Shown here: piece by piece, positions 1 through 64,000 of the stretch
Layout: each line of letters begins with the position of its first letter
Position numbering within the stretch: position 1 is the stretch's first letter
DNA from: an uncultured Bacteroidia bacterium
GTDB lineage: Bacteria > Bacteroidota > Bacteroidia > Bacteroidales > UBA932
Assembly: GCA_902761655.1 (NCBI GenBank)
Contig: CACWLD010000006.1
Location: forward strand, 38,809 to 102,808
Reading direction: 5' to 3'
Length of the DNA: 64,000 nt
Notes under the pieces: generated by a model
What the model was told of the DNA's origin: nothing
Database searches by the model: none
The model's input: the letters and a program-made list of their open reading frames with translations, nothing else
Position numbers and translations under genes: made by a program

Positions 1-1938
1 GGCTGAGTCGTAGTCGCAGTTGGTTCCGGGGAATACCGGGATGTAGACCAGCGGCTTGCCGCCCTTGAAGCCCTTTACGGGAGCGGGGGCCGCAGCCTTC
101 TTGACCTTGCACGGATAGAATCCTTCCGGAACAAGCCTCTTGAAGGAAGCCTCGGCCGTCTGTGGATATACCTTGGAGTATCTGCCGCTCCAGGCTTCCA
201 CCATACGGTCAAGGGAGATGCTGCTTCCATTGATGCGGGACTTGAAGTCCTCGCCGGAGGTCACCTCTCCCAGATATATTGCTGAGGGGAAGTCAAGTTC
301 TTTCTCGGACTCCACAATTATGGAGCCGTAGGAAAGGTTGAACAGGTCCTCGGGGGCTATCTTCACATTTACGCCAAAGGCGTTTCCAAAGGACATCTTG
401 GCAAGACCCTCGGCCACGCCGCCGTATCCTACGGACCATCCGGAAACTATGTTGCCCGCTTCTATCTGGCCGTGTACAAAGTCCCAGTTGGCTTTCAGCT
501 GGTCAGTGTCAGGCATACGGTTGGCAAGCGGGGTATGCTTGATCAGGTAAAGCTTGTTGCCTTCCCATTTGAGTTCCGGGGAGATTACCTTGGAAGCCTT
601 GACTGTGGTGATGCCAAATGCAACAAGGGTTGGAGGAACGCTAATGTCCTCGAAGGTGCCGCTCATCGAGTCCTTTCCGCCAATTGACGGAAGGCCGAGG
701 GCAACCTGCATCTTGAGCGCTCCAAGGAGCGCGGAAAGAGGCTTGCCCCAGCTGTGAGGGTCGTGGGTCATCCTCTCGAAGTACTCCTGGTATGAGAAGC
801 GCATTCCGGACCAGTCTGCGCCGGCTGCAACAGCCTTTGTGCAGGCCTCCACGACAGCGTAGGCTGCTCCGTGATACGGGCTCCATTCAGCCACGTAAGG
901 GTCATATCCAAAGGCCATTATGCTGGCGGTATCAGTATATCCGTCGGCAGGGAGTTTCTGTACCGAAACCTGGGTCTCGGTGCTCTGGAGCACGCCTCCG
1001 AACGGCATAAGCACGGTTGAACGGCCTATGGTGGAGTCGAACATCTCTATGAGGCCCTTCTGGGAAGCTACGTTGGGGGAAGACAGCACATTGCATATCT
1101 TGTCCGATAGGCTGTCCCCTTCCGGCTGGCGAAGGAACGGGTCCTTGTCCTCCACGGCGGCTATTGCGGCCTTGGCGTAGTGGCGGGCGCCCGCGCTGTC
1201 AATGAACTCGCGGGTGATGTCGGCCACCTTGGTGCCGGCGTTGAACATCCTCATACGGCCGCTGTCCGTGACGTCGGCCACGTAGGTTACTTCCACGTTC
1301 TCGCTTGCGCAGAACTCCTGGAAGCGCTCCCTGTCCGCCGCGGCAACCACCACGGCCATCCTTTCCTGGGATTCGCTGATGGCAAGTTCAGTGGAGTTGA
1401 GTCCGCTGTACTTGGTGGGAACCCTGTCAAGGTATATGTCCAGGCCCGCGGCGAGCTCGCCAATGGCTACGCTCACGCCTCCGGCCCCGAAGTCGTTGGA
1501 TTTCTTAATGAGGCGGGTAACATCAGGCCTGCGGAAAAGCCTCTGGAGCTTGCGCTCCTCAGGGGCGTTTCCTTTCTGGACCTCGCTGCCGCAGGACTCG
1601 AGGGAAGCCTCCGTGTGCTCCTTGGAAGAACCGGTGGCTCCGCCTATTCCGTCCCTTCCGGTACGGCCGCCCAGCAGGAGGATGACGTCGCCGGGGGCGG
1701 GGCTTTCGCGGCGGACGTTGTCCGCCTTAACGGCGCCCACCACGGCGCCTATCTCGAGGCGCTTGGCCACATAGCCGGGATGGTATATCTCACGCACGTG
1801 CGTGGTTGCAAGGCCTATCTGGTTTCCATAGCTGGAATAACCCTGGGCGGCCTTGCGGGAGATGACCTTCTGCGGGAGCTTGCCCGGGATGGTCTCCGAT
1901 ACCGGCTTGCAGATGTCACCGGCTCCGGTGACGCGCAT
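1..1938 (-). CDS. purL: Phosphoribosylformylglycinamidine synthase PurL, C-terminal part (continues past the left edge)
   Basis: This frame is open from the window edge to the point where the upstream PurL frame is broken. It encodes the rest of FGAM synthase, which makes formylglycinamidine ribonucleotide from FGAR, ATP and glutamine in purine synthesis. Visible family segments are MRVTGAG just after the break, GYSSYGNQIGLAT, LLGGRTGRDGIGGATG, FGAGGVSVAIGELA and ELAISESQERM. The start of the class I glutamine amidotransferase domain (PVFPGTNCDYDSA) lies at the very edge. ATG 1936-1938 is simply the first Met after the break, and whether it is used is unknown. Together with the upstream fragment the length would fit the roughly 1,230-residue Bacteroidales PurL. 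The identity is sure; whether the gene is intact is not. Confidence 0.85.
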   Translation of the reverse strand, partial: MRVTGAGDICKPVSETIPGKLPQKVISRKAAQGYSSYGNQIGLATTHVREIYHPGYVAKRLEIGAVVGAVKADNVRRESPAPGDVILLLGGRTGRDGIGGATGSSKEHTEASLESCGSEVQKGNAPEERKLQRLFRRPDVTRLIKKSNDFGAGGVSVAIGELAAGLDIYLDRVPTKYSGLNSTELAISESQERMAVVVAAADRERFQEFCASENVEVTYVADVTDSGRMRMFNAGTKVADITREFIDSAGARHYAKAAIAAVEDKDPFLRQPEGDSLSDKICNVLSSPNVASQKGLIEMFDSTIGRSTVLMPFGGVLQSTETQVSVQKLPADGYTDTASIMAFGYDPYVAEWSPYHGAAYAVVEACTKAVAAGADWSGMRFSYQEYFERMTHDPHSWGKPLSALLGALKMQVALGLPSIGGKDSMSGTFEDISVPPTLVAFGITTVKASKVISPELKWEGNKLYLIKHTPLANRMPDTDQLKANWDFVHGQIEAGNIVSGWSVGYGGVAEGLAKMSFGNAFGVNVKIAPEDLFNLSYGSIIVESEKELDFPSAIYLGEVTSGEDFKSRINGSSISLDRMVEAWSGRYSKVYPQTAEASFKRLVPEGFYPCKVKKAAAPAPVKGFKGGKPLVYIPVFPGTNCDYDSA

Positions 1939-2975
1939 AGAAGCGGATCCCTGATGGCTCCGCCAAGGCAGGTTGCCGCGCCTCCGAAAGGCTCTATCTC
2001 CGTAGGGTGGTTGTGGGTCTCGTTCTTGAACATAAGCAGCCAGCGCTCCTGCACTCCGTCCACATCTACGTTAACGTAGACGCTGCAGGCGTTGTTCTCT
2101 TCGCTCTGCTCCATATCGTCAAGGAGGCCCTTGGAGCGCAGGTAGCGCGCCCCAATTGTGGCGAGCTCCATCAGGCAGAGGCTCTTGCCCTGCCTTCCCA
2201 GCTCGCGGCGTATGTCGTGGAAGCGTCCCAGCTCGGATTCCAGTTCCTCCTTCATAAAGGAGTCGTCCACCGTGATCTCCGTGAGTTCGGAGGTGAAGGT
2301 GGTGTGGCGGCAATGGTCGCTCCAATAAGTGTCAAGTATGCGGAGTTCGGTCTCCGTGGGGTTGCGGCCTTCGTTCTTGAAGTAGTTGACCACCTCGCGC
2401 AGGTCGTCGGCATTCATTGCCAGGCCCCAGTCCGCACAGAACTTGTGGAACTCCTCCTCCGGCATATCGGTGAAGCCGTCCAAGATAGCAATGGGCTTCA
2501 CGTCGGCCTTGTCCTGGAGGTTCAGCTTGGAAAGATCCTTCTCGCGGGATTCTACAGCATTAATATAATAGTGCTTCACGGCCTTGAGGTCCGCGTCAGA
2601 CATATCGTCGTCAAAGACAAGCAGGCGGGAGCTGCGGATCTGGACGTCCGCCTGGGGGTCTATCAGGTGCACGCAGTCTACTGCGGAGGACGCTCTCTGG
2701 TCAAACTGGCCCGGGATGTACTCCACGGCCAGGTACCTGCGGCCTTCCAGGGGGAAGGAATCCATTACTGTGTCAGTGACGGTCTCGCCAAAGACGGTGT
2801 AGCGGCACTTGTCCAGCAGGTCTGCGGAGAAACCGCCAAGGTCATAGACATTAAGGAGACGCAGGCCGCGGATGGAAAGGCCAAGGTTCTCGTTGAGTTC
2901 GCTCTGGAGGCTTCTGGCCTCAACCCTGAAGCCCTCTTTTTTCTCTACGAATATTCGGTTGGTATTGCTGTTCAT
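1815..2975 (-). CDS. purL: PurL N-terminal fragment, frameshifted near 1941
   Basis: This is the N-terminal part of PurL, starting 9 bases after the purE stop, so purE-purL form an operon. Residues 1 to about 345 match the linker and first synthetase domains, with DTYWSDHCRHTTF, FKNETHNHPTEIEPFGGAA and GGAIRDPL. After DPL the frame leaves the family. The expected residues, roughly SGRSYVYQ, are absent and about 40 unrelated Arg/Ser-rich residues follow before a stop at 1815. The family sequence resumes in another frame at 1939-1941. The break fits a net loss of 3n+1 bases, most simply 25. It could be a genuine lesion or an assembly error. Confidence 0.85.
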   Translation of the reverse strand: MNSNTNRIFVEKKEGFRVEARSLQSELNENLGLSIRGLRLLNVYDLGGFSADLLDKCRYTVFGETVTDTVMDSFPLEGRRYLAVEYIPGQFDQRASSAVDCVHLIDPQADVQIRSSRLLVFDDDMSDADLKAVKHYYINAVESREKDLSKLNLQDKADVKPIAILDGFTDMPEEEFHKFCADWGLAMNADDLREVVNYFKNEGRNPTETELRILDTYWSDHCRHTTFTSELTEITVDDSFMKEELESELGRFHDIRRELGRQGKSLCLMELATIGARYLRSKGLLDDMEQSEENNACSVYVNVDVDGVQERWLLMFKNETHNHPTEIEPFGGAATCLGGAIRDPLLCASPEPVTSASRYRRPSRASSRRRSSPARPPRVIPAMETR

Positions 2976-2984
2976 TGGAGGAGG

Positions 2985-3452
2985 TTAGATTTCTGTACGC
3001 TTGATATTCTCTGCCTGCTGCTCGCGGAAAGACTGAAGCGCGGCGGCAAGGCCCGGGTTGGAAAGTGAGAGTATTGAAACGGCCAGCAGGGCGGCGTTCT
3101 TGGCGCCGTTCACCGATACCGTGGCAACAGGGATTCCGGAAGGCATCTGGACCATTGAAAGGAGTGCGTCCATTCCGCCGAAAGCCTTTCCGTTGATAGG
3201 CACTCCAATCACGGGAATGGTTGTCATTGAGGCGGTGACTCCGGGCAGATGCGCGGCTCCGCCGGCCCCGGCTATGATAATGTCCAGGCCGCGGTCGCGC
3301 GCGGTGGTGGCATACTCCGCAAGAAGGGCGGGTGCGCGGTGGGCGCTGATCACTTTCTTCTCGTACGGTACCCTGAAGCGGTCAAGCACGTCAAAGGCAG
3401 CCGACATGACCTCCAGATCACTTGTCGACCCCATTATAACTCCAACTTTCAT
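2985..3452 (-). CDS. purE: N5-carboxyaminoimidazole ribonucleotide mutase PurE
   Basis: PurE moves the carboxyl group of N5-CAIR to give CAIR in purine synthesis. The 155-residue protein has the full class I fold signature: [13 protein letters not shown] near the N-terminus, SAHRAP with the catalytic His, [13 protein letters not shown], and the late [16 protein letters not shown] segment. The ATG start gives the standard N-terminus MKVGVIMGS. It is the first gene of a purE-purL unit, diverging from the pyr operon. About 160 bases of untranslated leader with three small inverted repeats lie upstream. No purK is seen in the window. Confidence 0.95.
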
Positions 3453-3535
3453 AATTCTAAAACTACTAAATGATACTACAATGCCCGGCCAAATGAATGA
3501 CAGGGTCTTTTAAATGAGGATAGTTGTGGATAAGT

Positions 3536-3626
3536 TTCCGGAGAGTGTCCGGAAGAAGGGGAATTCTTGGTTTTACGTATGTAAAAGAGTTCCATTAACA
3601 ATGTCTGTTAGCAAGGCACAAAGTTA
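3536..3626 (-). promoter_or_regulatory. purE promoter box and hairpin-rich leader
   Basis: On the minus strand a TAACTTTG box (3626-3619) matches the Bacteroidetes -7 consensus; no good -33 TTG was found. Transcripts from it would carry three successive inverted repeats: TAACA/TGTTA (3596-3600 with 3606-3610), TTTTAC/GTAAAA (3571-3576 with 3581-3586), and TTCCGGA/TCCGGAA (3536-3542 with 3548-3554). These could be operators or a structured leader. No known purine or PRPP riboswitch core was recognised. Confidence 0.45.
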
Positions 3627-3656
3627 CAATCCAAGATTCAAAAAAAGAAAAAAAAC

Positions 3657-3686
3657 TTGCGGTATTTTGGAAAATATATAACTTTG
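3657..3686 (+). promoter_or_regulatory. Promoter of the pyr operon
   Basis: TTG at 3657-3659 and TAACTTTG at 3679-3686 are separated by 19 bases, a textbook Bacteroidetes housekeeping promoter. Transcription would begin near 3691, about 12 bases before the leader peptide start. Confidence 0.75.
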
Positions 3687-3702
3687 CAGAAACAAAGAAA
3701 CG

Positions 3703-3792
3703 ATGGAACAGATGACAAGCTGCATACAGTACTCTCCGGCTTCCGGCAAGGTATCGGCCAAACTGTTTCATTTTTATTTTTTATTTGGTTGA
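3703..3792 (+). CDS. Putative pyr operon leader peptide (29 residues)
   Basis: ATG at 3703 opens a 29-codon frame that stops with TGA at 3790-3792. The peptide begins MEQMTSC and ends KLFHFYFLFG. Its last eight sense codons before the stop are almost all U (TTT CAT TTT TAT TTT TTA TTT GGT). The stop codon overlaps the first two bases of the terminator stem. A U-rich stretch translated by a coupled ribosome directly before an intrinsic terminator is the layout of the Escherichia coli pyrBI leader, where low UTP makes RNA polymerase pause and lets the ribosome block the terminator. The frame and terminator are seen directly; the mechanism is inferred. Confidence 0.6.
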   Translation: MEQMTSCIQYSPASGKVSAKLFHFYFLFG

Positions 3793-3819
3793 CGGCTTTT
3801 GAAAGTCGTCATTTTTTTT
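3791..3819 (+). terminator. Attenuator (intrinsic terminator) before pyrC
   Basis: GACGGCTT (3791-3798) pairs with AAGTCGTC (3803-3810), an 8-bp stem with one G-U pair and a 4-base loop. It is followed by A and then eight T (3812-3819). The U tract ends only three bases before the pyrC ATG at 3823, so it lies in the 5' leader of the pyr operon rather than at a gene end, as expected for an attenuator. Confidence 0.7.
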
Positions 3820-3822
3820 GTT

Positions 3823-4941
3823 ATGGCCTTAAAGGATATAATAGAGATTCCCGCCCTTGCGGACGTGCACGTACACTTCCGCGAGCCCGGTTTCTCATAC
3901 AAGGAGACCATCCTGAGCGGGTGTATGGCGGCTGCGGCCGGCGGATACACCGCCGTGTGCCCTATGCCCAACCTCTCCCCCGCCCCGGACAGCCCGGAGA
4001 ACCTTGAGAAGGAGCTGGAATTGATCCGCAGGGACGCAATCATCGACGTGAGGCCGTACGCCACCATCACCGTGGGCCGCAAGGGCCTGGAGGTGGTGGA
4101 CGTGAAGGCCCTCAAGGGCAGCTGCGTGGCCTTCTCGGACGATGGCAGCGGCGTGCAGGATGAAGACGTTATGCGCAAGGCAATGAAACTCATTGCCGCG
4201 CAGGACTGCATCCTTGCCGCCCACTGCGAGGACAACTCCCTGCTGCGCGGCGGCTACATCCACGACGGTGAATACGCCCGCCTCCACGGCCACAAGGGCA
4301 TCTGCTCGCAGAGCGAGTGGGGCCAGATAGAAAGGGACCTGGCGCTCGCAGAGGAATGCGGCTGCGCCTACCACGTCTGCCACATCTCCACAAAGGAGAG
4401 CGTGGACCTGATCCGCCGGGCCAAGGCCCGGGGCGTGAACGTCACCTGCGAGACCGCTCCCCACTACCTTGTCCTGTGCCAGGACGACCTGCAGGAAGAC
4501 GGCCGTTTCAAGATGAACCCTCCCCTGCGCACTTCCGCAGACAGGGACGCCCTGCTGGAAGGCATCCAGGACGGCACCATAGATATGATAGCCACGGACC
4601 ACGCTCCCCACAGCGCTGAGGAAAAGTCCAAGGGACTTGAGGGCAGCGCAATGGGCATTACGGGCCTGGAAACGGCTTTCCCCGTACTTTACACCCATCT
4701 GGTTCTCAAGGGTGTCATATCTCTTGAAAAACTCGTAAATTTGATGAGCACCGCGCCTCGCAGGCGCTTCCGCCTTCCGGACGCCGGCCGCGACAGGGCC
4801 TTCTTCCAGGTTGGAGAGCCCTACGTCATAGACTCTTCCGCATTTTTCTCCAGGGGGCACAGCACCCCGTTTGACGGATGGGAGGTTTACGGCAGGTGCG
4901 TGAAGACCGTTTACAAAGGAAAGACAATATTTAAGATATAG
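3823..4941 (+). CDS. pyrC: Dihydroorotase PyrC (class I type)
   Basis: This enzyme closes N-carbamoyl-aspartate to dihydroorotate, step three of UMP synthesis. The 372-residue protein has the zinc motif DVHVHFREPG near residue 15, then PMPNLSP, HCED, HVCHIST (further His ligands), ETAPHYL, KMNPPLR and ATDHAPH with the catalytic Asp. It is shorter than typical class I dihydroorotases (about 420 to 430) because the small N-terminal beta region is minimal. I chose ATG 3823 (MALKDIIEIP). An upstream TTG at 3799 would lie inside the terminator hairpin. It is the first structural gene of the pyr operon, and carA starts 4 bases after its stop. Confidence 0.93.
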   Translation: MALKDIIEIPALADVHVHFREPGFSYKETILSGCMAAAAGGYTAVCPMPNLSPAPDSPENLEKELELIRRDAIIDVRPYATITVGRKGLEVVDVKALKGSCVAFSDDGSGVQDEDVMRKAMKLIAAQDCILAAHCEDNSLLRGGYIHDGEYARLHGHKGICSQSEWGQIERDLALAEECGCAYHVCHISTKESVDLIRRAKARGVNVTCETAPHYLVLCQDDLQEDGRFKMNPPLRTSADRDALLEGIQDGTIDMIATDHAPHSAEEKSKGLEGSAMGITGLETAFPVLYTHLVLKGVISLEKLVNLMSTAPRRRFRLPDAGRDRAFFQVGEPYVIDSSAFFSRGHSTPFDGWEVYGRCVKTVYKGKTIFKI

Positions 4942-4945
4942 GAAA

Positions 4946-6013
4946 ATGAAAAAAATGAAGCTTGTTCTCGAAAACGGGCAGGAGTTCCACGGCCTGGGAT
5001 ACGGGTCACAGAGTCCTGTCGTGGGGGAAATAGTTTTCAATACCTCAATGGTGGGGTATCAGGAAATAGCTTCCGACCCGGCCTACGCCGGACAGTTAGT
5101 AGTGATGACCTATCCGCTGATAGGCCAGTATGGTATTACCGACGACGACTTCGAGGCCCGCACCTTCTCCATCGGGGGCCTCATAGTTCGCGAGTACTGT
5201 GACACCCCGTCCAACTTCCGTTACACCAAAACCCTTTCGGAAGAGATGGACGAGCACGGAATTCCAATCCTCAGCGGGCCGGACACGCGTATGCTCACCC
5301 GCATCATCCGCACTGAAGGCAGTATGAAGGCGGCCATCGTGGACGAGTCTATGTCCACCGGCAATGCCCTGGTGCTCATTGCCCAGGCCCCTGTCCAGAC
5401 GGATCAGGTGGCCAAGGTCAGCTGCACCAAGAGATGGTTCTCACGCACGCCCCAGCACAAATATGACGTTGTGATAGTGGACTGCGGCCTCAAGCACAGC
5501 ATAGTGTCCGCCCTGAACCAGCGCGGATGCAACGTGACCGTGGTTCCCTACAACTCCACCCTGGAGGAGATCCTCTCCTTCGACCCCGACGGAGTTATCA
5601 TATCCAACGGTCCCGGCAGTCCGGACAACCTTCCGGGCCTCATAGACCTTGTAAACAACCTCAAGGGCAGGCTTCCACTGTTCGGAATCTGCCTGGGACA
5701 CCTTCTCATAGCCCGTTCCTACGGGGCCAAGACCTTCAAGATGCGCTGCGGCCACCACGGCGGTCATCCAGTCCGCAATATGGAAACCGGACGCATCATC
5801 ACCACCGAGCACAACCACAACTACGCGGTTGACGAGTCCTCTCTCAAGAAAACTCCTCTGGAGGTGGTCTACAAAGACGCTTCCGACGGCACCGTAGAGG
5901 GCCTCAAGTGCGCCGCGGACAAGGTTTACACCGTCCAGTTCTATCCTGAAGGAGCCCCGGGCCCGCAGGAGAGCGACTTTTTTGACAAATTCATAGCTAT
6001 GATGGAGGAATAG
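4946..6013 (+). CDS. carA: Carbamoyl-phosphate synthase small subunit CarA with a degenerate glutaminase site
   Basis: CarA normally hydrolyses glutamine and channels ammonia to CarB. The 355 residues show the CarA N-domain (GEIVFNTSMVGYQEI) and a class I amidotransferase domain with SNGPGSPDN and the nucleophile Cys in GICLG. Several normally invariant positions differ. GHQ is GHLL; the GGNHPV motif lacks Asn and reads GGHPV; QNHGFAVD is HNHNYAVD; and the catalytic FHPE motif reads FYPE (codon TAT). In E. coli numbering this removes Gln273, Gly313 and the triad His353, while the Cys and Glu remain. The subunit may no longer use glutamine well. It sits tightly between pyrC and carB. Confidence 0.92.
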   Translation: MKKMKLVLENGQEFHGLGYGSQSPVVGEIVFNTSMVGYQEIASDPAYAGQLVVMTYPLIGQYGITDDDFEARTFSIGGLIVREYCDTPSNFRYTKTLSEEMDEHGIPILSGPDTRMLTRIIRTEGSMKAAIVDESMSTGNALVLIAQAPVQTDQVAKVSCTKRWFSRTPQHKYDVVIVDCGLKHSIVSALNQRGCNVTVVPYNSTLEEILSFDPDGVIISNGPGSPDNLPGLIDLVNNLKGRLPLFGICLGHLLIARSYGAKTFKMRCGHHGGHPVRNMETGRIITTEHNHNYAVDESSLKKTPLEVVYKDASDGTVEGLKCAADKVYTVQFYPEGAPGPQESDFFDKFIAMMEE

Positions 6014-6016
6014 ACA

Positions 6017-9000
6017 ATGCCTAAGAGAACTGACATAAACAAGATAATGGTGATTGGCTCCGGCCCTATCGTGATTGGCCAGGCAGCCGAATTCGACTAT
6101 GCGGGCACCCAGGCCTGCCTCGCCCTCAAGGAAGAAGGCTATGAAGTTGTGCTGGTAAACTCCAACCCTGCAACCATTATGACCGATACCCATATGGCGG
6201 ACAAGGTCTATATGGAGCCGCTGGACCTGGAATACGTTGCCAAGATAATCCGCTACGAGAGGCCGGACGCCATTGTTCCCGGCCTGGGAGGCCAGACAGG
6301 CCTCAACCTGGCCGTGAAACTGGCGCGCAAGGGCGTCCTTGACGAGTGCCACGTAGAGATCCTTGGAACCTCATTCCACAGCATAGAGCAGGCGGAAGAC
6401 CGCGAACTGTTCAAGGAACTGTGCATAGAACTTGGCGAGCCGGTCATCCCTTCACAGATCTGCTACAGCATTGAAGAGGCCGTGGAGACGGCTCACAAGA
6501 TAGGCTTCCCGGTGGTTCTCCGCCCTGCCTTCACCCTTGGAGGAACAGGCGGTGGATTTGCCAGCAACGAGGCCGAACTCACCGAGATGATGCGCAACGC
6601 CCTTGCCCTCTCCCCCGTACACCAGGTACTTATCGAGAAGAGCGTAAAGGGATACAAGGAGATAGAGTTCGAGGTGATGAGGGACAAGAACGACACCGCC
6701 ATCACCATCTGCTCAATGGAGAACGTTGACCCCGTGGGTATCCACACCGGAGATTCCGTAGTGGTTGCCCCTGTACAGACCCTCGCGGACAAGGAATACG
6801 AGATACTGCGCGCAAGCGCCCTCAAGCTCATCCGCGCCCTCAAGATAGAAGGCGGATGCAACATCCAGTTCGCGCTGGATCCGCTTTCGTTCAACTACTA
6901 TATAATTGAGGTGAACCCGCGCGTGTCACGCTCGTCAGCCCTGGCGTCAAAGGCCAGCGGCTTCCCTATCGCCCGCGTAACTGCAAAGATAGCGGTGGGC
7001 CTCACCCTGGACGAGATCACGGTTGCCGGCGCCCCCGCCTGCTGCGAGCCTTCCATTGACTACATAGTGAGCAAGGTGGCGCGCTTCCCGTTCGACAAGT
7101 TCAGCGAGGCTTCCAACGAGCTGGGAACACAGATGAAGGCCACCGGAGAGGTGATGAGCATTGGCCGCACCTTTGAGGAGAGCTTCCTCAAGGCCATCCG
7201 CTCGCTTGAAATTGGCTGCTGCCACCTGTGGAAGCGCAAGTTTGAGTCGATGAGCAACGAGGAAATGCTCCAGTACATTGTCAAGTTCCCGGACGACCAC
7301 TACCTTGCAATAGCGCAGCTCATCCGCAACGGCGTGGATATCAGGCACATATATGACCGCACAAAGATTGATATGCTCTTCCTAGAAAAGATATGCAACA
7401 TTGTGCGTATGGAAGAGACCCTCAAGGCCAACCCCAAGGACAAGGATACCCTGTACCAGGCAAAGAGGATGGGATTCAGCGACAAGTTCATAGGCCAGCT
7501 GTGGGGAATGACGGAGAAGGAGACCATAGAGTACAGATGGTCCCTTGACATCAACCCGGTCTACAAGTTCATTGACAGCTGCGCCGCGGAGCACGATGCT
7601 GACGTCCCTTACTTCTACTCCACCTACGAGCAGGAGAACGAGACGGTGATAAGCAACCGCGAGAAGATCCTGGTGCTGGGCGCAGGCCCTATCAGGATAG
7701 GCCAGGGCGTGGAGTTTGACTACTCCACCGTACACGCCATCTGGGCCATCCGGGAGGCAGGGTACGAAGCCATCATCATCAACAATAACCCCGAGACCGT
7801 ATCCACAGACTACTCGATCTCTGACAAACTGTACTTTGAGCCTCTTACCGTAGAGGACGTGATGAACATCATAAGGATCGAGAAGCCAAAAGGCATTATT
7901 GTAACGCTGGGAGGCCAGACTGCCATCAACCTGGCGGGACCCCTGGCAGAGTTCGGAGTGCCCATCATTGGCACCCAGATCGATGCCATTGACAACGCGG
8001 AGGACCGCAAGCTCTTCGAGGCCATTATGCGCAAGACCGGAATCCCTCAGCCAAAGGCCAAGGCCGTGACTGACGTGGAGGAAGGCGTGAAGGCCGCGGC
8101 GGAGATTGGCTATCCGGTGCTCGTGCGCCCTTCCTTCGTACTTGGAGGCCGTGCAATGATGATAGTGGGCAACGAGGAAGCCCTCCGCCACTATCTGCAC
8201 AACGCAGTGGAAATCAACGAGAACTCCCCCGTACTTGTGGACAAGTACATACAGGGAAAGGAGTGCGAGGTTGACGCCATCTGCGACGGCAAGGACGTGT
8301 TCATCCCCGGAATAATGGAGCACGTGGAGCGCACCGGAATCCATTCCGGAGACTCCATAAGTGTGTACCCTTCATTCTCCCTGGACCAGGACGTCAAGGA
8401 CAAGATCATAGACTACACCGTGAAACTAGGCCTTGAGATTGGAATAGTTGGCCTGTTCAACATCCAGTTCATAGTTGACTCTCACAACGACGTATACGTG
8501 ATTGAGGTGAACCCCCGTTCTTCCCGTACCGTACCGTTCCTGTCCAAGTCCACAGGCGTGCCAATGGCCAAGATAGCCACCCTGGTAATGCTGGGACACT
8601 CACTCAAGGAGCAGGGCATAGACCAGGTTTACTACCCGGAGCGCCACAGGCACTACGTAAAGAGCCCGGCGTTCTCATTTGGAAAGATCAAGGGAATAGA
8701 CACATACCTCTCCCCTGAGATGAAGTCCACCGGCGAGGCAATCGGATATGACGATTCCCTGACCCGCGCGCTCTACAAGTCACTCCAGGCTTCAGGCGTG
8801 AGCGTGGTAAACTACGGAACGGTATTCGCCACCATAGCCGACAAGGACAAGGAAGAGGCTTTGCCGCTGATCCGCCGCTTCTACAACCTGGGATTCAACA
8901 TAGAGGCCACAAAGGGTACGGCCGAGTACCTCAAGAAGAATGGCATAAGGACCCGCAGCCTTGACAAGCTCAGCGAAGGCAGCAAGGACATCATCAGCAG

Positions 9001-9208
9001 CCTCCGCCAGGGCCACGTGAGCTACGTGATAAACACCATAGACATCAACCAGCACAGCACAAGGCTTGACGGATATGAGATCCGCCGCGCGGCCGTGGAG
9101 AACAACGTGACCATTTTCACTTCACTGGAGACCGTACGCGTGCTCCTGGACGTGCTGGAGGAGATTACACTTGGTATTTCTACTATTGACGACGAATACA
9201 ACCATTGA
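6017..9208 (+). CDS. carB: Carbamoyl-phosphate synthase large subunit CarB
   Basis: CarB makes carbamoyl phosphate from bicarbonate, two ATP and ammonia. The 1063-residue protein is full length, with two homologous halves. The first opens with [20 protein letters not shown] and the second, near residue 550, with [19 protein letters not shown]. Each half has an ATP-grasp domain ([12 protein letters not shown] in the second; [16 protein letters not shown] and [15 protein letters not shown]). The C-terminal MGS-like allosteric domain follows [21 protein letters not shown]. No key residue appears lost, in contrast to CarA. Its stop overlaps the pyrK start as TGATG. Confidence 0.97.
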
Positions 9209-9945
9209 TGGAAAAAGCGTTATACACCATCATTTCAAACGAACTGATAGCTGACAAGACGTACAGGATGCGCCTGGCGGGACCTACTGGCTCGCTCAAG
9301 CGCGCGGGGCAGTTCGTGAACGTGGCGGTTGACGGATTCTTCCTCCGCAGGCCGCTGGCGGCCCAGGAGTGGGATCCGGAAAGCCTGGCCGTGATATACA
9401 AGGTAGTAGGCCAGGGCACGGAGGTGATGAGCGGTATGCAGCCCGGGCAGGGCCTGGAGCTGCTGTGCGGGCTTGGCAACGGCTTTGACGCCGGTGCCTG
9501 CCGCCACAGCGCGCTCATAGCCTGCGGCGGGCTTGGAGCCTCTCCCGTCTTCAGCCTTGCAAAGGAACTCATAGACGCAGGCAAGAAGGTCTGCGTGGTG
9601 ATGGGATTCAACACCGCCGCAGACGCGGTCCTAGTGGACGAGTTCAAGGCTATGGGGGCGGAAGTTCACGTAGCAACGCTGGACGGCTCGCTGGGAGTGA
9701 AAGGCTTTGTGACAGACGCCATAAAGGCCGCGCAGCCGCAGTTCGATTACTTCTACACCTGCGGCCCTGCGCCAATGATGAAGGCGGTCTGCACCAGCCT
9801 GGAAGGCCCGGGCGAGGCCAGCCTGGAGGAAAGGATGGGATGCGGATGCGGCATATGCTACGGATGCACCTGCCATACCAACAGCGGAGCCAAGCGCGTT
9901 TGCGCTGACGGACCCGTATTCAAAAAGGAGGACATAATATGGTAA
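9208..9945 (+). CDS. pyrK: Dihydroorotate dehydrogenase B electron transfer subunit PyrK
   Basis: PyrK carries FAD and a 2Fe-2S cluster and passes electrons from PyrD to NAD. The 245-residue protein shows the flavin-binding FFLRRPLA, an NAD-binding region with CGGLGASPVFSLA and YTCGPAPMMKAV, and the C-terminal cluster ligands in MGCGCGICYGCTC with a last Cys in VCADGPVF. I chose ATG 9208, which overlaps the carB stop, over a TTG one codon upstream. With pyrD it defines a class 1B, NAD-linked dihydroorotate dehydrogenase. Confidence 0.93.
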   Translation: MEKALYTIISNELIADKTYRMRLAGPTGSLKRAGQFVNVAVDGFFLRRPLAAQEWDPESLAVIYKVVGQGTEVMSGMQPGQGLELLCGLGNGFDAGACRHSALIACGGLGASPVFSLAKELIDAGKKVCVVMGFNTAADAVLVDEFKAMGAEVHVATLDGSLGVKGFVTDAIKAAQPQFDYFYTCGPAPMMKAVCTSLEGPGEASLEERMGCGCGICYGCTCHTNSGAKRVCADGPVFKKEDIIW

Positions 9946-10844
9946 CGGCTGTAGATCTTTGCGGAGTAAGGCTGGCCAACCCGGTGATTCCGGCCAGCGG
10001 CACCTTTGGATTCGGCATCGAGATGGCCGGAGAATATGATCTGAACGTGCTTGGAGGCATTTCCCTGAAGGGTTCCACCCGCGAGCCCCGCTTTGGAAAC
10101 GAATGCCCCAGGATTGCCGAGACCCCGGACGGAATGCTCAATTCAGTGGGACTCCAGAATCCTGGCATAGACGCCCTCCTGAACGAGAAAATTCCGGCGC
10201 TGCGCAAGGTTTATTCCGGCGTTGTGATAGCCAACATAAGCGGCTTCTCGCTGGAAGACTACGTATATTGCTGCTCCCTGGCGGACAAATGCAAGGACAT
10301 TGACATACTGGAAGTTAACGTATCCTGCCCCAACGTTCACGGAGGCGGGATGGCGTTTGGCACATCCGCCTGTGCGGCAGCGGAAATAACCGCTGCGGTA
10401 AAGGCCGTGTGCACAAAGCCGGTGTTCGTCAAGCTGAGCCCCAATGTCACCGACATTGTATCCATAGCCAAGGCCTGTGAGGAAGCCGGAGCGGACGGAC
10501 TGACGCTGGTTAACACCCTTCTGGGAATGCGCATCGACATAAACCGCAGGGTGCCCATACTTGCCAACCGCTACGGCGGATTCAGCGGCAGGGCAATCTT
10601 CCCGGTAGCGCTGAGGATGGTGAACCAGGTGGCGCGCGCCTGCAGCATCCCCATTATGGGATGCGGAGGCGTCAGCAGCGCTTCCGATGTCATTGAAATG
10701 ATGATGGCAGGAGCCACCGCCGTGCAGGTTGGAGCGGAAAACTTACGCAACCCTTTCGCCAGCAAGGAGATTGTGGAGGAACTGCCAAAGATTATGCAAA
10801 AACTTGGAATAGAAGACATTAACGAAATAATTGGAGTGGTATGA
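9939..10844 (+). CDS. pyrD: Dihydroorotate dehydrogenase catalytic subunit PyrD (class 1B)
   Basis: PyrD oxidises dihydroorotate to orotate with FMN. In the 301 residues one sees [17 protein letters not shown] (active-site Lys), NSVGLQNPG, and [12 protein letters not shown] with the catalytic Cys typical of class 1B enzymes. Then come [33 protein letters not shown] and the phosphate-binding [20 protein letters not shown]. The start overlaps the pyrK stop, and pyrF overlaps its own stop, suggesting translational coupling. Confidence 0.96.
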
Positions 10845-11542
10845 GAGATGTAATCATTGCCTGTGACTTTTCAAGCGCGGAGCAGGTGCTTGCCTTCCTT
10901 GACAAGTTCAAGGACTGCGAGCGCAAACCCTTCGTGAAGATTGGAATGGAACTTTATTACGCGGCAGGACCGGAAATTGTCCGCGAGATCAAGCGCCGCG
11001 GCCACAAGATATTCCTGGACCTCAAGATGCACGACATCCCCAACACGGTTAAGAAAACCGCCCGGGTACTTTCCAACCTGGACGTGGATATGACAAACGT
11101 TCACGCTGCCGGCACCATCGAGATGATGCGCGCCGCGCTGGAGGGCCTTACAAGGCCCGACGGCACCCGTCCGCTGCTCATAGCAGTGACACAGCTTACC
11201 TCGACCAGCGAGGACAGGATGAGGGACGAACTGCTCATAAACGCATCAATGGAAGAGACCGTTGCCAAATACGCAGCCAACACCAAGGCCGCGGGGCTGG
11301 ACGGCGTGGTCTGCTCTCCGCTGGAAGCGGCGGCCATCAAGCGCCGCTGCGGAGCGGACTTCCTGACCGTTACGCCGGGCATCCGCTTTGCCGGAGCCGC
11401 GGCTGACGACCAGGTGCGCATAACCACTCCCGCCCGCGCCAAAGAGATTGGCTCGGACTTCATAGTGGTCGGCCGCCCCATTACCGCCGCGGAAGACCCC
11501 GTGGCCGCCTACAACCAATGTGTAAAAGATTTCGTATTGTAG
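10841..11542 (+). CDS. pyrF: Orotidine 5'-phosphate decarboxylase PyrF
   Basis: This enzyme catalyses the last step to UMP. The 233-residue TIM barrel has the N-terminal substrate Asp in IIACDFSS, the Lys in VKIGMELYY, and the catalytic [11 protein letters not shown] motif (Asp-x-Lys-x-x-Asp). Near the C-terminus are VTPGIRF and [14 protein letters not shown] for phosphate binding. The ATG overlaps the pyrD stop by four bases. Length and motifs are those of the bacterial type 1 family. Confidence 0.96.
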
Positions 11543-11545
11543 AAA

Positions 11546-12175
11546 ATGGAAAAGATAATAGCTAAGAACCTCCTGTCAATAGGGGCCGTATTCCTTCGCC
11601 CTCAGGAGCCGTTCACCTGGGCCAGCGGAATAAAGAGCCCAATCTATTGTGACAACCGCCTTGTCCTTTCCGCACCGCGCGTACGCGAAGTTGTGGAGCA
11701 GGCCATAGCAGATACTGTAAAGAGTAAATTCCCTGAAGCACAGATGCTTATGGGTACAAGCACTGCCGGAATAGCCCACGCGGCCATTGCCGCTTCCATC
11801 CTTGGAATGCCAATGGGATACGTGCGCGGAGAGGCCAAGAGCCACGGCCGCAACAACCGCATCGAGGGCCGTATGGAACCCGGCTGCAAGGTTGTGGTCA
11901 TAGAGGACCTCATCTCCACCGCAGGCAGCGCAATTGAGGTTGTGGAGGCCCTGCGTGAGGCCGGTGCCCAGGTACTGGGCATCGTCAGCATCTTCACCTA
12001 CGGAATGAAGAAGGGCCTTGACAGGCTGGCCGCCGCAAACGTGGTCAATTACTCACTCTCCAACCTGGACGCACTTGTAGAGGTTGCCGCACAGGAAGGA
12101 TACATAGACGCTGAGTGGAAGGAGCGCATCCTCAAATTCAGGGACAACCCGTCGGACGAAAGCTGGATTAAATAA
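11546..12175 (+). CDS. pyrE: Orotate phosphoribosyltransferase PyrE
   Basis: PyrE joins orotate to PRPP, giving OMP. The 209 residues carry YCDNRLVLS near residue 33, a flexible-loop segment GEAKSHGRNNRIEG, and the PRPP motif KVVVIEDLISTAGSAIEVVEALREAGA. It starts three bases after the pyrF stop and ends 12 bases before pyrB, so it belongs to the same operon. The family and function are clear. Confidence 0.96.
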   Translation: MEKIIAKNLLSIGAVFLRPQEPFTWASGIKSPIYCDNRLVLSAPRVREVVEQAIADTVKSKFPEAQMLMGTSTAGIAHAAIAASILGMPMGYVRGEAKSHGRNNRIEGRMEPGCKVVVIEDLISTAGSAIEVVEALREAGAQVLGIVSIFTYGMKKGLDRLAAANVVNYSLSNLDALVEVAAQEGYIDAEWKERILKFRDNPSDESWIK

Positions 12176-12187
12176 ACCCCAAGAGAT

Positions 12188-13264
12188 ATGAAGCATCTGA
12201 TTGACCCTACCGACTTCACAAAGGAGGAGATAGACGAGATTATTGAATACGGCGAGTACATTATTGCCAATCGCGAACTCTTCCGCGATAAGCTCCGCTA
12301 CCACAAGCTGGCCACCCTCTTCTACGAGCCCAGTACCCGTACCAGGCTCAGCTTCACCGCCGCAATGATGGAACTGGGAGGCAACGTGCTGGGATTCTCG
12401 GACGCCCGCAGCTCATCCGTAGCAAAAGGAGAAACCGTAGGCGACACCGCCCTCACGGTAGGCAACTTCGTAGACGTAATTGCAATGCGCCACCCTCTTG
12501 AAGGAGCCCCTTATATAGCTTCCAAAGTATCAAAGGTGCCAATCATCAACGCCGGCGACGGTTCCCACGCCCACCCCACCCAGACGCTGACAGACCTCAT
12601 AACAATCAAGCGCGAGCTTGGTCATATTGACAATATTACGATTGGATTCTGCGGAGACCTTCGCTTCGGACGCACCGTACACTCGCTGATCAAGGCCCTC
12701 TCACGCTATCAGGGCATTGACATTGTGCTCATCTCCCCGGACGAAATGCGTCTTCCGGACTACATCAAAAGCGATGTCTGCGACAAGCTCGGCCTCAAGT
12801 ACAAGGAAGTCCGCAGCATAGAGGAAGTCATTGGAGAGCTGGACGTGCTGTATATGACCCGCGTCCAGAAAGAGCGCTTCCTGGACGAGGAAGAATTCGA
12901 GCGCGTCAAGGACAGCTTTGTCCTGGACTGCGAGAAGCTAAAGGGCGCCAAGCCCAATATGGCCATACTGCACCCGCTTCCAAGGGTCAACGAAATCCGC
13001 CAGGAAGTGGACTCCGATCCCCGCGCAGCCTATTTCAGGCAGGTGGAGAACGGAAAATTCGTGCGTATGTCCCTCATATGCAAGCTCCTTGAATGGAAGG
13101 ACGACCCTTCACACACAATGCCTGCCCATCCGGAATACTTCCAGGACAACAGCAGGCATTGCAGGAACTCTAAATGTATATGCAATCACGAAAACGTACC
13201 TCCGCTCTTCCACGAAACTGAAGGCGGCACGGTACGCTGCGTTTACTGCGACAGCAAGGTGTAG
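12188..13264 (+). CDS. pyrB: Aspartate carbamoyltransferase PyrB with a fused PyrI-type zinc ribbon
   Basis: The first roughly 305 residues are the catalytic chain that joins carbamoyl phosphate and aspartate. Motifs are FYEPSTRTRLSF (carbamoyl phosphate site), MRHPLEGA, GDGSHAHPTQTLTD, GDLRFGRTVHSL and HPLPRVNEI. The protein then continues for about 45 residues with CRNSKC and, after a spacer, VRCVYC, a Cys-x4-Cys plus Cys-x2-Cys set like the zinc domain at the C-terminus of the regulatory chain PyrI. The nucleotide-binding PyrI domain is missing, and no separate pyrI is in the window. The zinc domain normally holds catalytic trimers to regulatory chains, so its role here is unclear. It is the last gene of the operon, and its 3' end overlaps the convergent neighbour by 22 bases. 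Confidence 0.93.
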   Translation: MKHLIDPTDFTKEEIDEIIEYGEYIIANRELFRDKLRYHKLATLFYEPSTRTRLSFTAAMMELGGNVLGFSDARSSSVAKGETVGDTALTVGNFVDVIAMRHPLEGAPYIASKVSKVPIINAGDGSHAHPTQTLTDLITIKRELGHIDNITIGFCGDLRFGRTVHSLIKALSRYQGIDIVLISPDEMRLPDYIKSDVCDKLGLKYKEVRSIEEVIGELDVLYMTRVQKERFLDEEEFERVKDSFVLDCEKLKGAKPNMAILHPLPRVNEIRQEVDSDPRAAYFRQVENGKFVRMSLICKLLEWKDDPSHTMPAHPEYFQDNSRHCRNSKCICNHENVPPLFHETEGGTVRCVYCDSKV

Positions 13265-16200
13265 CCGCCGCCCGCGTCGTTGGCGCGGTAGTGCGGCGCA
13301 TAGAGGCACTCTATGTTGGCTACAGGGCTCCGGAAGGAGCCTTTTTGCGTTACATAGAACTCCTCGGTGACGGTCTGCTTCTCTTCGGCGAAGACTTCGT
13401 ACCAGTACTCAGTGGTTTCCGCCTTGACGCTGCGGTAGCATCTCCAGGTGTAGGAGGAGAGCTGCTGCACGGGACGGAGGCCCGCAGGGCGTGGTGCCCT
13501 GAGCACCACAAAGCTGCGGTTCTCCTCGCTCCAGAGGCGGTACTCCGCACGGATGAGGTCGCCCACGTTCACCATATCGCCGTCCTTGAGCTCCTTGTCG
13601 CCAAGGAAGTACTTGCGCTCTATGGTGAAGCCGTTGCCAGCCGCCTTTATCTGCTCGAAAGGCTTGCTGAAGCTTGCGCTCAGGGCAATCACCTTGGTGT
13701 CCAGGATCTCGCGCGGAGCGTTGAGCACAGAACCAAGGGCCTGTATGTATCCAGGGTCAGAAGCCCACTGCTGGGTCTCCTTCTGAACCATTATCCAAAG
13801 GCGGATGCCGTTGGCGATATCGGCGTAGCCATACTTGTCAAGAAGGTCGCAGAGCAGGGAGTGGGCGTAGAGCTCGCTCTCCATCTGGCCGCGCCACGGC
13901 ATTACTGCGTTGGGGAAGTACTGGCCTCCGGAAACGTGCGGCTGGGCATACTGGACAAGGGATTCAAGGTCCTTGCTCAGGGACTTGCGCATACGGGATG
14001 CGCTGAAGATCTTTATGCCCCAGTCGCTTGCAAGGCGCAGGCCTTCCTGGGATTCGTAAAGCAGCTGCAAAGTCTTGATGCGGAAGGTCTTTGCCAGGAT
14101 CTGGCCGTTGAGCCCGCGCACCTTGGTTGGAACCAGATATTTCTTGAAAGCCTTCTTGAAGTCTCTCCATTCCTTGCTGTCTATGCCCTTGCGGCTGAAA
14201 GGAACGGATGCGTACAGGGCGCGGATGTATGCGTACTGAGCCATAGATATGCCGCCGTACCAGTAAGGCCTCTTGTCCTTGTGGAAGTACTGGGCATCCA
14301 GGTACTGGACTGTGGCGGGATCGGCCTTAAGGCCCATCAGGGCGAACTTCTCAAGAAGCACGGCGGTCAAGATTGGAGACGCCTCCATCTCAGGGAACCA
14401 GGAGAATCCGCCGTTTGACTTCTTGCAGGCCATTATGCGCTTCATCACATCTTCCTTCTGTTCAGTACTGAGACGTCCCTGCCCCATCCTCTCAAGGAGA
14501 TAGTTGGCGTAATAGGAATCCAGCAGGCAGACAAGGTTGTTGGATTTGATGTCTATCTTTTCAGGTATAGCCTCACCCAGCATCTGGAAGATGGATATCT
14601 CCCTGACTTTGGCAAGCGAGCCGGCCACGTTCACGAACTGGCCGCGCAGGCGTGCAATGACAGCATCCCTGTCGTCAGTGGTGAAAAGTAGGGAGGAATG
14701 CGCCTCCGTAAGGGTCTGCACGGGCTTGTAAACCGGGATTGCGGTGAACAGGGCGTCGGAGCCAAAGTCTCCCTGGTCCGCGGTGAACTTGACCATTATG
14801 CCAAGGCTGTCTGCTGCGGGTACCGTAGCGTCATAGCTGAAACGGGCGGCTGAAGAAGCCGGAACAATAATCCTCTCGCTGTGGGTTGACAGCAATGGCG
14901 CCTTCTTGTAGTCCGCTCCGTCGTAGAAACTGATTTCCACCACTCCGGAGATATCCTGGTCCTTGCTGTTGGACAAGGTTATTGCCGGAGAGTATTTATC
15001 GTCGCTGTACAGGTACAGGGGTTCCACAATGGCCACCTTCACCGGCAGCGAGACAACCATCTCGCGGCGCAGCACGGCATTACGCATCTGCCTGTCAATG
15101 GCAAACAACTGGACGTAATAGGTGGACAGCTTGTCCGCATTGGTGAACCTTAGGCTCACCTCCCCATTTTCATCTGCCAGCAGGAACGGCTCCCAGGCAA
15201 TTGTATTGGCAAAGTTCTCGCGGATGTAGCCGGATTCCGGAGCCGACTCCGGTTCCGGGGCCGCATAACCCATCGCCGGAACTTCCTCCATTTCGGTCAT
15301 TGGAAGGGCATCGTCCAGGACCGCGGCGGATGCTGTTGAATACTGCACCGCATCCATAGATTCTTCAAACAGCATCTCTCCGTTACGGGCGGCAGCCTTG
15401 AACATAGGACGGCCGCCTCCTGCGTAGAAGTATGGAGTATAGATATCCGCATCGCAATAATCCGTTCCTGTGAACACACTTGAAAGGATGTGGGCGGGAG
15501 TCACCTGGCTTGCGCGAAGCACCCTCCATACGTTGGAAGCCATATTCTCTGTGCTCTTGTCAAATATGCTTGCGGCAACCTCCATTCCGGGGAGTCCGGA
15601 GAATGTAAAGGTGTATGTCCTGCCGGGAAGGGTCTCGTCGCTGAAACGCGTCACCTTGAGGGGCATCTCATACCTGGTGTCCGGGCGGCGTGCCACCGCG
15701 GAGTATGTATGATAGCTTCCGTTCTGGAAATACAGGAGTTCCAGGGTGATGGCATCGGGATAAGTATCCTTGTAGTCATAGCTTACGGTAGCTTCTGCGG
15801 GAGCTCCGCCCTGTGGGGCGAACTCCAGCAGACGGGTGTCCAGAAGGACGTTGCCTGGACCGTAAAGGCTGGCTATCATCCAGGTGCGCTGGTTTCCTGC
15901 AACTGTCCTGACGGCCAATGTATCCTGGGAACTGAGGGTCTTGAAGAAGTACTCCTTGGGCTCCTCTGGCTTTTTCTGTACCGAGCAGTAGCTCTCAAAG
16001 GTCTTGGTCTCTCCGGTGGCGTCAATTACTTGTACTTCCATCGAATAGTTAAGGTAGTCGCTGTCATCCGGGGTCACCTCCACTGAGAAATTACCCTGGC
16101 CGTCAACGGCCAGCACTCCGGAAGCCACCTCCTGCCAGTTCTTGCGCAGGGTGTAGGTTATGTTGGCTGCTCCAAGTCCGTGGCCGGAATAGCTAAGGAT

Positions 16201-18009
16201 GGTTCCCTTGAGTTCTATCTTGTCCACCGGACGGTAATATGTCCTTTCGTGTTTCCATATGAGTTCGTACGTGGGAAGGACAAAGTCGTCCACCCTGAGG
16301 CTCCTGGTGGCAAGGGTGAGATTACCCAGGCGGATCTCCAGGCGGTACATTCCGTTCCTCTCTCCCCTCTTGAGGACGAATTCCCCGGCAACAGAGCCGA
16401 ATTCATTGGTTTCCAGTTCTTTATGGTCAATCTCACGGCCACGGGCATCCATCAGCCTTGCGGTGACCTTACGGCCTGCCGGGCAGTTCTTGAGGGTGTA
16501 TTCCCCGGTGTAGAGCATAGCCTTGAAAAAGACCGTCTCGTCCGGATTGAAGGCGCTGCGGTCCGTAATCAGGTATGCGTGCAACTGGTCTTCATCCGGG
16601 CTGTATTCTTCCTGGTTGTGGAAATAGACATAGTTGTCACGGGAGCGGCGGGTATATCCCTGTGCGTCCTTGTATGTCACGTACACCTTACGTGACCTGG
16701 AACGTATCTGAAGCTGGCTGGAGATGTCTTCGCCCAAAGCGGCAAAACCGTTGGATGTGTCAATGGAAGTGCGGCCGGTCTCCTTGTTGTCATTGTCCAA
16801 TACTACAAGGTCCACAAGTCCCAGGGGCCTGCCGGTCTTGTAATCGGCGGCAAAGGCGCTGAAACCGGCGGCGTCTTTGCGCAATGCGACAGATACGGTA
16901 TAACGCTCGTACTGGTCATCCCTCTCCGTCTTTCCATTGAAACAGTGGACGTCATAGCGGCCGTCATCCATTGCCGGAAGGTTGAACTTGACGGTGTCAA
17001 CCACAAAATAGCTGCCTGTGGGATTCTTTAGTTCCGTCTGCCAGGTCACTTTCTTGTTCTGGATCAGTTGGAACGTAACGGAAGGCAGGTTGCGCAGATA
17101 AACCTCAACCGCGCCTTCTTCTATCTTGTAACCTATCGCCTTGGAATTGAGGTTTTCCAGCAGCATATCCGGATCGTCGCAAAGCTTGGCTATGGCCCTT
17201 TCAGAACCGGAAAAGGCATCCCTTTCCTTTATGAAACTCTCGCAGGCGTCCCTGAGGGATGCGTATTCCTTGGAGGAGCCCTTTTTCTCCCTGAGTTCAT
17301 CGTAATAGATGGAAAGCAGGTCCTGGCGCGCCATCAGCGCCACGGCCTTGCCGGCGTATTTGCCTGCATAGGCATTCAGATCGTCTTTCTGCTTGTCGCG
17401 CTCCTTCCAGGTTATGCGGGCATATTCCGCGAAAGGCTCTTCGGGATATTTACCCTTGATGAGATCGCTGAACTCAGGGCTCTCCTCCCTTTGGAAGAAG
17501 ATGCTCCAGAGTGCGTACTCGTAGTCATTGTGAAGGTATTGGGGCAGCAGTTCGGAATACAACTGGCTGTTTATGCGGTAGTCCCTTTCGTAGAATTCCT
17601 CATTGCGGGAAGCCTGCAGGCCTGCCTTGTTCTTGCGTACGAATTCCAGCAATTCCTTTGGGTTATCGCCCATCTTCATATAGAAGGCGGCCACGGGGAC
17701 CGGAAAGTCCTCTATCTCCTTGCGGAATGCCTGGTCCAGTTCCTCGGTCAGTTTCCAGTTGGCGCGGGAGCGTACGTGCACGTACTGCTGGCACGCATCG
17801 TAATAATCCCAGGCAAGTTTCTTTGACAAGGCTTCTTTCTTTATGTTCTCCAGTATCTTCTGCTGGTCCTGGGGCTTGTCCTGGTTCATTGCCGTGTAGA
17901 AAGATTTCCACAGCGAGGTCAGGGTGTGTCCCTGGTCGTCTTTTGCAAATGCACTCATACAAATGATTGACAGGATGGCGCTTGCCATCATTCTGAGAAT
18001 ACGTTTCAT
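13243..18009 (-). CDS. Secreted alpha-2-macroglobulin-like protein (MG2/YfaS family)
   Basis: This is a 1588-residue protein with an N-terminal signal peptide (MKRILRMMASAILSIICMSAFA). A helical region comes first. From about residue 480 there is a macroglobulin MG2-like stretch (LITDRSAFNPDETVFFKAMLYTGE), then ETNEFGSVAGEFVL and VDDFVLPTYE. Later come the typical TNADKLSTYYVQL region and an alpha/alpha-barrel-like segment near residue 1130 to 1400 (NGGFSWFPEMEASPILTAVLLEKF). The bacterial thioester motif CxEQ is not visible, so it may be a non-thioester member. In Bacteroidetes such proteins are thought to act in the envelope or periplasm, possibly as protease traps; here that is inference. 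It follows guaB after a terminator, and its stop lies inside pyrB. Confidence 0.8.
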   Translation of the reverse strand: MKRILRMMASAILSIICMSAFAKDDQGHTLTSLWKSFYTAMNQDKPQDQQKILENIKKEALSKKLAWDYYDACQQYVHVRSRANWKLTEELDQAFRKEIEDFPVPVAAFYMKMGDNPKELLEFVRKNKAGLQASRNEEFYERDYRINSQLYSELLPQYLHNDYEYALWSIFFQREESPEFSDLIKGKYPEEPFAEYARITWKERDKQKDDLNAYAGKYAGKAVALMARQDLLSIYYDELREKKGSSKEYASLRDACESFIKERDAFSGSERAIAKLCDDPDMLLENLNSKAIGYKIEEGAVEVYLRNLPSVTFQLIQNKKVTWQTELKNPTGSYFVVDTVKFNLPAMDDGRYDVHCFNGKTERDDQYERYTVSVALRKDAAGFSAFAADYKTGRPLGLVDLVVLDNDNKETGRTSIDTSNGFAALGEDISSQLQIRSRSRKVYVTYKDAQGYTRRSRDNYVYFHNQEEYSPDEDQLHAYLITDRSAFNPDETVFFKAMLYTGEYTLKNCPAGRKVTARLMDARGREIDHKELETNEFGSVAGEFVLKRGERNGMYRLEIRLGNLTLATRSLRVDDFVLPTYELIWKHERTYYRPVDKIELKGTILSYSGHGLGAANITYTLRKNWQEVASGVLAVDGQGNFSVEVTPDDSDYLNYSMEVQVIDATGETKTFESYCSVQKKPEEPKEYFFKTLSSQDTLAVRTVAGNQRTWMIASLYGPGNVLLDTRLLEFAPQGGAPAEATVSYDYKDTYPDAITLELLYFQNGSYHTYSAVARRPDTRYEMPLKVTRFSDETLPGRTYTFTFSGLPGMEVAASIFDKSTENMASNVWRVLRASQVTPAHILSSVFTGTDYCDADIYTPYFYAGGGRPMFKAAARNGEMLFEESMDAVQYSTASAAVLDDALPMTEMEEVPAMGYAAPEPESAPESGYIRENFANTIAWEPFLLADENGEVSLRFTNADKLSTYYVQLFAIDRQMRNAVLRREMVVSLPVKVAIVEPLYLYSDDKYSPAITLSNSKDQDISGVVEISFYDGADYKKAPLLSTHSERIIVPASSAARFSYDATVPAADSLGIMVKFTADQGDFGSDALFTAIPVYKPVQTLTEAHSSLLFTTDDRDAVIARLRGQFVNVAGSLAKVREISIFQMLGEAIPEKIDIKSNNLVCLLDSYYANYLLERMGQGRLSTEQKEDVMKRIMACKKSNGGFSWFPEMEASPILTAVLLEKFALMGLKADPATVQYLDAQYFHKDKRPYWYGGISMAQYAYIRALYASVPFSRKGIDSKEWRDFKKAFKKYLVPTKVRGLNGQILAKTFRIKTLQLLYESQEGLRLASDWGIKIFSASRMRKSLSKDLESLVQYAQPHVSGGQYFPNAVMPWRGQMESELYAHSLLCDLLDKYGYADIANGIRLWIMVQKETQQWASDPGYIQALGSVLNAPREILDTKVIALSASFSKPFEQIKAAGNGFTIERKYFLGDKELKDGDMVNVGDLIRAEYRLWSEENRSFVVLRAPRPAGLRPVQQLSSYTWRCYRSVKAETTEYWYEVFAEEKQTVTEEFYVTQKGSFRSPVANIECLYAPHYRANDAGGGYTLLSQ

Positions 18010-18021
18010 AATAAACCAATT

Positions 18022-18053
18022 AAAAAGGCCCCTGCAAAAGTTCAGGGACCTTT
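18022..18053 (-). terminator. Intrinsic terminator after guaB
   Basis: On the minus strand AAAGGTCCCTG (18053-18043) pairs with CAGGGGCCTTT (18034-18024), an 11-bp stem with one G-U pair around an 8-base loop, and runs into T-rich sequence. It lies in the 65 bases between guaB and the macroglobulin-like gene. Confidence 0.75.
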
Positions 18054-18074
18054 CTGCTATATCAAAATCCGTTC

Positions 18075-19571
<1,497 letters not shown>

Positions 19572-19581
19572 TTATTGCGTG

Positions 19582-19610
19582 CAAAGATACAAATTAAATT
19601 CTTATCTTTG
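19582..19610. promoter_or_regulatory. Face-to-face promoter boxes for guaB and the GH13 gene
   Basis: A TATCTTTG -7 box lies on the minus strand (19589-19582) for guaB, and another on the plus strand (19603-19610) for the GH13 gene at 19634. The plus box has a TTG about 25 bases upstream, longer than usual. The 13-base separation means the two polymerases would compete for the same DNA. Confidence 0.6.
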
Positions 19611-19633
19611 GGTATATTGGAAATTTAAAATTT

Positions 19634-21340
19634 ATGAGATTGCGCCTTATAATCTGCGCTCTTGTGTGCCTTATGACCACTACAGCCCTGTCAGCCCCCG
19701 ACCCAAGCCAGCCGTCCTGGCTCAGCGAGGCCGTATTCTACCAGATTTACCCGTCCTCCTTCCAGGACAGCGACGGCAACGGAATAGGAGACATCCCCGG
19801 CATCATCTCCAGGCTGGGCTATATCAAGTCCATTGGCGTGACGGCCATCTGGCTGAACCCGGTGTACGTTTCCGGATGGACGGACGGCGGATATGACGTG
19901 ATTGACTTCTACAAGGTGGACCCGCGCTTCGGGACCAACTCCGACCTTGTGGAACTGGTGAACCAGGCCCACGCACGCGGCATCAAGGTGGTGATGGACC
20001 TTGTGGCAGGCCACTCTTCGGACCAGAACGAATGGTTCCTGCAGTCTAAGGAAGCCCCAAACCTGCGCTATTCTGACTATTACATCTGGCCAAGTTTCAA
20101 GCCAGAAACCGGCTCCAACGTGCAGATGCAGGGAGGCGGCACCCTCCTGAGCAAATTCGTTGCAACAGACGCACCGCGCGGGCCATATTACATAAAGAAT
20201 TTCTTTGACACGCAGCCCGCGCTGAACTTTGGCTTTGCCAACCCTGATCCCTCCCATCCGTGGGAGCAGGCTGTCGACGCCCCCGGCCCAAAGGCAATGA
20301 GGCGCGAGCTCAAGAACATAATGTCTTTCTGGATGGACAAGGGCGTGGACGGCTTCCGCGTTGATATGGCCGCCAGCCTGGTAAAGAATGACGATGACAA
20401 ATCAGAGACCATAAAACTCTGGAAAGAAGACTTTGTCAAGTGGTTCGACCAGGAATACCCCGAGGGCATCCTGATTGCGGAATGGTTCAACCCGGCACAG
20501 TCCACCGAGGCCGGCTTCGACCTGGACTTCTTCTGCCACGACGGCCAGTACAACTACTCCACCCTGTTCTTCTACGGCCGAAGGGGCCGCGGAGGCCAGG
20601 AGCCCACGCCGCCGTACTTTGACAAGGCGGGCGGCGGCGGCCTCCAGACCTGGTACAACCTTTACAAATACCAATACGACTCCGTGCAGGGCAAGGGCTA
20701 CGTGTCAATGCCTTCGGGCAACCACGATTTCAACCGCCTGTGCACGGAAGGGCGCACCTCCCCGGAGGAACTCAAGGTGGCAATGACCTTCTTCCTCACT
20801 ATGCCGGGAGTGCCTTTCATCTATTACGGCGATGAGATTGGCCTCAAGCAGAACCCCGCCGCGCCTCCTACGGAGGGATCAGGCGGGCGTGCCGGCTGCC
20901 GCATCCCAATGCTTTGGGACGGCAGCGCAAACGCAGGCTTCTCCACCGCCCCCATAGAGAAGATCTACATCCCGCAGGACCCCAACCCTGACAGGATGAC
21001 CGTAGAAAAGGCGGAGGCCGATCCAGCCTCGCTGCTGAACTACGTCCGCGGGCTGCTGAGGCTCCGCAAGGAGGTAAAGGCGCTGGGCGCCAACGCCTCT
21101 TGGCGCCTTGTCAGCAGCCTTGAGCAGCCATACCCTATGGTTTACGAGCGCAGGCTTGGAAGCGAGCGCTGCTACGTTGTGATAAACCCTTCTGCCAAGG
21201 CCGTGAGCGTAAACCTGCCCACGGAGGCAACCAAGCCGGAAATCATTGGCGGAAACTATAAGAAGTGCTCTTACAAACAGGGCAGGAAGGGAGATACCAT
21301 AAACATTTCGGCCACATCCGCGGCCATTTTCAAATTCTGA
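19634..21340 (+). CDS. Secreted GH13 alpha-amylase family glycosidase
   Basis: This is a 568-residue GH13 enzyme acting on alpha-glucans or alpha-glucosides. A signal peptide (MRLRLIICALVCLMTTTALSA) is followed by the barrel, with FYQIYPSSFQDSDGNGIGD, VMDLVAGHSS, the nucleophile Asp in GFRVDMA, the acid/base Glu in ILIAEWF, and the transition-state Asp in PSGNHDF. No lipobox follows the signal, so it is probably periplasmic rather than a surface SusG-like lipoprotein. A short C-terminal beta domain ends the protein. The next gene, a sugar kinase, starts one base after its stop, suggesting that released sugar is phosphorylated. Confidence 0.92.
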   Translation: MRLRLIICALVCLMTTTALSAPDPSQPSWLSEAVFYQIYPSSFQDSDGNGIGDIPGIISRLGYIKSIGVTAIWLNPVYVSGWTDGGYDVIDFYKVDPRFGTNSDLVELVNQAHARGIKVVMDLVAGHSSDQNEWFLQSKEAPNLRYSDYYIWPSFKPETGSNVQMQGGGTLLSKFVATDAPRGPYYIKNFFDTQPALNFGFANPDPSHPWEQAVDAPGPKAMRRELKNIMSFWMDKGVDGFRVDMAASLVKNDDDKSETIKLWKEDFVKWFDQEYPEGILIAEWFNPAQSTEAGFDLDFFCHDGQYNYSTLFFYGRRGRGGQEPTPPYFDKAGGGGLQTWYNLYKYQYDSVQGKGYVSMPSGNHDFNRLCTEGRTSPEELKVAMTFFLTMPGVPFIYYGDEIGLKQNPAAPPTEGSGGRAGCRIPMLWDGSANAGFSTAPIEKIYIPQDPNPDRMTVEKAEADPASLLNYVRGLLRLRKEVKALGANASWRLVSSLEQPYPMVYERRLGSERCYVVINPSAKAVSVNLPTEATKPEIIGGNYKKCSYKQGRKGDTINISATSAAIFKF

Positions 21341-21341
21341 A

Positions 21342-22187
21342 GTGAAGAAAGTAATTGTAGGACTGGGTGAAATCCTTTGGGATATGCTCCCCTCAGGCAA
21401 GGCACTGGGAGGGGCTCCGGCCAACTTCGCTTACCACGCCAGCCGCCTGGGAGAGGAAGGCTGGACGGTAAGCGCCGTGGGAGAAGACTCCCTTGGCCGT
21501 GAAATCCTGTCCCTGATGCGCAGTAAGCAGCTCCACTACATAATTGCCGTGACCGGCAAGCCAACGGGCACCGTGGAGGTGTCCCTGGACAGCAGCGGCG
21601 TACCTTCCTACATAATCAAGGAAGACGTTGCCTGGGACAATATACCCTTCACCCCGGATATGGAAGACCTTGCCAAGCAGGCCGATGCCGTGTGCTTCGG
21701 CTCCCTGGTGCAGCGTATGTCTTCCCGCGAGACCGTGCTCCGCTTCCTCAGGGAGATGCGGCCGGATGCTCTCAAGGTGTTCGACATAAACCTGCGCCAG
21801 CACTATTACACAAAGGAAGTGTTGGAGGAGTCCCTGCGGCTGGCGGATATCCTCAAGATCAATGACCAGGAAATCCGCGACGTGGCCGGCCTGCTGTCGC
21901 TGCCCAGCGACACTACTGCCGCCTGCCGCAAGCTGATATCCAAATACGGCCTCCAGATGGTAATCCACACTAAGGGAGCCCAAGGGAGCGAGGTAATCAC
22001 TGCAAGTGAAGTAATCCCACAGGCGGCCGGAGAGGTCCAGGTAGTGGATACCGTGGGTGCCGGCGATTCATTCACCGCGGCGTTCGTGGTCGCTTACCTG
22101 CGCGGCGCTTCCCTTGCGGAAGCCCAGCGCCTGGCCAGCGACACCGCCGCCTACGTCTGCTCCCGCAAAGGCGCAATGCCTCAATAA
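21342..22187 (+). CDS. PfkB-family carbohydrate kinase (fructokinase-like)
   Basis: This is a 281-residue ribokinase-superfamily kinase. It shows GEILWDMLP and GGAPANFAYHASRLG at the N-terminus (sugar site), FDINLRQHYY, and near the C-terminus the signature DTVGAGDSFTAAF with the catalytic Asp and anion hole. The pattern GEILWD...LGGAPANFA is usual in fructokinases. The start is GTG at 21342, one base after the GH13 stop; no in-frame ATG gives the conserved N-terminus. It is probably cotranscribed with the amylase. Confidence 0.9.
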   Translation: MKKVIVGLGEILWDMLPSGKALGGAPANFAYHASRLGEEGWTVSAVGEDSLGREILSLMRSKQLHYIIAVTGKPTGTVEVSLDSSGVPSYIIKEDVAWDNIPFTPDMEDLAKQADAVCFGSLVQRMSSRETVLRFLREMRPDALKVFDINLRQHYYTKEVLEESLRLADILKINDQEIRDVAGLLSLPSDTTAACRKLISKYGLQMVIHTKGAQGSEVITASEVIPQAAGEVQVVDTVGAGDSFTAAFVVAYLRGASLAEAQRLASDTAAYVCSRKGAMPQ

Positions 22188-22211
22188 AAGAAAAACAATA
22201 AGCTGTAAAAT

Positions 22212-23066
22212 ATGAAAAAGACATTTATACTTTGCGCCGCCGCATTCCTGACACTGTCCATTGCGGCATTTGCGCAGCCAAGTTTGCCAAAGGCCCCGGA
22301 AGACCCGGCATTCCAGCATAAAGAACTGCCATGCACCAACAGTTCCGGCAAGATACTTTATGGAGAACTGTACACCCCTGTCAATGGCCCGTCAGTCAAG
22401 CCTCTGGTAATTATGGCCCACGGGTTCAACAGCACATACACCTGCTTCTATGACATCATTCCGGAACTGGCCAAGGACGGTTTCCTGTGCTATGCCTTTG
22501 ACTTCAGCGGAGGTTCTACCAGAAGCCGCAGCGAGGGAAAGACGGAAGATATGACCATATTCACGGAAGTCCAGGACCTTATTGATGTTGTAGAGATGTT
22601 CCGATGGACCACAGGGGTTGACACGGACAATATATTCATAGTTGGAGAGAGCCAGGGAGGCCTTGTTGCCGCAATGACCGCCGCCAGGATTCCGGATAAG
22701 ATAAAGGGAGTTGGCCTTATGTATCCAGCGTTCAGCATCCCGTCCAGCGCCGCTCGCTTCTACCCAGACCGCGTAGTTCCTGACACAATTAACTCAATGG
22801 GAATGACTTTGGGAGGCAATTATTACCGTTCAATGTTTGATTATGACCTATACACAGACATAGCAAAGTACAAGGGGCCCGTAATTGACATCCACGGTGA
22901 CGCGGACAGACTGGTAAACAAGAGCGTGTCAGACCAGGCAGCGCAAGTCTATTCCAACTGCGAATACCACGTAATTGCCGGCGGAGACCACGGATTTACA
23001 AATCCTGAACACCGCGCCCAGTGCCGTGCCTTCCTCCGCAATTTCTTCAACTCCCATATCAAGTAG
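22212..23066 (+). CDS. Secreted alpha/beta hydrolase, esterase-like
   Basis: The 284-residue protein has a signal peptide (MKKTFILCAAAFLTLSIAAFA). It is an alpha/beta hydrolase with the oxyanion region MAHGFNSTY, the nucleophile Ser in GESQGG, an Asp in DIHGDADRLV and a His in GGDHGF. The layout resembles cinnamoyl or feruloyl esterases found in gut bacteria, but the substrate cannot be read from sequence. It follows the kinase by 24 bases and could be in the same transcript. Confidence 0.8.
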   Translation: MKKTFILCAAAFLTLSIAAFAQPSLPKAPEDPAFQHKELPCTNSSGKILYGELYTPVNGPSVKPLVIMAHGFNSTYTCFYDIIPELAKDGFLCYAFDFSGGSTRSRSEGKTEDMTIFTEVQDLIDVVEMFRWTTGVDTDNIFIVGESQGGLVAAMTAARIPDKIKGVGLMYPAFSIPSSAARFYPDRVVPDTINSMGMTLGGNYYRSMFDYDLYTDIAKYKGPVIDIHGDADRLVNKSVSDQAAQVYSNCEYHVIAGGDHGFTNPEHRAQCRAFLRNFFNSHIK

Positions 23067-23118
23067 GCAAATAACCCTCCTTGACTTTTCATGGTTTTTG
23101 CGTCTTATTATGTGAAGT

Positions 23119-23610
23119 ATGGATAAGACGCTGGAAATAGAACTGGCCCGGATAAGGCCCAAAGTCCTTGCATTGGCAAAGAAGTTTCTCAAGGCATCCA
23201 AAATGGTCGATGATCCGGAGGATATTGTACAGGATGTCCTTCTCAGGCTGTGGAAGACTTCTCAGGAAGGAACTCAGATCCGCAATGCAGAGGCTTGGGC
23301 CATTTCCATCACAAAGAACAGTTGCATCTCCCTTTGGCGTAAAAAAAGAGGAGAAAGGAGTCAGTTGCTTCCGGAATGGCTTCCAGACGGGAACGATGCC
23401 TCTATGCGGGTTGAGCAGTGCGAGGCCCAGATCATTGTCGGAAAAGCATTTGACAGGCTTCCTTCCGCTACCCGCCGCTTGTTGCAGCTGAAAGCGACGG
23501 GGCTCTCCTTAGATGAAATAGCCATTGTAACAGGCCGTCCCAAGGGCAGCATAAAGAGCTCTATCTCAGCGGCAAGGAAAGAAATGATAAAAACACTTAA
23601 TATCAAATAA
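23119..23610 (+). CDS. ECF-type RNA polymerase sigma factor
   Basis: This is a 163-residue sigma-70 family protein. Region 2 is recognisable by DPEDIVQDVLLRLWK and AWAISITKNSCISLWR. Region 4 is a helix-turn-helix around LDEIAIVTGRPKGSIKSSIS. It is followed after one base by a single-pass membrane protein that looks like its anti-sigma factor, the usual ECF arrangement. The target genes are not evident. Confidence 0.88.
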   Translation: MDKTLEIELARIRPKVLALAKKFLKASKMVDDPEDIVQDVLLRLWKTSQEGTQIRNAEAWAISITKNSCISLWRKKRGERSQLLPEWLPDGNDASMRVEQCEAQIIVGKAFDRLPSATRRLLQLKATGLSLDEIAIVTGRPKGSIKSSISAARKEMIKTLNIK

Positions 23611-23611
23611 A

Positions 23612-24145
23612 ATGGACCGGAAAGACTTGATAAGACTATACCTGGAAGCGGAGACTACAAGCGCGCAGGAACAGGAACTTGCCGCCTCCTTTGCCTCCCT
23701 CCCGCCAAGGGATGATGAAGAAAAGGCTGTCTGTGATATGCTTCAGGCAGTAAAGCCGCTGCCTGTCGAGAATCTTCCGGAAGCGGAAGATGAGTTTGAC
23801 CGCATTGTCACAAGGCCTAAAGTCCGGAGATACTACACCTGGGGGCTGGCCCTGGCGGGTGTAGCAGCTGCCATCGCCGCAATAATAGTCCTGACTAATA
23901 AGCCAGCCATCCCGGAGACGCAGTCTCCTTCTCAAGAAGAGTATGAAGTTCTGATCCAGCAACTCAATTTTATATCCAATTTCAATCCGGCAGAAGCCGA
24001 CAGCTTTGAATTCAAACCCGTTGGGGACGGGTTTGTAATGACCGCCCGTTTCCCCGACGGGCAGACCGCATCTTTCATAGTCACGCCACTGGATGGTGGT
24101 AAATCCTTCAATCTGGTATCACTTAACGACAAAAAAGCATTATGA
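23612..24145 (+). CDS. Putative anti-sigma factor with one transmembrane helix
   Basis: The 177 residues have a cytoplasmic N-terminal part (about 1 to 72) with TSAQEQELAASFASLP, resembling the short helical zones of anti-sigma factors. One membrane helix follows at about 75 to 95 (WGLALAGVAAAIAAIIVL), then an outer domain. No FecR domain or zinc His-Cys-Cys motif is seen. The role is inferred from its position between the sigma factor and a secreted protein, which it overlaps by four bases. Confidence 0.6.
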   Translation: MDRKDLIRLYLEAETTSAQEQELAASFASLPPRDDEEKAVCDMLQAVKPLPVENLPEAEDEFDRIVTRPKVRRYYTWGLALAGVAAAIAAIIVLTNKPAIPETQSPSQEEYEVLIQQLNFISNFNPAEADSFEFKPVGDGFVMTARFPDGQTASFIVTPLDGGKSFNLVSLNDKKAL

Positions 24146-24672
24146 AACGAATAATAATACTCGCAATTTGCCTATTCTTGGGAGCATTCACCCTGTCCGC
24201 CCAGCAGACAATTTATATCATTGACAATGAGACCATTGACAACTTTGACGGTTCCCAGCTCAAGGGTAAGACTATCAAGGATTACAAGATTTCAACCAGA
24301 GGGACAGGCAGAAATGAGATAACTATCCATTCCATTTCTACAGTATCGCAGCCTTCAATTTTCTCTTTATCCGGGACCTTCCCGCAGGTCAACCTTGATT
24401 CTCTGATCTCTTTAAGAAGTTCTGTCTATCGCTTTGATCCGGATTCTATCCAGATGCCGGATTTAACATCCATCCAACAGTTCACCAGAAAAATAGTGTA
24501 CGTGATAGATGGTGTGAAACACGAGGACGCCTCGGCCTTTACTTCTATTTCTCCTATGGACATAAAAAGCGTTACTGTCCTCAGGGATGGTTCCCCAGAA
24601 CAGCTTAAATACGGAGAAAACTGCACCGTCATTGTAATTGAGACCAAAAAGAAGAAAGACCGTGGAATGTAA
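24142..24672 (+). CDS. Secreted stand-alone TonB-plug-like protein
   Basis: The 176-residue protein has a signal peptide (MKRIIILAICLFLGAFTLSA). Its last roughly 60 residues (VYVIDGVKHEDASAF, then MDIKSVTVLRDG and KYGENCTVIVIETK) look like the plug domain of TonB-dependent receptors, but there is no beta-barrel. It overlaps the anti-sigma gene by four bases (ATGA) and ends the three-gene ECF unit. It may be a ligand-sensing or signalling piece for the anti-sigma factor; this is inference. Confidence 0.6.
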   Translation: MKRIIILAICLFLGAFTLSAQQTIYIIDNETIDNFDGSQLKGKTIKDYKISTRGTGRNEITIHSISTVSQPSIFSLSGTFPQVNLDSLISLRSSVYRFDPDSIQMPDLTSIQQFTRKIVYVIDGVKHEDASAFTSISPMDIKSVTVLRDGSPEQLKYGENCTVIVIETKKKKDRGM

Positions 24673-24781
24673 ATTCCTGAACATCAATCAAATAGATGAT
24701 TTAACGGTAGCGGAATAATATACCATTGGAACAATTATTTCATTGATTATCAACAATATACGCTCCAAATACAACCTATAT

Positions 24782-24861
24782 GGTATCAGTTATAAAGGTT
24801 CAAAAGTGCTTTCGGCGGTCAGCCTGCATTATGGCACTTTTGAACCTTTATAACTGATACC
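24782..24861. repeat. Palindromic element A: perfect 28-bp inverted repeat with a 24-base loop
   Basis: The arms are 24782-24809 and 24834-24861, complementary at all 28 positions. The left arm begins GGTATCAGTTATAAAGG and ends AAAAGTGC. The loop contains TTTCGGCGG, AGCCT and TTATG. The inner part (AAAGTG ... GGCGG ... AGCCT ... TTAT ... CACTTT) matches element B at 28223, while the outer arms differ entirely. It fills most of the gap between the plug-like gene and mnmA. No U tract follows, so it is not a standard terminator. Confidence 0.85.
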
Positions 24862-24878
24862 GTAAACTAATAAATGTA

Positions 24879-24886
24879 TATCTTTG
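24879..24886 (+). promoter_or_regulatory. -7 promoter box of mnmA
   Basis: TATCTTTG lies five bases before the mnmA ATG, which implies a leaderless or nearly leaderless transcript. The -33 zone falls in the right arm of palindromic element A. Confidence 0.6.
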
Positions 24887-24891
24887 CAGGG

Positions 24892-26178
24892 ATGAAAATA
24901 TGCGTGGGACTTTCAGGAGGCGTGGACTCCAGCGTTGCCGCCCTGCTGCTCAAGAGGCAGGGCTATGACGTATTTGCTATGTTCATGCAGAACTGGCACG
25001 ACACGGAGGGCACCCTTCACGGAGACTGCGAATGGGAGGAGGACAAGTTCGTGGCGGAGATGGTGGCGCGCAAGATTGGCATCCCCTTCTACTTCGTGGA
25101 CCTTTCCAAGCAATACCGCAAGCGTGTCGTGGACTATATGTTCGACGAGTATTCCAAAGGCCGCACCCCCAACCCTGACGTCCTGTGCAACAGGGAGATA
25201 AAATTCGACGCCTTCCTTGCCGCCGCCCGGACCCTTGGCGCGGATATGGTGGCCACGGGCCATTACTGCCGCAAGGAAGAGTTCACCGGGCCGGACGGAA
25301 AGACAATGTACCGCATCCTTGCCGGGGACGATTCCAACAAAGACCAGAGCTATTTCCTGTGCCAGCTTTCGCAAGAGCAGCTGGCCTGTGCAATGTTCCC
25401 CATCGGGGAACTGGACAAGCCGGAAGTGCGGCGCCTTGCCAAGGAGGCGGATCTGCCTTCGGCCGACAAGAAAGACTCCCAGGGCATCTGCTTCGTGGGA
25501 AAGGTGGACCTGCCGGTGTTCCTCCAGCAGCAGCTCAAGAGTGTAGAAGGCAATGTTGTGGAAGTCTACGACAAGTTCTATCAGGACAGCCCCAAATACG
25601 CCTTGGACTCAGCCCTGCTGGCCAAGGGAGTCAACTGCACGGACGAAGAGCTCCTGGAGCTCTCCACCCCCATCGACTACAGTTCAATCACCTTCCAGAC
25701 AGAGACGTACCGCGCCCGCAACCACCACGCAAAGAAGACCCGCTACAAGGAAAACCCCTGGGGGAAGATCATAGGCAAGCACGACGGCGCCCAGTTCTAC
25801 ACCATAGGCCAGCGCAAAGGCCTTAACATAGGCGGCCACAAGGATCCGGTCTTTGTCCTGGCAACGGACATCGCCACCAACACCATCTACGTTGGAGAAG
25901 GCCACTCCCACAAGGGCCTGCTGCGCAGCTGCCTCCGCATCGCTCCTGACGAAATCCACTGGATCCGCCCCGACCTCAAGATGGAAATTGGGGAAAACCG
26001 CCGATACCTGGTGCGCATACGCTACCGCCAGCCCCTTCAGCAGGCAACACTGCTGATGCGTTCCAACGGGCTCTATATCCTGTTTGACGAGCCCCAAAGG
26101 GGCATTACCGCCGGGCAGTTCGCCGTATGGTATACGCAAGAGCGGGAAATGCCCGGTTCAGGGGTCATCTCCCGCTAA
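24892..26178 (+). CDS. mnmA: tRNA-specific 2-thiouridylase MnmA
   Basis: MnmA puts sulfur on U34 of tRNAs for Lys, Glu and Gln. The 428-residue protein has the PP-loop GLSGGVDSSVAALLL, the catalytic Cys in NPDVLCNREIKF, the second Cys in DSQGICFVGKVD, then the DAQFYTIGQRKGL-like region (GAQFYTIGQRKGLNIGG) and a C-terminal beta domain. I chose ATG 24892 (MKICVGLSGG). The upstream ATG at 24874 would place the start before the likely transcription start. The length is longer than the 360 to 370 residues of E. coli, with extra sequence near 235 to 300. Confidence 0.94.
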   Translation: MKICVGLSGGVDSSVAALLLKRQGYDVFAMFMQNWHDTEGTLHGDCEWEEDKFVAEMVARKIGIPFYFVDLSKQYRKRVVDYMFDEYSKGRTPNPDVLCNREIKFDAFLAAARTLGADMVATGHYCRKEEFTGPDGKTMYRILAGDDSNKDQSYFLCQLSQEQLACAMFPIGELDKPEVRRLAKEADLPSADKKDSQGICFVGKVDLPVFLQQQLKSVEGNVVEVYDKFYQDSPKYALDSALLAKGVNCTDEELLELSTPIDYSSITFQTETYRARNHHAKKTRYKENPWGKIIGKHDGAQFYTIGQRKGLNIGGHKDPVFVLATDIATNTIYVGEGHSHKGLLRSCLRIAPDEIHWIRPDLKMEIGENRRYLVRIRYRQPLQQATLLMRSNGLYILFDEPQRGITAGQFAVWYTQEREMPGSGVISR

Positions 26179-26199
26179 AGATTCTAAAGCCCAAAGGAA

Positions 26200-26727
26200 T
26201 TACCTGTTCAGCAAATGGTTGATGTAATCGTCCAGCGAGCCGTCATATGCGACTTCCTGGAGCCTGTTCAACTCAATGGTGCCCAGTTCCGAGGTCAGGG
26301 TGATGCCCATATCGTCAAAAGTGCCGTGCCAATCCCTTCCGTATAGATTGCGGACGGTAACAATCCCGTTCTCCTCAGAATACATATACGTATCAAAGGT
26401 GTAATTGTCTATGTAATCTACACCGCAGTCATTCCAGAAATCCGGTCCATATTCTTCCGGATACCAGAGAAAATGGGAAAGAGCCAGGACCTGAGGGGTA
26501 TACTCTCCGGTAACAGGATCAGTATAAGCATCGTAAAATGAGCCGAAATACCCGTTCCACTGCTGGATGCCGTAAGGAGTGATGCTGTTCTCCATTACCT
26601 TTAACTGGTAATGGTGCATTGTCATTGTGTAGTGCTCCGGCAGCTTGTCCCTTACGGAATTCATTCCAAACCAGTCGCAGGAAGTGAGCATCAGCAGGAA
26701 TGCGGATAGAATAAGGAACTTCTTCAT
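26200..26727 (-). CDS. Lipoprotein of unknown function
   Basis: This 175-residue protein has a lipoprotein signal (MKKFLILSAFLLMLTSC), so it should be anchored in the envelope. The mature part is rich in Tyr, Asp and Asn (WNGYFGSFYDAYTDP, VDYIDNYTFDTYMYSEENG) and may be a small beta-sheet domain. I do not recognise a family. It lies just downstream of the SRP RNA gene on the same strand and converges with mnmA with a 21-base gap. Confidence 0.75.
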   Translation of the reverse strand: MKKFLILSAFLLMLTSCDWFGMNSVRDKLPEHYTMTMHHYQLKVMENSITPYGIQQWNGYFGSFYDAYTDPVTGEYTPQVLALSHFLWYPEEYGPDFWNDCGVDYIDNYTFDTYMYSEENGIVTVRNLYGRDWHGTFDDMGITLTSELGTIELNRLQEVAYDGSLDDYINHLLNR

Positions 26728-26764
26728 AAATGTATCTGTGATTGATTAGTGGCAACAAAAAAAA

Positions 26765-26862
26765 GGGAAAGCTGGATACATCGCACCGCTACAACCTCTT
26801 ACCCTTGCTGTATTCCTACCCTGGGGGAGTTGGGAGGGAGCTGGTCGTGTAAGACTTTCCCC
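26765..26862 (-). ncRNA. ffs: Signal recognition particle RNA (4.5S, small bacterial type)
   Basis: On the minus strand about 98 bases read from GGGGAAAGTC to AGCTTTCCC and can close on themselves as a long hairpin. The apical part has the SRP domain IV signature: CAGG, a GGAA tetraloop closed by GTA/TAC, then CAGCAAGG on the 3' side, equivalent to the Ffh-binding loop of E. coli 4.5S RNA. GCGGTGCGATGTATCCAGC follows. A -7 box TATATTTG (26873-26866) sits right before the 5' end, and eight T follow the 3' end as a terminator. The call is from pattern recognition; no covariance model was run. Confidence 0.88.
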
Positions 26863-26865
26863 ACG

Positions 26866-26873
26866 CAAATATA
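26866..26873 (-). promoter_or_regulatory. -7 promoter box of the SRP RNA gene
   Basis: TATATTTG on the minus strand ends four bases before the first G of the RNA, which agrees with the spacing expected for a Bacteroidetes promoter. No TTG at -33 was found. Confidence 0.6.
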
Positions 26874-26896
26874 TAAAAAATTTCCTAATACGCCGT

Positions 26897-28099
26897 TTAT
26901 TCGGACGTATAATTGTCAAAGTATCCCTGGACGAGCACTACAGGCGTACCCTTGTCTCCGGAACCGGAGGTAAGGTCGCACAGCGAGCCTATGAGGTCCG
27001 TAAGCTGGCGCGGAGTGGTTCCTTCGGACACCATCTTGCCCTTGAGGTCAGCGTCTTTGGCCTTGATGCTTGCGCTGATCGCGTCGCGCAAGGCCTCGCC
27101 GCTGAGATTTGCAAAATCATTGTCAGCCAAATACTTGAGCTTGAGCTCATTGGGAGTTCCCCTGAGACCGTCAGTAAAGGCCGGAGAAACCACAGGGTCT
27201 GCAAGCTCCCAGATCTTGCCCTGGGGATCCTTGAAGGCGCCGTCTCCATATATCATAACCTCCACGTGCTTTCCGGTGGCGTCCAGGATGCGTTTCTGGA
27301 TATCCAGGACAAGTCCCTTGCACTTGTGAGGGAAGAGTTTCACGGTATCTTCAGTGGCCTTGTTGGAACCCAGCAGGCCGTAGTCCTCGTTAAAACCGCT
27401 TCCGTCCACGGAAGAAGTGAGGATATCGTCCATTCCAAGGACTATGCGGGCGCCGGCATCCAGCAAGCGCTTCTTTGTGAGCTTGCGGGTATGGATGTCG
27501 CAATTGATCACAACGTCTGTGTAATCCAGGATGGCCTTGGCCTGATTGGCAAAGATCACCTCCACCTCAGCACCGCATTCCTTTACAAGGTTTGCGTAAT
27601 AATCAACATAATCCACTCCGGTAAATTCGTGCTTCACGACGCCAAAGTGCTTGCGGTATTCCTCAAGGCTAAGCACGTCGCAATACGGATTGACGCCTGA
27701 ATTCTCAATGGCCTCCACGCTGATGAGGGCGTTGCCCACCTCGTCTGAAGGGTAGCTGAGCATAAGGACAACTTTCTTGCATCCCATTGCCATTCCCCTG
27801 AGGCAGATAGCAAAGCGGTTGCGGGAAAGGATAGGGAAAATGATTCCGACGGTTCCGCCGCCGGTCTTCTCCTTAACATCCTTGGCAATGGCGCTTACGG
27901 GAGCGTAATTGCCCTGGGAACGGGCTACGACAGATTCTGTGACTGATATCACATCCCTGTCTCGGATTTCGAAATTTTCTTCAGAGGCTGCAGCGAGAAC
28001 GCTTTCTGTAACAATGGCTGCCAGGTTGTCTCCCTCTCTGATAATAGGGCACCTGATTCCGCGGGACACTGTCCCCACTCTTCTTTGATGATTCTTCAT
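26897..28099 (-). CDS. CofE-like protein (coenzyme F420-0:L-glutamate ligase family)
   Basis: This 400-residue protein resembles the CofE/FbiB glutamate ligase fold: REGDNLAAIVTESVL, RDRDVISVTESVVARSQG, GGGTVGIIFPILSRNRFA and KVVLMLSYPSDEVGN. In methanogens and actinobacteria that family adds glutamate to coenzyme F420. Bacteroidales are not known to make F420 and no other F420 gene is nearby, so the real substrate is unknown. I start at ATG 28099 (MKNHQRRVG). A longer frame to 28150 would overlap the promoter (TTG at 28146-28144, 17 bases, TATATTTG at 28126-28119). Confidence 0.7.
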   Translation of the reverse strand: MKNHQRRVGTVSRGIRCPIIREGDNLAAIVTESVLAAASEENFEIRDRDVISVTESVVARSQGNYAPVSAIAKDVKEKTGGGTVGIIFPILSRNRFAICLRGMAMGCKKVVLMLSYPSDEVGNALISVEAIENSGVNPYCDVLSLEEYRKHFGVVKHEFTGVDYVDYYANLVKECGAEVEVIFANQAKAILDYTDVVINCDIHTRKLTKKRLLDAGARIVLGMDDILTSSVDGSGFNEDYGLLGSNKATEDTVKLFPHKCKGLVLDIQKRILDATGKHVEVMIYGDGAFKDPQGKIWELADPVVSPAFTDGLRGTPNELKLKYLADNDFANLSGEALRDAISASIKAKDADLKGKMVSEGTTPRQLTDLIGSLCDLTSGSGDKGTPVVLVQGYFDNYTSE

Positions 28100-28118
28100 T
28101 GGTTTTTCTACTAACTCA

Positions 28119-28146
28119 CAAATATAACAATTATTTGCATTGTCAA
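28119..28146 (-). promoter_or_regulatory. Promoter of the CofE-like gene
   Basis: On the minus strand TTG (28146-28144) and TATATTTG (28126-28119) are 17 bases apart. Transcription from about 28114 gives a leader of about 15 bases before ATG 28099 and excludes the longer start at 28150. Confidence 0.65.
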
Positions 28147-28222
28147 CCATAGTGTCACCATTCTCAGAATCATAAATTAATCAGTGAGTGAAGTGTAACC
28201 TATGAGTGAAAAGTAATTAATG

Positions 28223-28303
28223 AGAGAAAAGACCCTTAGGGCTGAAAGTGATTTGGGCGGAGCCTCTTGTTATTACACTTTCAGCCCTAAGGGTCTTTTC
28301 TCT
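28223..28303. repeat. Palindromic element B: perfect 28-bp inverted repeat with a 25-base loop
   Basis: The arms 28223-28250 and 28276-28303 are complementary at all 28 positions. The left arm begins AGAGAAAAGACCC and ends CTGAAAGTG. The loop holds TTTGGGCGG, AGCCT and TTATT. The core AAAGTG ... GGCGG ... AGCCT ... TTAT ... CACTTT is shared with element A, but the outer arms are unrelated. It lies between the xylanase stop and the CofE-like gene promoter. A direct repeat (TGAGTGAAAAG / TGAGAGAAAAG) leads into its left edge. Confidence 0.85.
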
Positions 28304-28310
28304 GATATAA

Positions 28311-28351
28311 ACTATTTACCTGGAATAGGATATATACTATTTACCTGGAAT
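28311..28351. repeat. 16-bp direct repeat duplicating the end of the xylanase gene
   Basis: ACTATTTACCTGGAAT occurs at 28311-28326 and again at 28336-28351, with nine bases between. The second copy contains the last codons and stop of the GH10 gene, so the first is a duplicate of the gene end lying between the gene and element B. Confidence 0.85.
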
Positions 28352-29500
28352 GGCTGCTACGCGCCAGAAAGCCTCGTGGGGTGTAAGGTCCCTGTTGAAA
28401 AGCAGAGGATAGTTTGTGCGGCCCGGGACGGGGTAACCGTTCTTCCAGGAGGAACCGTCGTGGGTTCCCCAGAAAGTCACACGGTCAATAACGTCCCTGT
28501 GGTCGTAGAATATGCGGAAGAGTTCTTCGTACCTGTCCGCAAGCTGCTCCTCGACTTCTGCGGGAAGGCCGTCGCGGTAAGGGTCAAGGAACTCCTTGAA
28601 CTCCTCCAACTGGAACTGGGGTTCGGACATTGACTGACCAATTATCTGGCCCTCCTTGGTAAGGGGAAGGACGTCAACGTCTATCTCAGTTATCATCACC
28701 TTCACGCCCAGGGCGGCTATCTTCTCTATAGCCTCCTCCACATAGTGGTTCTTGGGGTAGTTGAGACCCCAGTGGGCCTGGATACCCACGCCGTCTATGC
28801 GGATGCCTTCTTCCTGGAGCATCTTGACAAGGTGGAGGACGCCTTCCAGCTTGGAAGGACGCCACACGTTGAACTCATTGTAATAGAGCTCGGTGTCAGG
28901 GGCATACTGCTCTGCGAAGCGGAATACGGTCTTGACAATCTCGTCGCCGTATTCTTCGCCTCCAAAAGCGTGTACCCATCCCTTGTCGCGGTATCCGCCT
29001 TCTTCTGAAACGATCTCGTTGATTACGTCCCAGGCGTCTACCCTGCCCTTGAAGTGGGTGCAGACGGTCTCTATGTAACTCCTGAGAGTCTCAACCAGTT
29101 CATCGTGGCTCTTGGGCTTGCCGTCCTTGTCGTTCCAGAAGAATTCAGGGGTCTGGTTATGCCAGCAGAGGGTGTGTCCCATCACGAACATATCGTGCTC
29201 TACGGCAAAGTCCACATACCTGTCGGCCCTTTCCCAATTCCAGACATCAGGCCTGGGATGAAGGGACTCCGGCTTCAGTTCGTTGCCAGGGGTAAGTGTA
29301 TTGAAGTGCTTGAGGATCAGGTCCACAAGCTCAGGATTACGGCCGCTCAGATCAAAAGAGCTGACTGCGGCGCCAATCTTGAAAGCGTCTTTATATACAT
29401 CCTTCAAGGCAGGTGTCTCTGCCGGGTGCTGCGGCTGACCTCCGGAACAGGCCGGAAGGATCAGCGCAAGCGCCAGACATATTTTGTGAATGGTCTTCAT
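28337..29500 (-). CDS. GH10 endo-1,4-beta-xylanase lipoprotein
   Basis: The 387-residue protein has a lipoprotein signal (MKTIHKICLALALILPAC) and one GH10 barrel that cuts the xylan backbone. Visible are NTLTPGNELKPE, GHTLCWHNQTPEFFW, the acid/base Glu in WDVINEI, GIQAHWGLNYP, the nucleophile Glu in ITEIDVDVLP and FWGTHDGSSW. No carbohydrate-binding insert is seen. It is the last gene of the xylan locus, starting six bases after the upstream GH43 stop. As a lipoprotein it may sit at the cell surface and make the oligomers that SusCD imports. Confidence 0.95.
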   Translation of the reverse strand: MKTIHKICLALALILPACSGGQPQHPAETPALKDVYKDAFKIGAAVSSFDLSGRNPELVDLILKHFNTLTPGNELKPESLHPRPDVWNWERADRYVDFAVEHDMFVMGHTLCWHNQTPEFFWNDKDGKPKSHDELVETLRSYIETVCTHFKGRVDAWDVINEIVSEEGGYRDKGWVHAFGGEEYGDEIVKTVFRFAEQYAPDTELYYNEFNVWRPSKLEGVLHLVKMLQEEGIRIDGVGIQAHWGLNYPKNHYVEEAIEKIAALGVKVMITEIDVDVLPLTKEGQIIGQSMSEPQFQLEEFKEFLDPYRDGLPAEVEEQLADRYEELFRIFYDHRDVIDRVTFWGTHDGSSWKNGYPVPGRTNYPLLFNRDLTPHEAFWRVAAIPGK

Positions 29501-29506
29501 CTCACT

Positions 29507-30955
29507 TTATTTAAGGGGTGCGAAACCTTTGAACTCCCACTTTGAATTGTCGCTGCTGAAGTCGAACGGGGCAAGCGTCGGAGAGCAGTCGCCAAGGGAA
29601 ACCAGCGCATAAGGCTCGTCGTGTCCTGGGATGGACTTTGGCATTATACGGTATGTTCCATCGGTGAGCTGGTCAATGCGCCACAGCTGCTCAGGAGCTC
29701 CGGTGAACTCCGGAACAGTGTCCACTTCCGCCTTCTCGTTGGCTGCAAGGGCGCGGTTGGTTCCGGCAATCACTATCTTGTAGTAAGGGCCTCCGAGATA
29801 ACCTCCAGCCTCAGGGACGGGGATTATGCTCCACCTCTGCCAGGGACGGCCCATATAGTAACCGTTCCTTGCGCCTATCACACCCTTGGGCCAGGTGTCA
29901 ATGACATCCTCCAGTTTCTGCTGCTCGATTGATACCACAGGCTGGTCGGTGGCGCCACGGCTGAATCCGCCCATAGCGCCCTGTGCGCGTACGAAGTCAA
30001 CTTCCAGTTCAAGCGCGTAACCGCTCCTGACGGACTTAATCTCATATGTACCCTCCTTGAAGGCCTCGCCTGCTTCCGGCCATCCGTTCTTCCAGAGAAG
30101 AGGACGGATGCCCAGCACGCTGCGGCCGCTCTGGTCCATATCGGCCTCCCAGTGGAAAGACATCTTCTCTACGCCTTCCTCAATGATGTAACGTCCAAAA
30201 TGGCCAGGGCCTATGAGCCTCTCCTCTGCAGTGATGACGGACTTGCCGCCACCCTCTATCATAGAGCGGCCTACGTTGTCAATGAAAGGTCCCTGGGGAT
30301 TCCTGGAGCGTCCTACTACAATGTTGTAAGTTGCATTGACGCCGTCGCAGCAGGTTCCGTGGGTTCCAAGAAGGTAGTACCATCCGTCACGGTACATCAT
30401 TGTGGATGCCTCCATATTCCTTCCCACGTCTATGGCCTCGTTGCCCTCTACGCGGAATCCGGTCTTGGGATCCACCTCAACCTGGCGGATGTGGCCGAAA
30501 TATGTACCTGTGGTGAGCCAGAGCCTTCCGTCAGGACCCAAAAGTACACCGGGGTCGATGGCGTTGAAGTCCTCGTCTACCAGGGATTCTACTACAAGGA
30601 CGGGATCCGAGTATCCAAAGTCCGGGGAATCCGGATCAAGGGTCTTGGTCCACATTGTCATAATCTTGCTGGCGTGGCCGCCGCCCATACCGCCTCCGGT
30701 GGTTCCGTAGATGACAAGGTACCTGTCGCCAATCTTAATTGCGTCAGGGGCTGCGCCTCCGCCGGGCCTTACGGCTCCGCTGTGCCAGCTCCAACCGTCC
30801 TCGGAGATCAGGCCTCCGCCGCCGGTTCCAAATGTGTAGTATTTACCGTCGCACTCCACAATGGTGGAAGGATCGTGGATATAAGGGGCTCCGGTCTGGG
30901 CAAACATAATAACGCCCGACAGGAGCAAAGCTGCTATGATGATTATTCTTTTCAT
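29507..30955 (-). CDS. GH43 glycosidase (arabinofuranosidase/xylosidase type), copy 1
   Basis: This is a 482-residue secreted protein (signal MKRIIIIAALLLSGVIMFA). The five-bladed GH43 domain has the catalytic base Asp in YIHDPSTI, the pKa-modulating Asp in NAIDPGVLLGPDG, and a probable acid Glu in NMEASTMMYRDGWYYLLGTHG. The last roughly 150 residues (EQLWRIDQLTDGTYRIMP) look like a beta-trefoil or lectin-like appendage. Its closest relative in view is the GH43 at 31758, with long identical stretches, so the pair arose by duplication. In a xylan locus it probably removes arabinose side groups or xylose; which one is not resolvable here. Confidence 0.88.
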   Translation of the reverse strand: MKRIIIIAALLLSGVIMFAQTGAPYIHDPSTIVECDGKYYTFGTGGGGLISEDGWSWHSGAVRPGGGAAPDAIKIGDRYLVIYGTTGGGMGGGHASKIMTMWTKTLDPDSPDFGYSDPVLVVESLVDEDFNAIDPGVLLGPDGRLWLTTGTYFGHIRQVEVDPKTGFRVEGNEAIDVGRNMEASTMMYRDGWYYLLGTHGTCCDGVNATYNIVVGRSRNPQGPFIDNVGRSMIEGGGKSVITAEERLIGPGHFGRYIIEEGVEKMSFHWEADMDQSGRSVLGIRPLLWKNGWPEAGEAFKEGTYEIKSVRSGYALELEVDFVRAQGAMGGFSRGATDQPVVSIEQQKLEDVIDTWPKGVIGARNGYYMGRPWQRWSIIPVPEAGGYLGGPYYKIVIAGTNRALAANEKAEVDTVPEFTGAPEQLWRIDQLTDGTYRIMPKSIPGHDEPYALVSLGDCSPTLAPFDFSSDNSKWEFKGFAPLK

Positions 30956-30970
30956 AATTGTCAGGGTTTA

Positions 30971-31753
30971 TTAGTTGCACGTAATTGTAAAGTTCCTTAC
31001 CGGTTTGCCGGTGTCGTCAATGAAACGGGCGCAGAACTCGCTCATTCCGGGGCCGTTCATAGTTACTCCGCGGAGGATGTTCTTGCCTTTATGCAGGGTG
31101 ATGCGGTCAGAGACAGCGCTGTCAACGCCCATATGGCGGTCACCTGCAAGCAGGAGGAGTTCCTCTCCGTTCACCCACCAGCGGGCAGCCTTGTTGGAGC
31201 CTACCGCAAGCCTGACGTTCTCTATGTCTTCCTCGCAGTTGATCACTGTTACTGTCCAGAAAATGACGCCGTAACGGTCTTTGTCAAGTCCTGTTGCAAA
31301 GCGGAAAAGCTTTACAAAGAAGTGGTCGCTGTCAAGAGCGTGCCAGGTCAGGGTGGCTTTCACGAATTTGGGCTGCTGCCCCTGAGGGGCGGTGGGCCTG
31401 TTGGAAGTAAGGTTTACCGGGGGCTGATACTCCATAGTAACCTTCACCTTGTCTCCGTCCTTTGGGATTACGGTATACTGGCCGGGGAAATATTCCACGC
31501 TGAGGTTCTCACGGGTGTAAGTGTCAGTAAAGACGCGGTTGGTGGAGTTGGGCTTGCTGATTGGCTCCAACATCATCCAGCGGCGGATAAAACCTTTCTC
31601 GTCAGGAGTGGCGTAAGGGGTGGTGACGGGCTTGAAATAGCCTTTCAAGGCTTCCGCCACGTCAATCTTGGCGTTTTTCTTCTGGGCGTTTCCTGTGGCC
31701 GCCGCCGCGGTCACCAGGAAAACTGCCAGAAGGATCTTATTCATTATCTTCAT
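30971..31753 (-). CDS. Secreted beta-sandwich protein paired with GH43, copy 1
   Basis: The 260-residue protein has a signal peptide (MNKILLAVFLVTAAAATGNA after MKI) and no known catalytic motif. It is a paralogue of the gene at 33187. Both share GFIRRW, LEPI, EYFPGQYTVIP or KDQYTVIP, NCEEDIENVRLA or DCEEDIENVRLA, a WWVNGEEL or WYLNDKEI strand, and a late KGKNILRG segment. The C-terminal half resembles jelly-roll domains of glycosidases or esterases. I chose ATG 31753; a longer frame to 31810 would overlap the upstream GH43. The function is unknown, possibly binding or a partner of GH43. Confidence 0.75.
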   Translation of the reverse strand: MKIMNKILLAVFLVTAAAATGNAQKKNAKIDVAEALKGYFKPVTTPYATPDEKGFIRRWMMLEPISKPNSTNRVFTDTYTRENLSVEYFPGQYTVIPKDGDKVKVTMEYQPPVNLTSNRPTAPQGQQPKFVKATLTWHALDSDHFFVKLFRFATGLDKDRYGVIFWTVTVINCEEDIENVRLAVGSNKAARWWVNGEELLLLAGDRHMGVDSAVSDRITLHKGKNILRGVTMNGPGMSEFCARFIDDTGKPVRNFTITCN

Positions 31754-31757
31754 TGAG

Positions 31758-33185
31758 TCAGTGTTTGTTGAGGTTCCACTTTGAATTATCGCTGTCAGGG
31801 TCGAAGACACCCAGTGAAGGTGTGCTGTCGGCCACGGATATCAGCACCAACTCCTGGTCTGTTCCGGGCACTAATTTAGGCATAATCCTGTAAGTTCCGT
31901 CTGTCAGCTGGTCAATTCTCCATAGTTGCTCAGGTGCTCCGGTGAATTCCGGAACGGTTGTGATTTCCCTGTCTGCCGTTGCGGTCAGGGTCCTGTTAGT
32001 TCCTGCAAGGGTGATCTTGCAATAGGCTCCGCCTATGTAGCCGCCCGCCTCAGGAACTTCAGTTATTACCCAGGCCTGGTGAGGACGGAAAAGTTCAGGG
32101 CCTATGCGGAGGTTTATGTTGCCTTCCGGCCAGGTTCCTATCACGTCTGACAGTTTCTGGTCTTCAAGGGCAACCACGGGGCCGTCCGCATTCCTGGACA
32201 CTCCCCTTGCACCGGTGTTCATAGGAACGTTGTTCACCGCAAGTTCAAGGGAGTATCCCCTTCTCTCGGAAACGATGCTGTATTCTCCGTTCTCGAAAGG
32301 TTTGCCGGCTACCGGCCAGCCGTCCTTCCACATAAGGGGACGGATTGCGAGCACGCTCCTTCCGCTGCGGTCAAGGTCTCCCTCGAAATGGAAGGAGAAC
32401 TTCTCAATGCCGTCGCCTACGATGAAGCGTCCGAAGTGGCCTGCGCCAATCCTGCGCGGCTCGGAAGCAAGGAGAAGCCTTCCGCCTCCGTGTATCATAT
32501 CACGGCCCAGATTGTCATAGTAAGGACCGGTGGGATACTTGGAGCGGCCTACGATTATCTCATAGGTTGAGTTCACGCCGCTGCAGCAGGTTCCGTGAGT
32601 GGCAAGCAGGTAATACCAGCCGTCTTTGTACATCATCTCGCCCGCTTCGCAAGAGAGAGCCACATTGACGGGGTCGCCTATCGCCCTTGCGGTAGCGGGA
32701 TCGAGTTCCACTACGCGCAGGTATCCAAAATAGGTTCCGTAAACAAGCCAGAGCCTGCCGTCGGGGCCCATCATAAGGCCAGGGTCGATACCGTCGCAGT
32801 CCTCATAACCGTTGGACCCGGCGATATCTATTGGATCTGTATATCCGAAGTCCGGAGACTCCGGATCCAGCGTCTTGTTCCACATTGCATACACGTGGGA
32901 GCCGTAACGAACTCCCTGGACGCCGCCGGTGGAATAAACCACCAGGTAGCGGTCGCCAATCTTTATGGCATCCGGTGCCACTCCGCCGCCCGGGCGGACG
33001 CCGCCGCTGTGCCAGTTCCAGCCGTCCTCTGAAATGAGGCCGCCTCCACCTGTACCAAATGTATAGTACTTACCGTCGCATTCAACAACGGTGGATGGGT
33101 CGTGAATGTAGGGGCTTCCTATCTGTGCCGATGCGGCTATAGTCATCATTGCGGCAATTGCCGTCGCCATTATCCTGTTTCTCAT
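31758..33185 (-). CDS. GH43 glycosidase, copy 2
   Basis: This 475-residue protein with a signal peptide (MRNRIMATAIAAMMTIAASA) belongs to GH43. It has YIHDPSTVVECDGKYY, CDGIDPGLMMGPDGRLW and SCEAGEMMYKDGWYYLLATHG as the three active-site regions, then the same lectin-like tail as copy 1. Differences around the acid Glu (CEAGE against NMEAS) and in the middle of the protein suggest a different specificity from copy 1. It is one base downstream of its partner gene at 33187 and four bases upstream of the next partner gene. Confidence 0.88.
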   Translation of the reverse strand: MRNRIMATAIAAMMTIAASAQIGSPYIHDPSTVVECDGKYYTFGTGGGGLISEDGWNWHSGGVRPGGGVAPDAIKIGDRYLVVYSTGGVQGVRYGSHVYAMWNKTLDPESPDFGYTDPIDIAGSNGYEDCDGIDPGLMMGPDGRLWLVYGTYFGYLRVVELDPATARAIGDPVNVALSCEAGEMMYKDGWYYLLATHGTCCSGVNSTYEIIVGRSKYPTGPYYDNLGRDMIHGGGRLLLASEPRRIGAGHFGRFIVGDGIEKFSFHFEGDLDRSGRSVLAIRPLMWKDGWPVAGKPFENGEYSIVSERRGYSLELAVNNVPMNTGARGVSRNADGPVVALEDQKLSDVIGTWPEGNINLRIGPELFRPHQAWVITEVPEAGGYIGGAYCKITLAGTNRTLTATADREITTVPEFTGAPEQLWRIDQLTDGTYRIMPKLVPGTDQELVLISVADSTPSLGVFDPDSDNSKWNLNKH

Positions 33186-33186
33186 A

Positions 33187-33894
33187 CTACCTCTTCTTTA
33201 ATAATGATGATATCGTATAGCCTGTGACGGGCTCGCCACACTCATCCAGGAAGCGGAGGCAGAACGTTGCCATTCCCTGGCCGTTGAGGACGGCACCGCG
33301 AAGGATGTTCCTGCCCTTCTTGAGGGTAACCCTCTGGGAAGCGCAGTCGTCTACTATAAGGTCGCGGTCGTTTGTGAGCCTGAGGATTTCCTTGTCGTTC
33401 AGGTACCATACGGCGCCTGAATTGGCACCTCCGGCAAGCCTTACGTTCTCAATGTCTTCCTCACAGTCTATGATGGTCACAGCCCAGTACATCTGCTGGA
33501 AATATTCCTTGCCGTAGCCTTCCGCAAAGCGGAGCAGGTTGACAAAGAACAGCTTTGAATCAAGTGAATGCCACACCAGGTTGGTCTTGCCAACCTTTGC
33601 TTTGGAACCGTCCACGGGAATGACAGTATACTGATCCTTGAAGTATGTCTCAGCCATTGCTTCAGACAGGAAGTTGTCTGTGAGCATACTGTTACTGCTG
33701 AAGGTCTTCGCGATAGGCTCCAGGATAGTCCATCTGCGGATGAAGCCCTCCACATCGGGGGTTGCAGGCGAGGCTGTCGCAGGAGTGTAGTAATCGGAAA
33801 ATTGCGCTTTGTCGCCTTCCCCCGCGGCGAAAGCCTGCAGGGAAAGGAGACAAGCGGTGAAAAGGTATAAAGCCTTAATAACCCAACGATTCAT
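33187..33894 (-). CDS. Secreted beta-sandwich protein paired with GH43, copy 2
   Basis: This 235-residue paralogue of the protein at 30971 has its own signal peptide (MNRWVIKALYLFTACLLSLQAFA). Shared motifs are GFIRRWTILEPIAK, KDQYTVIPVDGSKAKV, TIIDCEEDIENVRLAGG and LKKGRNILRG. No catalytic pattern is recognised. It lies between susD and GH43 copy 2. The repeated order [this family, then GH43] twice in a row means the two-gene unit was duplicated together, which hints that the products work as a pair. Confidence 0.75.
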   Translation of the reverse strand: MNRWVIKALYLFTACLLSLQAFAAGEGDKAQFSDYYTPATASPATPDVEGFIRRWTILEPIAKTFSSNSMLTDNFLSEAMAETYFKDQYTVIPVDGSKAKVGKTNLVWHSLDSKLFFVNLLRFAEGYGKEYFQQMYWAVTIIDCEEDIENVRLAGGANSGAVWYLNDKEILRLTNDRDLIVDDCASQRVTLKKGRNILRGAVLNGQGMATFCLRFLDECGEPVTGYTISSLLKKR

Positions 33895-33916
33895 ATATAC
33901 CTATGTTGATGACCTG

Positions 33917-35647
33917 CTACCAGCCGGGGTTCTGGCGGATATTAGGATTGATTGAAGTCTCAAGGTCAGGGAACGGGAAGAACTCGTGCTTGCCTTTCTG
34001 GAAGCCGGCTCTCTTTCCTGTTTCCTTGTTGTAGTTATGCATTACTACATAAGGAGAGTGGTAATCTGTCTTTGTGGCAGGATCCGGGTCGATGAAATGG
34101 TCGTGGAGTGTAGGGATGTCTGAGCCTGCGGCTTCCATACCTGCGGTGTCTCCCCAGCGAACGCAGTCAGGGAAACGGCAGCCTTCGCACCAGAGTTCGA
34201 ACATCTTCTCGTTCTTTACGACGTCAAGGGTAAGGGTGGTGGCGTAGTTTGCCTCAGGGATTCCTGCCCTCTGCTGAATCTGGCGGATAACCTCAAGTCC
34301 CTTGTCAAGCTCCTTGCCTGTCTGTACGCAGCACTCTGCATACATAAGGAGAACCTCTGCATACCTCATTATAAGGAAGTTCTGTGCAGGCCAGATGGAA
34401 TGACCCTCTACGTCTTCGGCACTTATGAGCCTCTTCTTCTGGAGGTACATACAGTTGCCATAGAGGCCGCGGATATCCTTGAGTCCTCGTGTAGGATCCT
34501 TATACTTCTCCTCCTTTGTCATAGGAGTACCGTCCTCCTTGATATCGTTACTGTAATGCAAGTCGGTGATGATTTCGTCATATGAAACCATAGTAGCCTT
34601 GCGCCTGAAGGAATCTCCGTCATTTGCAATGAACTTGTCGGCGAAATCCTTGCCTACTCCAAGGCCTCCCCAACCGTTGAACCTCATACCAACCTCGGTA
34701 GGAAGGCCGGCAAAACGGTCGCCTCTCCAGCACCACATATTGGCTGCCTGCCAGATGGAGCGGAAACGCTGGGTTCCATTGGAAATGTTTGCGTTCTCCA
34801 CTACGCTGAGCTCGAAAATCTTCTCTGCGTTGCCGTCGCCCTCGATGTGGAACATCTTCTCATACTGGTCTCCGGGAACGAGAGAATAAGAACCGGAGTC
34901 GATTACTTTCTTAAGGTCTGTGAGAGCCTTGTCATACTCCTTGGCAAACATCCAGGACTTTCCTGCAACTGCATATGCGAAACCCTGGGTAGCGACAACT
35001 GCAGCCTCGCCGTCGGCGGCGCCATTCCTCTTTCTCATATAAGGAGCTGCCTCTTCGCACTCTTTTGCGCACCACTCCAGCAAACCCTTCTGGCCGCCTT
35101 CATAGTTGGCAGGCTTGTCTCCTCCCTCAAGTACGTGGTCAACAAGGGGTGGATCGTTCCAGCCGATAGCCAATGTCATATGGATCCACGCACGGATTAC
35201 GCGGGCCTCGGAGATGACACGGTCCTTGATGGCGCTTTCGCCATACTGGAAGTGGTCGGTGATAAGGTTGCAGCGATGGTTCGCAAGATAGAGGTTCCTG
35301 TAGCAGGATGAAATGATATCGTTTGAAGGGTCATAACGGAATTCGTTGACCGCAGCCTCGAAGTCATTGTTACCATATTCCTTGCAGGCAGCATAAAGGT
35401 CGTCACCAGGAAGGTTGAATGCGAACACCCAAGGAGTGTAGATCATGGTACCGCGTACTGATACTGTACCAAGCTGGACAAGGAGACGGGCATACATAGC
35501 CGTCGCGGCGGACTCGGCATCTTCGTCGGTGATGTAGAAGGACTCCATAGGAATGACTCCCTTCTGAGGTATCTCAAGACGGTCCTCGCTACAAGCGGAG
35601 AAAAGAAGACCAGCCGCAAAAATCAATGGAATGATATATTTTTTCAT
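33917..35647 (-). CDS. SusD/RagB-family outer-membrane glycan-binding lipoprotein
   Basis: The 576-residue lipoprotein (signal MKKYIIPLIFAAGLLFSAC) forms the lid of the SusC transporter at the cell surface and binds oligosaccharide. The N-terminus has the SusD-like LEIPQKGVIPMESFY. TPR-like helices include VISEARVIRAWIHMTLAIGW. The C-terminal segment has MRYAEVLLMYAECCVQTGK and KNEKMFELWCEGCRFPDCVRWGD, all typical. I use ATG 35647 rather than the ATG four codons upstream because it gives the clean lipoprotein signal. It directly follows susC. Confidence 0.95.
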   Translation of the reverse strand: MKKYIIPLIFAAGLLFSACSEDRLEIPQKGVIPMESFYITDEDAESAATAMYARLLVQLGTVSVRGTMIYTPWVFAFNLPGDDLYAACKEYGNNDFEAAVNEFRYDPSNDIISSCYRNLYLANHRCNLITDHFQYGESAIKDRVISEARVIRAWIHMTLAIGWNDPPLVDHVLEGGDKPANYEGGQKGLLEWCAKECEEAAPYMRKRNGAADGEAAVVATQGFAYAVAGKSWMFAKEYDKALTDLKKVIDSGSYSLVPGDQYEKMFHIEGDGNAEKIFELSVVENANISNGTQRFRSIWQAANMWCWRGDRFAGLPTEVGMRFNGWGGLGVGKDFADKFIANDGDSFRRKATMVSYDEIITDLHYSNDIKEDGTPMTKEEKYKDPTRGLKDIRGLYGNCMYLQKKRLISAEDVEGHSIWPAQNFLIMRYAEVLLMYAECCVQTGKELDKGLEVIRQIQQRAGIPEANYATTLTLDVVKNEKMFELWCEGCRFPDCVRWGDTAGMEAAGSDIPTLHDHFIDPDPATKTDYHSPYVVMHNYNKETGKRAGFQKGKHEFFPFPDLETSINPNIRQNPGW

Positions 35648-35668
35648 ATTGATAAGCACTTTAATTGT

Positions 35669-38600
35669 TTAGAACCTGATATTGATACCTCCGATGAGTT
35701 TGGTAGTGGTAGGATATGATCCAAGGTCAAGTCCCATTGCGTTGGCGTTACCGGTTGTGGCGGTCTCAGGATCGCATCCCGGATAATTCCTTGTGAAGCA
35801 GAAGAAATCGTCTGCGGAAACGTAAACCCTTACGCCCTTGATGAAGAAATTCTTGAGCAGGTTTGCAGGCAGGGTGTAACCCAGCTGAATCTGCTTGATC
35901 TTGAAGTAGCTTCCGTCAAATACTACGCCTGATGAACTCCAATAGGTCCACTCGCTGGCAACTGAGATACAGCTTGGAACTTTTGCATTCCTGTTCTCAG
36001 GTGTCCAGGCATTGTCATAGAAATAGCGGAGGGAGTTGCGGAACGGACCATCGGCCTGATAATACAGGTTGAATATCTTGTTGCCCTGGGTTCCCGCACC
36101 GTAGATGTTGAGGTCGAAACCTCTCCACTCTGCAGAGATGGTAAGACCGAAGGTATAGTCAGGGATACCGCTTCCTACGAATGTCCTGTCTCCGTCATCC
36201 GGGTTGCCGTCACCGTTGAAGTCCTCGAATTTAGGGGATCCGTCAGGGTGTGTGGCATCTCCTTCATATACGCCAAGGTAGTTGTAAGCGCGGAAGTACC
36301 AGATAGGATAACCTACCTCGAAGGCGGTCTTCATACGGTTGTTGTAAGAAAGGCCGGCGTTCTCAAGACGGTAGATGGCAGGATCAAGGTATGTAACCCT
36401 GTTCTTGAGTTTGGAGATGTTACCGGAAATGGTGTAGTTGAAATCTCCAATGTTGTCCTTCCAGGTAAGCTCGAGTTCGAGACCCCTGTTGAGAACGCTA
36501 CCACCATTGACATATGTAGAACCAACTCCAATTTCAGGGATAGGGTTGATGCTGACAAGAAGGTCATTGGTAACCTTGTTGTACCAGTCCAGTCCAAGGG
36601 TGAGCTTGTTGTTGAAGAAGCGGGCGTCGAGACCAAGGTCAAGCTGGTCTGATGTCTCCCACTTCAAGCTGGGGTTTGCGAGTCCGCTGGGCTCTGATCC
36701 GTAAGTAACTGCGCCGTCAGTGATTCCGTACTGGTACCAGGCTCCATTATAATTTACTGAGGTGGCATACTGGTATGAACCCAGGGCGTTGATGTTACCG
36801 TTCCTTCCCCAGGAAGCACGCAGCTTGAGGAAAGAAATAGCGTTCTGGCCGATGTTATCCTTGAAGAAAGGCTCGTTGGAGATGGTCCAACCTGCGGAGA
36901 ATGAAGGGAAGTAGCCCCACCTTGCCTTCTTGGAAAGCTTGGATGAGTCATATGCATCTGCACGGAAGTTTGCCTGGAAGTTATAACGGTTGTCATAACT
37001 GTAGGTGAGACGTCCGTAGTAAGAGATGTTGGCGGACTTGCTAGGAGTGTTGCCGATGGTCTTCTTGGTGGTCTCATTGGCATTTACAAAGCCTATATAC
37101 TGGAAGTTGGGCTCATATCCACTGAGGATGTCCGGGCCGGAGGCGCTTGCGCTTACACCGTCGGAATTATTCTCTATGTATGACATACCAGCCATAAGGC
37201 CGATGTTATGCTTGCGCAATGACACATTGTAGTTGGCGAAGTTTTCCCACTGGTAGTACCAGGAGTAGGTGTTGCTTGCGGAGATGCTGTAATCATCTGA
37301 GTAAGTCTGCTTGTTGGCATAGTAAGGAACGCTGTAGCTGTGGTTGCTTCCGGTATTTACACGGTAACCGAACCTGGAAGTGAACACGAGTCCCTTGAAA
37401 GGAGTGATGTTGGTATACAATGTTCCACGGAAGTTGATGCCCTGGCTGTAAGAATTTGTCTTGTCACGCTGGAGGAGCGGGTTACCGTGGTCATCGTCAA
37501 TGTACTTTGAGGTAGCGTAGTAGAGTCCGTTGGTAGGGTCCTTGAGAATATTCTTTCCTTCCATATATGCCTGATACATTGTGTTGGCGAACTGGGAAGG
37601 ATCTGAATAATATACAGGAGTAAGAGGATCCAGTGTCATAACCGCATTGAGGAAGTTTCCATAGCGGGCCTGCTGTGAAACGGACTTTGTGAAAGACTTC
37701 TCAATGGAGTTGTTTGTACCTACGGTGATCCAGTCATAGATCTTATAATCTGCGTTGATCTGGGTGGAGAGACGCTTGTAGACGTCCTTGTCTCCCTTTA
37801 CGATACCGTCGTTGTAAGCATAGTTGAGGGAAGCAAAGTAATTTCCCTTGTTGTTTCCGCCCTGGAATGTAAGGGCGTGCTGCTGTGAAAGGCTGGGGCC
37901 GAAAACTACGTCGAACCAGTCGGTATCCGTTCCGTCATAGTTGTTCTGGGCAAGAGTGGACACCATATCGAAGCCTGATGCTTCCTTATACTTGATCCAA
38001 TCCTCTGCGTTAAAGAGCTCGGCCTTCTTTCCAAGTGCCTGGCGGGTCAGTTTCACATCGTAGGTGATGCTGGATGTTCCGTTGCTGGCCGCTCCGGTCT
38101 TTGTGGTGATGAGAACGACACCGTTACCTGCCTGGGCTCCGTAAATGGCTGCTGATGCTGCATCCTTGAGGATTTCCATTGACTCGATCATTGAAGGATC
38201 AAGGTAGTCGATCCTGTCAACCTTAAGACCGTCCACGATGAGGAGTGGTCCGAGGTTTCCTGAGTTGGAAGAGTAACCACGTACGCGGATTGAAGCGCGT
38301 GCGCCCGGAGCTCCGGAGTTGTTGAGGATCTGCACACCGGCTGCCTTTCCCTGGAGGGCGGCTGCGGCGTCTGTGGTGGAACGGTTTACAAGGTCAGCGG
38401 AGCGCACCTGGGCCACTGATCCGGTTACGTCGCTCTTCCTCTGGACACCGTATCCGATTACCACGGTTTCCTCGAGGAATTCTGTGTCCTCTTTGAGGAC
38501 TACATTGTAGACGGATTCGGAACCCACGGTGATTGTCTGGGTCGAATAGCCGATAAATGATACGCTGAGGGTAGCACCCACGGGAACTGAAAGAGTGTAC

Positions 38601-38800
38601 TTTCCGTCCATGTCCGTGATGGTACCTACACTGCTGTTTCCGACCACGATGACGGAAGCGCCAATTACGGACTGTCCTGATTCATCTACGACAGTACCGG
38701 AGATGGTCTTCGTCTGGGCGAAGGCGCTCACCTGGCCGAAAATTGCAGCCATCGCCACGAAAGCGAGGGCACACAACTTGCTTAGAAAATTTTGTTTCAT
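35669..38800 (-). CDS. SusC/RagA-family TonB-linked outer-membrane transporter
   Basis: This is a 1043-residue TonB-dependent transporter for glycans. After the signal peptide comes a carboxypeptidase-regulatory-like domain (TISGTVVDESGQSVIGASV, residues about 35 to 110). The plug follows, with ETVVIGYGVQRKSDVTGSV and SIRVRGYSSNSGNLGPLLIVDGL, then the barrel ending in KLIGGINIRF. It starts the xylan operon, transcribed away from the HTCS regulator. Substrate specificity (xylo-oligosaccharides) is inferred from the GH10, GH43 and GH3 neighbours. Confidence 0.96.
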   Translation of the reverse strand: MKQNFLSKLCALAFVAMAAIFGQVSAFAQTKTISGTVVDESGQSVIGASVIVVGNSSVGTITDMDGKYTLSVPVGATLSVSFIGYSTQTITVGSESVYNVVLKEDTEFLEETVVIGYGVQRKSDVTGSVAQVRSADLVNRSTTDAAAALQGKAAGVQILNNSGAPGARASIRVRGYSSNSGNLGPLLIVDGLKVDRIDYLDPSMIESMEILKDAASAAIYGAQAGNGVVLITTKTGAASNGTSSITYDVKLTRQALGKKAELFNAEDWIKYKEASGFDMVSTLAQNNYDGTDTDWFDVVFGPSLSQQHALTFQGGNNKGNYFASLNYAYNDGIVKGDKDVYKRLSTQINADYKIYDWITVGTNNSIEKSFTKSVSQQARYGNFLNAVMTLDPLTPVYYSDPSQFANTMYQAYMEGKNILKDPTNGLYYATSKYIDDDHGNPLLQRDKTNSYSQGINFRGTLYTNITPFKGLVFTSRFGYRVNTGSNHSYSVPYYANKQTYSDDYSISASNTYSWYYQWENFANYNVSLRKHNIGLMAGMSYIENNSDGVSASASGPDILSGYEPNFQYIGFVNANETTKKTIGNTPSKSANISYYGRLTYSYDNRYNFQANFRADAYDSSKLSKKARWGYFPSFSAGWTISNEPFFKDNIGQNAISFLKLRASWGRNGNINALGSYQYATSVNYNGAWYQYGITDGAVTYGSEPSGLANPSLKWETSDQLDLGLDARFFNNKLTLGLDWYNKVTNDLLVSINPIPEIGVGSTYVNGGSVLNRGLELELTWKDNIGDFNYTISGNISKLKNRVTYLDPAIYRLENAGLSYNNRMKTAFEVGYPIWYFRAYNYLGVYEGDATHPDGSPKFEDFNGDGNPDDGDRTFVGSGIPDYTFGLTISAEWRGFDLNIYGAGTQGNKIFNLYYQADGPFRNSLRYFYDNAWTPENRNAKVPSCISVASEWTYWSSSGVVFDGSYFKIKQIQLGYTLPANLLKNFFIKGVRVYVSADDFFCFTRNYPGCDPETATTGNANAMGLDLGSYPTTTKLIGGINIRF

Positions 38801-38857
38801 AAATTAGTGTTTGGTTATAATTGGTTATTGGTTGAAAGTGCAAATCGTTTTACTAAT

Positions 38858-38891
38858 TTACTTTTCATATATATTGTATATATGTAAGTAA
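38858..38891. promoter_or_regulatory. Long inverted repeat, candidate operator between susC and HTCS
   Basis: TTACTT then CATATATA (38866-38873), TTG, TATATATG (38877-38884) then AAGTAA form a nearly perfect 34-base palindrome. Its place, about 60 to 90 bases before the susC start and in the divergent gap with the HTCS gene, suits a binding site for the HTCS AraC-type domain. AT-rich palindromes also occur by chance near promoters. Confidence 0.45.
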
Positions 38892-39001
38892 CGAATCAAT
38901 AACTATAAAGGAACTCTTTTGCATCTTTTATCTTTTATCATTTGATTCGTTTTTTTTATTTTTCCGGTAGAATTGCCTATCTGGCAGGGGAATCTGCCAG
39001 A
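38891..39001. promoter_or_regulatory. Further inverted repeats in the susC-HTCS gap
   Basis: ACGAATCAA (38891-38899) and TTGATTCGT (38942-38950) are perfect 9-bp inverted arms 42 bases apart, the second followed by a T run. TCTGGCAG (38980-38987) and CTGCCAGA (38994-39001) form an 8-bp hairpin with a 6-base loop. The 240-base gap thus holds three inverted repeats and no gene. Confidence 0.4.
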
Positions 39002-39088
39002 AATGTAAAAATCGGATAAGAATGTATAAAAGATTCAATATTGACATTAAGCAGTTATATTGTTATACCTTCTATTATGACTAAGTCA

Positions 39089-39096
39089 TACATTTG
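39089..39096 (+). promoter_or_regulatory. -7 promoter box of the HTCS gene
   Basis: TACATTTG ends four bases before ATG 39101, so the HTCS message would be leaderless if this box is used. The nearest upstream TTG (39060-39062) is 26 bases away, longer than usual. Confidence 0.45.
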
Positions 39097-39100
39097 TAGT

Positions 39101-42100
39101 ATGAAGAGATTCCGGTTGACAATAATTGCGATGCTTTTGGGATGCCTGGTCGCAGGCGCCTCCCAGCCACATCATTTTTATGCCCGTTTCACCAGTTGGG
39201 AGGGATTGCCGGAAGCCTATCTCTCCTCCGTTTGCCAGGATGGCATTGGCCGCCTGTGGGTGGGATCCAAGGAAGGCGTGTATTACTATACCGGCGAAGA
39301 GTTCGTCCCGTTCACCAATCCTGATTATCTGGCCGGATGTGCGCTTACCACCACCGCCGTAATGAAAGACTCCCACGGGTGTATCTGGATTGTTTCCCCA
39401 AGAGGAACCGGTTACTATGACATTTACACTGACGCTTTCACATTGATGGAGGACCAAGGCGTACAGTTCAATGACGTTGACCTGACACCGGACGGTCGCA
39501 TCTGGCTTACTTCTTCTCAAGGCATATACAGTTACTCGGAGCAATCAGGAAATTTATCAATGGTTGTGGAAGGAAACTCCTTCTCCCCTTTCAGGAGCTG
39601 CGTCTCTTCCGACGGAAATATCGCATTTACGGCAAGGAACAACTCCATATATCTGCTGGAGACTTCGTCCGGCAACGTCAAGGCCATCCGCACAGACCGC
39701 GATTCTGCCGAGTTCCAATTCATAGAATACGTGGGCGAATCCAAGGTTCTTGCAAGCAACGGCCTTCACGAGGTGTGCCTGGTGGACCTTGAGACAGGGC
39801 ATACTGAATCCATCATAGACTCCAAGATCATCCTCAACAAGGCAGAAGTGCAGTGCTTCCTCCACCACGACGGCCTGTACTGGATAGGAACCACATACGG
39901 CCTGCTTATCTACGATCCGGTGAGCGACTCCCTGGAAATACAATTCCCTGACGAGCTTAACATTGCAACCCTGGGAGCGGAAAGCGTACGTTGCCTTTTC
40001 TCCGACAGGGACGGCAATGTATGGGCCGGTACCTGGAACGGTGGCCTGAGGGGATGGATGACATACGAGGAAGGTTTCATCCGCTTTGTTTCCGACGACG
40101 ATGCCCCTCATACCCTGTTCGGCAACACCATACGTGCCGTAAGCGACGGAGCGGACGGCAATATCTGGATAGGCAGCGAGGAAGGTCTCCTATGCCGCTT
40201 CAACCCTGAAAACCAGAGTTTTGACGACTTTACAGCAAGTGCGGGGATAGCCTTTGGAACGGCAATAACGGACATCACCCGCATCGGTCCCCTGCTGTGG
40301 ATAACCACATATGGCGACGGAATTACTTCATTCGACCCCGTCAAGGGCAAAGCCGTCCGCAAGTATTCACTGCAGAGCAATGACTGTATGACAGTAATGC
40401 AGACAAGCGACGGTGAGATATTCGCCGGAACAATGCGGGGCCTATACCATCTGAACAAGGCCAAGGACGCGTTTGAAATAGTTGACATAGTTGGTACCCC
40501 ATTCGTCCACTGGATAACAGAAGACAAGCAGAAACACCTGCTGTTAAGCACTTATTTCCAGGGACTGGGCATCTATGACCTTGCCACTTCTTCTTACAGG
40601 AAGGTACAGGAGGGATCGGACCTTGTCATAAACAACTTCCTGATAGATTCCCGCGGCATCCTCTGGGCCGCCACGGACGGAGCCGGCCTTTGCCGGATAG
40701 ACATTCCTGCTGAAGGCGGTTCCATCACCATCAGGAGTTTCGACAAGTATTCCGGAATGCCCTCAAATACGGCAAGCAGTATAACGGAAGACGTGAAAGG
40801 ATACCTCTGGGTGGCCACCACCGCAGGTCTCGTGGAGTTCGATCCGGTGAATGAGACCATCCTGAAGACTTATATGCAAAGGGATAATGTCATAGGCAAG
40901 CACTTCACCTACGGCAGCAATTACCAGACCCCGGAAGGCCAGGTATATCTGGGAACCAACGACGGCCTGCTGATGTTCGACCCTGAGTATGTCAAGGAAC
41001 GTTTCGGCCATTCACCAATCTATATCACCGACATTACCCTTGGATCCGCCGGAAGCTACACAGTGGTTTCCCAGATAGGACGTTCCGCCATAAACTCTGA
41101 GTCCATCCGCGTCAAGCAGAAGGATGCCGCCATAATATCGCTGACGTATTCTTCAATGAATTACGCAAATCCCAACGTGGAATCCTACGAATGCTATCTT
41201 ACCAAGAGCGCGTTCGTCAATCATATCATAACTGACGAGAGCCATATCTCGTACACCAACCTGCGTCCGGGGTCGTACCGCTTCACCGTAAATTTCGAGA
41301 ACAGCCAGGATGATTCCACCGCCGCAGGCCTGGACATTGTGATAGTCGCCCCCTGGTACCGCTCCTCCCTTGCGCTCCTGCTCTACATCCTGTCCCTTGC
41401 CCTCATAGCATACTGGATCTGGTGGAGCCGAAGCAAGAAAAAGGAAGAGGAAGCCACCCGCCGCCTGGAGCTTGTTGAGGCAAAGAAAGAGAAAGACCTC
41501 GCCCACGAGAAGATGGACTTCTTCACCAACATAGCCCACGAGATTCGTACGCCTGTCTCCGTCCTCCAGATCCTTCTGGACAAGACCCAGACGGAGCGCA
41601 AGTTCCCGGAGGGAATGAAGGAAGATATGAAATCAATGCGCCTGAACGTGGAGCGCCTCAAGAAACTCTGCGATGACCTTCTGGATTTCAGGAAGATGGA
41701 CAGCGGTCAGGCCCATATGGTATTCGCTCCCGAAGACGTCTGCGCAATAGTACGCAAGTCCATAAACTCCTTCGAGTCCGCCGCCAAGGCACGCAACCTT
41801 GACGTCAACGTGGAATACTCAAAGGACGCCATCATATCTTCCTGCGATGCCGATGCCGTAGAAAGCGTCGTCTGCAACCTCCTTTCCAATGCCATCAAGT
41901 ATTCAAACAGCCTCATAGACTGCAAGGTTACACAAGAGGCCGGCAATATTGTCATCCGCGTGAGCAACGATGGCATACGCCTTCCCGATGAGGAAAGCGA
42001 ACTCATATTCGAGCCGTTCTACCAGAGCAAGACCATAGAGAAGAACGGCACCGGCCTGGGACTTACCTATTCCCGCAAGATAGCCTCCCTGCACAACGGA

Positions 42101-43003
42101 AAACTGTTCTTTGACACTTCCGTCAAAGAACTGAATTCCTTTGTGCTGGAAATTCCTGAGACCAATCCTCAGGCCTTGCGCGCGCAGGAGCCCTCCCCCG
42201 CCGTATCCAACCCGGAGGACGATTTCCTGGACCTCCCGGGCCAGAAGGCCACAGTCCTTGTCGTGGAGGACAACGATATGATGCGCAACCTTATCCGCGA
42301 CTCATTATCTTCTGACTATGAGATTCTTACGGCAGAGGATGGAGAGGAAGCACTGAACATTGTAAAGTCTTCCCGCGTAGACCTTGTCGTCAGCGACATA
42401 ATGATGCCAAAGATGGACGGATGCGAACTCTGCAATGCCATCAAGGAAGACATAAGCCTGAGCCACATACCCGTCCTACTGCTCACTGCGGCAGTTGGCG
42501 TGGAGACCCATATCCGTTCCCTCAAGTCCGGGGCTGACGCTTATATAGAGAAACCGTTCAAGATGGACATCCTCAAGGCAAACATCAGCAACTTGTTCAG
42601 GAACAGGGATATACGCAACGAGCAGTTCTCCTCATCTCCTCTCTCGCACTACACATTCACGGGTGTAAGCAAGGTGGAGCTGGATTTTATGAACTCGCTC
42701 CATTCATATATATTGGACCACATATCCGAGTCGGACCTCAACCTTGACCGCCTTGCGGACGCAATGTCTGTTTCCAGGGCCACCCTTACCAGGAAGGTCA
42801 AGGCGGACACCGGTATGACCGTGAACGAATACGTACGCATATGCCGCCTGAAGAAAGCCGTGGAGCTGCTGGCGGAGAACAATTACAGGATAAACGAGGT
42901 TGCTTACCTTGTAGGATTCTCCTCTCCGTCATACTTCACCCTGAGTTTCCAGAAACAGTTCGGGAAACTGCCTTCAGAGTTTACCAAGGAGAAAAAACAA
43001 TAA
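39101..43003 (+). CDS. Hybrid two-component system regulator (HTCS) of the xylan locus
   Basis: The 1300-residue one-protein sensor-regulator has a signal peptide (MKRFRLTIIAMLLGCLVAGA). A long periplasmic sensor of beta-propeller repeats (DGIGRLWVGSKEGVYYY, then many WIGT/WAAT-type repeats) and a Y_Y_Y-like domain run to about residue 745, with a membrane helix near 755. The histidine kinase follows (FFTNIAHEIRTPVSVLQ near 805, ATPase GTGLGLTYSRKIAS near 985), then a receiver (VLVVEDNDMMRNLI, phospho-Asp in VVSDIMMPKMDG, about 1050 to 1165) and a C-terminal AraC DNA-binding domain (residues about 1200 to 1297). It probably senses xylan fragments and activates susC and perhaps genes on its own strand. 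I chose ATG 39101 for the signal peptide; ATG 39041 and 39077 are in frame upstream. Confidence 0.93.
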   Translation: MKRFRLTIIAMLLGCLVAGASQPHHFYARFTSWEGLPEAYLSSVCQDGIGRLWVGSKEGVYYYTGEEFVPFTNPDYLAGCALTTTAVMKDSHGCIWIVSPRGTGYYDIYTDAFTLMEDQGVQFNDVDLTPDGRIWLTSSQGIYSYSEQSGNLSMVVEGNSFSPFRSCVSSDGNIAFTARNNSIYLLETSSGNVKAIRTDRDSAEFQFIEYVGESKVLASNGLHEVCLVDLETGHTESIIDSKIILNKAEVQCFLHHDGLYWIGTTYGLLIYDPVSDSLEIQFPDELNIATLGAESVRCLFSDRDGNVWAGTWNGGLRGWMTYEEGFIRFVSDDDAPHTLFGNTIRAVSDGADGNIWIGSEEGLLCRFNPENQSFDDFTASAGIAFGTAITDITRIGPLLWITTYGDGITSFDPVKGKAVRKYSLQSNDCMTVMQTSDGEIFAGTMRGLYHLNKAKDAFEIVDIVGTPFVHWITEDKQKHLLLSTYFQGLGIYDLATSSYRKVQEGSDLVINNFLIDSRGILWAATDGAGLCRIDIPAEGGSITIRSFDKYSGMPSNTASSITEDVKGYLWVATTAGLVEFDPVNETILKTYMQRDNVIGKHFTYGSNYQTPEGQVYLGTNDGLLMFDPEYVKERFGHSPIYITDITLGSAGSYTVVSQIGRSAINSESIRVKQKDAAIISLTYSSMNYANPNVESYECYLTKSAFVNHIITDESHISYTNLRPGSYRFTVNFENSQDDSTAAGLDIVIVAPWYRSSLALLLYILSLALIAYWIWWSRSKKKEEEATRRLELVEAKKEKDLAHEKMDFFTNIAHEIRTPVSVLQILLDKTQTERKFPEGMKEDMKSMRLNVERLKKLCDDLLDFRKMDSGQAHMVFAPEDVCAIVRKSINSFESAAKARNLDVNVEYSKDAIISSCDADAVESVVCNLLSNAIKYSNSLIDCKVTQEAGNIVIRVSNDGIRLPDEESELIFEPFYQSKTIEKNGTGLGLTYSRKIASLHNGKLFFDTSVKELNSFVLEIPETNPQALRAQEPSPAVSNPEDDFLDLPGQKATVLVVEDNDMMRNLIRDSLSSDYEILTAEDGEEALNIVKSSRVDLVVSDIMMPKMDGCELCNAIKEDISLSHIPVLLLTAAVGVETHIRSLKSGADAYIEKPFKMDILKANISNLFRNRDIRNEQFSSSPLSHYTFTGVSKVELDFMNSLHSYILDHISESDLNLDRLADAMSVSRATLTRKVKADTGMTVNEYVRICRLKKAVELLAENNYRINEVAYLVGFSSPSYFTLSFQKQFGKLPSEFTKEKKQ

Positions 43004-43013
43004 CACTAGAGAT

Positions 43014-43472
43014 ATGAGAGTAGTAATTGACTGTGATGACGCCGCTATAGATCTCAAGAAGGTCATTGTAGCGCATCTTGAAAAGAAAGGGGTGGAGGTT
43101 ACAGACCTCGACTATCTGGGATCACATCCCGGAGCATATTACCCTGAGATTGGATACAACCTGGCCCTCAAGATCCAGGACGGATCCTTTGAAAGGGGCA
43201 TCCTCATCTGCGGCACCGGCCTTGGAATGGCTATGATAGCCAACAAGGTGAAGGGCGTGTACGCCGGCGTATGCCACGATGTATTCTCAGCCGAAAGGCT
43301 TCGCAAGAGCAATGACGCGCAGGTCCTCACAATGGGAGCCCGCGTAATAGGCCCCGAACTGGCAAAGACCATAGTTTCCGCCTGGCTGGAGTCCGAATTC
43401 CAGGGCGGCGGTTCACAGCCCAAGGTGGACCAGATGCGCGCTCTTGAAAAGAAATCATTTGAATCTAATTAA
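43014..43472 (+). CDS. RpiB/LacAB-family sugar-phosphate isomerase
   Basis: This is a 152-residue member of the RpiB family. VIDCDDAAIDLKKVIVAHL matches the N-terminal strand-helix, and RGILICGTGLGMAMIANKVKGVYAGVCHD has the conserved Cys and GTG phosphate site. NDAQVLTMGARVIG is also typical. Classical RpiB interconverts ribose and ribulose 5-phosphates, but relatives act on erythrulose, erythrose or other sugar phosphates. Because it heads an operon with DhaK, DhaL, GntP and a GarR-like enzyme, a C4 or C3 role is more likely than ribose metabolism. It starts 10 bases after the HTCS stop. Confidence 0.85.
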   Translation: MRVVIDCDDAAIDLKKVIVAHLEKKGVEVTDLDYLGSHPGAYYPEIGYNLALKIQDGSFERGILICGTGLGMAMIANKVKGVYAGVCHDVFSAERLRKSNDAQVLTMGARVIGPELAKTIVSAWLESEFQGGGSQPKVDQMRALEKKSFESN

Positions 43473-43479
43473 TAACGCT

Positions 43480-44484
43480 ATGCAAAAGATAATCAACGAC
43501 CCGTCCTGCGTCGTGGACGAAATGCTCCAGGGCTATGTCAAGGCGCACAAGGACCTTGTTTCTACAACTGAGAACGAGCGTGTGCTCAAGTACAAGGCCT
43601 GCCCCGTAGAGGGTAAGGTAGGTATCGTAACCGGAGGAGGCTCAGGCCACAAGCCGGCTTTCATAGGATACATTGGAAAGAATATGTGCGACGCCGTTGC
43701 AATTGGCGAACTCTTCTCATCGCCGCCCGCACAGATGTTCTACGACGCCATCCACGAGGCTGACGCCGGAAAGGGTGTAGCCATCCTCTACGGAAACTAC
43801 GCCGGAGACAATATGAACGTTGCAATGGCAATGGAGATGGCCGAAGAAGACGGCATCAAGGTTGCCAAGGTAGTTGCCAACGACGACGTTCCCTCTTCCC
43901 CCAAGGAGACCCGCGAGAAACGCCGCGGCGTTGCAGGAGAGATCCTGATGTGGAAAGTGGGCGGAGCAAAGGCCGCGATGGGCGGGAGCCTCGAAGAGGT
44001 TATCGCAACTGCGCAGAAGGCCATTGACAACACCCGCAGTATGGGCGTAGGCCTCAGCCCCTGCACCATCCCCGAGGTGGGACACCCCAATTTCACCATC
44101 GAGCCCGGCTATATGGAAGTGGGCATCGGCCATCACGGAGAGCCTGGAATAGAGGTTGCAAAGCTCGAGACCGCGGAGCAGATCGCAAAGAGGATGTGCG
44201 ACGTGGTTCTCCCTGACCTTCCTTTCTGCGCAGGCGACGAGGTTGTAGTGCTGGTTTCCGGACTGGGATCCACTCCCCTTCTGGAGCAGTACATTTTCTA
44301 CGATGAGGTTGAGAAAATCCTTACAGAGAAGGGCATCAAGATTCACCAGGCGCTGGTGGGCAACTATTTCACCTCACTTGAAATGGCTGGCATCACCCTT
44401 ACAGTGATGAAACTTGACGACGAGCTCAAGGAGTGCTTCGACCTGGAATGCAATTCAATGGGACTTACACAATATCCTAAATAG
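43480..44484 (+). CDS. dhaK: DhaK-like dihydroxyacetone/ketotetrose kinase, substrate-binding subunit
   Basis: The 334-residue DhaK protein binds a ketose such as dihydroxyacetone covalently to a His. It shows VTGGGSGHKPAFIGYIGKNM, GNYAGDNMNV, VANDDVPSSP and GIGHHGEPG with the substrate His. The usual GSGHEPA motif reads GSGHKPA, which may change specificity; kinases for D-erythrulose belong to the same family. ATG 43480 gives the normal N-terminus (MQKIINDPSCVVDEML); an upstream TTG overlaps rpiB. It lies next to dhaL, as usual, but no PTS dhaM gene is present. Confidence 0.9.
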   Translation: MQKIINDPSCVVDEMLQGYVKAHKDLVSTTENERVLKYKACPVEGKVGIVTGGGSGHKPAFIGYIGKNMCDAVAIGELFSSPPAQMFYDAIHEADAGKGVAILYGNYAGDNMNVAMAMEMAEEDGIKVAKVVANDDVPSSPKETREKRRGVAGEILMWKVGGAKAAMGGSLEEVIATAQKAIDNTRSMGVGLSPCTIPEVGHPNFTIEPGYMEVGIGHHGEPGIEVAKLETAEQIAKRMCDVVLPDLPFCAGDEVVVLVSGLGSTPLLEQYIFYDEVEKILTEKGIKIHQALVGNYFTSLEMAGITLTVMKLDDELKECFDLECNSMGLTQYPK

Positions 44485-44491
44485 ACGCGCG

Positions 44492-45130
44492 ATGGATAAA
44501 TTTACACAAGAAGCAGGAAGCCTGATAGTTGACAGGCTCATACTTGCAATACAAGAGAACAAACAGTATCTGAGCGACATAGACGGCGCCATTGGCGACG
44601 GCGACCACGGCATCAATATGAACAAGGGATTCACCCTCTGCCGCGAGGCGCTGGACAAGCAGCCGGGTGACTTCACCTACGGGCTCAAGACCCTTGGCAA
44701 GATCCTTATGATGAAGATTGGCGGATCAATGGGACCCCTCTACGGAAAGTTCTTCCTTTCAATAGGAAAGGCCCTTGACGGAGTGCCGGAGATTGGAAAA
44801 GAGGAGTTTGGCGCAGCGCTGAACGCGGCGCTGGACGCCATCCACGCCATTTCCCCCGCACAGGTGGGCGACAAGACCCTTATGGACGTTCTTATCCCTG
44901 CACAGGAGGCATATAACGGCGCCGCAGGCGCTTCTTTTGCCGAAGCGCTGGACGCAATGGACGCCGCTGCCCTCAAGGGACGCGACAGCACCGTTGATAT
45001 GGTTGCCAAGCTGGGCCGCTCAAGCAGGCTCGGCGAGCGCTCAAGGGGCGTGATGGACGCAGGATCCGCATCCTGCTACCTTATCCTCCACACTATGGCT
45101 GACACCATTAAAGAATTGCTGGGGGCCTAG
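44492..45130 (+). CDS. dhaL: DhaL-like kinase subunit (nucleotide binding)
   Basis: The 212-residue DhaL holds the nucleotide and passes phosphate to the ketose on DhaK. It has the Mg-binding DGAIGDGDHGINMNKGF, KIGGSMGPLYGKFF, and SSRLGERSRGVMDAGSAS near the C-terminus, corresponding to the family LGERSIGHxDPGA motif. With no DhaM or PTS genes nearby, it is probably ATP dependent. ATG 44492 is eight bases after the dhaK stop; an earlier in-frame ATG at 44414 would overlap dhaK. Confidence 0.9.
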   Translation: MDKFTQEAGSLIVDRLILAIQENKQYLSDIDGAIGDGDHGINMNKGFTLCREALDKQPGDFTYGLKTLGKILMMKIGGSMGPLYGKFFLSIGKALDGVPEIGKEEFGAALNAALDAIHAISPAQVGDKTLMDVLIPAQEAYNGAAGASFAEALDAMDAAALKGRDSTVDMVAKLGRSSRLGERSRGVMDAGSASCYLILHTMADTIKELLGA

Positions 45131-45133
45131 GTT

Positions 45134-46468
45134 ATGCTCATCGTCCTTCTGATACTGGCCATTGCCTTCATAGTCATCTCAACGACTAAGTTCAAGCTGC
45201 ACCCTTTCCTGGCGCTGATCATAGCCGCCATAGGGTACGGTCTGGGCTCCGGCATCCCCCTGAACCAGATTATCCAGTCCGTGAACAACGGATTCGGCAG
45301 CACCGTAAGCTCAATTGGTATTGTGATTGTGGTTGGCTGCATAATAGGGACCTTCCTGGAGGAGTCCGGCGGAGCATACGTGATGGCGCGAAGCACCCTC
45401 AAGCTTGTGGGTGAGAAGCGCGTTCCGCTTGCGATGCTCATCCTTGGCTATTTCATTTCCATCCCGGTTTACGCGGATTCCGGATTCGTAATCCTGACCC
45501 CGCTCAACCGCGCGCTGTCAAAGAAGGCCGGAATCACCCTGGCCGCCTCCGCCTGCGCGCTGGGACTGGGCCTCACCATAACGCACTGCCTTGTGCCGCC
45601 TACCCCGGGCCCTATTGCCGCAGCGGGCATAATGGGCGCGGACCTGGGCCTGGTAATCCTGATGGGAATCACCGCCAGCATACTGCCGCTGCTCATTGCC
45701 TGGCTCTTCGTAACCAAATGGGCTTCACGTACTTACATTGACCCTGCGCCCAACGAGAGCGATGCTGACATTGTGGAGAAGGTGGCACACGCACCATCAG
45801 CCACAAAGTCTTTCCTGCCGGTTGTAATTCCTCTGGTGCTCATAGTACTGAAATCTGTGGCATCCTTCCCTTCCGAGCCCTTCGGGAGCGGGACATTCGC
45901 CACCGTGATCAGTTTCATAGGCGAGCCTGTAGTGGCCCTGCTCATTGGAATGGTACTGTCTTTCACCCTGCCAAAGAAATTCGACAAGGAGATGCTCTCC
46001 ACCACCGGATGGGTGGGCAAGTCGCTGTCTTCCGCAGCCATCATCATCCTGATAACCGCCGCAGGCGGATCCTTTGGAATGATCCTTCGTGACTCCGGAA
46101 TCGCAGACGTGCTGGGCGACGCCCTTTCCAAGTACAACCTTGGCATATGGCTCCCGTTCCTGATAGCTTTCGCGCTCAAGACCGCCCAGGGATCCTCTAC
46201 CGTGTCCATCATAACAACGGCATCCATAGTAGCCCCCCTGATGGGTGTGATGGGATTCGTCTCCCCTCTTGAGAAGGCTATCCTGGTCACCGCCCTGTGC
46301 TCCGGAGCAATGATGGTGTCCCACGTGAACGACAGTTTCTTCTGGGTGGTGACACAGATGTCCGGAATGAACGTGAAGACCGGATACAAGCTCCACACTC
46401 TGGGAACGCTGCTGTGCGGATTCGCAGCAATGCTTACAATGACCTTAGTATATTCCATTTTCTGTTAA
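45134..46468 (+). CDS. GntP-family permease (gluconate-type, aldonic acid:H+ symporter)
   Basis: The 444-residue membrane protein has about 12 hydrophobic segments and family marks such as ESGGAYVMARSTLKLVGEKR, ISIPVYADSGFVILTPLNRALSKK, VPPTPGPIAAAGIMGADLG, KTAQGSSTVSIITTASIVAPL and VSHVNDSFFWVV. GntP proteins bring in gluconate and other small sugar acids with protons. Its place between dhaL and a beta-hydroxyacid dehydrogenase gene suggests that a sugar acid feeds this operon. It starts three bases after dhaL. Confidence 0.92.
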   Translation: MLIVLLILAIAFIVISTTKFKLHPFLALIIAAIGYGLGSGIPLNQIIQSVNNGFGSTVSSIGIVIVVGCIIGTFLEESGGAYVMARSTLKLVGEKRVPLAMLILGYFISIPVYADSGFVILTPLNRALSKKAGITLAASACALGLGLTITHCLVPPTPGPIAAAGIMGADLGLVILMGITASILPLLIAWLFVTKWASRTYIDPAPNESDADIVEKVAHAPSATKSFLPVVIPLVLIVLKSVASFPSEPFGSGTFATVISFIGEPVVALLIGMVLSFTLPKKFDKEMLSTTGWVGKSLSSAAIIILITAAGGSFGMILRDSGIADVLGDALSKYNLGIWLPFLIAFALKTAQGSSTVSIITTASIVAPLMGVMGFVSPLEKAILVTALCSGAMMVSHVNDSFFWVVTQMSGMNVKTGYKLHTLGTLLCGFAAMLTMTLVYSIFC

Positions 46469-46469
46469 T

Positions 46470-48380
46470 ATGAACAAGAAATCCATACTTGAAATCAAGT
46501 CCGTTTATACGGCAAACGCCTTCAAGATTGAAGGCAAAACATATGTAGGAGCCGGCTCGGAGACTACGCCGGCAGTGTATGTCCAGGATCTTGCCACAGG
46601 CGAGTCAAGCCTTGTGGACAACTGCCCGGGCGGAGTGATGAGCTTTGTGCCCGTTCCCGGCCATCCTGACCTTTTCTATTCCATCCAGGGACTCTTCCCT
46701 CCTTTTGTAGGAGCTGACGCGGGCGTGTATATGCACCGCAGGGAGGAGAACGGATGGGAGACCGTCAAGGCGATGGACCTCCCGTTCGCGCACCGCTGCG
46801 ACATACTTGAGAAGGACGGCGAGTGCTACGTATTCGCCGCATCCTGCAGCAAATTCAAGGAGAATCCCGCAGACTGGTCCCTCAGCGGGGAGCTGTATGT
46901 GATTCCCCTGGATCCCGAGACCGGGCTTCCGGGCGCCCCTGAGCTGGTTTACAACAAGATCTGGCGCCACCACGGAATGCTCAAGGCCTGCATAAAGGGA
47001 GAGGAGACACTCCTTTTCTCCGGAGCCGAAGGCATTTTCTATATGGTCCTCGAAAACGGGAAATGGGCTGCCAAACAGCTTTTCGACCACGAGGTGAGCG
47101 AATTCAGCCTCATTGACCTTGACGGTGACGGAGTTGACGAACTTGTAACCATAGAGCCGTTCCACGGCAACACCCTGAACGTTTACAAATGCACTGACGG
47201 CCAGTGGAACAAACTGTTCCAGGACGAACTCTGGTTCGGCCACGGACTCAGCGCAGGAATGTTCAACGGCGAGCCTATTTTCGTAGTGGGCAACCGCCGC
47301 GGTCCCCTCACGCTGAATATGTACCGCCGCCTTGAGGACGGCAGTTTCAGCCGCGAGACGCTCGAAGAGGAAGCCGGCCCTACCCAGACCCTGGTTTTCA
47401 CCGCCGACGACGGCACAGACTACATACTGAGCGCCAACCAGCTCAAGAACGAAGTTGCACTTTATTACCAACCTATGGACAGCAAATCAAAGAAAATAGG
47501 ACTCATTGGACTTGGCGTAATGGGCAAGCCAATGGCCAAGAACCTGCTTAAGGGCGGTTTCGACCTTACAGTATTCGACATCAAGCAGGAGCCGGTTCAG
47601 GAAGTGGTTGCACTTGGCGCAAAATGCGCCGCAACCCCCGCAGAACTTGCAGCCAACTGCGATGTAATAATCACTATGCTCCCCAACTCTCCTCACGTAG
47701 AGGCAGTTGTATGCGGCAAAGACGGAATCCTTGAGACAGTACGTCCCGGATCGGTATTCATCGATATGAGCTCCATTTCTCCGGTGGTTTCAAAGAAACT
47801 CTGCGAGATTGTGGCCCAGAAGGGCGTTGAGATGCTCGATGCTCCAGTAAGCGGAGGCGAGCCCAAGGCAATTGACGGTACAATGTCAATTATGGTTGGA
47901 GGAAAGAAGGAAGTGTTCGATTCCGTACTGGACGTTTTCAAGGCTATGGGCGACGCAGTTACCCTGGTGGGCGACATAGGCAGCGGCAACACCTGCAAGC
48001 TGGCCAACCAGATTATGGTGGCGCTGCACCTCTCCGCCGTTGCAGAGGCTATGGTATTTGCGGAGAAGGCCGGAGTGGACCCGGAGAAGGTTTACCAGGC
48101 AATCCGCGGAGGCCTTGCCGGAAGCACGGTGCTGGACGCCAAGATGGACAGGATCCTGGACCGCAACTTCAAGCCGGGCGGACCTATCTGGATGCACACC
48201 AAGGACCTTCTGAACGTGCGTGACGCCGCTTTGGCAATAGACGCCCCTATTCCACTGACAACCCACGTGCTTGAGGCTTTCAAGGCCTGCAAATGCGACG
48301 GTCACGTAAACGATGACCACTGCGGAGTTATCCAGTACTGGGAGAAACTTGCCAACGTAATGGTAAAACGCCACGAATAA
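46470..48380 (+). CDS. Fusion: FG-GAP-like beta-propeller + GarR-type beta-hydroxyacid dehydrogenase
   Basis: The 636-residue protein has no signal peptide. Residues 1 to about 335 look like a beta-propeller with a calcium-loop type segment (DLDGDGVDELVTIEPFHGNTLNVYK). From Met336 (codon 47475) it is a complete NAD(P)-dependent beta-hydroxyacid dehydrogenase of the tartronate-semialdehyde reductase / 3-hydroxyisobutyrate dehydrogenase family: KIGLIGLGVMGKPMAKNLL (Rossmann), FIDMSSISP, DAPVSGGEPKAIDGTMSIMVGG, GSGNTCKLANQIMV (catalytic Lys) and MHTKDLLNVRDAA. The propeller joins in frame with no stop; Met336 could also be an internal start. It follows gntP by one base. The likely role is oxidation or reduction of the imported sugar acid; the propeller's role is unknown. 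Confidence 0.85.
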   Translation: MNKKSILEIKSVYTANAFKIEGKTYVGAGSETTPAVYVQDLATGESSLVDNCPGGVMSFVPVPGHPDLFYSIQGLFPPFVGADAGVYMHRREENGWETVKAMDLPFAHRCDILEKDGECYVFAASCSKFKENPADWSLSGELYVIPLDPETGLPGAPELVYNKIWRHHGMLKACIKGEETLLFSGAEGIFYMVLENGKWAAKQLFDHEVSEFSLIDLDGDGVDELVTIEPFHGNTLNVYKCTDGQWNKLFQDELWFGHGLSAGMFNGEPIFVVGNRRGPLTLNMYRRLEDGSFSRETLEEEAGPTQTLVFTADDGTDYILSANQLKNEVALYYQPMDSKSKKIGLIGLGVMGKPMAKNLLKGGFDLTVFDIKQEPVQEVVALGAKCAATPAELAANCDVIITMLPNSPHVEAVVCGKDGILETVRPGSVFIDMSSISPVVSKKLCEIVAQKGVEMLDAPVSGGEPKAIDGTMSIMVGGKKEVFDSVLDVFKAMGDAVTLVGDIGSGNTCKLANQIMVALHLSAVAEAMVFAEKAGVDPEKVYQAIRGGLAGSTVLDAKMDRILDRNFKPGGPIWMHTKDLLNVRDAALAIDAPIPLTTHVLEAFKACKCDGHVNDDHCGVIQYWEKLANVMVKRHE

Positions 48381-48383
48381 GAT

Positions 48384-48857
48384 ATGAAAACGAAGAAATT
48401 GGAAATATCCTACCAGGAGTATTCATCCCTGGAGGAGTTGCGCCCTGAAGACAGGGAGCTCGCCATTGCTGCCATTGAAGCTATGAAGGGAGCGTACGCG
48501 CCGTATTCCAATTTCTGCGTGGGAGCGGCGGTGCGCCTGGAGGACGGCACCGTGGTAACCGGTGCCAACCAGGAGAACGCCGCTTTCCCTTCAGGCCTGT
48601 GCGCGGAAAGGACTGCAATGTTCAGCGCGGGCGCGGCTTACCCGGACAAGGCTATGGTTTCCATAGCCGTTGCCGGCGGCGCCGCGGGCGTGCTTGACCC
48701 GCATCCCGCATCGCCCTGCGGCGCCTGCCGCCAGGTGATGGCGCAATACCAGACCAAGGGCGGGAAGGATATGTCAATAATCCTTGTCGGAGACGGTATA
48801 ATACTGAAATTCAGCCGTGTGGATGACATCCTTCCCCTAATTTTCGATAACATTTAA
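48384..48857 (+). CDS. cdd: Cytidine deaminase
   Basis: Cytidine deaminase turns cytidine into uridine for pyrimidine salvage. The 157 residues include APYSNFCVGAAVRLEDG, the zinc and proton-shuttle motif in GLCAERTAMFSAG, and the two Cys ligands in SPCGACRQVMAQY. The length fits the small tetrameric class. It starts three bases after the dehydrogenase fusion, so it probably shares a transcript although its role differs from the sugar-acid genes. Confidence 0.95.
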   Translation: MKTKKLEISYQEYSSLEELRPEDRELAIAAIEAMKGAYAPYSNFCVGAAVRLEDGTVVTGANQENAAFPSGLCAERTAMFSAGAAYPDKAMVSIAVAGGAAGVLDPHPASPCGACRQVMAQYQTKGGKDMSIILVGDGIILKFSRVDDILPLIFDNI

Positions 48858-48872
48858 TACTAGACAGACAAT

Positions 48873-51053
48873 ATGACTCTAAGATCATTCATCCTGACAG
48901 CAGTTGCAGGATTGTTCCTGACCGCAGGAGCCTTCGCCCAGGAATCAAAGGAAGCCGCAATGCAGCGCAAGGCGGTGGAGGTCATTTCTCAGATGACCCT
49001 GGACGAGAAGATTAGCATGATGATGAACAGCACCCCGGGAGTTCCAAGGCTTGGAATCAAGCCCTACGACTGGTGGAGCGAGGCCCTTCACGGAGTTGCC
49101 AGAAGTGGAAAGGCCACCGTATTCCCCGAGCCTATAGGCCTGGGAGCCACATTCGACCCTGAACTAATAAAGAAGATAGGAAACGTGATTGCAGACGAGG
49201 GACGTGCCAAGTTTGATATGTTCCGCGCAGAGGGCAACTACAGCCGTTTCACCGGACTTACCTTCTGGGCCCCCAACATCAACATTTTCAGGGATCCAAG
49301 GTGGGGACGCGGAATGGAGACCTACGGAGAGGATCCGTTCCTGACAGGAACAATGGGCTCCGCATACGTGAAGGGTATCCAGGGGGACGATCCGTTCTAC
49401 CTGAAGGCAGCCGCCTGCGCAAAGCACTTTGCCGTACACTCCGGACCGGAGTCCACACGTCACAGCTACAATGCGGTTCCTACGCTCAAGGACCTGTATG
49501 AGACCTATCTTCCCGCCTTTGAGAAGCTTGTGAAAGAAGCTAAGGTAGAGGTAGTTATGGGCGCATACAACCGCGTGTTCGGAGACAGCGCATCGGGAAG
49601 CAAATTCCTCCTCACAGAGACCCTGAGGGACAAGTGGGGCTTCAAAGGCCACGTGGTTTCCGACTGCGGAGCCATAGATGACATCTACGGAGGACACCAC
49701 ATTGCCCAGGACGCCGCAGCGGCAAGCGCAATAGCCATCAAGGCCGGCCTCAACCTGGAGTGCGGTAGTTCTTTCAGGAGCCTGAAAACCGCTGTAAACC
49801 GCGGCCTGCTCACCGAAGCTGACATTGACAAGGCCCTTGAGCCTCTGATAATGACCCAGCTCAAGCTCGGTATCCTCTACGATGATCCTGACTGTCCTTA
49901 TTACGGCACCCCCACTTCAGTGATCGGAAGCGCAGAGAACTACGCGGTGGCCCGCCAGGCAGCCGTGGAGTCAATGGTGCTTCTCAAGAACGCAGACAAC
50001 CTCCTGCCTCTGCGCAAGAACATACAGAACGTATACGTCACAGGAACCGCCGCTGCCGACACCTATTCAATGATGGGTAACTATTATGGCATCTCAGAGC
50101 ATTACAGCACCTATCTGCAGGGAATAGTAAGCAAGGTCAGCGCCAGCACCAACGTCAACTACAAGCCCGCCTACACCATTGTTCCTTCAAGGGACGTGAA
50201 CCCCGGCAACTATGCAACCAGCCAGGCCGCTACCGCTGACTATACCATTATGTTTATGGGAAACAACGGTACCACCGAGGGCGAGGAGAGCGACGCTATC
50301 AGCTCCCCCAGCATTGGCGACCGCCTGAGCATAGACCTTCCTGAGAACCAGATGTCGTTCTTCAGGAGCGTAGTTCGTATGCGCAGCAAGAACAACCACC
50401 TTATCGTTGTCCTCACCGGAGGAAGCCCTGTCAACCTGCAGGAGATCGCAGCCGGAGCCGATGCCGTAATAATGGCCTGGTATCCGGGACAGGAAGGCGG
50501 AGACGCCCTTGCCGAACTGCTCTTTGGAGAGAAGAACTTCAGCGGAAGGCTGCCTATCACCTTCCCTCTCTCTTCCGATGCCCTTCCCGCATTTGACGAC
50601 TATACAATGAAGGGACGCACTTACAAGTATATGGAAGGCAACACTATGTATCCGTTCGGATACGGCCTCTCATACGGCAGCAGCCTGTACGGAGACCTGA
50701 CCCTCCTTACAAAGAAGCCCAAGATGGGTAACGCCGTAGAGGTTGAAATCCCAGTGATGAACACCGGTGACGTTGAGCGTACTGAAACCGTACAGCTCTA
50801 TGTATCAACCCCTAACGCAGGTGCGGACGCTCCGTTCAGCCAGCTTGCCGCTTTTGAAAGGGTAACCCTGAAGCCCGGCCAGAGCCGAACCATACATTTC
50901 ACAGTAAGCCCTGACCAGATGAAGGAGTTCCAGATGGACGGAAGCTCCAAGCAGGTAAAGGGAACCTACACCATAACGGTAGGATCCGCAGCACCTACAG
51001 AAAGGTCGGAGGAATTGGGAGCAGCGCTCAGAAGCGTAAGCTTCAAGCTTTAG
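48873..51053 (+). CDS. GH3 beta-glycosidase, probably beta-xylosidase
   Basis: The 726-residue GH3 enzyme has a signal peptide (MTLRSFILTAVAGLFLTAGAFA). The first domain has WWSEALHGVARSG, FWAPNINIFRDPRWGRGMETYGEDPFL, AKHFAVHSGPESTRH and the nucleophile Asp in HVVSDCGAI. The second domain and a fibronectin-like tail (YPFGYGLSYGSSLYGDL) follow. DWWSEALHGVAR is common in xylan 1,4-beta-xylosidases, which suits the xylan locus on the other strand. It comes 15 bases after cdd. Its stop overlaps the convergent oxidoreductase gene by 11 bases. Confidence 0.93.
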   Translation: MTLRSFILTAVAGLFLTAGAFAQESKEAAMQRKAVEVISQMTLDEKISMMMNSTPGVPRLGIKPYDWWSEALHGVARSGKATVFPEPIGLGATFDPELIKKIGNVIADEGRAKFDMFRAEGNYSRFTGLTFWAPNINIFRDPRWGRGMETYGEDPFLTGTMGSAYVKGIQGDDPFYLKAAACAKHFAVHSGPESTRHSYNAVPTLKDLYETYLPAFEKLVKEAKVEVVMGAYNRVFGDSASGSKFLLTETLRDKWGFKGHVVSDCGAIDDIYGGHHIAQDAAAASAIAIKAGLNLECGSSFRSLKTAVNRGLLTEADIDKALEPLIMTQLKLGILYDDPDCPYYGTPTSVIGSAENYAVARQAAVESMVLLKNADNLLPLRKNIQNVYVTGTAAADTYSMMGNYYGISEHYSTYLQGIVSKVSASTNVNYKPAYTIVPSRDVNPGNYATSQAATADYTIMFMGNNGTTEGEESDAISSPSIGDRLSIDLPENQMSFFRSVVRMRSKNNHLIVVLTGGSPVNLQEIAAGADAVIMAWYPGQEGGDALAELLFGEKNFSGRLPITFPLSSDALPAFDDYTMKGRTYKYMEGNTMYPFGYGLSYGSSLYGDLTLLTKKPKMGNAVEVEIPVMNTGDVERTETVQLYVSTPNAGADAPFSQLAAFERVTLKPGQSRTIHFTVSPDQMKEFQMDGSSKQVKGTYTITVGSAAPTERSEELGAALRSVSFKL

Positions 51054-52572
51054 AAGCGGCTGCAAGGGCGCAGCGGATACCGTCCAGCGCGCTGGACACT
51101 ATTCCGCCGGAATAGCCCGCCCCTTCGCCGCAAGGATACAGACCCGGGACCTGGAGGCACTCCAGCGTTTCCGGGTCTCTTGGTATCCGGACGGGCGAAG
51201 ACGTCCTGGATTCCACGCCCAGCAGAAGGGCGTCGTTGGTATAGTAGCCGCGGATGTTGATGTTCACAAGGGGGAATGCCTTGCGGAGGCGGGAAGCCAC
51301 CATTTCCGGAAGCAGTTCGTGCAGCGGGGCGCTTACGGCGCCCGGGAAATACGAAGTGCGCGGAAGGTCCTCAGACACAACCCTGTGGCAGAAATCCTTC
51401 ATACGCTGCGCAGGAGCCTTAACGGAACCGCTGAACGCATACATCCTGCGCTCCACGTCCCGCTGGAAATCCATCAGGCGGAAAGGGTCGTCGCCGGGTA
51501 AGTCTTCCGGCTCTATTGACACCACCACGCCACTGTTGGCCCACTTGGAATTGCGGGCGGAATTGGACATTCCGTTCAGGACCACGGTCTGTTCTTCCGT
51601 CATTGAAGGCACCAGGATGCCTCCGGGGCACATACAGAAGGAGAAAACTCCCCTTCCGTCCACCTGCTCCACAAAGGAATATTCAGCCGCCGGCATTCCC
51701 GGCCACTGCTTCCCGTGATAGCGGGCGGTGTTTATTATATGCTGCGGATGCTCCACCCTGACGCCCAGGGCAAAGCCCTTGGCCTGCAGGGGAGCTCCGC
51801 GGCGCTGCATCAGTTCGTAAATGTCCCTTGCGGAATGGCCCGTGGCAAGGATTACCTTATCTGCCTTGAACTCCTTACCGTTTGCAGTGGTGACGCAGAA
51901 AACTCCTTGGGGAGTACGCTGTATGTCTGTCACGCGGGAGTCGAAATGATACTCTCCGCCGTGGTCCTCTATGCATTTGCGGATATTTTCCACAACTTCC
52001 GGAAGCTTGTCCGACCCAATGTGCGGATGGGCGTCAGTGAGTATCTTTTCCGATGCCCCGAAGGCCACCAGGCGGTAAAGGACGTCGCGCACGTCCCCGC
52101 GCTTTGTAGAGCGCGTGAACAGCTTGCCGTCAGAGAAAGCGCCTGCTCCGCCTTCGCCATAGCAGTAATTGGAGTCCGGATCCACCACGCCGGTCCTTGA
52201 CAGGGCGGCCATATCCGCCTTGCGGCGGTGGACATCCTTGCCGCGCTCCAGGATGACGGGCCTCAGCCCCAGGTTAAGTAGCTTGAGCGCGGCGAACATC
52301 CCCGCCGGCCCAGCGCCTACTATTATCACTGCTGGCGCGTCGCGAACATCCTTATACTCAGGTATTTGGAAAGGGACATACTCTTCTCCTGGAGAATACG
52401 CCGCATATCTGTAGCGATACACTATTTCCTTGCGTGCGTCAATGGAGCACTTGAGGAGCACTGTCCGCGGCACGGCTGAAGCAGGCAGGCCCAGCTGCCT
52501 TCTGGCCGTGGAGAGCACCTCCTGCTGTGAAGGTTCCCTTCCGGGAGGAACGGTGATGTCAAACTCTTTCAT
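51043..52572 (-). CDS. FAD-dependent oxidoreductase of the NAD(FAD)-utilising dehydrogenase type
   Basis: The 509-residue protein has an N-terminal domain of about 80 residues, then a Rossmann FAD site in AVIIVGAGPAGMFAALKLL. ERGKDVHRRK, YCYGEGGAGAFSDGKLFTRS, KADKVILATGHSARDIYELM and a C-terminal GLYPCGEGAGYSGGIVSSALDG follow. This family is widespread in Bacteroidetes and clostridia but its reaction is not settled. It sits four bases after tsaD on the same strand. Confidence 0.85.
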   Translation of the reverse strand: MKEFDITVPPGREPSQQEVLSTARRQLGLPASAVPRTVLLKCSIDARKEIVYRYRYAAYSPGEEYVPFQIPEYKDVRDAPAVIIVGAGPAGMFAALKLLNLGLRPVILERGKDVHRRKADMAALSRTGVVDPDSNYCYGEGGAGAFSDGKLFTRSTKRGDVRDVLYRLVAFGASEKILTDAHPHIGSDKLPEVVENIRKCIEDHGGEYHFDSRVTDIQRTPQGVFCVTTANGKEFKADKVILATGHSARDIYELMQRRGAPLQAKGFALGVRVEHPQHIINTARYHGKQWPGMPAAEYSFVEQVDGRGVFSFCMCPGGILVPSMTEEQTVVLNGMSNSARNSKWANSGVVVSIEPEDLPGDDPFRLMDFQRDVERRMYAFSGSVKAPAQRMKDFCHRVVSEDLPRTSYFPGAVSAPLHELLPEMVASRLRKAFPLVNINIRGYYTNDALLLGVESRTSSPVRIPRDPETLECLQVPGLYPCGEGAGYSGGIVSSALDGIRCALAAASKA

Positions 52573-52575
52573 TGT

Positions 52576-53598
52576 CTAGAAATCAGCGATTCTGGATACG
52601 GGAGCCACGTCCAGAGGGCAGCGCTCCCCGGCCAGGTAATGGTAATATCCGGCTATGGCTATCATAGCCGCATTGTCGGTGGTGAACTTGAATTCCGGCA
52701 GATAGACGTTCCAGCCGCGTTTAGCGCCCTCCTGGAGCATACGCTCCCTCAGGCCGCTGTTCGCGGACACACCCCCTCCTATAGTTAACTCCTTAATCCC
52801 GGTCTGCTTGGCAGCCTTGATCAGCTTGTCCATAAGGATGTCTATGAGGCATTTCTGGAAGGAAGCGCAGATGTCCTCCTTGTTCTTTTCCATAAACTGC
52901 GGGTCCTTGGCCATCTCATCCCGGACAAAGTACAGCAGGGATGTCTTTACACCGCTGAAACTGTAATCCAGACCCTCCAGATGGGGTTTTGCAAAGGTGA
53001 AACGCTTGGGATCGCCCTTCTTTGCCAGGGCGTCTATGATTGGGCCGCCCGGATATCCCAGACCCATCATCTTGGAGCATTTGTCAAATGCCTCGCCTAC
53101 GGCATCGTCTATTGTCTGGCCCAATATGGTGAACTCCAGGGGGGAATCCACCCTTACAATCTGGGAGTTTCCTCCGGAAACCAGAAGGCACAGGTACGGG
53201 AACTGAGGATGGCGGTTCTCAGAGCCTTCCTGCTTTACGAAACCGGCCAGGATGTGTCCCTGAAGGTGGTTTACCATTACCAGGGGGATATCCAGTGAAA
53301 GGGCCATTGTCTTGGCGAACGAGGTGCCTACCAGAAGTGAGCCCAGCAGGCCCGGACCGCGCGTGAAGGCTATGGCGGTGAGGTCCGCCGCGGCTACGCC
53401 CGCGCGGGACAGCGCCTCGCTCACCACGGGCACTATGTTCATTTCGTGGGCCCTGGAGGCCAGCTCCGGGACCACTCCCCCGAACGACTTGTGCACCTGC
53501 TGGCTTGCTATCACGTTGGACAGCAGCCAGCCGTCGCGGATGACGGCCGCGGAGGTGTCGTCGCAGGAAGATTCGATACCTAAAATAATATCTGCCAT
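52576..53598 (-). CDS. tsaD: tRNA N6-adenosine threonylcarbamoyltransferase TsaD
   Basis: TsaD transfers the threonylcarbamoyl group to A37 of ANN-decoding tRNAs. The 340-residue protein begins ILGIESSCDDTSAAVI, with VNHLQGHILAG holding the two metal His residues, then LLVSGGNSQIV, GYPGGPIIDALAKKGD, GLDYSFSGVKTSLL, IGGGVSANSGLRERM and the metal Asp in FTTDNAAMIAIAGYYHY. All key residues are present. The promoter box TAAATTTG ends about seven bases before the ATG. mtaB, which modifies the same base further, is about 5.6 kb away. Confidence 0.96.
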   Translation of the reverse strand: MADIILGIESSCDDTSAAVIRDGWLLSNVIASQQVHKSFGGVVPELASRAHEMNIVPVVSEALSRAGVAAADLTAIAFTRGPGLLGSLLVGTSFAKTMALSLDIPLVMVNHLQGHILAGFVKQEGSENRHPQFPYLCLLVSGGNSQIVRVDSPLEFTILGQTIDDAVGEAFDKCSKMMGLGYPGGPIIDALAKKGDPKRFTFAKPHLEGLDYSFSGVKTSLLYFVRDEMAKDPQFMEKNKEDICASFQKCLIDILMDKLIKAAKQTGIKELTIGGGVSANSGLRERMLQEGAKRGWNVYLPEFKFTTDNAAMIAIAGYYHYLAGERCPLDVAPVSRIADF

Positions 53599-53605
53599 AG
53601 TGGCG

Positions 53606-53634
53606 CAAATTTAGCAATAAAATCGTTAAATTTG
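53606..53634. promoter_or_regulatory. Divergent -7 boxes for tsaD and the tamB-like gene
   Basis: TAAATTTG occurs on the minus strand (53613-53606) facing tsaD, and again on the plus strand (53627-53634) facing the tamB-like gene. No clear -33 TTG accompanies either. The tsaD box leaves only a few bases of leader. Confidence 0.5.
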
Positions 53635-53708
53635 GTGGATTAAACACTTCTGGCATAGAAAAGTCTAAGCACATACTGGGGCGCATTTTCATAGGCCTTG
53701 TCCTGCTC

Positions 53709-56700
53709 GTGGTGCTCGCCCTCCTGCTGCTGCAGCTTCCTGCAGTACAGACCTTCGTTGCCAAGAGGGTCCTGGCCTCCCTTGAGGAGAAGTTTGACGG
53801 CAAACTTACCGTGGGCGGCATCCAGATAGAGCCATTCAACACAATCATCATTACTGACGCCCTCCTTCTGGACAACGCACCCGTGGCCGGCCAGGACACC
53901 GTGTTCTGTGCCCGCAACGTCACCGCCAAATTCAGTCTCAGGGACCTGATTGCCAAAGACAAACCCCTCAGTATCAAGAGCGTAAGCATCTCAGACGGAA
54001 TGTTCGCCCTGATAACGGATGCTGACAAGGTGGCCAACATAACCCGCGTGTTCAGGCTGGATCCGGACAAGGAGCCGGAAGAACTGGCCCTGGAACTGAA
54101 CGTGGGCAAGATCAATATCAACAACTTCCGGTACAAGATGCTGTCACTGGTCCCTGACCAGCCGGAATACAGCGGTCACGGCATCAACTGGAGCGACCTT
54201 GACCTTGTCACCACCCTCTCTGCAAAGGATCTCAAGATAGAGGACGGAATAATAAGCGGCACACTTGACCACCTGACCGTGGACGAGAAGTGCGGATACA
54301 GCATAGAAGACCTCAGCGCCTCGGCAAAGGTTGGCAAAGGCCTTGCGGAAGTCACTGACATCAAGATGAAGGACCGCTGGTCCAACATTTCAATACCGCG
54401 CTTCTCAATGACAGCCCCCATAGCGGATTACTCGGACTTCGTGAACAAGGTCCGGATGGATTTTGAGATGGACCGCAGCACCGTGGATATGCAGACCATC
54501 TCCCAGTTCGGAGGCGCTACACTTGACAAACCGGTCAGCCTGGACATTGCCTCCGCCAACGGATTCGGAACAGTCAACAACCTGACTGTCAACCGCATAG
54601 ATTTCCGCGAGAAAGGCGGTCTCAGCGCCCACGCCAGCGCGCGCCTCGGAGACCTTACCGGCCCCGAAGGCCTCTACCTGAACTTTGACGTCAAGGATAT
54701 GGCCTTCTCCGTGCCTCAGCTCCAGGAACTTCTTGGGAAGGTCCTGGGACCGGACGCCCCCAACCTGAGCAAATACGGCGGCGGCAAGACCTTCAGGCTG
54801 GACGCCAAGGGCTCCGGCACGCTTGCAAGGCTCCTTGCCGATGTAAACCTCAGGAGTTCCGACGGCGGCACCCTGGACGCTTCCTGCACCCTTTCCGGGC
54901 TTGACGGCAGCGCCCCGATGAAGATAGGCGCCCTGCTCGACACCAGGGACTTTGACGTGGGCGGCATCCTTGGCATTGACCAGGTGCGCCAGGTATCCCT
55001 CCACACCTATGCCGATGCCACTTTCAAGAAAGGCGAAAGCATCCCCCAGGTCACCCTGGACACCCTTATGGTGAGCCGCCTCAACGCCCTGGGATACGAT
55101 TACACCGGAATAGCCGCTGCCGGAGAACTGGTTGACAACGCCTTCAACGGCAAGATTGCCTGCAGCGACCCCAACCTCCATTTCATCTTCCAGGGTCTGC
55201 TCAGCCTCTCGCCACAGGACCAGAACGCCATCTACAAGTTCTACCTCAACCTTGGATATGCGGACCTTAACGCCCTGAACATAGACAAGAGGGGCACCTC
55301 CAAGGTATCCCTTGCAATGGACGCCAACTATATGCGCATCCCCCAGGGAGACCTCATAGGCACAGCCGGCGTAAGCGGCGTCTACCTTGAGAACGACAAG
55401 GGCGGCTATGACATCGGAGACATCTCCATATCGTCCCACACCTCAAACGACCTTTACCGCATCAGCCTCAATTCAGACTTTGCGGACGCATCCTACATAT
55501 CCAACAGGTCCATACTTCAATTCCCCAAGGCGCTTATGAACATCTCCGCCCTCAAGGCCCTTCCGGTGCTGTTCCAGGGCAAGGAGCCGGTTCCGGACTG
55601 GCAGGGAGACGAATACAAGGTAGATGTGGACATATATGACTGCTTTGACCTGCTGAGTTTTGTGATGCCGGGCCTTTACATTGCGGAAGGTACCACAATA
55701 GACCTGAACATAGACAAGGAAGGCATAATGGACGCAGCCATCAAGTCCCAGAGACTCGCCTTTGAGAACAATTACATAAAGGACGTTGACCTTGACCTGA
55801 ACAACAGGGACGGCCTGATCGCAGGCCAGCTCACCGGCAATGAGGCCCGTGCCGCGGGCATAGCCCTGCGCAACACCTCCCTCATCTTTGGCGTCGCGGA
55901 CGACAACATTGACGCCAGGTTCAGCTACCACAATCCAGACCTGCTGATGACCGGTGCGGACATCAGCCTCATAGGCGACCTCAGCCGCGCGGAAGACGGC
56001 TCCCTTGTAATAGACGCCAGCACACAGCCCAGCATCATATCCGGTAACGGAACGGAATGGAGGATCTCACCTTCCAAGATCAATTTCAACAACGGCAACC
56101 TGAGCATAGGCAACCTGCTCGCAAGCGCCCAGGACCAGTCCATAACCATAGACGGAGGCATATCCAAGACCTATGCGGACACCCTCACCCTGGATATGAA
56201 GCAGTTTGACCTGGGAGTCCTCAGCCAGGTTCTGGACGGAATGATTGACATAGGCGGAAGGGCTACCGGCCAGGCAGTGCTCACTTCCCCGCTTGGAGAG
56301 AATATGGGCCTGCTGATGAACATTGTGTGCGACAGCGCCACCATCAACCACCAGCCTCTGGGAGAGCTGATGCTGGCAAGTAACTGGAACGACGAGACTT
56401 CCAGCATTGACGCCCAGCTGGTCAGCAACCTTGACGGCGGGCATCCCATACAGGTAAAGGGCTCGTACTCGCCAAAGAACAAGACCGTTGATGCATCGGC
56501 GGAACTGGACGGGTTCGACCTGGCATACTTTGACGGGATAGCCCCGGACGTGTTCAGCGAGATGGGCGGAAAGGTTCACGGCCTGTTCCACGTGGGCGGT
56601 CCTCTTGACAATCTTTCCATTTCCGGAGAGGACACGTTCCTGAACGGCGTAATGCTCCGCGTTGCAATGACAAACGTTCCGTATTACCTGAGCGGCCCGT

Positions 56701-58148
56701 TCCAGGTGAGCGATACCGGCATCACTTTCAACAATGTCACCTTGCGTGACGGCGGAAACGGAACAGGAAGGGTGCGCGGAGGAGTCAATTTCGACCACCT
56801 CAAGGACTGGCGTATGAATATGCGCTTCATAGTGGACAACATACAGGCTTTCAACACCACATACACTGAAGCCCTGCCAATCTATGGCCAGCTGTACGCC
56901 AGCGGAAACATAAGCATCACGGGACCTTTCGACCACCTCACCCTTGGGGTGGACGCCACTACCGAGAGGAACGGAAGATTCCATATATCCCTAGGCAACA
57001 CCTCCGGGGACACAAATGCCAACCTGCTGGTTTTCAAGGAGGCGGAAAAGGACGTATGGACGGATCCTTACGAGAGGTTCTACAGCAACTACCAGACTGC
57101 CCAGAAGGAGGCCACGCAGAGCAGCTTTGACGTAAGGCTAAACGTCAACGTGACTCCGCAGACGGAACTGATGCTGGAACTGGACAAGGAGGGCACAAGT
57201 TCCATCACCTGCAACGGACAGGGTTCCACCGCGATAGACATCCGCAACAACGTCTTCTCCATTAACGGAGACTACACCATAAACAGCGGTCTGTGCCACC
57301 TGGGCCTGCTTGGAGTGGCCACCAGGGACTTTGACATCAAGGACGGCAGCTCCATAAAGTTCAACGGAGACGTTATGGACAGCGACCTGGACATCAACGC
57401 CGTATACACCACCAAGGCTTCCCTTTCCGGACTTATCGCCGATACCACATCCGTGGGATCCAGGAGGACCGTGGAATGCACGCTGAACATTTACGACAAG
57501 CTCCGCAACCCTCAGCTGGGATTCGCCATAGACATACCTGACATAGACCCTATCACCCGCGCGAGCGTGGAGAGCGCCCTGAACACTGAGGACAAGATCC
57601 AGAAGCAGTTCGTTGCCCTGCTGGTAGGAAACAGCTTCATACCGGACGAGCAGTCCGGAATCGTGAACACCTCCAGTATGCTGTACTCCAACGTGGCGGG
57701 TATAATGGCATCGCAGTTGAGCAACATCCTGCAACGGCTTCATATCCCGCTTGACCTGGGACTCAAGTACCAGCCAAACGAGGGAGGAACGGATATCTTT
57801 GACGTGGCCATCTCCACCGAACTGTTCAACAACAGGGTGGTGGTGAACGGAGCCATAGGAAACAGGATGTACGGCAGCAAGTCCAACAGCGACGTAGTGG
57901 GCGACCTGGACATAGAGGTCAAGCTGGACCGCAGCGGCGCGTGGCGCCTGACACTGTTCTCACATTCAGTTGACCAGTACACCAACTATCTGGACGACAG
58001 CCAGCGCAACGGCGTGGGTATGGCGTACCAGAAGGAATTCAACACGTTCCAGGAACTCTGGAAGGCTATTTTCACAAGGAAAAAGAAGGGCACGGAAGAG
58101 GAGTTCGTAGTGGAGGAAGTGCCCAAGACAACATTCAGCATAGAATGA
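53709..58148 (+). CDS. TamB-like translocation and assembly module protein (DUF490)
   Basis: This 1479-residue (or slightly longer) protein has one N-terminal membrane anchor, a very long run of beta-strand repeats with DUF490/AsmA-like character, and a C-terminal TamB domain (QRLHIPLDLGLKYQPNEGG, ELFNNRVVVNGAIGN, DLDIEVKLDRSGAWRLTLFSH). TamB-type proteins bridge the inner and outer membranes and help lipid or protein delivery. The start is uncertain. GTG 53709 falls inside the hydrophobic anchor; the open frame goes back to 53601 with no ATG, GTG or TTG. A natural-looking N-terminus would begin at ATA 53655 (followed by EKSKHILGRIFIG). Confidence 0.85.
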   Translation: MVLALLLLQLPAVQTFVAKRVLASLEEKFDGKLTVGGIQIEPFNTIIITDALLLDNAPVAGQDTVFCARNVTAKFSLRDLIAKDKPLSIKSVSISDGMFALITDADKVANITRVFRLDPDKEPEELALELNVGKININNFRYKMLSLVPDQPEYSGHGINWSDLDLVTTLSAKDLKIEDGIISGTLDHLTVDEKCGYSIEDLSASAKVGKGLAEVTDIKMKDRWSNISIPRFSMTAPIADYSDFVNKVRMDFEMDRSTVDMQTISQFGGATLDKPVSLDIASANGFGTVNNLTVNRIDFREKGGLSAHASARLGDLTGPEGLYLNFDVKDMAFSVPQLQELLGKVLGPDAPNLSKYGGGKTFRLDAKGSGTLARLLADVNLRSSDGGTLDASCTLSGLDGSAPMKIGALLDTRDFDVGGILGIDQVRQVSLHTYADATFKKGESIPQVTLDTLMVSRLNALGYDYTGIAAAGELVDNAFNGKIACSDPNLHFIFQGLLSLSPQDQNAIYKFYLNLGYADLNALNIDKRGTSKVSLAMDANYMRIPQGDLIGTAGVSGVYLENDKGGYDIGDISISSHTSNDLYRISLNSDFADASYISNRSILQFPKALMNISALKALPVLFQGKEPVPDWQGDEYKVDVDIYDCFDLLSFVMPGLYIAEGTTIDLNIDKEGIMDAAIKSQRLAFENNYIKDVDLDLNNRDGLIAGQLTGNEARAAGIALRNTSLIFGVADDNIDARFSYHNPDLLMTGADISLIGDLSRAEDGSLVIDASTQPSIISGNGTEWRISPSKINFNNGNLSIGNLLASAQDQSITIDGGISKTYADTLTLDMKQFDLGVLSQVLDGMIDIGGRATGQAVLTSPLGENMGLLMNIVCDSATINHQPLGELMLASNWNDETSSIDAQLVSNLDGGHPIQVKGSYSPKNKTVDASAELDGFDLAYFDGIAPDVFSEMGGKVHGLFHVGGPLDNLSISGEDTFLNGVMLRVAMTNVPYYLSGPFQVSDTGITFNNVTLRDGGNGTGRVRGGVNFDHLKDWRMNMRFIVDNIQAFNTTYTEALPIYGQLYASGNISITGPFDHLTLGVDATTERNGRFHISLGNTSGDTNANLLVFKEAEKDVWTDPYERFYSNYQTAQKEATQSSFDVRLNVNVTPQTELMLELDKEGTSSITCNGQGSTAIDIRNNVFSINGDYTINSGLCHLGLLGVATRDFDIKDGSSIKFNGDVMDSDLDINAVYTTKASLSGLIADTTSVGSRRTVECTLNIYDKLRNPQLGFAIDIPDIDPITRASVESALNTEDKIQKQFVALLVGNSFIPDEQSGIVNTSSMLYSNVAGIMASQLSNILQRLHIPLDLGLKYQPNEGGTDIFDVAISTELFNNRVVVNGAIGNRMYGSKSNSDVVGDLDIEVKLDRSGAWRLTLFSHSVDQYTNYLDDSQRNGVGMAYQKEFNTFQELWKAIFTRKKKGTEEEFVVEEVPKTTFSIE

Positions 58149-58855
58149 CGGATTTAGGAAAACTGTACCTGATACCCTCTCCCCTAGGAGACAACGATCC
58201 CGCCGAGGTAATCCCCGCACCGGTCCTGGACCTGATATGCAGGCTTGACACCTTTGTGGTGGAGGAACTCCGGACCGCCCGCAGGTACCTGTCCAAGGCA
58301 GGTCTGAAAGGGCGGATAGAAGGGCTGCGGCTGTGCGAGCTCAACGAGCACACCGCCCCCGCGGAGATCGAGGAGATGGCCGCCCTGTTCCAGGACGGAA
58401 AGGACGTGGGCCTTATCACGGAAGCCGGGCTGCCGGCGGTGGCGGACCCGGGCGCCCCTTTGGTGGCGCTGTGCCACCGCAAAGGCATCCAGGTGGTTCC
58501 GCTAACTGGGCCTTCGTCAATAATGCTGGCGCTGATGGCATCGGGCCTCAACGGGCAGTCATTCGCCTTCTGCGGATACCTTCCGGCAAAGGCGGACCAG
58601 CGCCGCGATGCAATACGGAGCATCGAGAAAACTTCGGCCTCAAAGCGCCAGACGCAGATTTTCATAGAGACGCCTTACAGGAACGACGCAATGTTCGTGG
58701 ACCTTCTGGGCGTGTGCAAGGGTACCACGCGCATTTGCGTGGCCGCTGACATCACCCTGCCATCGGCATATATAAAGACAATGAGCGCGGAGCGCTGGAA
58801 GAAAGAGAAACTTGTAATTGGAAAAAGACCATGCGTATTCCTGATACTGGCGTGA
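58145..58855 (+). CDS. RsmI-like SAM-dependent methyltransferase (tetrapyrrole methylase fold)
   Basis: The 236-residue protein belongs to the RsmI / tetrapyrrole methylase family. It shows GKLYLIPSPLGDNDP, TFVVEELRTARRYLSKAG, the GLITEAGLPAVADPGAPLV motif that binds SAM, and VPLTGPSSIMLALMASGLNGQSFAFCGYLP. RsmI methylates the ribose of C1402 in 16S rRNA. This shorter form, lacking the C-terminal extension, is a common Bacteroidetes variant whose target I cannot confirm. ATG overlaps the tamB-like stop. Confidence 0.8.
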   Translation: MTDLGKLYLIPSPLGDNDPAEVIPAPVLDLICRLDTFVVEELRTARRYLSKAGLKGRIEGLRLCELNEHTAPAEIEEMAALFQDGKDVGLITEAGLPAVADPGAPLVALCHRKGIQVVPLTGPSSIMLALMASGLNGQSFAFCGYLPAKADQRRDAIRSIEKTSASKRQTQIFIETPYRNDAMFVDLLGVCKGTTRICVAADITLPSAYIKTMSAERWKKEKLVIGKRPCVFLILA

Positions 58856-59196
58856 TAGAGCTCCTGGGAATGGAGTTCTACGCATTTCACGGCTGCCTGG
58901 AGGAAGAAAAGGACTCCGGGAACGACTTCACGGTGGATTTCCGCTGTCGTTACAACCTGAAGGAAGCGGCCGGGACCGATGAACTGGCGCATACCCTGGA
59001 TTATTCTGAAATCTACTGGATTGTCGCGGAACAGATGAGGCAGCCGTCGGACCTGCTGGAAAATGTGGCGGCACGCATCTTTGACGCCATCCTGCAGGCA
59101 CATCCGGAAATTACGGAAATGGAAGTGCGCGTGGCCAAGCTCAACCCGCCCGTTGGAGGTCCTGCCAAGTGCGCGGCAGTAACCCTGAGCCTATGA
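58831..59196 (+). CDS. folB: Dihydroneopterin aldolase FolB
   Basis: FolB cleaves dihydroneopterin to the pterin precursor of folate. The 121-residue protein has VIELLGMEFYAFHGCLEEEKDSGNDFTVD with the typical FYAxHGxxxxE motif, then LDYSEIYWIV, LLENVAARI and a final KLNPPVGGPAKCAAV with the conserved Lys. It overlaps the 3' end of the rsmI-like gene by 25 bases, and mtaB starts on its stop codon, so this is a tightly packed operon. Confidence 0.92.
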   Translation: MRIPDTGVIELLGMEFYAFHGCLEEEKDSGNDFTVDFRCRYNLKEAAGTDELAHTLDYSEIYWIVAEQMRQPSDLLENVAARIFDAILQAHPEITEMEVRVAKLNPPVGGPAKCAAVTLSL

Positions 59197-60443
59197 CCAT
59201 AGCATTCATCACACTGGGCTGCAAGCTGAATTATGCGGAAACCTCCACATACGAACGCGGATTCAAGGCCGCGGGACTGGAGGTGGTGCCCTGGCGAGAA
59301 AAGGCTGACATCTATCTAATAAACACCTGCACGGTAACGCAGACTTCCAACAGCAAATCCCGGAACGAAATACGCAAGGTGCACCGCATAAACCCGGAGG
59401 CAATGATAGTGGTCACGGGCTGCTACGCCCAGCTTAACGAGCAGGAAGTGAAGGAGATAGAGGGCGTGAGCCTGGTGTTCGGCAGCGGCGGGAAGGGGCG
59501 GCTCGTGCGCGAGACGCTGCTCGCCGCGGGAATCCCCCTGCCGGAAGGCCTTGCCGCCAGCCCGTCTGACATAATGCCGGCATACAGTACCGGCGAGAGG
59601 ACCCGCTCGTTCCTGAAAGTCCAGGACGGATGCAACAATTACTGCGCATACTGCACGGTGCCTTATGCACGCGGGGAGAGCCGCAACATAACAATAGAAG
59701 AGTGTGTGCGGGGCGCGCGGAGCATAGCCGCACAGGGTGTCAAGGAGATTGTCCTGACGGGAGTGAACACCGGAGACTTCGGGCGCAGCACCGGAGAGAG
59801 TTTCCTGGACTTGCTGAAAGCCCTGAACGGTGTGGAAGGCATAGAAAGATACCGTATTTCCTCCATAGAGCCCAATCTTATAACTCCGGAAATCATAGAC
59901 TGGATTGCGTCCGGAACAAAGTTCCAGCCGCATTTCCATATTCCGCTTCAGAGCGGAAGCGATACATTGCTCGCCCGGATGGGCAGGCGTTATGACACGG
60001 CTTTTTTCAAGGAGAAACTGGACTATATCCGTTCCCGGATGGAAGGCCCGGGAAAGCCAAAGGTTTTCTTTGGGATAGACGTTATGGCGGGCCTTCCGGG
60101 AGAGACCAGGGAACTGTTCCTGGAGTCCGTGGCGTTCATAGAAAGCATCCGCCCGGCGTTCATACACGTATTCCCGTATTCCCAGAGGCCGGGGACTCCG
60201 GCCGCCACAATGCCAGGGCAGGTGCCTGCACAGGAAAAGGCCCGCAGGGTTGCCCTGCTGGAGGAGCTGTGCGCCGCCCTGCATTCCCAGTTCGTGGAAG
60301 AGAACCGGGGAATCAGGGAGAAGGTGCTCTTCGAGTCCAAGGAAAAAGGCGGGCTTATGGGCGGATATACAGGAAATTACATACGCATTACAAGACCTTA
60401 CGACCCCGCCCTCTCCGGGCAGATGGCCGATATAATTATTTGA
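59193..60443 (+). CDS. mtaB: tRNA t6A37 methylthiotransferase MtaB
   Basis: MtaB adds a methylthio group to t6A37, giving ms2t6A. The 416-residue radical SAM enzyme has the first-cluster Cys residues in TLGCKLNYAE, INTCTVT and VTGCYAQL. The radical SAM site is DGCNNYCAYCTVPYARG, followed by GVNTGDFG, PLQSGSDTLLARMGRRY, GLPGETRELF and a small TRAM-like C-terminal part. Start ATG 59193 overlaps the folB stop (CTATGA). The substrate is the product of TsaD, encoded nearby. Confidence 0.93.
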   Translation: MTIAFITLGCKLNYAETSTYERGFKAAGLEVVPWREKADIYLINTCTVTQTSNSKSRNEIRKVHRINPEAMIVVTGCYAQLNEQEVKEIEGVSLVFGSGGKGRLVRETLLAAGIPLPEGLAASPSDIMPAYSTGERTRSFLKVQDGCNNYCAYCTVPYARGESRNITIEECVRGARSIAAQGVKEIVLTGVNTGDFGRSTGESFLDLLKALNGVEGIERYRISSIEPNLITPEIIDWIASGTKFQPHFHIPLQSGSDTLLARMGRRYDTAFFKEKLDYIRSRMEGPGKPKVFFGIDVMAGLPGETRELFLESVAFIESIRPAFIHVFPYSQRPGTPAATMPGQVPAQEKARRVALLEELCAALHSQFVEENRGIREKVLFESKEKGGLMGGYTGNYIRITRPYDPALSGQMADIII

Positions 60444-60444
60444 T

Positions 60445-61311
60445 ATGACAGAAAAGGCCAAACTTACGTTCCTTGGAACGGGGACGTCACAGGGAATTCC
60501 AATTATAGGGTGCGAATGCCCGGTTTGCAGGAGCGCGGACCCGCGCGACAAGCGCCTGCGGGCGAGCGCCCTGGTGCGCTGGAAAGGGCTTACCATACTC
60601 ATTGACTGCGGACCCGATTTCCGCACTCAGATGCTGCGGGAAGGCGTGAATCACCTTGATGCGGTCCTGCTTACGCACAACCATAAGGACCACACAGGCG
60701 GCGTGGACGACTTACGGTCTTTCAATCTGATTCAGGCCAAGCCAGTGAACATCTACTGCGAAGAGTATGTTATGAACGCCCTCAAGAAGGAGTACAGCTA
60801 CGCCTTTGCGGAAAAGAAGTATCCGGGCTCTCCGGAATGGAACATACATCTGATAGATTCCTCGAAGCCTTTCAAGGTGCACTCCTCCGCAGAGGACGAT
60901 GACCTGCACTGGGTATCGGGACAGGGATATTACAGGACTCCTGTCACATTATGCGATCCCCTTCCCCCTGTGGAGGTGATTCCAATCCAGGGATGGCACC
61001 ACAAGGAGAAAGTGCTGTCCGTGCTGGGATTCCGCTTCGGGAACATTGCCTATATCACTGATATGAACCTGATAGAGGATGCGGAACTGGAGAAACTGCG
61101 CAATCTGGATGCGGTTACGGTGAACTGCGTGAAACGCGGACCGCATTTCTCTCATTTCTCACTGGCGGAGGCGCTGGAATTCTTTGAGAAGGTGGGCGCG
61201 AAGGAGTCTTACATCACGCACATTTCGCATTTGCTGCCTGCTTACGAAGATTTCGAGAAGGAACTTCCACCCCACGTCCACCTGGCTTACGACGGCCTTA
61301 CGATAGGCTAG
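60445..61311 (+). CDS. MBL-fold metallo-hydrolase, PhnP-like
   Basis: The 288-residue metallo-beta-lactamase fold protein opens LTFLGTGTSQGIPIIGCECPVC, a signature of the PhnP-type phosphodiesterases with an extra zinc Cys pair. It has the metal motif LLTHNHKDHTGGVDDL, GWHHKEKVLSVLGFRFG and ITDMNLIED, with a late ITHISH. PhnP opens ribose 1,2-cyclic phosphate, but no phosphonate genes are nearby, so the actual substrate is uncertain. It follows mtaB by one base, and its 3' end overlaps recQ by four bases. Confidence 0.85.
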   Translation: MTEKAKLTFLGTGTSQGIPIIGCECPVCRSADPRDKRLRASALVRWKGLTILIDCGPDFRTQMLREGVNHLDAVLLTHNHKDHTGGVDDLRSFNLIQAKPVNIYCEEYVMNALKKEYSYAFAEKKYPGSPEWNIHLIDSSKPFKVHSSAEDDDLHWVSGQGYYRTPVTLCDPLPPVEVIPIQGWHHKEKVLSVLGFRFGNIAYITDMNLIEDAELEKLRNLDAVTVNCVKRGPHFSHFSLAEALEFFEKVGAKESYITHISHLLPAYEDFEKELPPHVHLAYDGLTIG

Positions 61312-63152
61312 GCCTGGTCCAGGAGTTCCCTGGCAATGGCGGACACGTCGCCGGAAATGCCGTTGGCGGGATTGGCGCAGAAGGCGGCCAGATCCGCCGC
61401 TGTGCAGTTTGGATTGGCGTCCAGGAACGCCTTCAGCTTTTCCCTTACACCTTTGCCGCGGCGGCATACGTCGCACTTGCCGCAGTCCCCTGATTCTTCC
61501 TGGCCAAAATAATTGAGGAGGAATCTCTGGCGGCATTCATCGTTCTGGGAAGCATATTCTTCCATAGCCTGGCTGCGCAGGCGGTAGTTCTCCTTGAGGA
61601 GGGCGTACTGCTGCGGGGAAAGCTGCACGTTGCCGGGGCGCAGGCGGGCGTGATGGACGTAGATTACGGAGGAATGGTCTGAAGGGATGTAGTTTATCAC
61701 GTGCTCCAGGGCAAGTTTGTAAAGCAGCTGGCGCAGTTCCGGAACGGACACGCCGCAGCGGGTGGAAACGCGGTCTTCGTCTATTGGCACCGGATAGGAA
61801 AATATGCCTGTGTACATACGCATCATCTCCTCCATCACCGTGGCCATACGCGGGTCAGGGAATTCTACGTCGTACAGGTCCGTGCGGTCTACGGTTATCT
61901 TTATGCGCGTGTCAAGGTCCACGTCTTCCGCATAGGTGATGTGGCCTTCGCGTTCAAGATATTTGAGGGAATAGTGGACCTTGGAGGCCTGGAGACCGTA
62001 ATTGCGGCAGAATTCAGGCAGGTCGAAGCGTATCTGGCGGCCGAGGCCCGCCTCATATGGAATCTGGGCGTACAGGTGGACTTTCTGGTAGATATCCTCA
62101 ATGTATTCCAGGGACGGGAAGGAGGTCTGCTCTATCTGGCGCAGGCGGAGCAGGTCCGAGCGGTTCCATATGAGAACCGCGTAGGAAAGGCCGCCGTCGC
62201 GCCCCGCCCTTCCGGCCTCCTGGAAATAGGATTCCGGGCTGTCCGGAAGCCCCATATGCACCACGAAGCGCACGTCCGGCTTGTCAATGCCCATTCCGAA
62301 AGCATTGGTGCACACCATTATGCGGATGCGCCCGGACTTCCAGTCTTCCTGGCGGGCGGCGCGGAGTTCCGCGCCCAGGCCTGCGTGGTAGAACGAAGCG
62401 CTCTGCGAGTTCTGCCGCAGGTAGGCGGCTATCTCCTCGCAGCCGGCGCGGTTGCGCACGTAGACAATTCCGGAGCCCTCCACTCCCCTGCACACGGATA
62501 GGAGCTGTCCGGCCTTGTCTTCCGCCTTGCGGACTATGTAGCAGAGGTTCTCGCGTTCGAAGCCGGTCTTCAGGAGGTTGGGCTCGCTGAAGCGGAGCTT
62601 GTCCATAATGTCCGCAGCCACCTGCGGCGTTGCCGTGGCGGTGAGGGCTATCACGGGAGCGTCCACTACGCTCCGCAGCGCCCCTATCTGGAGATAGTCC
62701 GGGCGGAAGTCGTAGCCCCACTGGGAAATGCAGTGGGCTTCGTCCACAACTATGAAGTTTATGGGAAGGAGGTTGCAGTAACTCTTGAACAGGTCTGTAT
62801 TGAGGCGCTCCGGGGATACGTACAGGAATTTGCAGTCAGGGTCATAGGCGGCGTTGTTCAGGGCAAGGTCCACGTCGTGGCGCTTCATCCCCGCGTGGAC
62901 GGCCAGGGCCTTGATCCCCCGCTCCTGAAGGTTCTGCACCTGGTCCTTCATAAGCGCAACCAGCGGGGTGACCACCAGGGCCAGGCCGTCGCGCATCAGC
63001 GCCGGCACCTGGAAGCACACGCTCTTGCCTCCTCCCGTGGGGAGAAGGGCAAGGGTGTCGCGGCCTTCCAGCGCGGAGGATATAATCTCCTGTTGCATCG
63101 GCCTGAAGGCATCATACCCCCAATATTCCTTAAGTACCTCTAGCGGAGTCAC
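61308..63152 (-). CDS. recQ: ATP-dependent DNA helicase RecQ
   Basis: RecQ unwinds DNA in recombination and repair. The 614-residue protein has the helicase motifs LLPTGGGKSVCFQVPAL (Walker A), VVDEAHCISQWGYDFRPDY, LTATAT, VHMGLPDSPESYFQEAGRAGRDG, and the RQC zinc Cys set around ECRQRFLLNYFGQ, GDCGKCDVC. A winged-helix-like part precedes it. No HRDC domain follows, so it is a short RecQ form. The promoter (TTG 63204-63202, 21 bases, TACTTTTG 63180-63173) gives a short leader. Confidence 0.94.
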   Translation of the reverse strand: MTPLEVLKEYWGYDAFRPMQQEIISSALEGRDTLALLPTGGGKSVCFQVPALMRDGLALVVTPLVALMKDQVQNLQERGIKALAVHAGMKRHDVDLALNNAAYDPDCKFLYVSPERLNTDLFKSYCNLLPINFIVVDEAHCISQWGYDFRPDYLQIGALRSVVDAPVIALTATATPQVAADIMDKLRFSEPNLLKTGFERENLCYIVRKAEDKAGQLLSVCRGVEGSGIVYVRNRAGCEEIAAYLRQNSQSASFYHAGLGAELRAARQEDWKSGRIRIMVCTNAFGMGIDKPDVRFVVHMGLPDSPESYFQEAGRAGRDGGLSYAVLIWNRSDLLRLRQIEQTSFPSLEYIEDIYQKVHLYAQIPYEAGLGRQIRFDLPEFCRNYGLQASKVHYSLKYLEREGHITYAEDVDLDTRIKITVDRTDLYDVEFPDPRMATVMEEMMRMYTGIFSYPVPIDEDRVSTRCGVSVPELRQLLYKLALEHVINYIPSDHSSVIYVHHARLRPGNVQLSPQQYALLKENYRLRSQAMEEYASQNDECRQRFLLNYFGQEESGDCGKCDVCRRGKGVREKLKAFLDANPNCTAADLAAFCANPANGISGDVSAIARELLDQA

Positions 63153-63172
63153 TTCCTTAATCGTTTTATATA

Positions 63173-63222
63173 CAAAAGTAAGGATTTTCTGCTTGTCTAA
63201 TCAATATTTTTTCGTAATTTCG
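63173..63222. promoter_or_regulatory. Divergent promoters of recQ and pckA
   Basis: Minus strand: TTG (63204-63202) and TACTTTTG (63180-63173), 21 bases apart, for recQ. Plus strand: TTG (63193-63195) and TAATTTCG (63215-63222), 19 bases apart, one base off consensus, for pckA. The two promoters interleave in the 124-base gap. Confidence 0.55.
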
Positions 63223-63276
63223 TATGATTTCGGCAAAAGGAAATTTATTACAAAAAATAATATCATAACATACATC

Positions 63277-64000
63277 ATGAGCAACATCGATTTGAAGAAG
63301 TACGGTATCCTGGATACCACTGAAATCCTCTACAACCCCACATATGAGGTATTGTACAATGAGGAGACAAAACCGGGCCTTGAAGGTTTCGACAAGGGCC
63401 AGGTAACAGAACTCGGAGCCATCAACGTAATGACCGGAATCTACACCGGACGCTCCCCTAAGGACAAATACATCGTTATGGACAATTTCTCAAAGGACAC
63501 CGTTTGGTGGAACACCCCTGATTATCCTAACGACAACCACGAAATGTCCGAGGCAGTATGGGCAGAGGTTAAGAAGATCGCCCTCAAGCAGCTCAGCGGC
63601 AAGAGGCTCTTTGTAGTGGACGGTTTCTGCGGAACCCACACCGACACCCGTATGAAGGTTCGCTTCGTTATGGAAGTTGCTTGGCAGGCACACTTCGTTA
63701 CCAATATGTTCATCCGTCCAAAGAACCAGGCAGAGTTCGACCAGGAGCCTGACTTCCTGGTATACTGCGCTTCCAAGGCAAAGGTTGACAACTACAAGGA
63801 GCTCGGTCTCCGCACCGACACCTGCGTAGCTTTCAACGTATCTAGCAAGGAGCAGGTTATCCTCAACACCTGGTACGGCGGTGAGATGAAGAAGGGTCTG
63901 TTCTCAATGATGAACTTCTACCTTCCTCTCAAGGGCATCGCAGCAATGCACTGCTCAGCCAACACTGATATGAACGGCCAGAACACAGCCATCTTCTTCG
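63277..64000 (+). CDS. pckA: Phosphoenolpyruvate carboxykinase (ATP), partial at the right edge
   Basis: This enzyme interconverts oxaloacetate and PEP; in Bacteroidales it usually fixes CO2 on the way to succinate. About 241 residues are visible, starting MSNIDLKKYGILDTTEILYNP. GIYTGRSPKDKYIVMD (substrate loop), LFVVDGFCGTHTDTR, FNVSSKEQVILNTWYGGEMKKG and SMMNFYLPLKGIAAMHCSAN follow, all characteristic of ATP-type PckA. The kinase P-loop lies beyond the window. Leader about 50 bases from the promoter near 63215. Confidence 0.95.
   Translation, partial: MSNIDLKKYGILDTTEILYNPTYEVLYNEETKPGLEGFDKGQVTELGAINVMTGIYTGRSPKDKYIVMDNFSKDTVWWNTPDYPNDNHEMSEAVWAEVKKIALKQLSGKRLFVVDGFCGTHTDTRMKVRFVMEVAWQAHFVTNMFIRPKNQAEFDQEPDFLVYCASKAKVDNYKELGLRTDTCVAFNVSSKEQVILNTWYGGEMKKGLFSMMNFYLPLKGIAAMHCSANTDMNGQNTAIFF

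Follow-up and report, generated by a model that had tools for sequence, protein, structure and literature searches.

Does the short reading frame that runs into a terminator ahead of the pyr operon of a gut Bacteroidales regulate that operon, and if so, which signal does it read? Pyrimidine genes are controlled in several ways elsewhere: Firmicutes pyr operons rely on PyrR-dependent attenuation, and enteric pyrC and pyrD on a hairpin at the start site. For E. coli pyrBI, the accessible text of two reports describes pause sites that couple leader translation to transcription, a coupling that prevents the terminator from forming (PMC4824070, PMC5021804). A first-pass annotation had interpreted the present locus as pyrBI-like coupled attenuation, and the comparisons reported here support that interpretation. 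On the evidence of sequence, we consider it likely that a translation-coupled, UTP-sensitive transcription attenuator of the pyrBI type controls the whole pyr operon.

A leader frame and terminator precede eight pyr genes

The window, that is, the whole stretch of 64,000 nucleotides that was analysed, belongs to contig 6 of a 2.0 Mb genome that is 93.7% complete. The leader and the operon consist of the following parts.

3657-3686, plus strand: Bacteroidota-type promoter TAnnTTTG, read directly (TTG at 3657-3659, TAACTTTG at 3679-3686)
3702-3711, plus strand: segment GATGGAACAG around the leader start codon, which in the prediction pairs with 3763-3772
3703-3792, plus strand: leader frame MEQMTSCIQYSPASGKVSAKLFHFYFLFG, 29 codons and TGA, read directly (ATG at 3703, TGA at 3790-3792)
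3719-3758, plus strand: mid-leader hairpin from a predicted fold, candidate pause hairpin
3763-3772, plus strand: CTGTTTCATT on the 5' border of the U-rich tract, the segment with which the start codon is predicted to pair
3766-3788, plus strand: U-rich tract, proposed UTP-sensitive pause region (sequence reading; codon statistics of relatives)
3790-3819, plus strand: intrinsic terminator, stem-loop and T8 (terminator scan; covariation in relatives)
3823-4941, plus strand: pyrC, first gene of the operon, identified
4946-13264, plus strand: carA, carB, pyrK, pyrD, pyrF, pyrE and pyrB, identified

The 29-codon frame with its U-rich end and its TGA overlapping the terminator stem was confirmed to the base, as were the terminator (8-bp stem, 4-base loop, eight T) and the pyrC ATG three bases further on. 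A promoter is present where the first-pass annotation had seen one; it is of the Bacteroidota type (TAnnTTTG) and not a sigma-70 consensus. In Flavobacterium this box occupies positions -12 to -5, according to the accessible part of PMC9723704, and transcription of the window leader would start near 3691. The stem-loop itself (3790-3811) has an additional outer T-A pair and is followed by the T run at 3812-3819; the leader TGA sits within the first stem bases of the 5' arm, and GTT separates the T run from the pyrC ATG at 3823. All eight genes of the expected pyr operon could be identified downstream of the leader, on one strand and either overlapping or separated by short gaps. Upstream and in the opposite direction lie purE, identified by its AIR carboxylase domain, and a purL-like gene, identified by an FGAR-AT linker domain only. 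The whole leader folds better than most shuffled sequences (z -2.46; 4 of 200 shuffles equally good).

The leader frame is retained across relatives

We searched 400 genomes of the genus for PyrC and found a match in 267. The 130 matches with E <1e-100, window included, form the orthologue set whose upstream DNA was read. A TAnnTTTG box stands 75-165 nt before a terminator in 49 of these; one that bears a tRNA-Thr was dropped, leaving 48 long leaders, the window among them. Read from the first ATG, 46 of the 48 leaders have a frame that stays open up to 15 nt or less from the stem, as compared with 6 and 23 for the other frames; the same holds for 10 of 11 cluster representatives, where block shuffling predicts 4.6 (P 7e-4). 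Counted from the start of the stem, the leader stop falls between -15 and -1 in 26 of the 48 and between 0 and +18 in 13; the remaining stops are located past the terminator (7) or earlier (2). In copies outside the training set of the covariance model described below (five of genus g16, four at pyrK, G367 and G225), the first-ATG frame is open in 11/11, but so are the two other frames in 6 and 7 copies. The pattern that would speak against the first-pass reading, a terminator kept without the short frame, is not what the long leaders show, and the layout recurs in relatives above chance with its frame retained.

That frame, U-rich codons and terminator are kept together across relatives, which the same annotation had proposed as a check, holds in the long leaders and fails in eight of the 130 orthologues (L115, L116, L117, L118, L130, L142, L149 and L158). 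These short leaders measure 47-67 nt from promoter to terminator, and by eye the U-rich tract has gone and little of the frame is left. They count against the general reading and suggest that the tract is not needed everywhere; they are perhaps decayed or differently controlled attenuators. At L015 (G234:C20, 2669-2742, minus strand), a tRNA-Thr gene and a terminator lie between the promoter and pyrC, possibly a different arrangement of pyr control.

Codon statistics point to selection for U

Among cluster representatives, T occupies 55% of third positions in the last ten codons of the frame; its share is 19% in the preceding codons and 14% in ten genes of the window. The Phe codons follow the same trend, with TTT:TTC at 17:3 in the leader tail vs 36:151 in the ten window genes. 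The leader peptides differ between clades, with no amino acid conserved (by eye), and repeated codons for a single amino acid, looked for across the leaders of relatives, were nowhere conserved. Because U is enriched at silent sites while the peptides vary by clade, it is the nucleotide and not the residue that appears to be kept, and these statistics indicate that the U-rich tract is selected for its U rather than for any amino acid.

Two hairpins covary

Covariation was assessed in an alignment of 45 leaders. Changes on both sides were found at 4 of the 9 terminator pairs and at 6/6 pairs of the mid-leader hairpin, in which 72.7% of cells are paired. The two elements together have 85.2% of cells paired, vs 26-54% when the structure is slid along the alignment. 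None of 500 shuffles reached the covariation score, the number of cells paired or the number of cells changed on both sides; further pair types were reached by 9/500 and pairs changed on both sides by 44/500. The majority pattern of the alignment is a hairpin around TCGGnnGnnCCGATGA, and in the clade of the window another hairpin takes its place. As the folding stability of leader interiors mostly does not exceed that of shuffles (z 0.2 for the window), our claim for the mid-leader hairpin rests on covariation. The alignment consensus, which covers alternative folds non-exhaustively, holds no mutually exclusive antiterminator hairpin.

The element stands at the head of pyr operons

We built a covariance model from the 45 leaders and searched it in genomes of the genus, the family and the order. 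The window's genome holds one good copy. Under stricter filters the model matched 58 of 400 genomes in the genus, a limited spread that weighs against the general reading; 45 of the 58 had supplied the training leaders. In the family sample it matched 19/299. The order sample (295 genomes) gave three matches, none convincing beyond the window itself: G808 was rejected as a terminator-only match and G921 because its match does not precede a pyr gene. Also set aside were G067 and a second G027 match from the genus search, which look like chance terminators, and the g4 matches in G558, G588 and G635 from the family search, which by eye do not stand before pyr genes.

Outside the training set, 21 genomes carry matches (13 belong to the genus and 8 to other parts of the family), and 16 of these matches precede a pyr gene, namely pyrC in 10 cases, pyrK in 4 and carA in 2. 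Six of the pyrC cases were already among the 130 leaders read, so that the fresh evidence consists of the other ten; family models confirm 2/2 carA, 4/4 pyrK and one pyrC, and the three remaining pyrC genes were named by eye. A second genus of the same family (g16) contributes five matches, all before pyrC or carA, and four orthologues that have no attenuator at pyrC carry one at pyrK. In most cases, the element precedes the opening gene of the local pyr operon, be it pyrC, carA or pyrK. Altogether, sequence comparison indicates that the element is real and that some members of the genus, as well as genomes outside it, have retained it; very probably it is a pyrBI-like attenuator. Among the 21 genomes, the remaining five comprise four weak matches and a complete leader before a non-pyr gene in G225. 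This attenuator-like leader (L266, G225:C78, 7297-7427) precedes a phospholipase A1 gene (Pfam PLA1).

A proposed mechanism with a start-codon gate

From these parts we infer pausing, coupling, UTP as the signal and a gate at the leader start codon. When UTP is plentiful, RNA polymerase would cross the U-rich tract before any ribosome arrives; the leader start codon would base-pair, the terminator would fold and most transcripts would end near 3819. When UTP is scarce, polymerase would slow in the hairpin and the U-rich region, and the start codon would stay open longer. A ribosome could then translate the leader as far as its TGA, within the opening bases of the stem, and cover the 5' arm of the terminator, upon which transcription would continue into the eight pyr genes.

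The gate is suggested by a predicted pairing in the window between GATGGAACAG at the leader start and CTGTTTCATT at the edge of the tract. The start codon would be open while polymerase dwells in the tract and be sealed by the 5' edge of the tract afterwards. We modelled co-transcriptional folding with 14 nt of RNA assumed to be held in the polymerase and with assumed 5' ends. The predicted chance that the window ATG is unpaired (3-base mean) was 0.45 to 0.86 with polymerase at 3760-3784; from 3788 on it was 0.00-0.04 per base. In a swap test on 25 representatives, pairing with the leader's own tail scored 13.96 vs 12.12 (sd 0.55) with swapped tails (P 0.0009), a modest gain; among control windows, shifts of -3, 18 and 24 showed nothing, and shifts of +6 and +12 gave P ~0.03. 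The result varied with clustering (P 0.11 at a coarse 65%, 0.0016 at 70% and 0.0009 at 75%), and we mark the gate as exploratory because it was reached after choosing among clusterings. With own tails, predicted openness started at 0.46 and ended at 0.18; with swapped tails, the corresponding values were 0.44 and 0.28 (Wilcoxon P 0.005 for the size of the fall and 0.01 for the late value). The E. coli pyrL control, a single sequence with assumed 5' ends, was predicted to go from 0.53-0.93 early to 0.01 late, save that one of the three 5' ends assumed gave 0.15 at the final early position. The predicted closing there involves CGGGAGGA before the ATG, which pairs with TCTTCCCG in the pyrimidine-rich tract.

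Other readings of the leader

That the locus is an ordinary terminator beside a spurious frame, with no regulatory role, would agree with the frequency of terminator-like sites in the surrounding 14 kb, which is that of chance: 13 were found, 3790-3819 included, vs 12.7 expected from shuffles. This match to expectation means that a simple terminator scan alone is no evidence; the frame statistics and the covariation across relatives nevertheless make an element without a role scarcely credible. Were the leader peptide instead to sense charged tRNA for Phe or Leu, like the pheA or leu leaders, one might expect Phe to be prominent, and it is indeed the commonest residue in the last ten codons (20/100, cluster representatives). 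Yet by eye no residue is conserved across clades, the enrichment for U extends to silent sites, including the choice between Phe codons, and the genes controlled are pyr genes; we rejected amino-acid attenuation on the codon evidence and regard it as very unlikely.

A protein or ligand might instead bind the mid-leader hairpin and so select the terminator or an antiterminator, in the manner of PyrR in Firmicutes. The hairpin around TCGGnnGnnCCGATGA is, after all, the majority pattern, and among the best 80 relatives from named genomes, the PyrC sequences nearest to that of the window outside Bacteroidales bear Bacillota-type titles. Against this, PyrR scored above the cut-off in 0/150 relatives (6/14 control genomes were above it), and in the window's own genome, 93.7% complete, the best pyrR score was 20.9 bits vs a cut-off of 138. 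The absence of a PyrR-binding element remarked on in the first-pass annotation held for the leader and for 18 related loci, with no Rfam match at gathering score. The hairpin moreover differs in the window's own clade, and a mere binding element would have no need of an open frame. PyrR control was rejected by these gene and RNA-family searches, and a bound regulator of this kind is unlikely. About as improbable is a leader whose translation is required but whose signal is not UTP, the start-codon stem sensing, for instance, how often initiation occurs, the temperature or the supply of ribosomes, with the U-rich tract serving mainly to build that stem. The predicted pairing of the start codon with the tract edge and the existence of short leaders without a tract would suit such a device, whereas the U enrichment spans the last ten codons, past the paired segment, and the element precedes pyr genes in most cases.

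A start-codon hairpin at pyrC in other relatives

Fifteen of the 130 orthologues, from sister species, have no attenuator, and their pyrC starts seven bases past the promoter TTTG, inside a hairpin whose common form is CCGATGAA...TTCATACGG.

Start-codon hairpin loci: L008, L010, L011, L013, L016, L017, L020, L022, L024, L164, L174, L184, L195, L197 and L210

An in-frame ATG lies 4-10 nt after TTTG in 19 orthologues, with Ser-Tyr-Gly near the start in 15. The Ser codon is TCA in 15/15 of these starts vs 39/313 Ser codons in ten window genes. The outermost pair of the hairpin varies in a compensatory manner (C-G in 7, T-G in 4, T-A in 3, unpaired in 1). The pattern was found in 9/300 genomes, 9/9 times at pyrC, with 0 matches in the reversed control; the window's genome has no match. 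Transcription would begin in the CCG of the hairpin, because TAnnTTTG lies at -12 to -5 in the accessible part of PMC9723704. The 15 relatives are like enteric pyrC in having the start codon within a 5'-end hairpin just past the promoter, and we regard this resemblance to enteric start-site control as a lead. In L009 and L014, pyrC likely has a GTG start directly 3' of a short hairpin, AAGATT...AATCTT, at what would be the 5' end, perhaps a third variant.

Relation to known attenuators

The likeness to E. coli pyrBI extends over the whole layout, in which a leader frame, a hairpin followed by a pyrimidine-rich tract, and a terminator precede pyr genes. The distance from ATG to stem start is 88 nt in E. 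coli pyrL and 87 nt in the window, both have an 8-bp stem, a 4-base loop and T8, and in both the leader start region is predicted to close once polymerase has passed the tract. The pyrL frame, however, is 44 codons long and continues across the terminator as far as the edge of pyrB, whereas the window frame stops at the first stem bases; run-through like that of pyrL occurs in 7/48 long leaders. The predicted pairing in E. coli involves the Shine-Dalgarno site, and a similar motif (GGAG, GAGG or AGGA) precedes the ATG in 2/25 representatives. The E. coli attenuator precedes pyrBI, and that of the window eight pyr genes. By eye, the window leader peptide and the enteric pyrL peptide differ. Common descent with enteric pyrL looks unlikely on this comparison, and the window attenuator is probably a new variant in Bacteroidales, convergent with E. 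coli pyrBI.

With the PyrR system of Firmicutes the window shares attenuation ahead of a complete pyr operon; it differs in that no PyrR scores above the cut-off, no Rfam family matches the leader and a translated leader is indicated. Amino-acid leader attenuators also have a short translated leader and a terminator, but the window has no conserved sensor codon and the genes are pyr genes. Leader-peptide attenuation has been suggested for amino-acid operons of Flavobacterium psychrophilum, as the accessible text of PMC9723704 has it, so such leader control had already been suggested in Bacteroidota, and the accessible text of PMC7366714 notes short frames in long 5' UTRs of Bacteroides. Among the open-licence PubMed Central articles that literature searches listed, no title or abstract opening describes a pyr attenuator in Bacteroidota.

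If the proposed attenuator is real in all its parts, repressor-free, UTP-sensed control of pyrimidine synthesis would extend from enterics to Bacteroidales, and transcription and leader translation would be coupled tightly enough there for operon regulation. To our knowledge, such coupling has been little studied in Bacteroidales. Bacteria of this group mostly do without Shine-Dalgarno sites, and the leader would offer a native reporter for coupling in them. Timed closure of the start codon would be a testable addition to the textbook pyrBI model. In a wider and tentative proposal, which as a whole we hold to be possible but rather doubtful, the tract would be sensor and antisense at once, UTP would be read as time for initiation through a timed gate that also operates in pyrL, and two repressor-free enteric pyr controls would have re-arisen in Bacteroidales.

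Other observations in the window

Among Rfam families, only a Bacteroidales small SRP RNA reaches gathering score within the window, at 26761-26868 on the minus strand. At the end of the operon, pyrB (12188-13264, plus strand) carries a PyrI_C metal-binding domain at its C-terminus (Pfam); no other part of PyrI was hit, and therefore allosteric nucleotide control may be missing. Outside Bacteroidales, the best 80 PyrC relatives from named genomes mostly bear titles of Clostridia, Oscillospiraceae and other Bacillota, which suggests that pyrC or the whole operon was laterally transferred.
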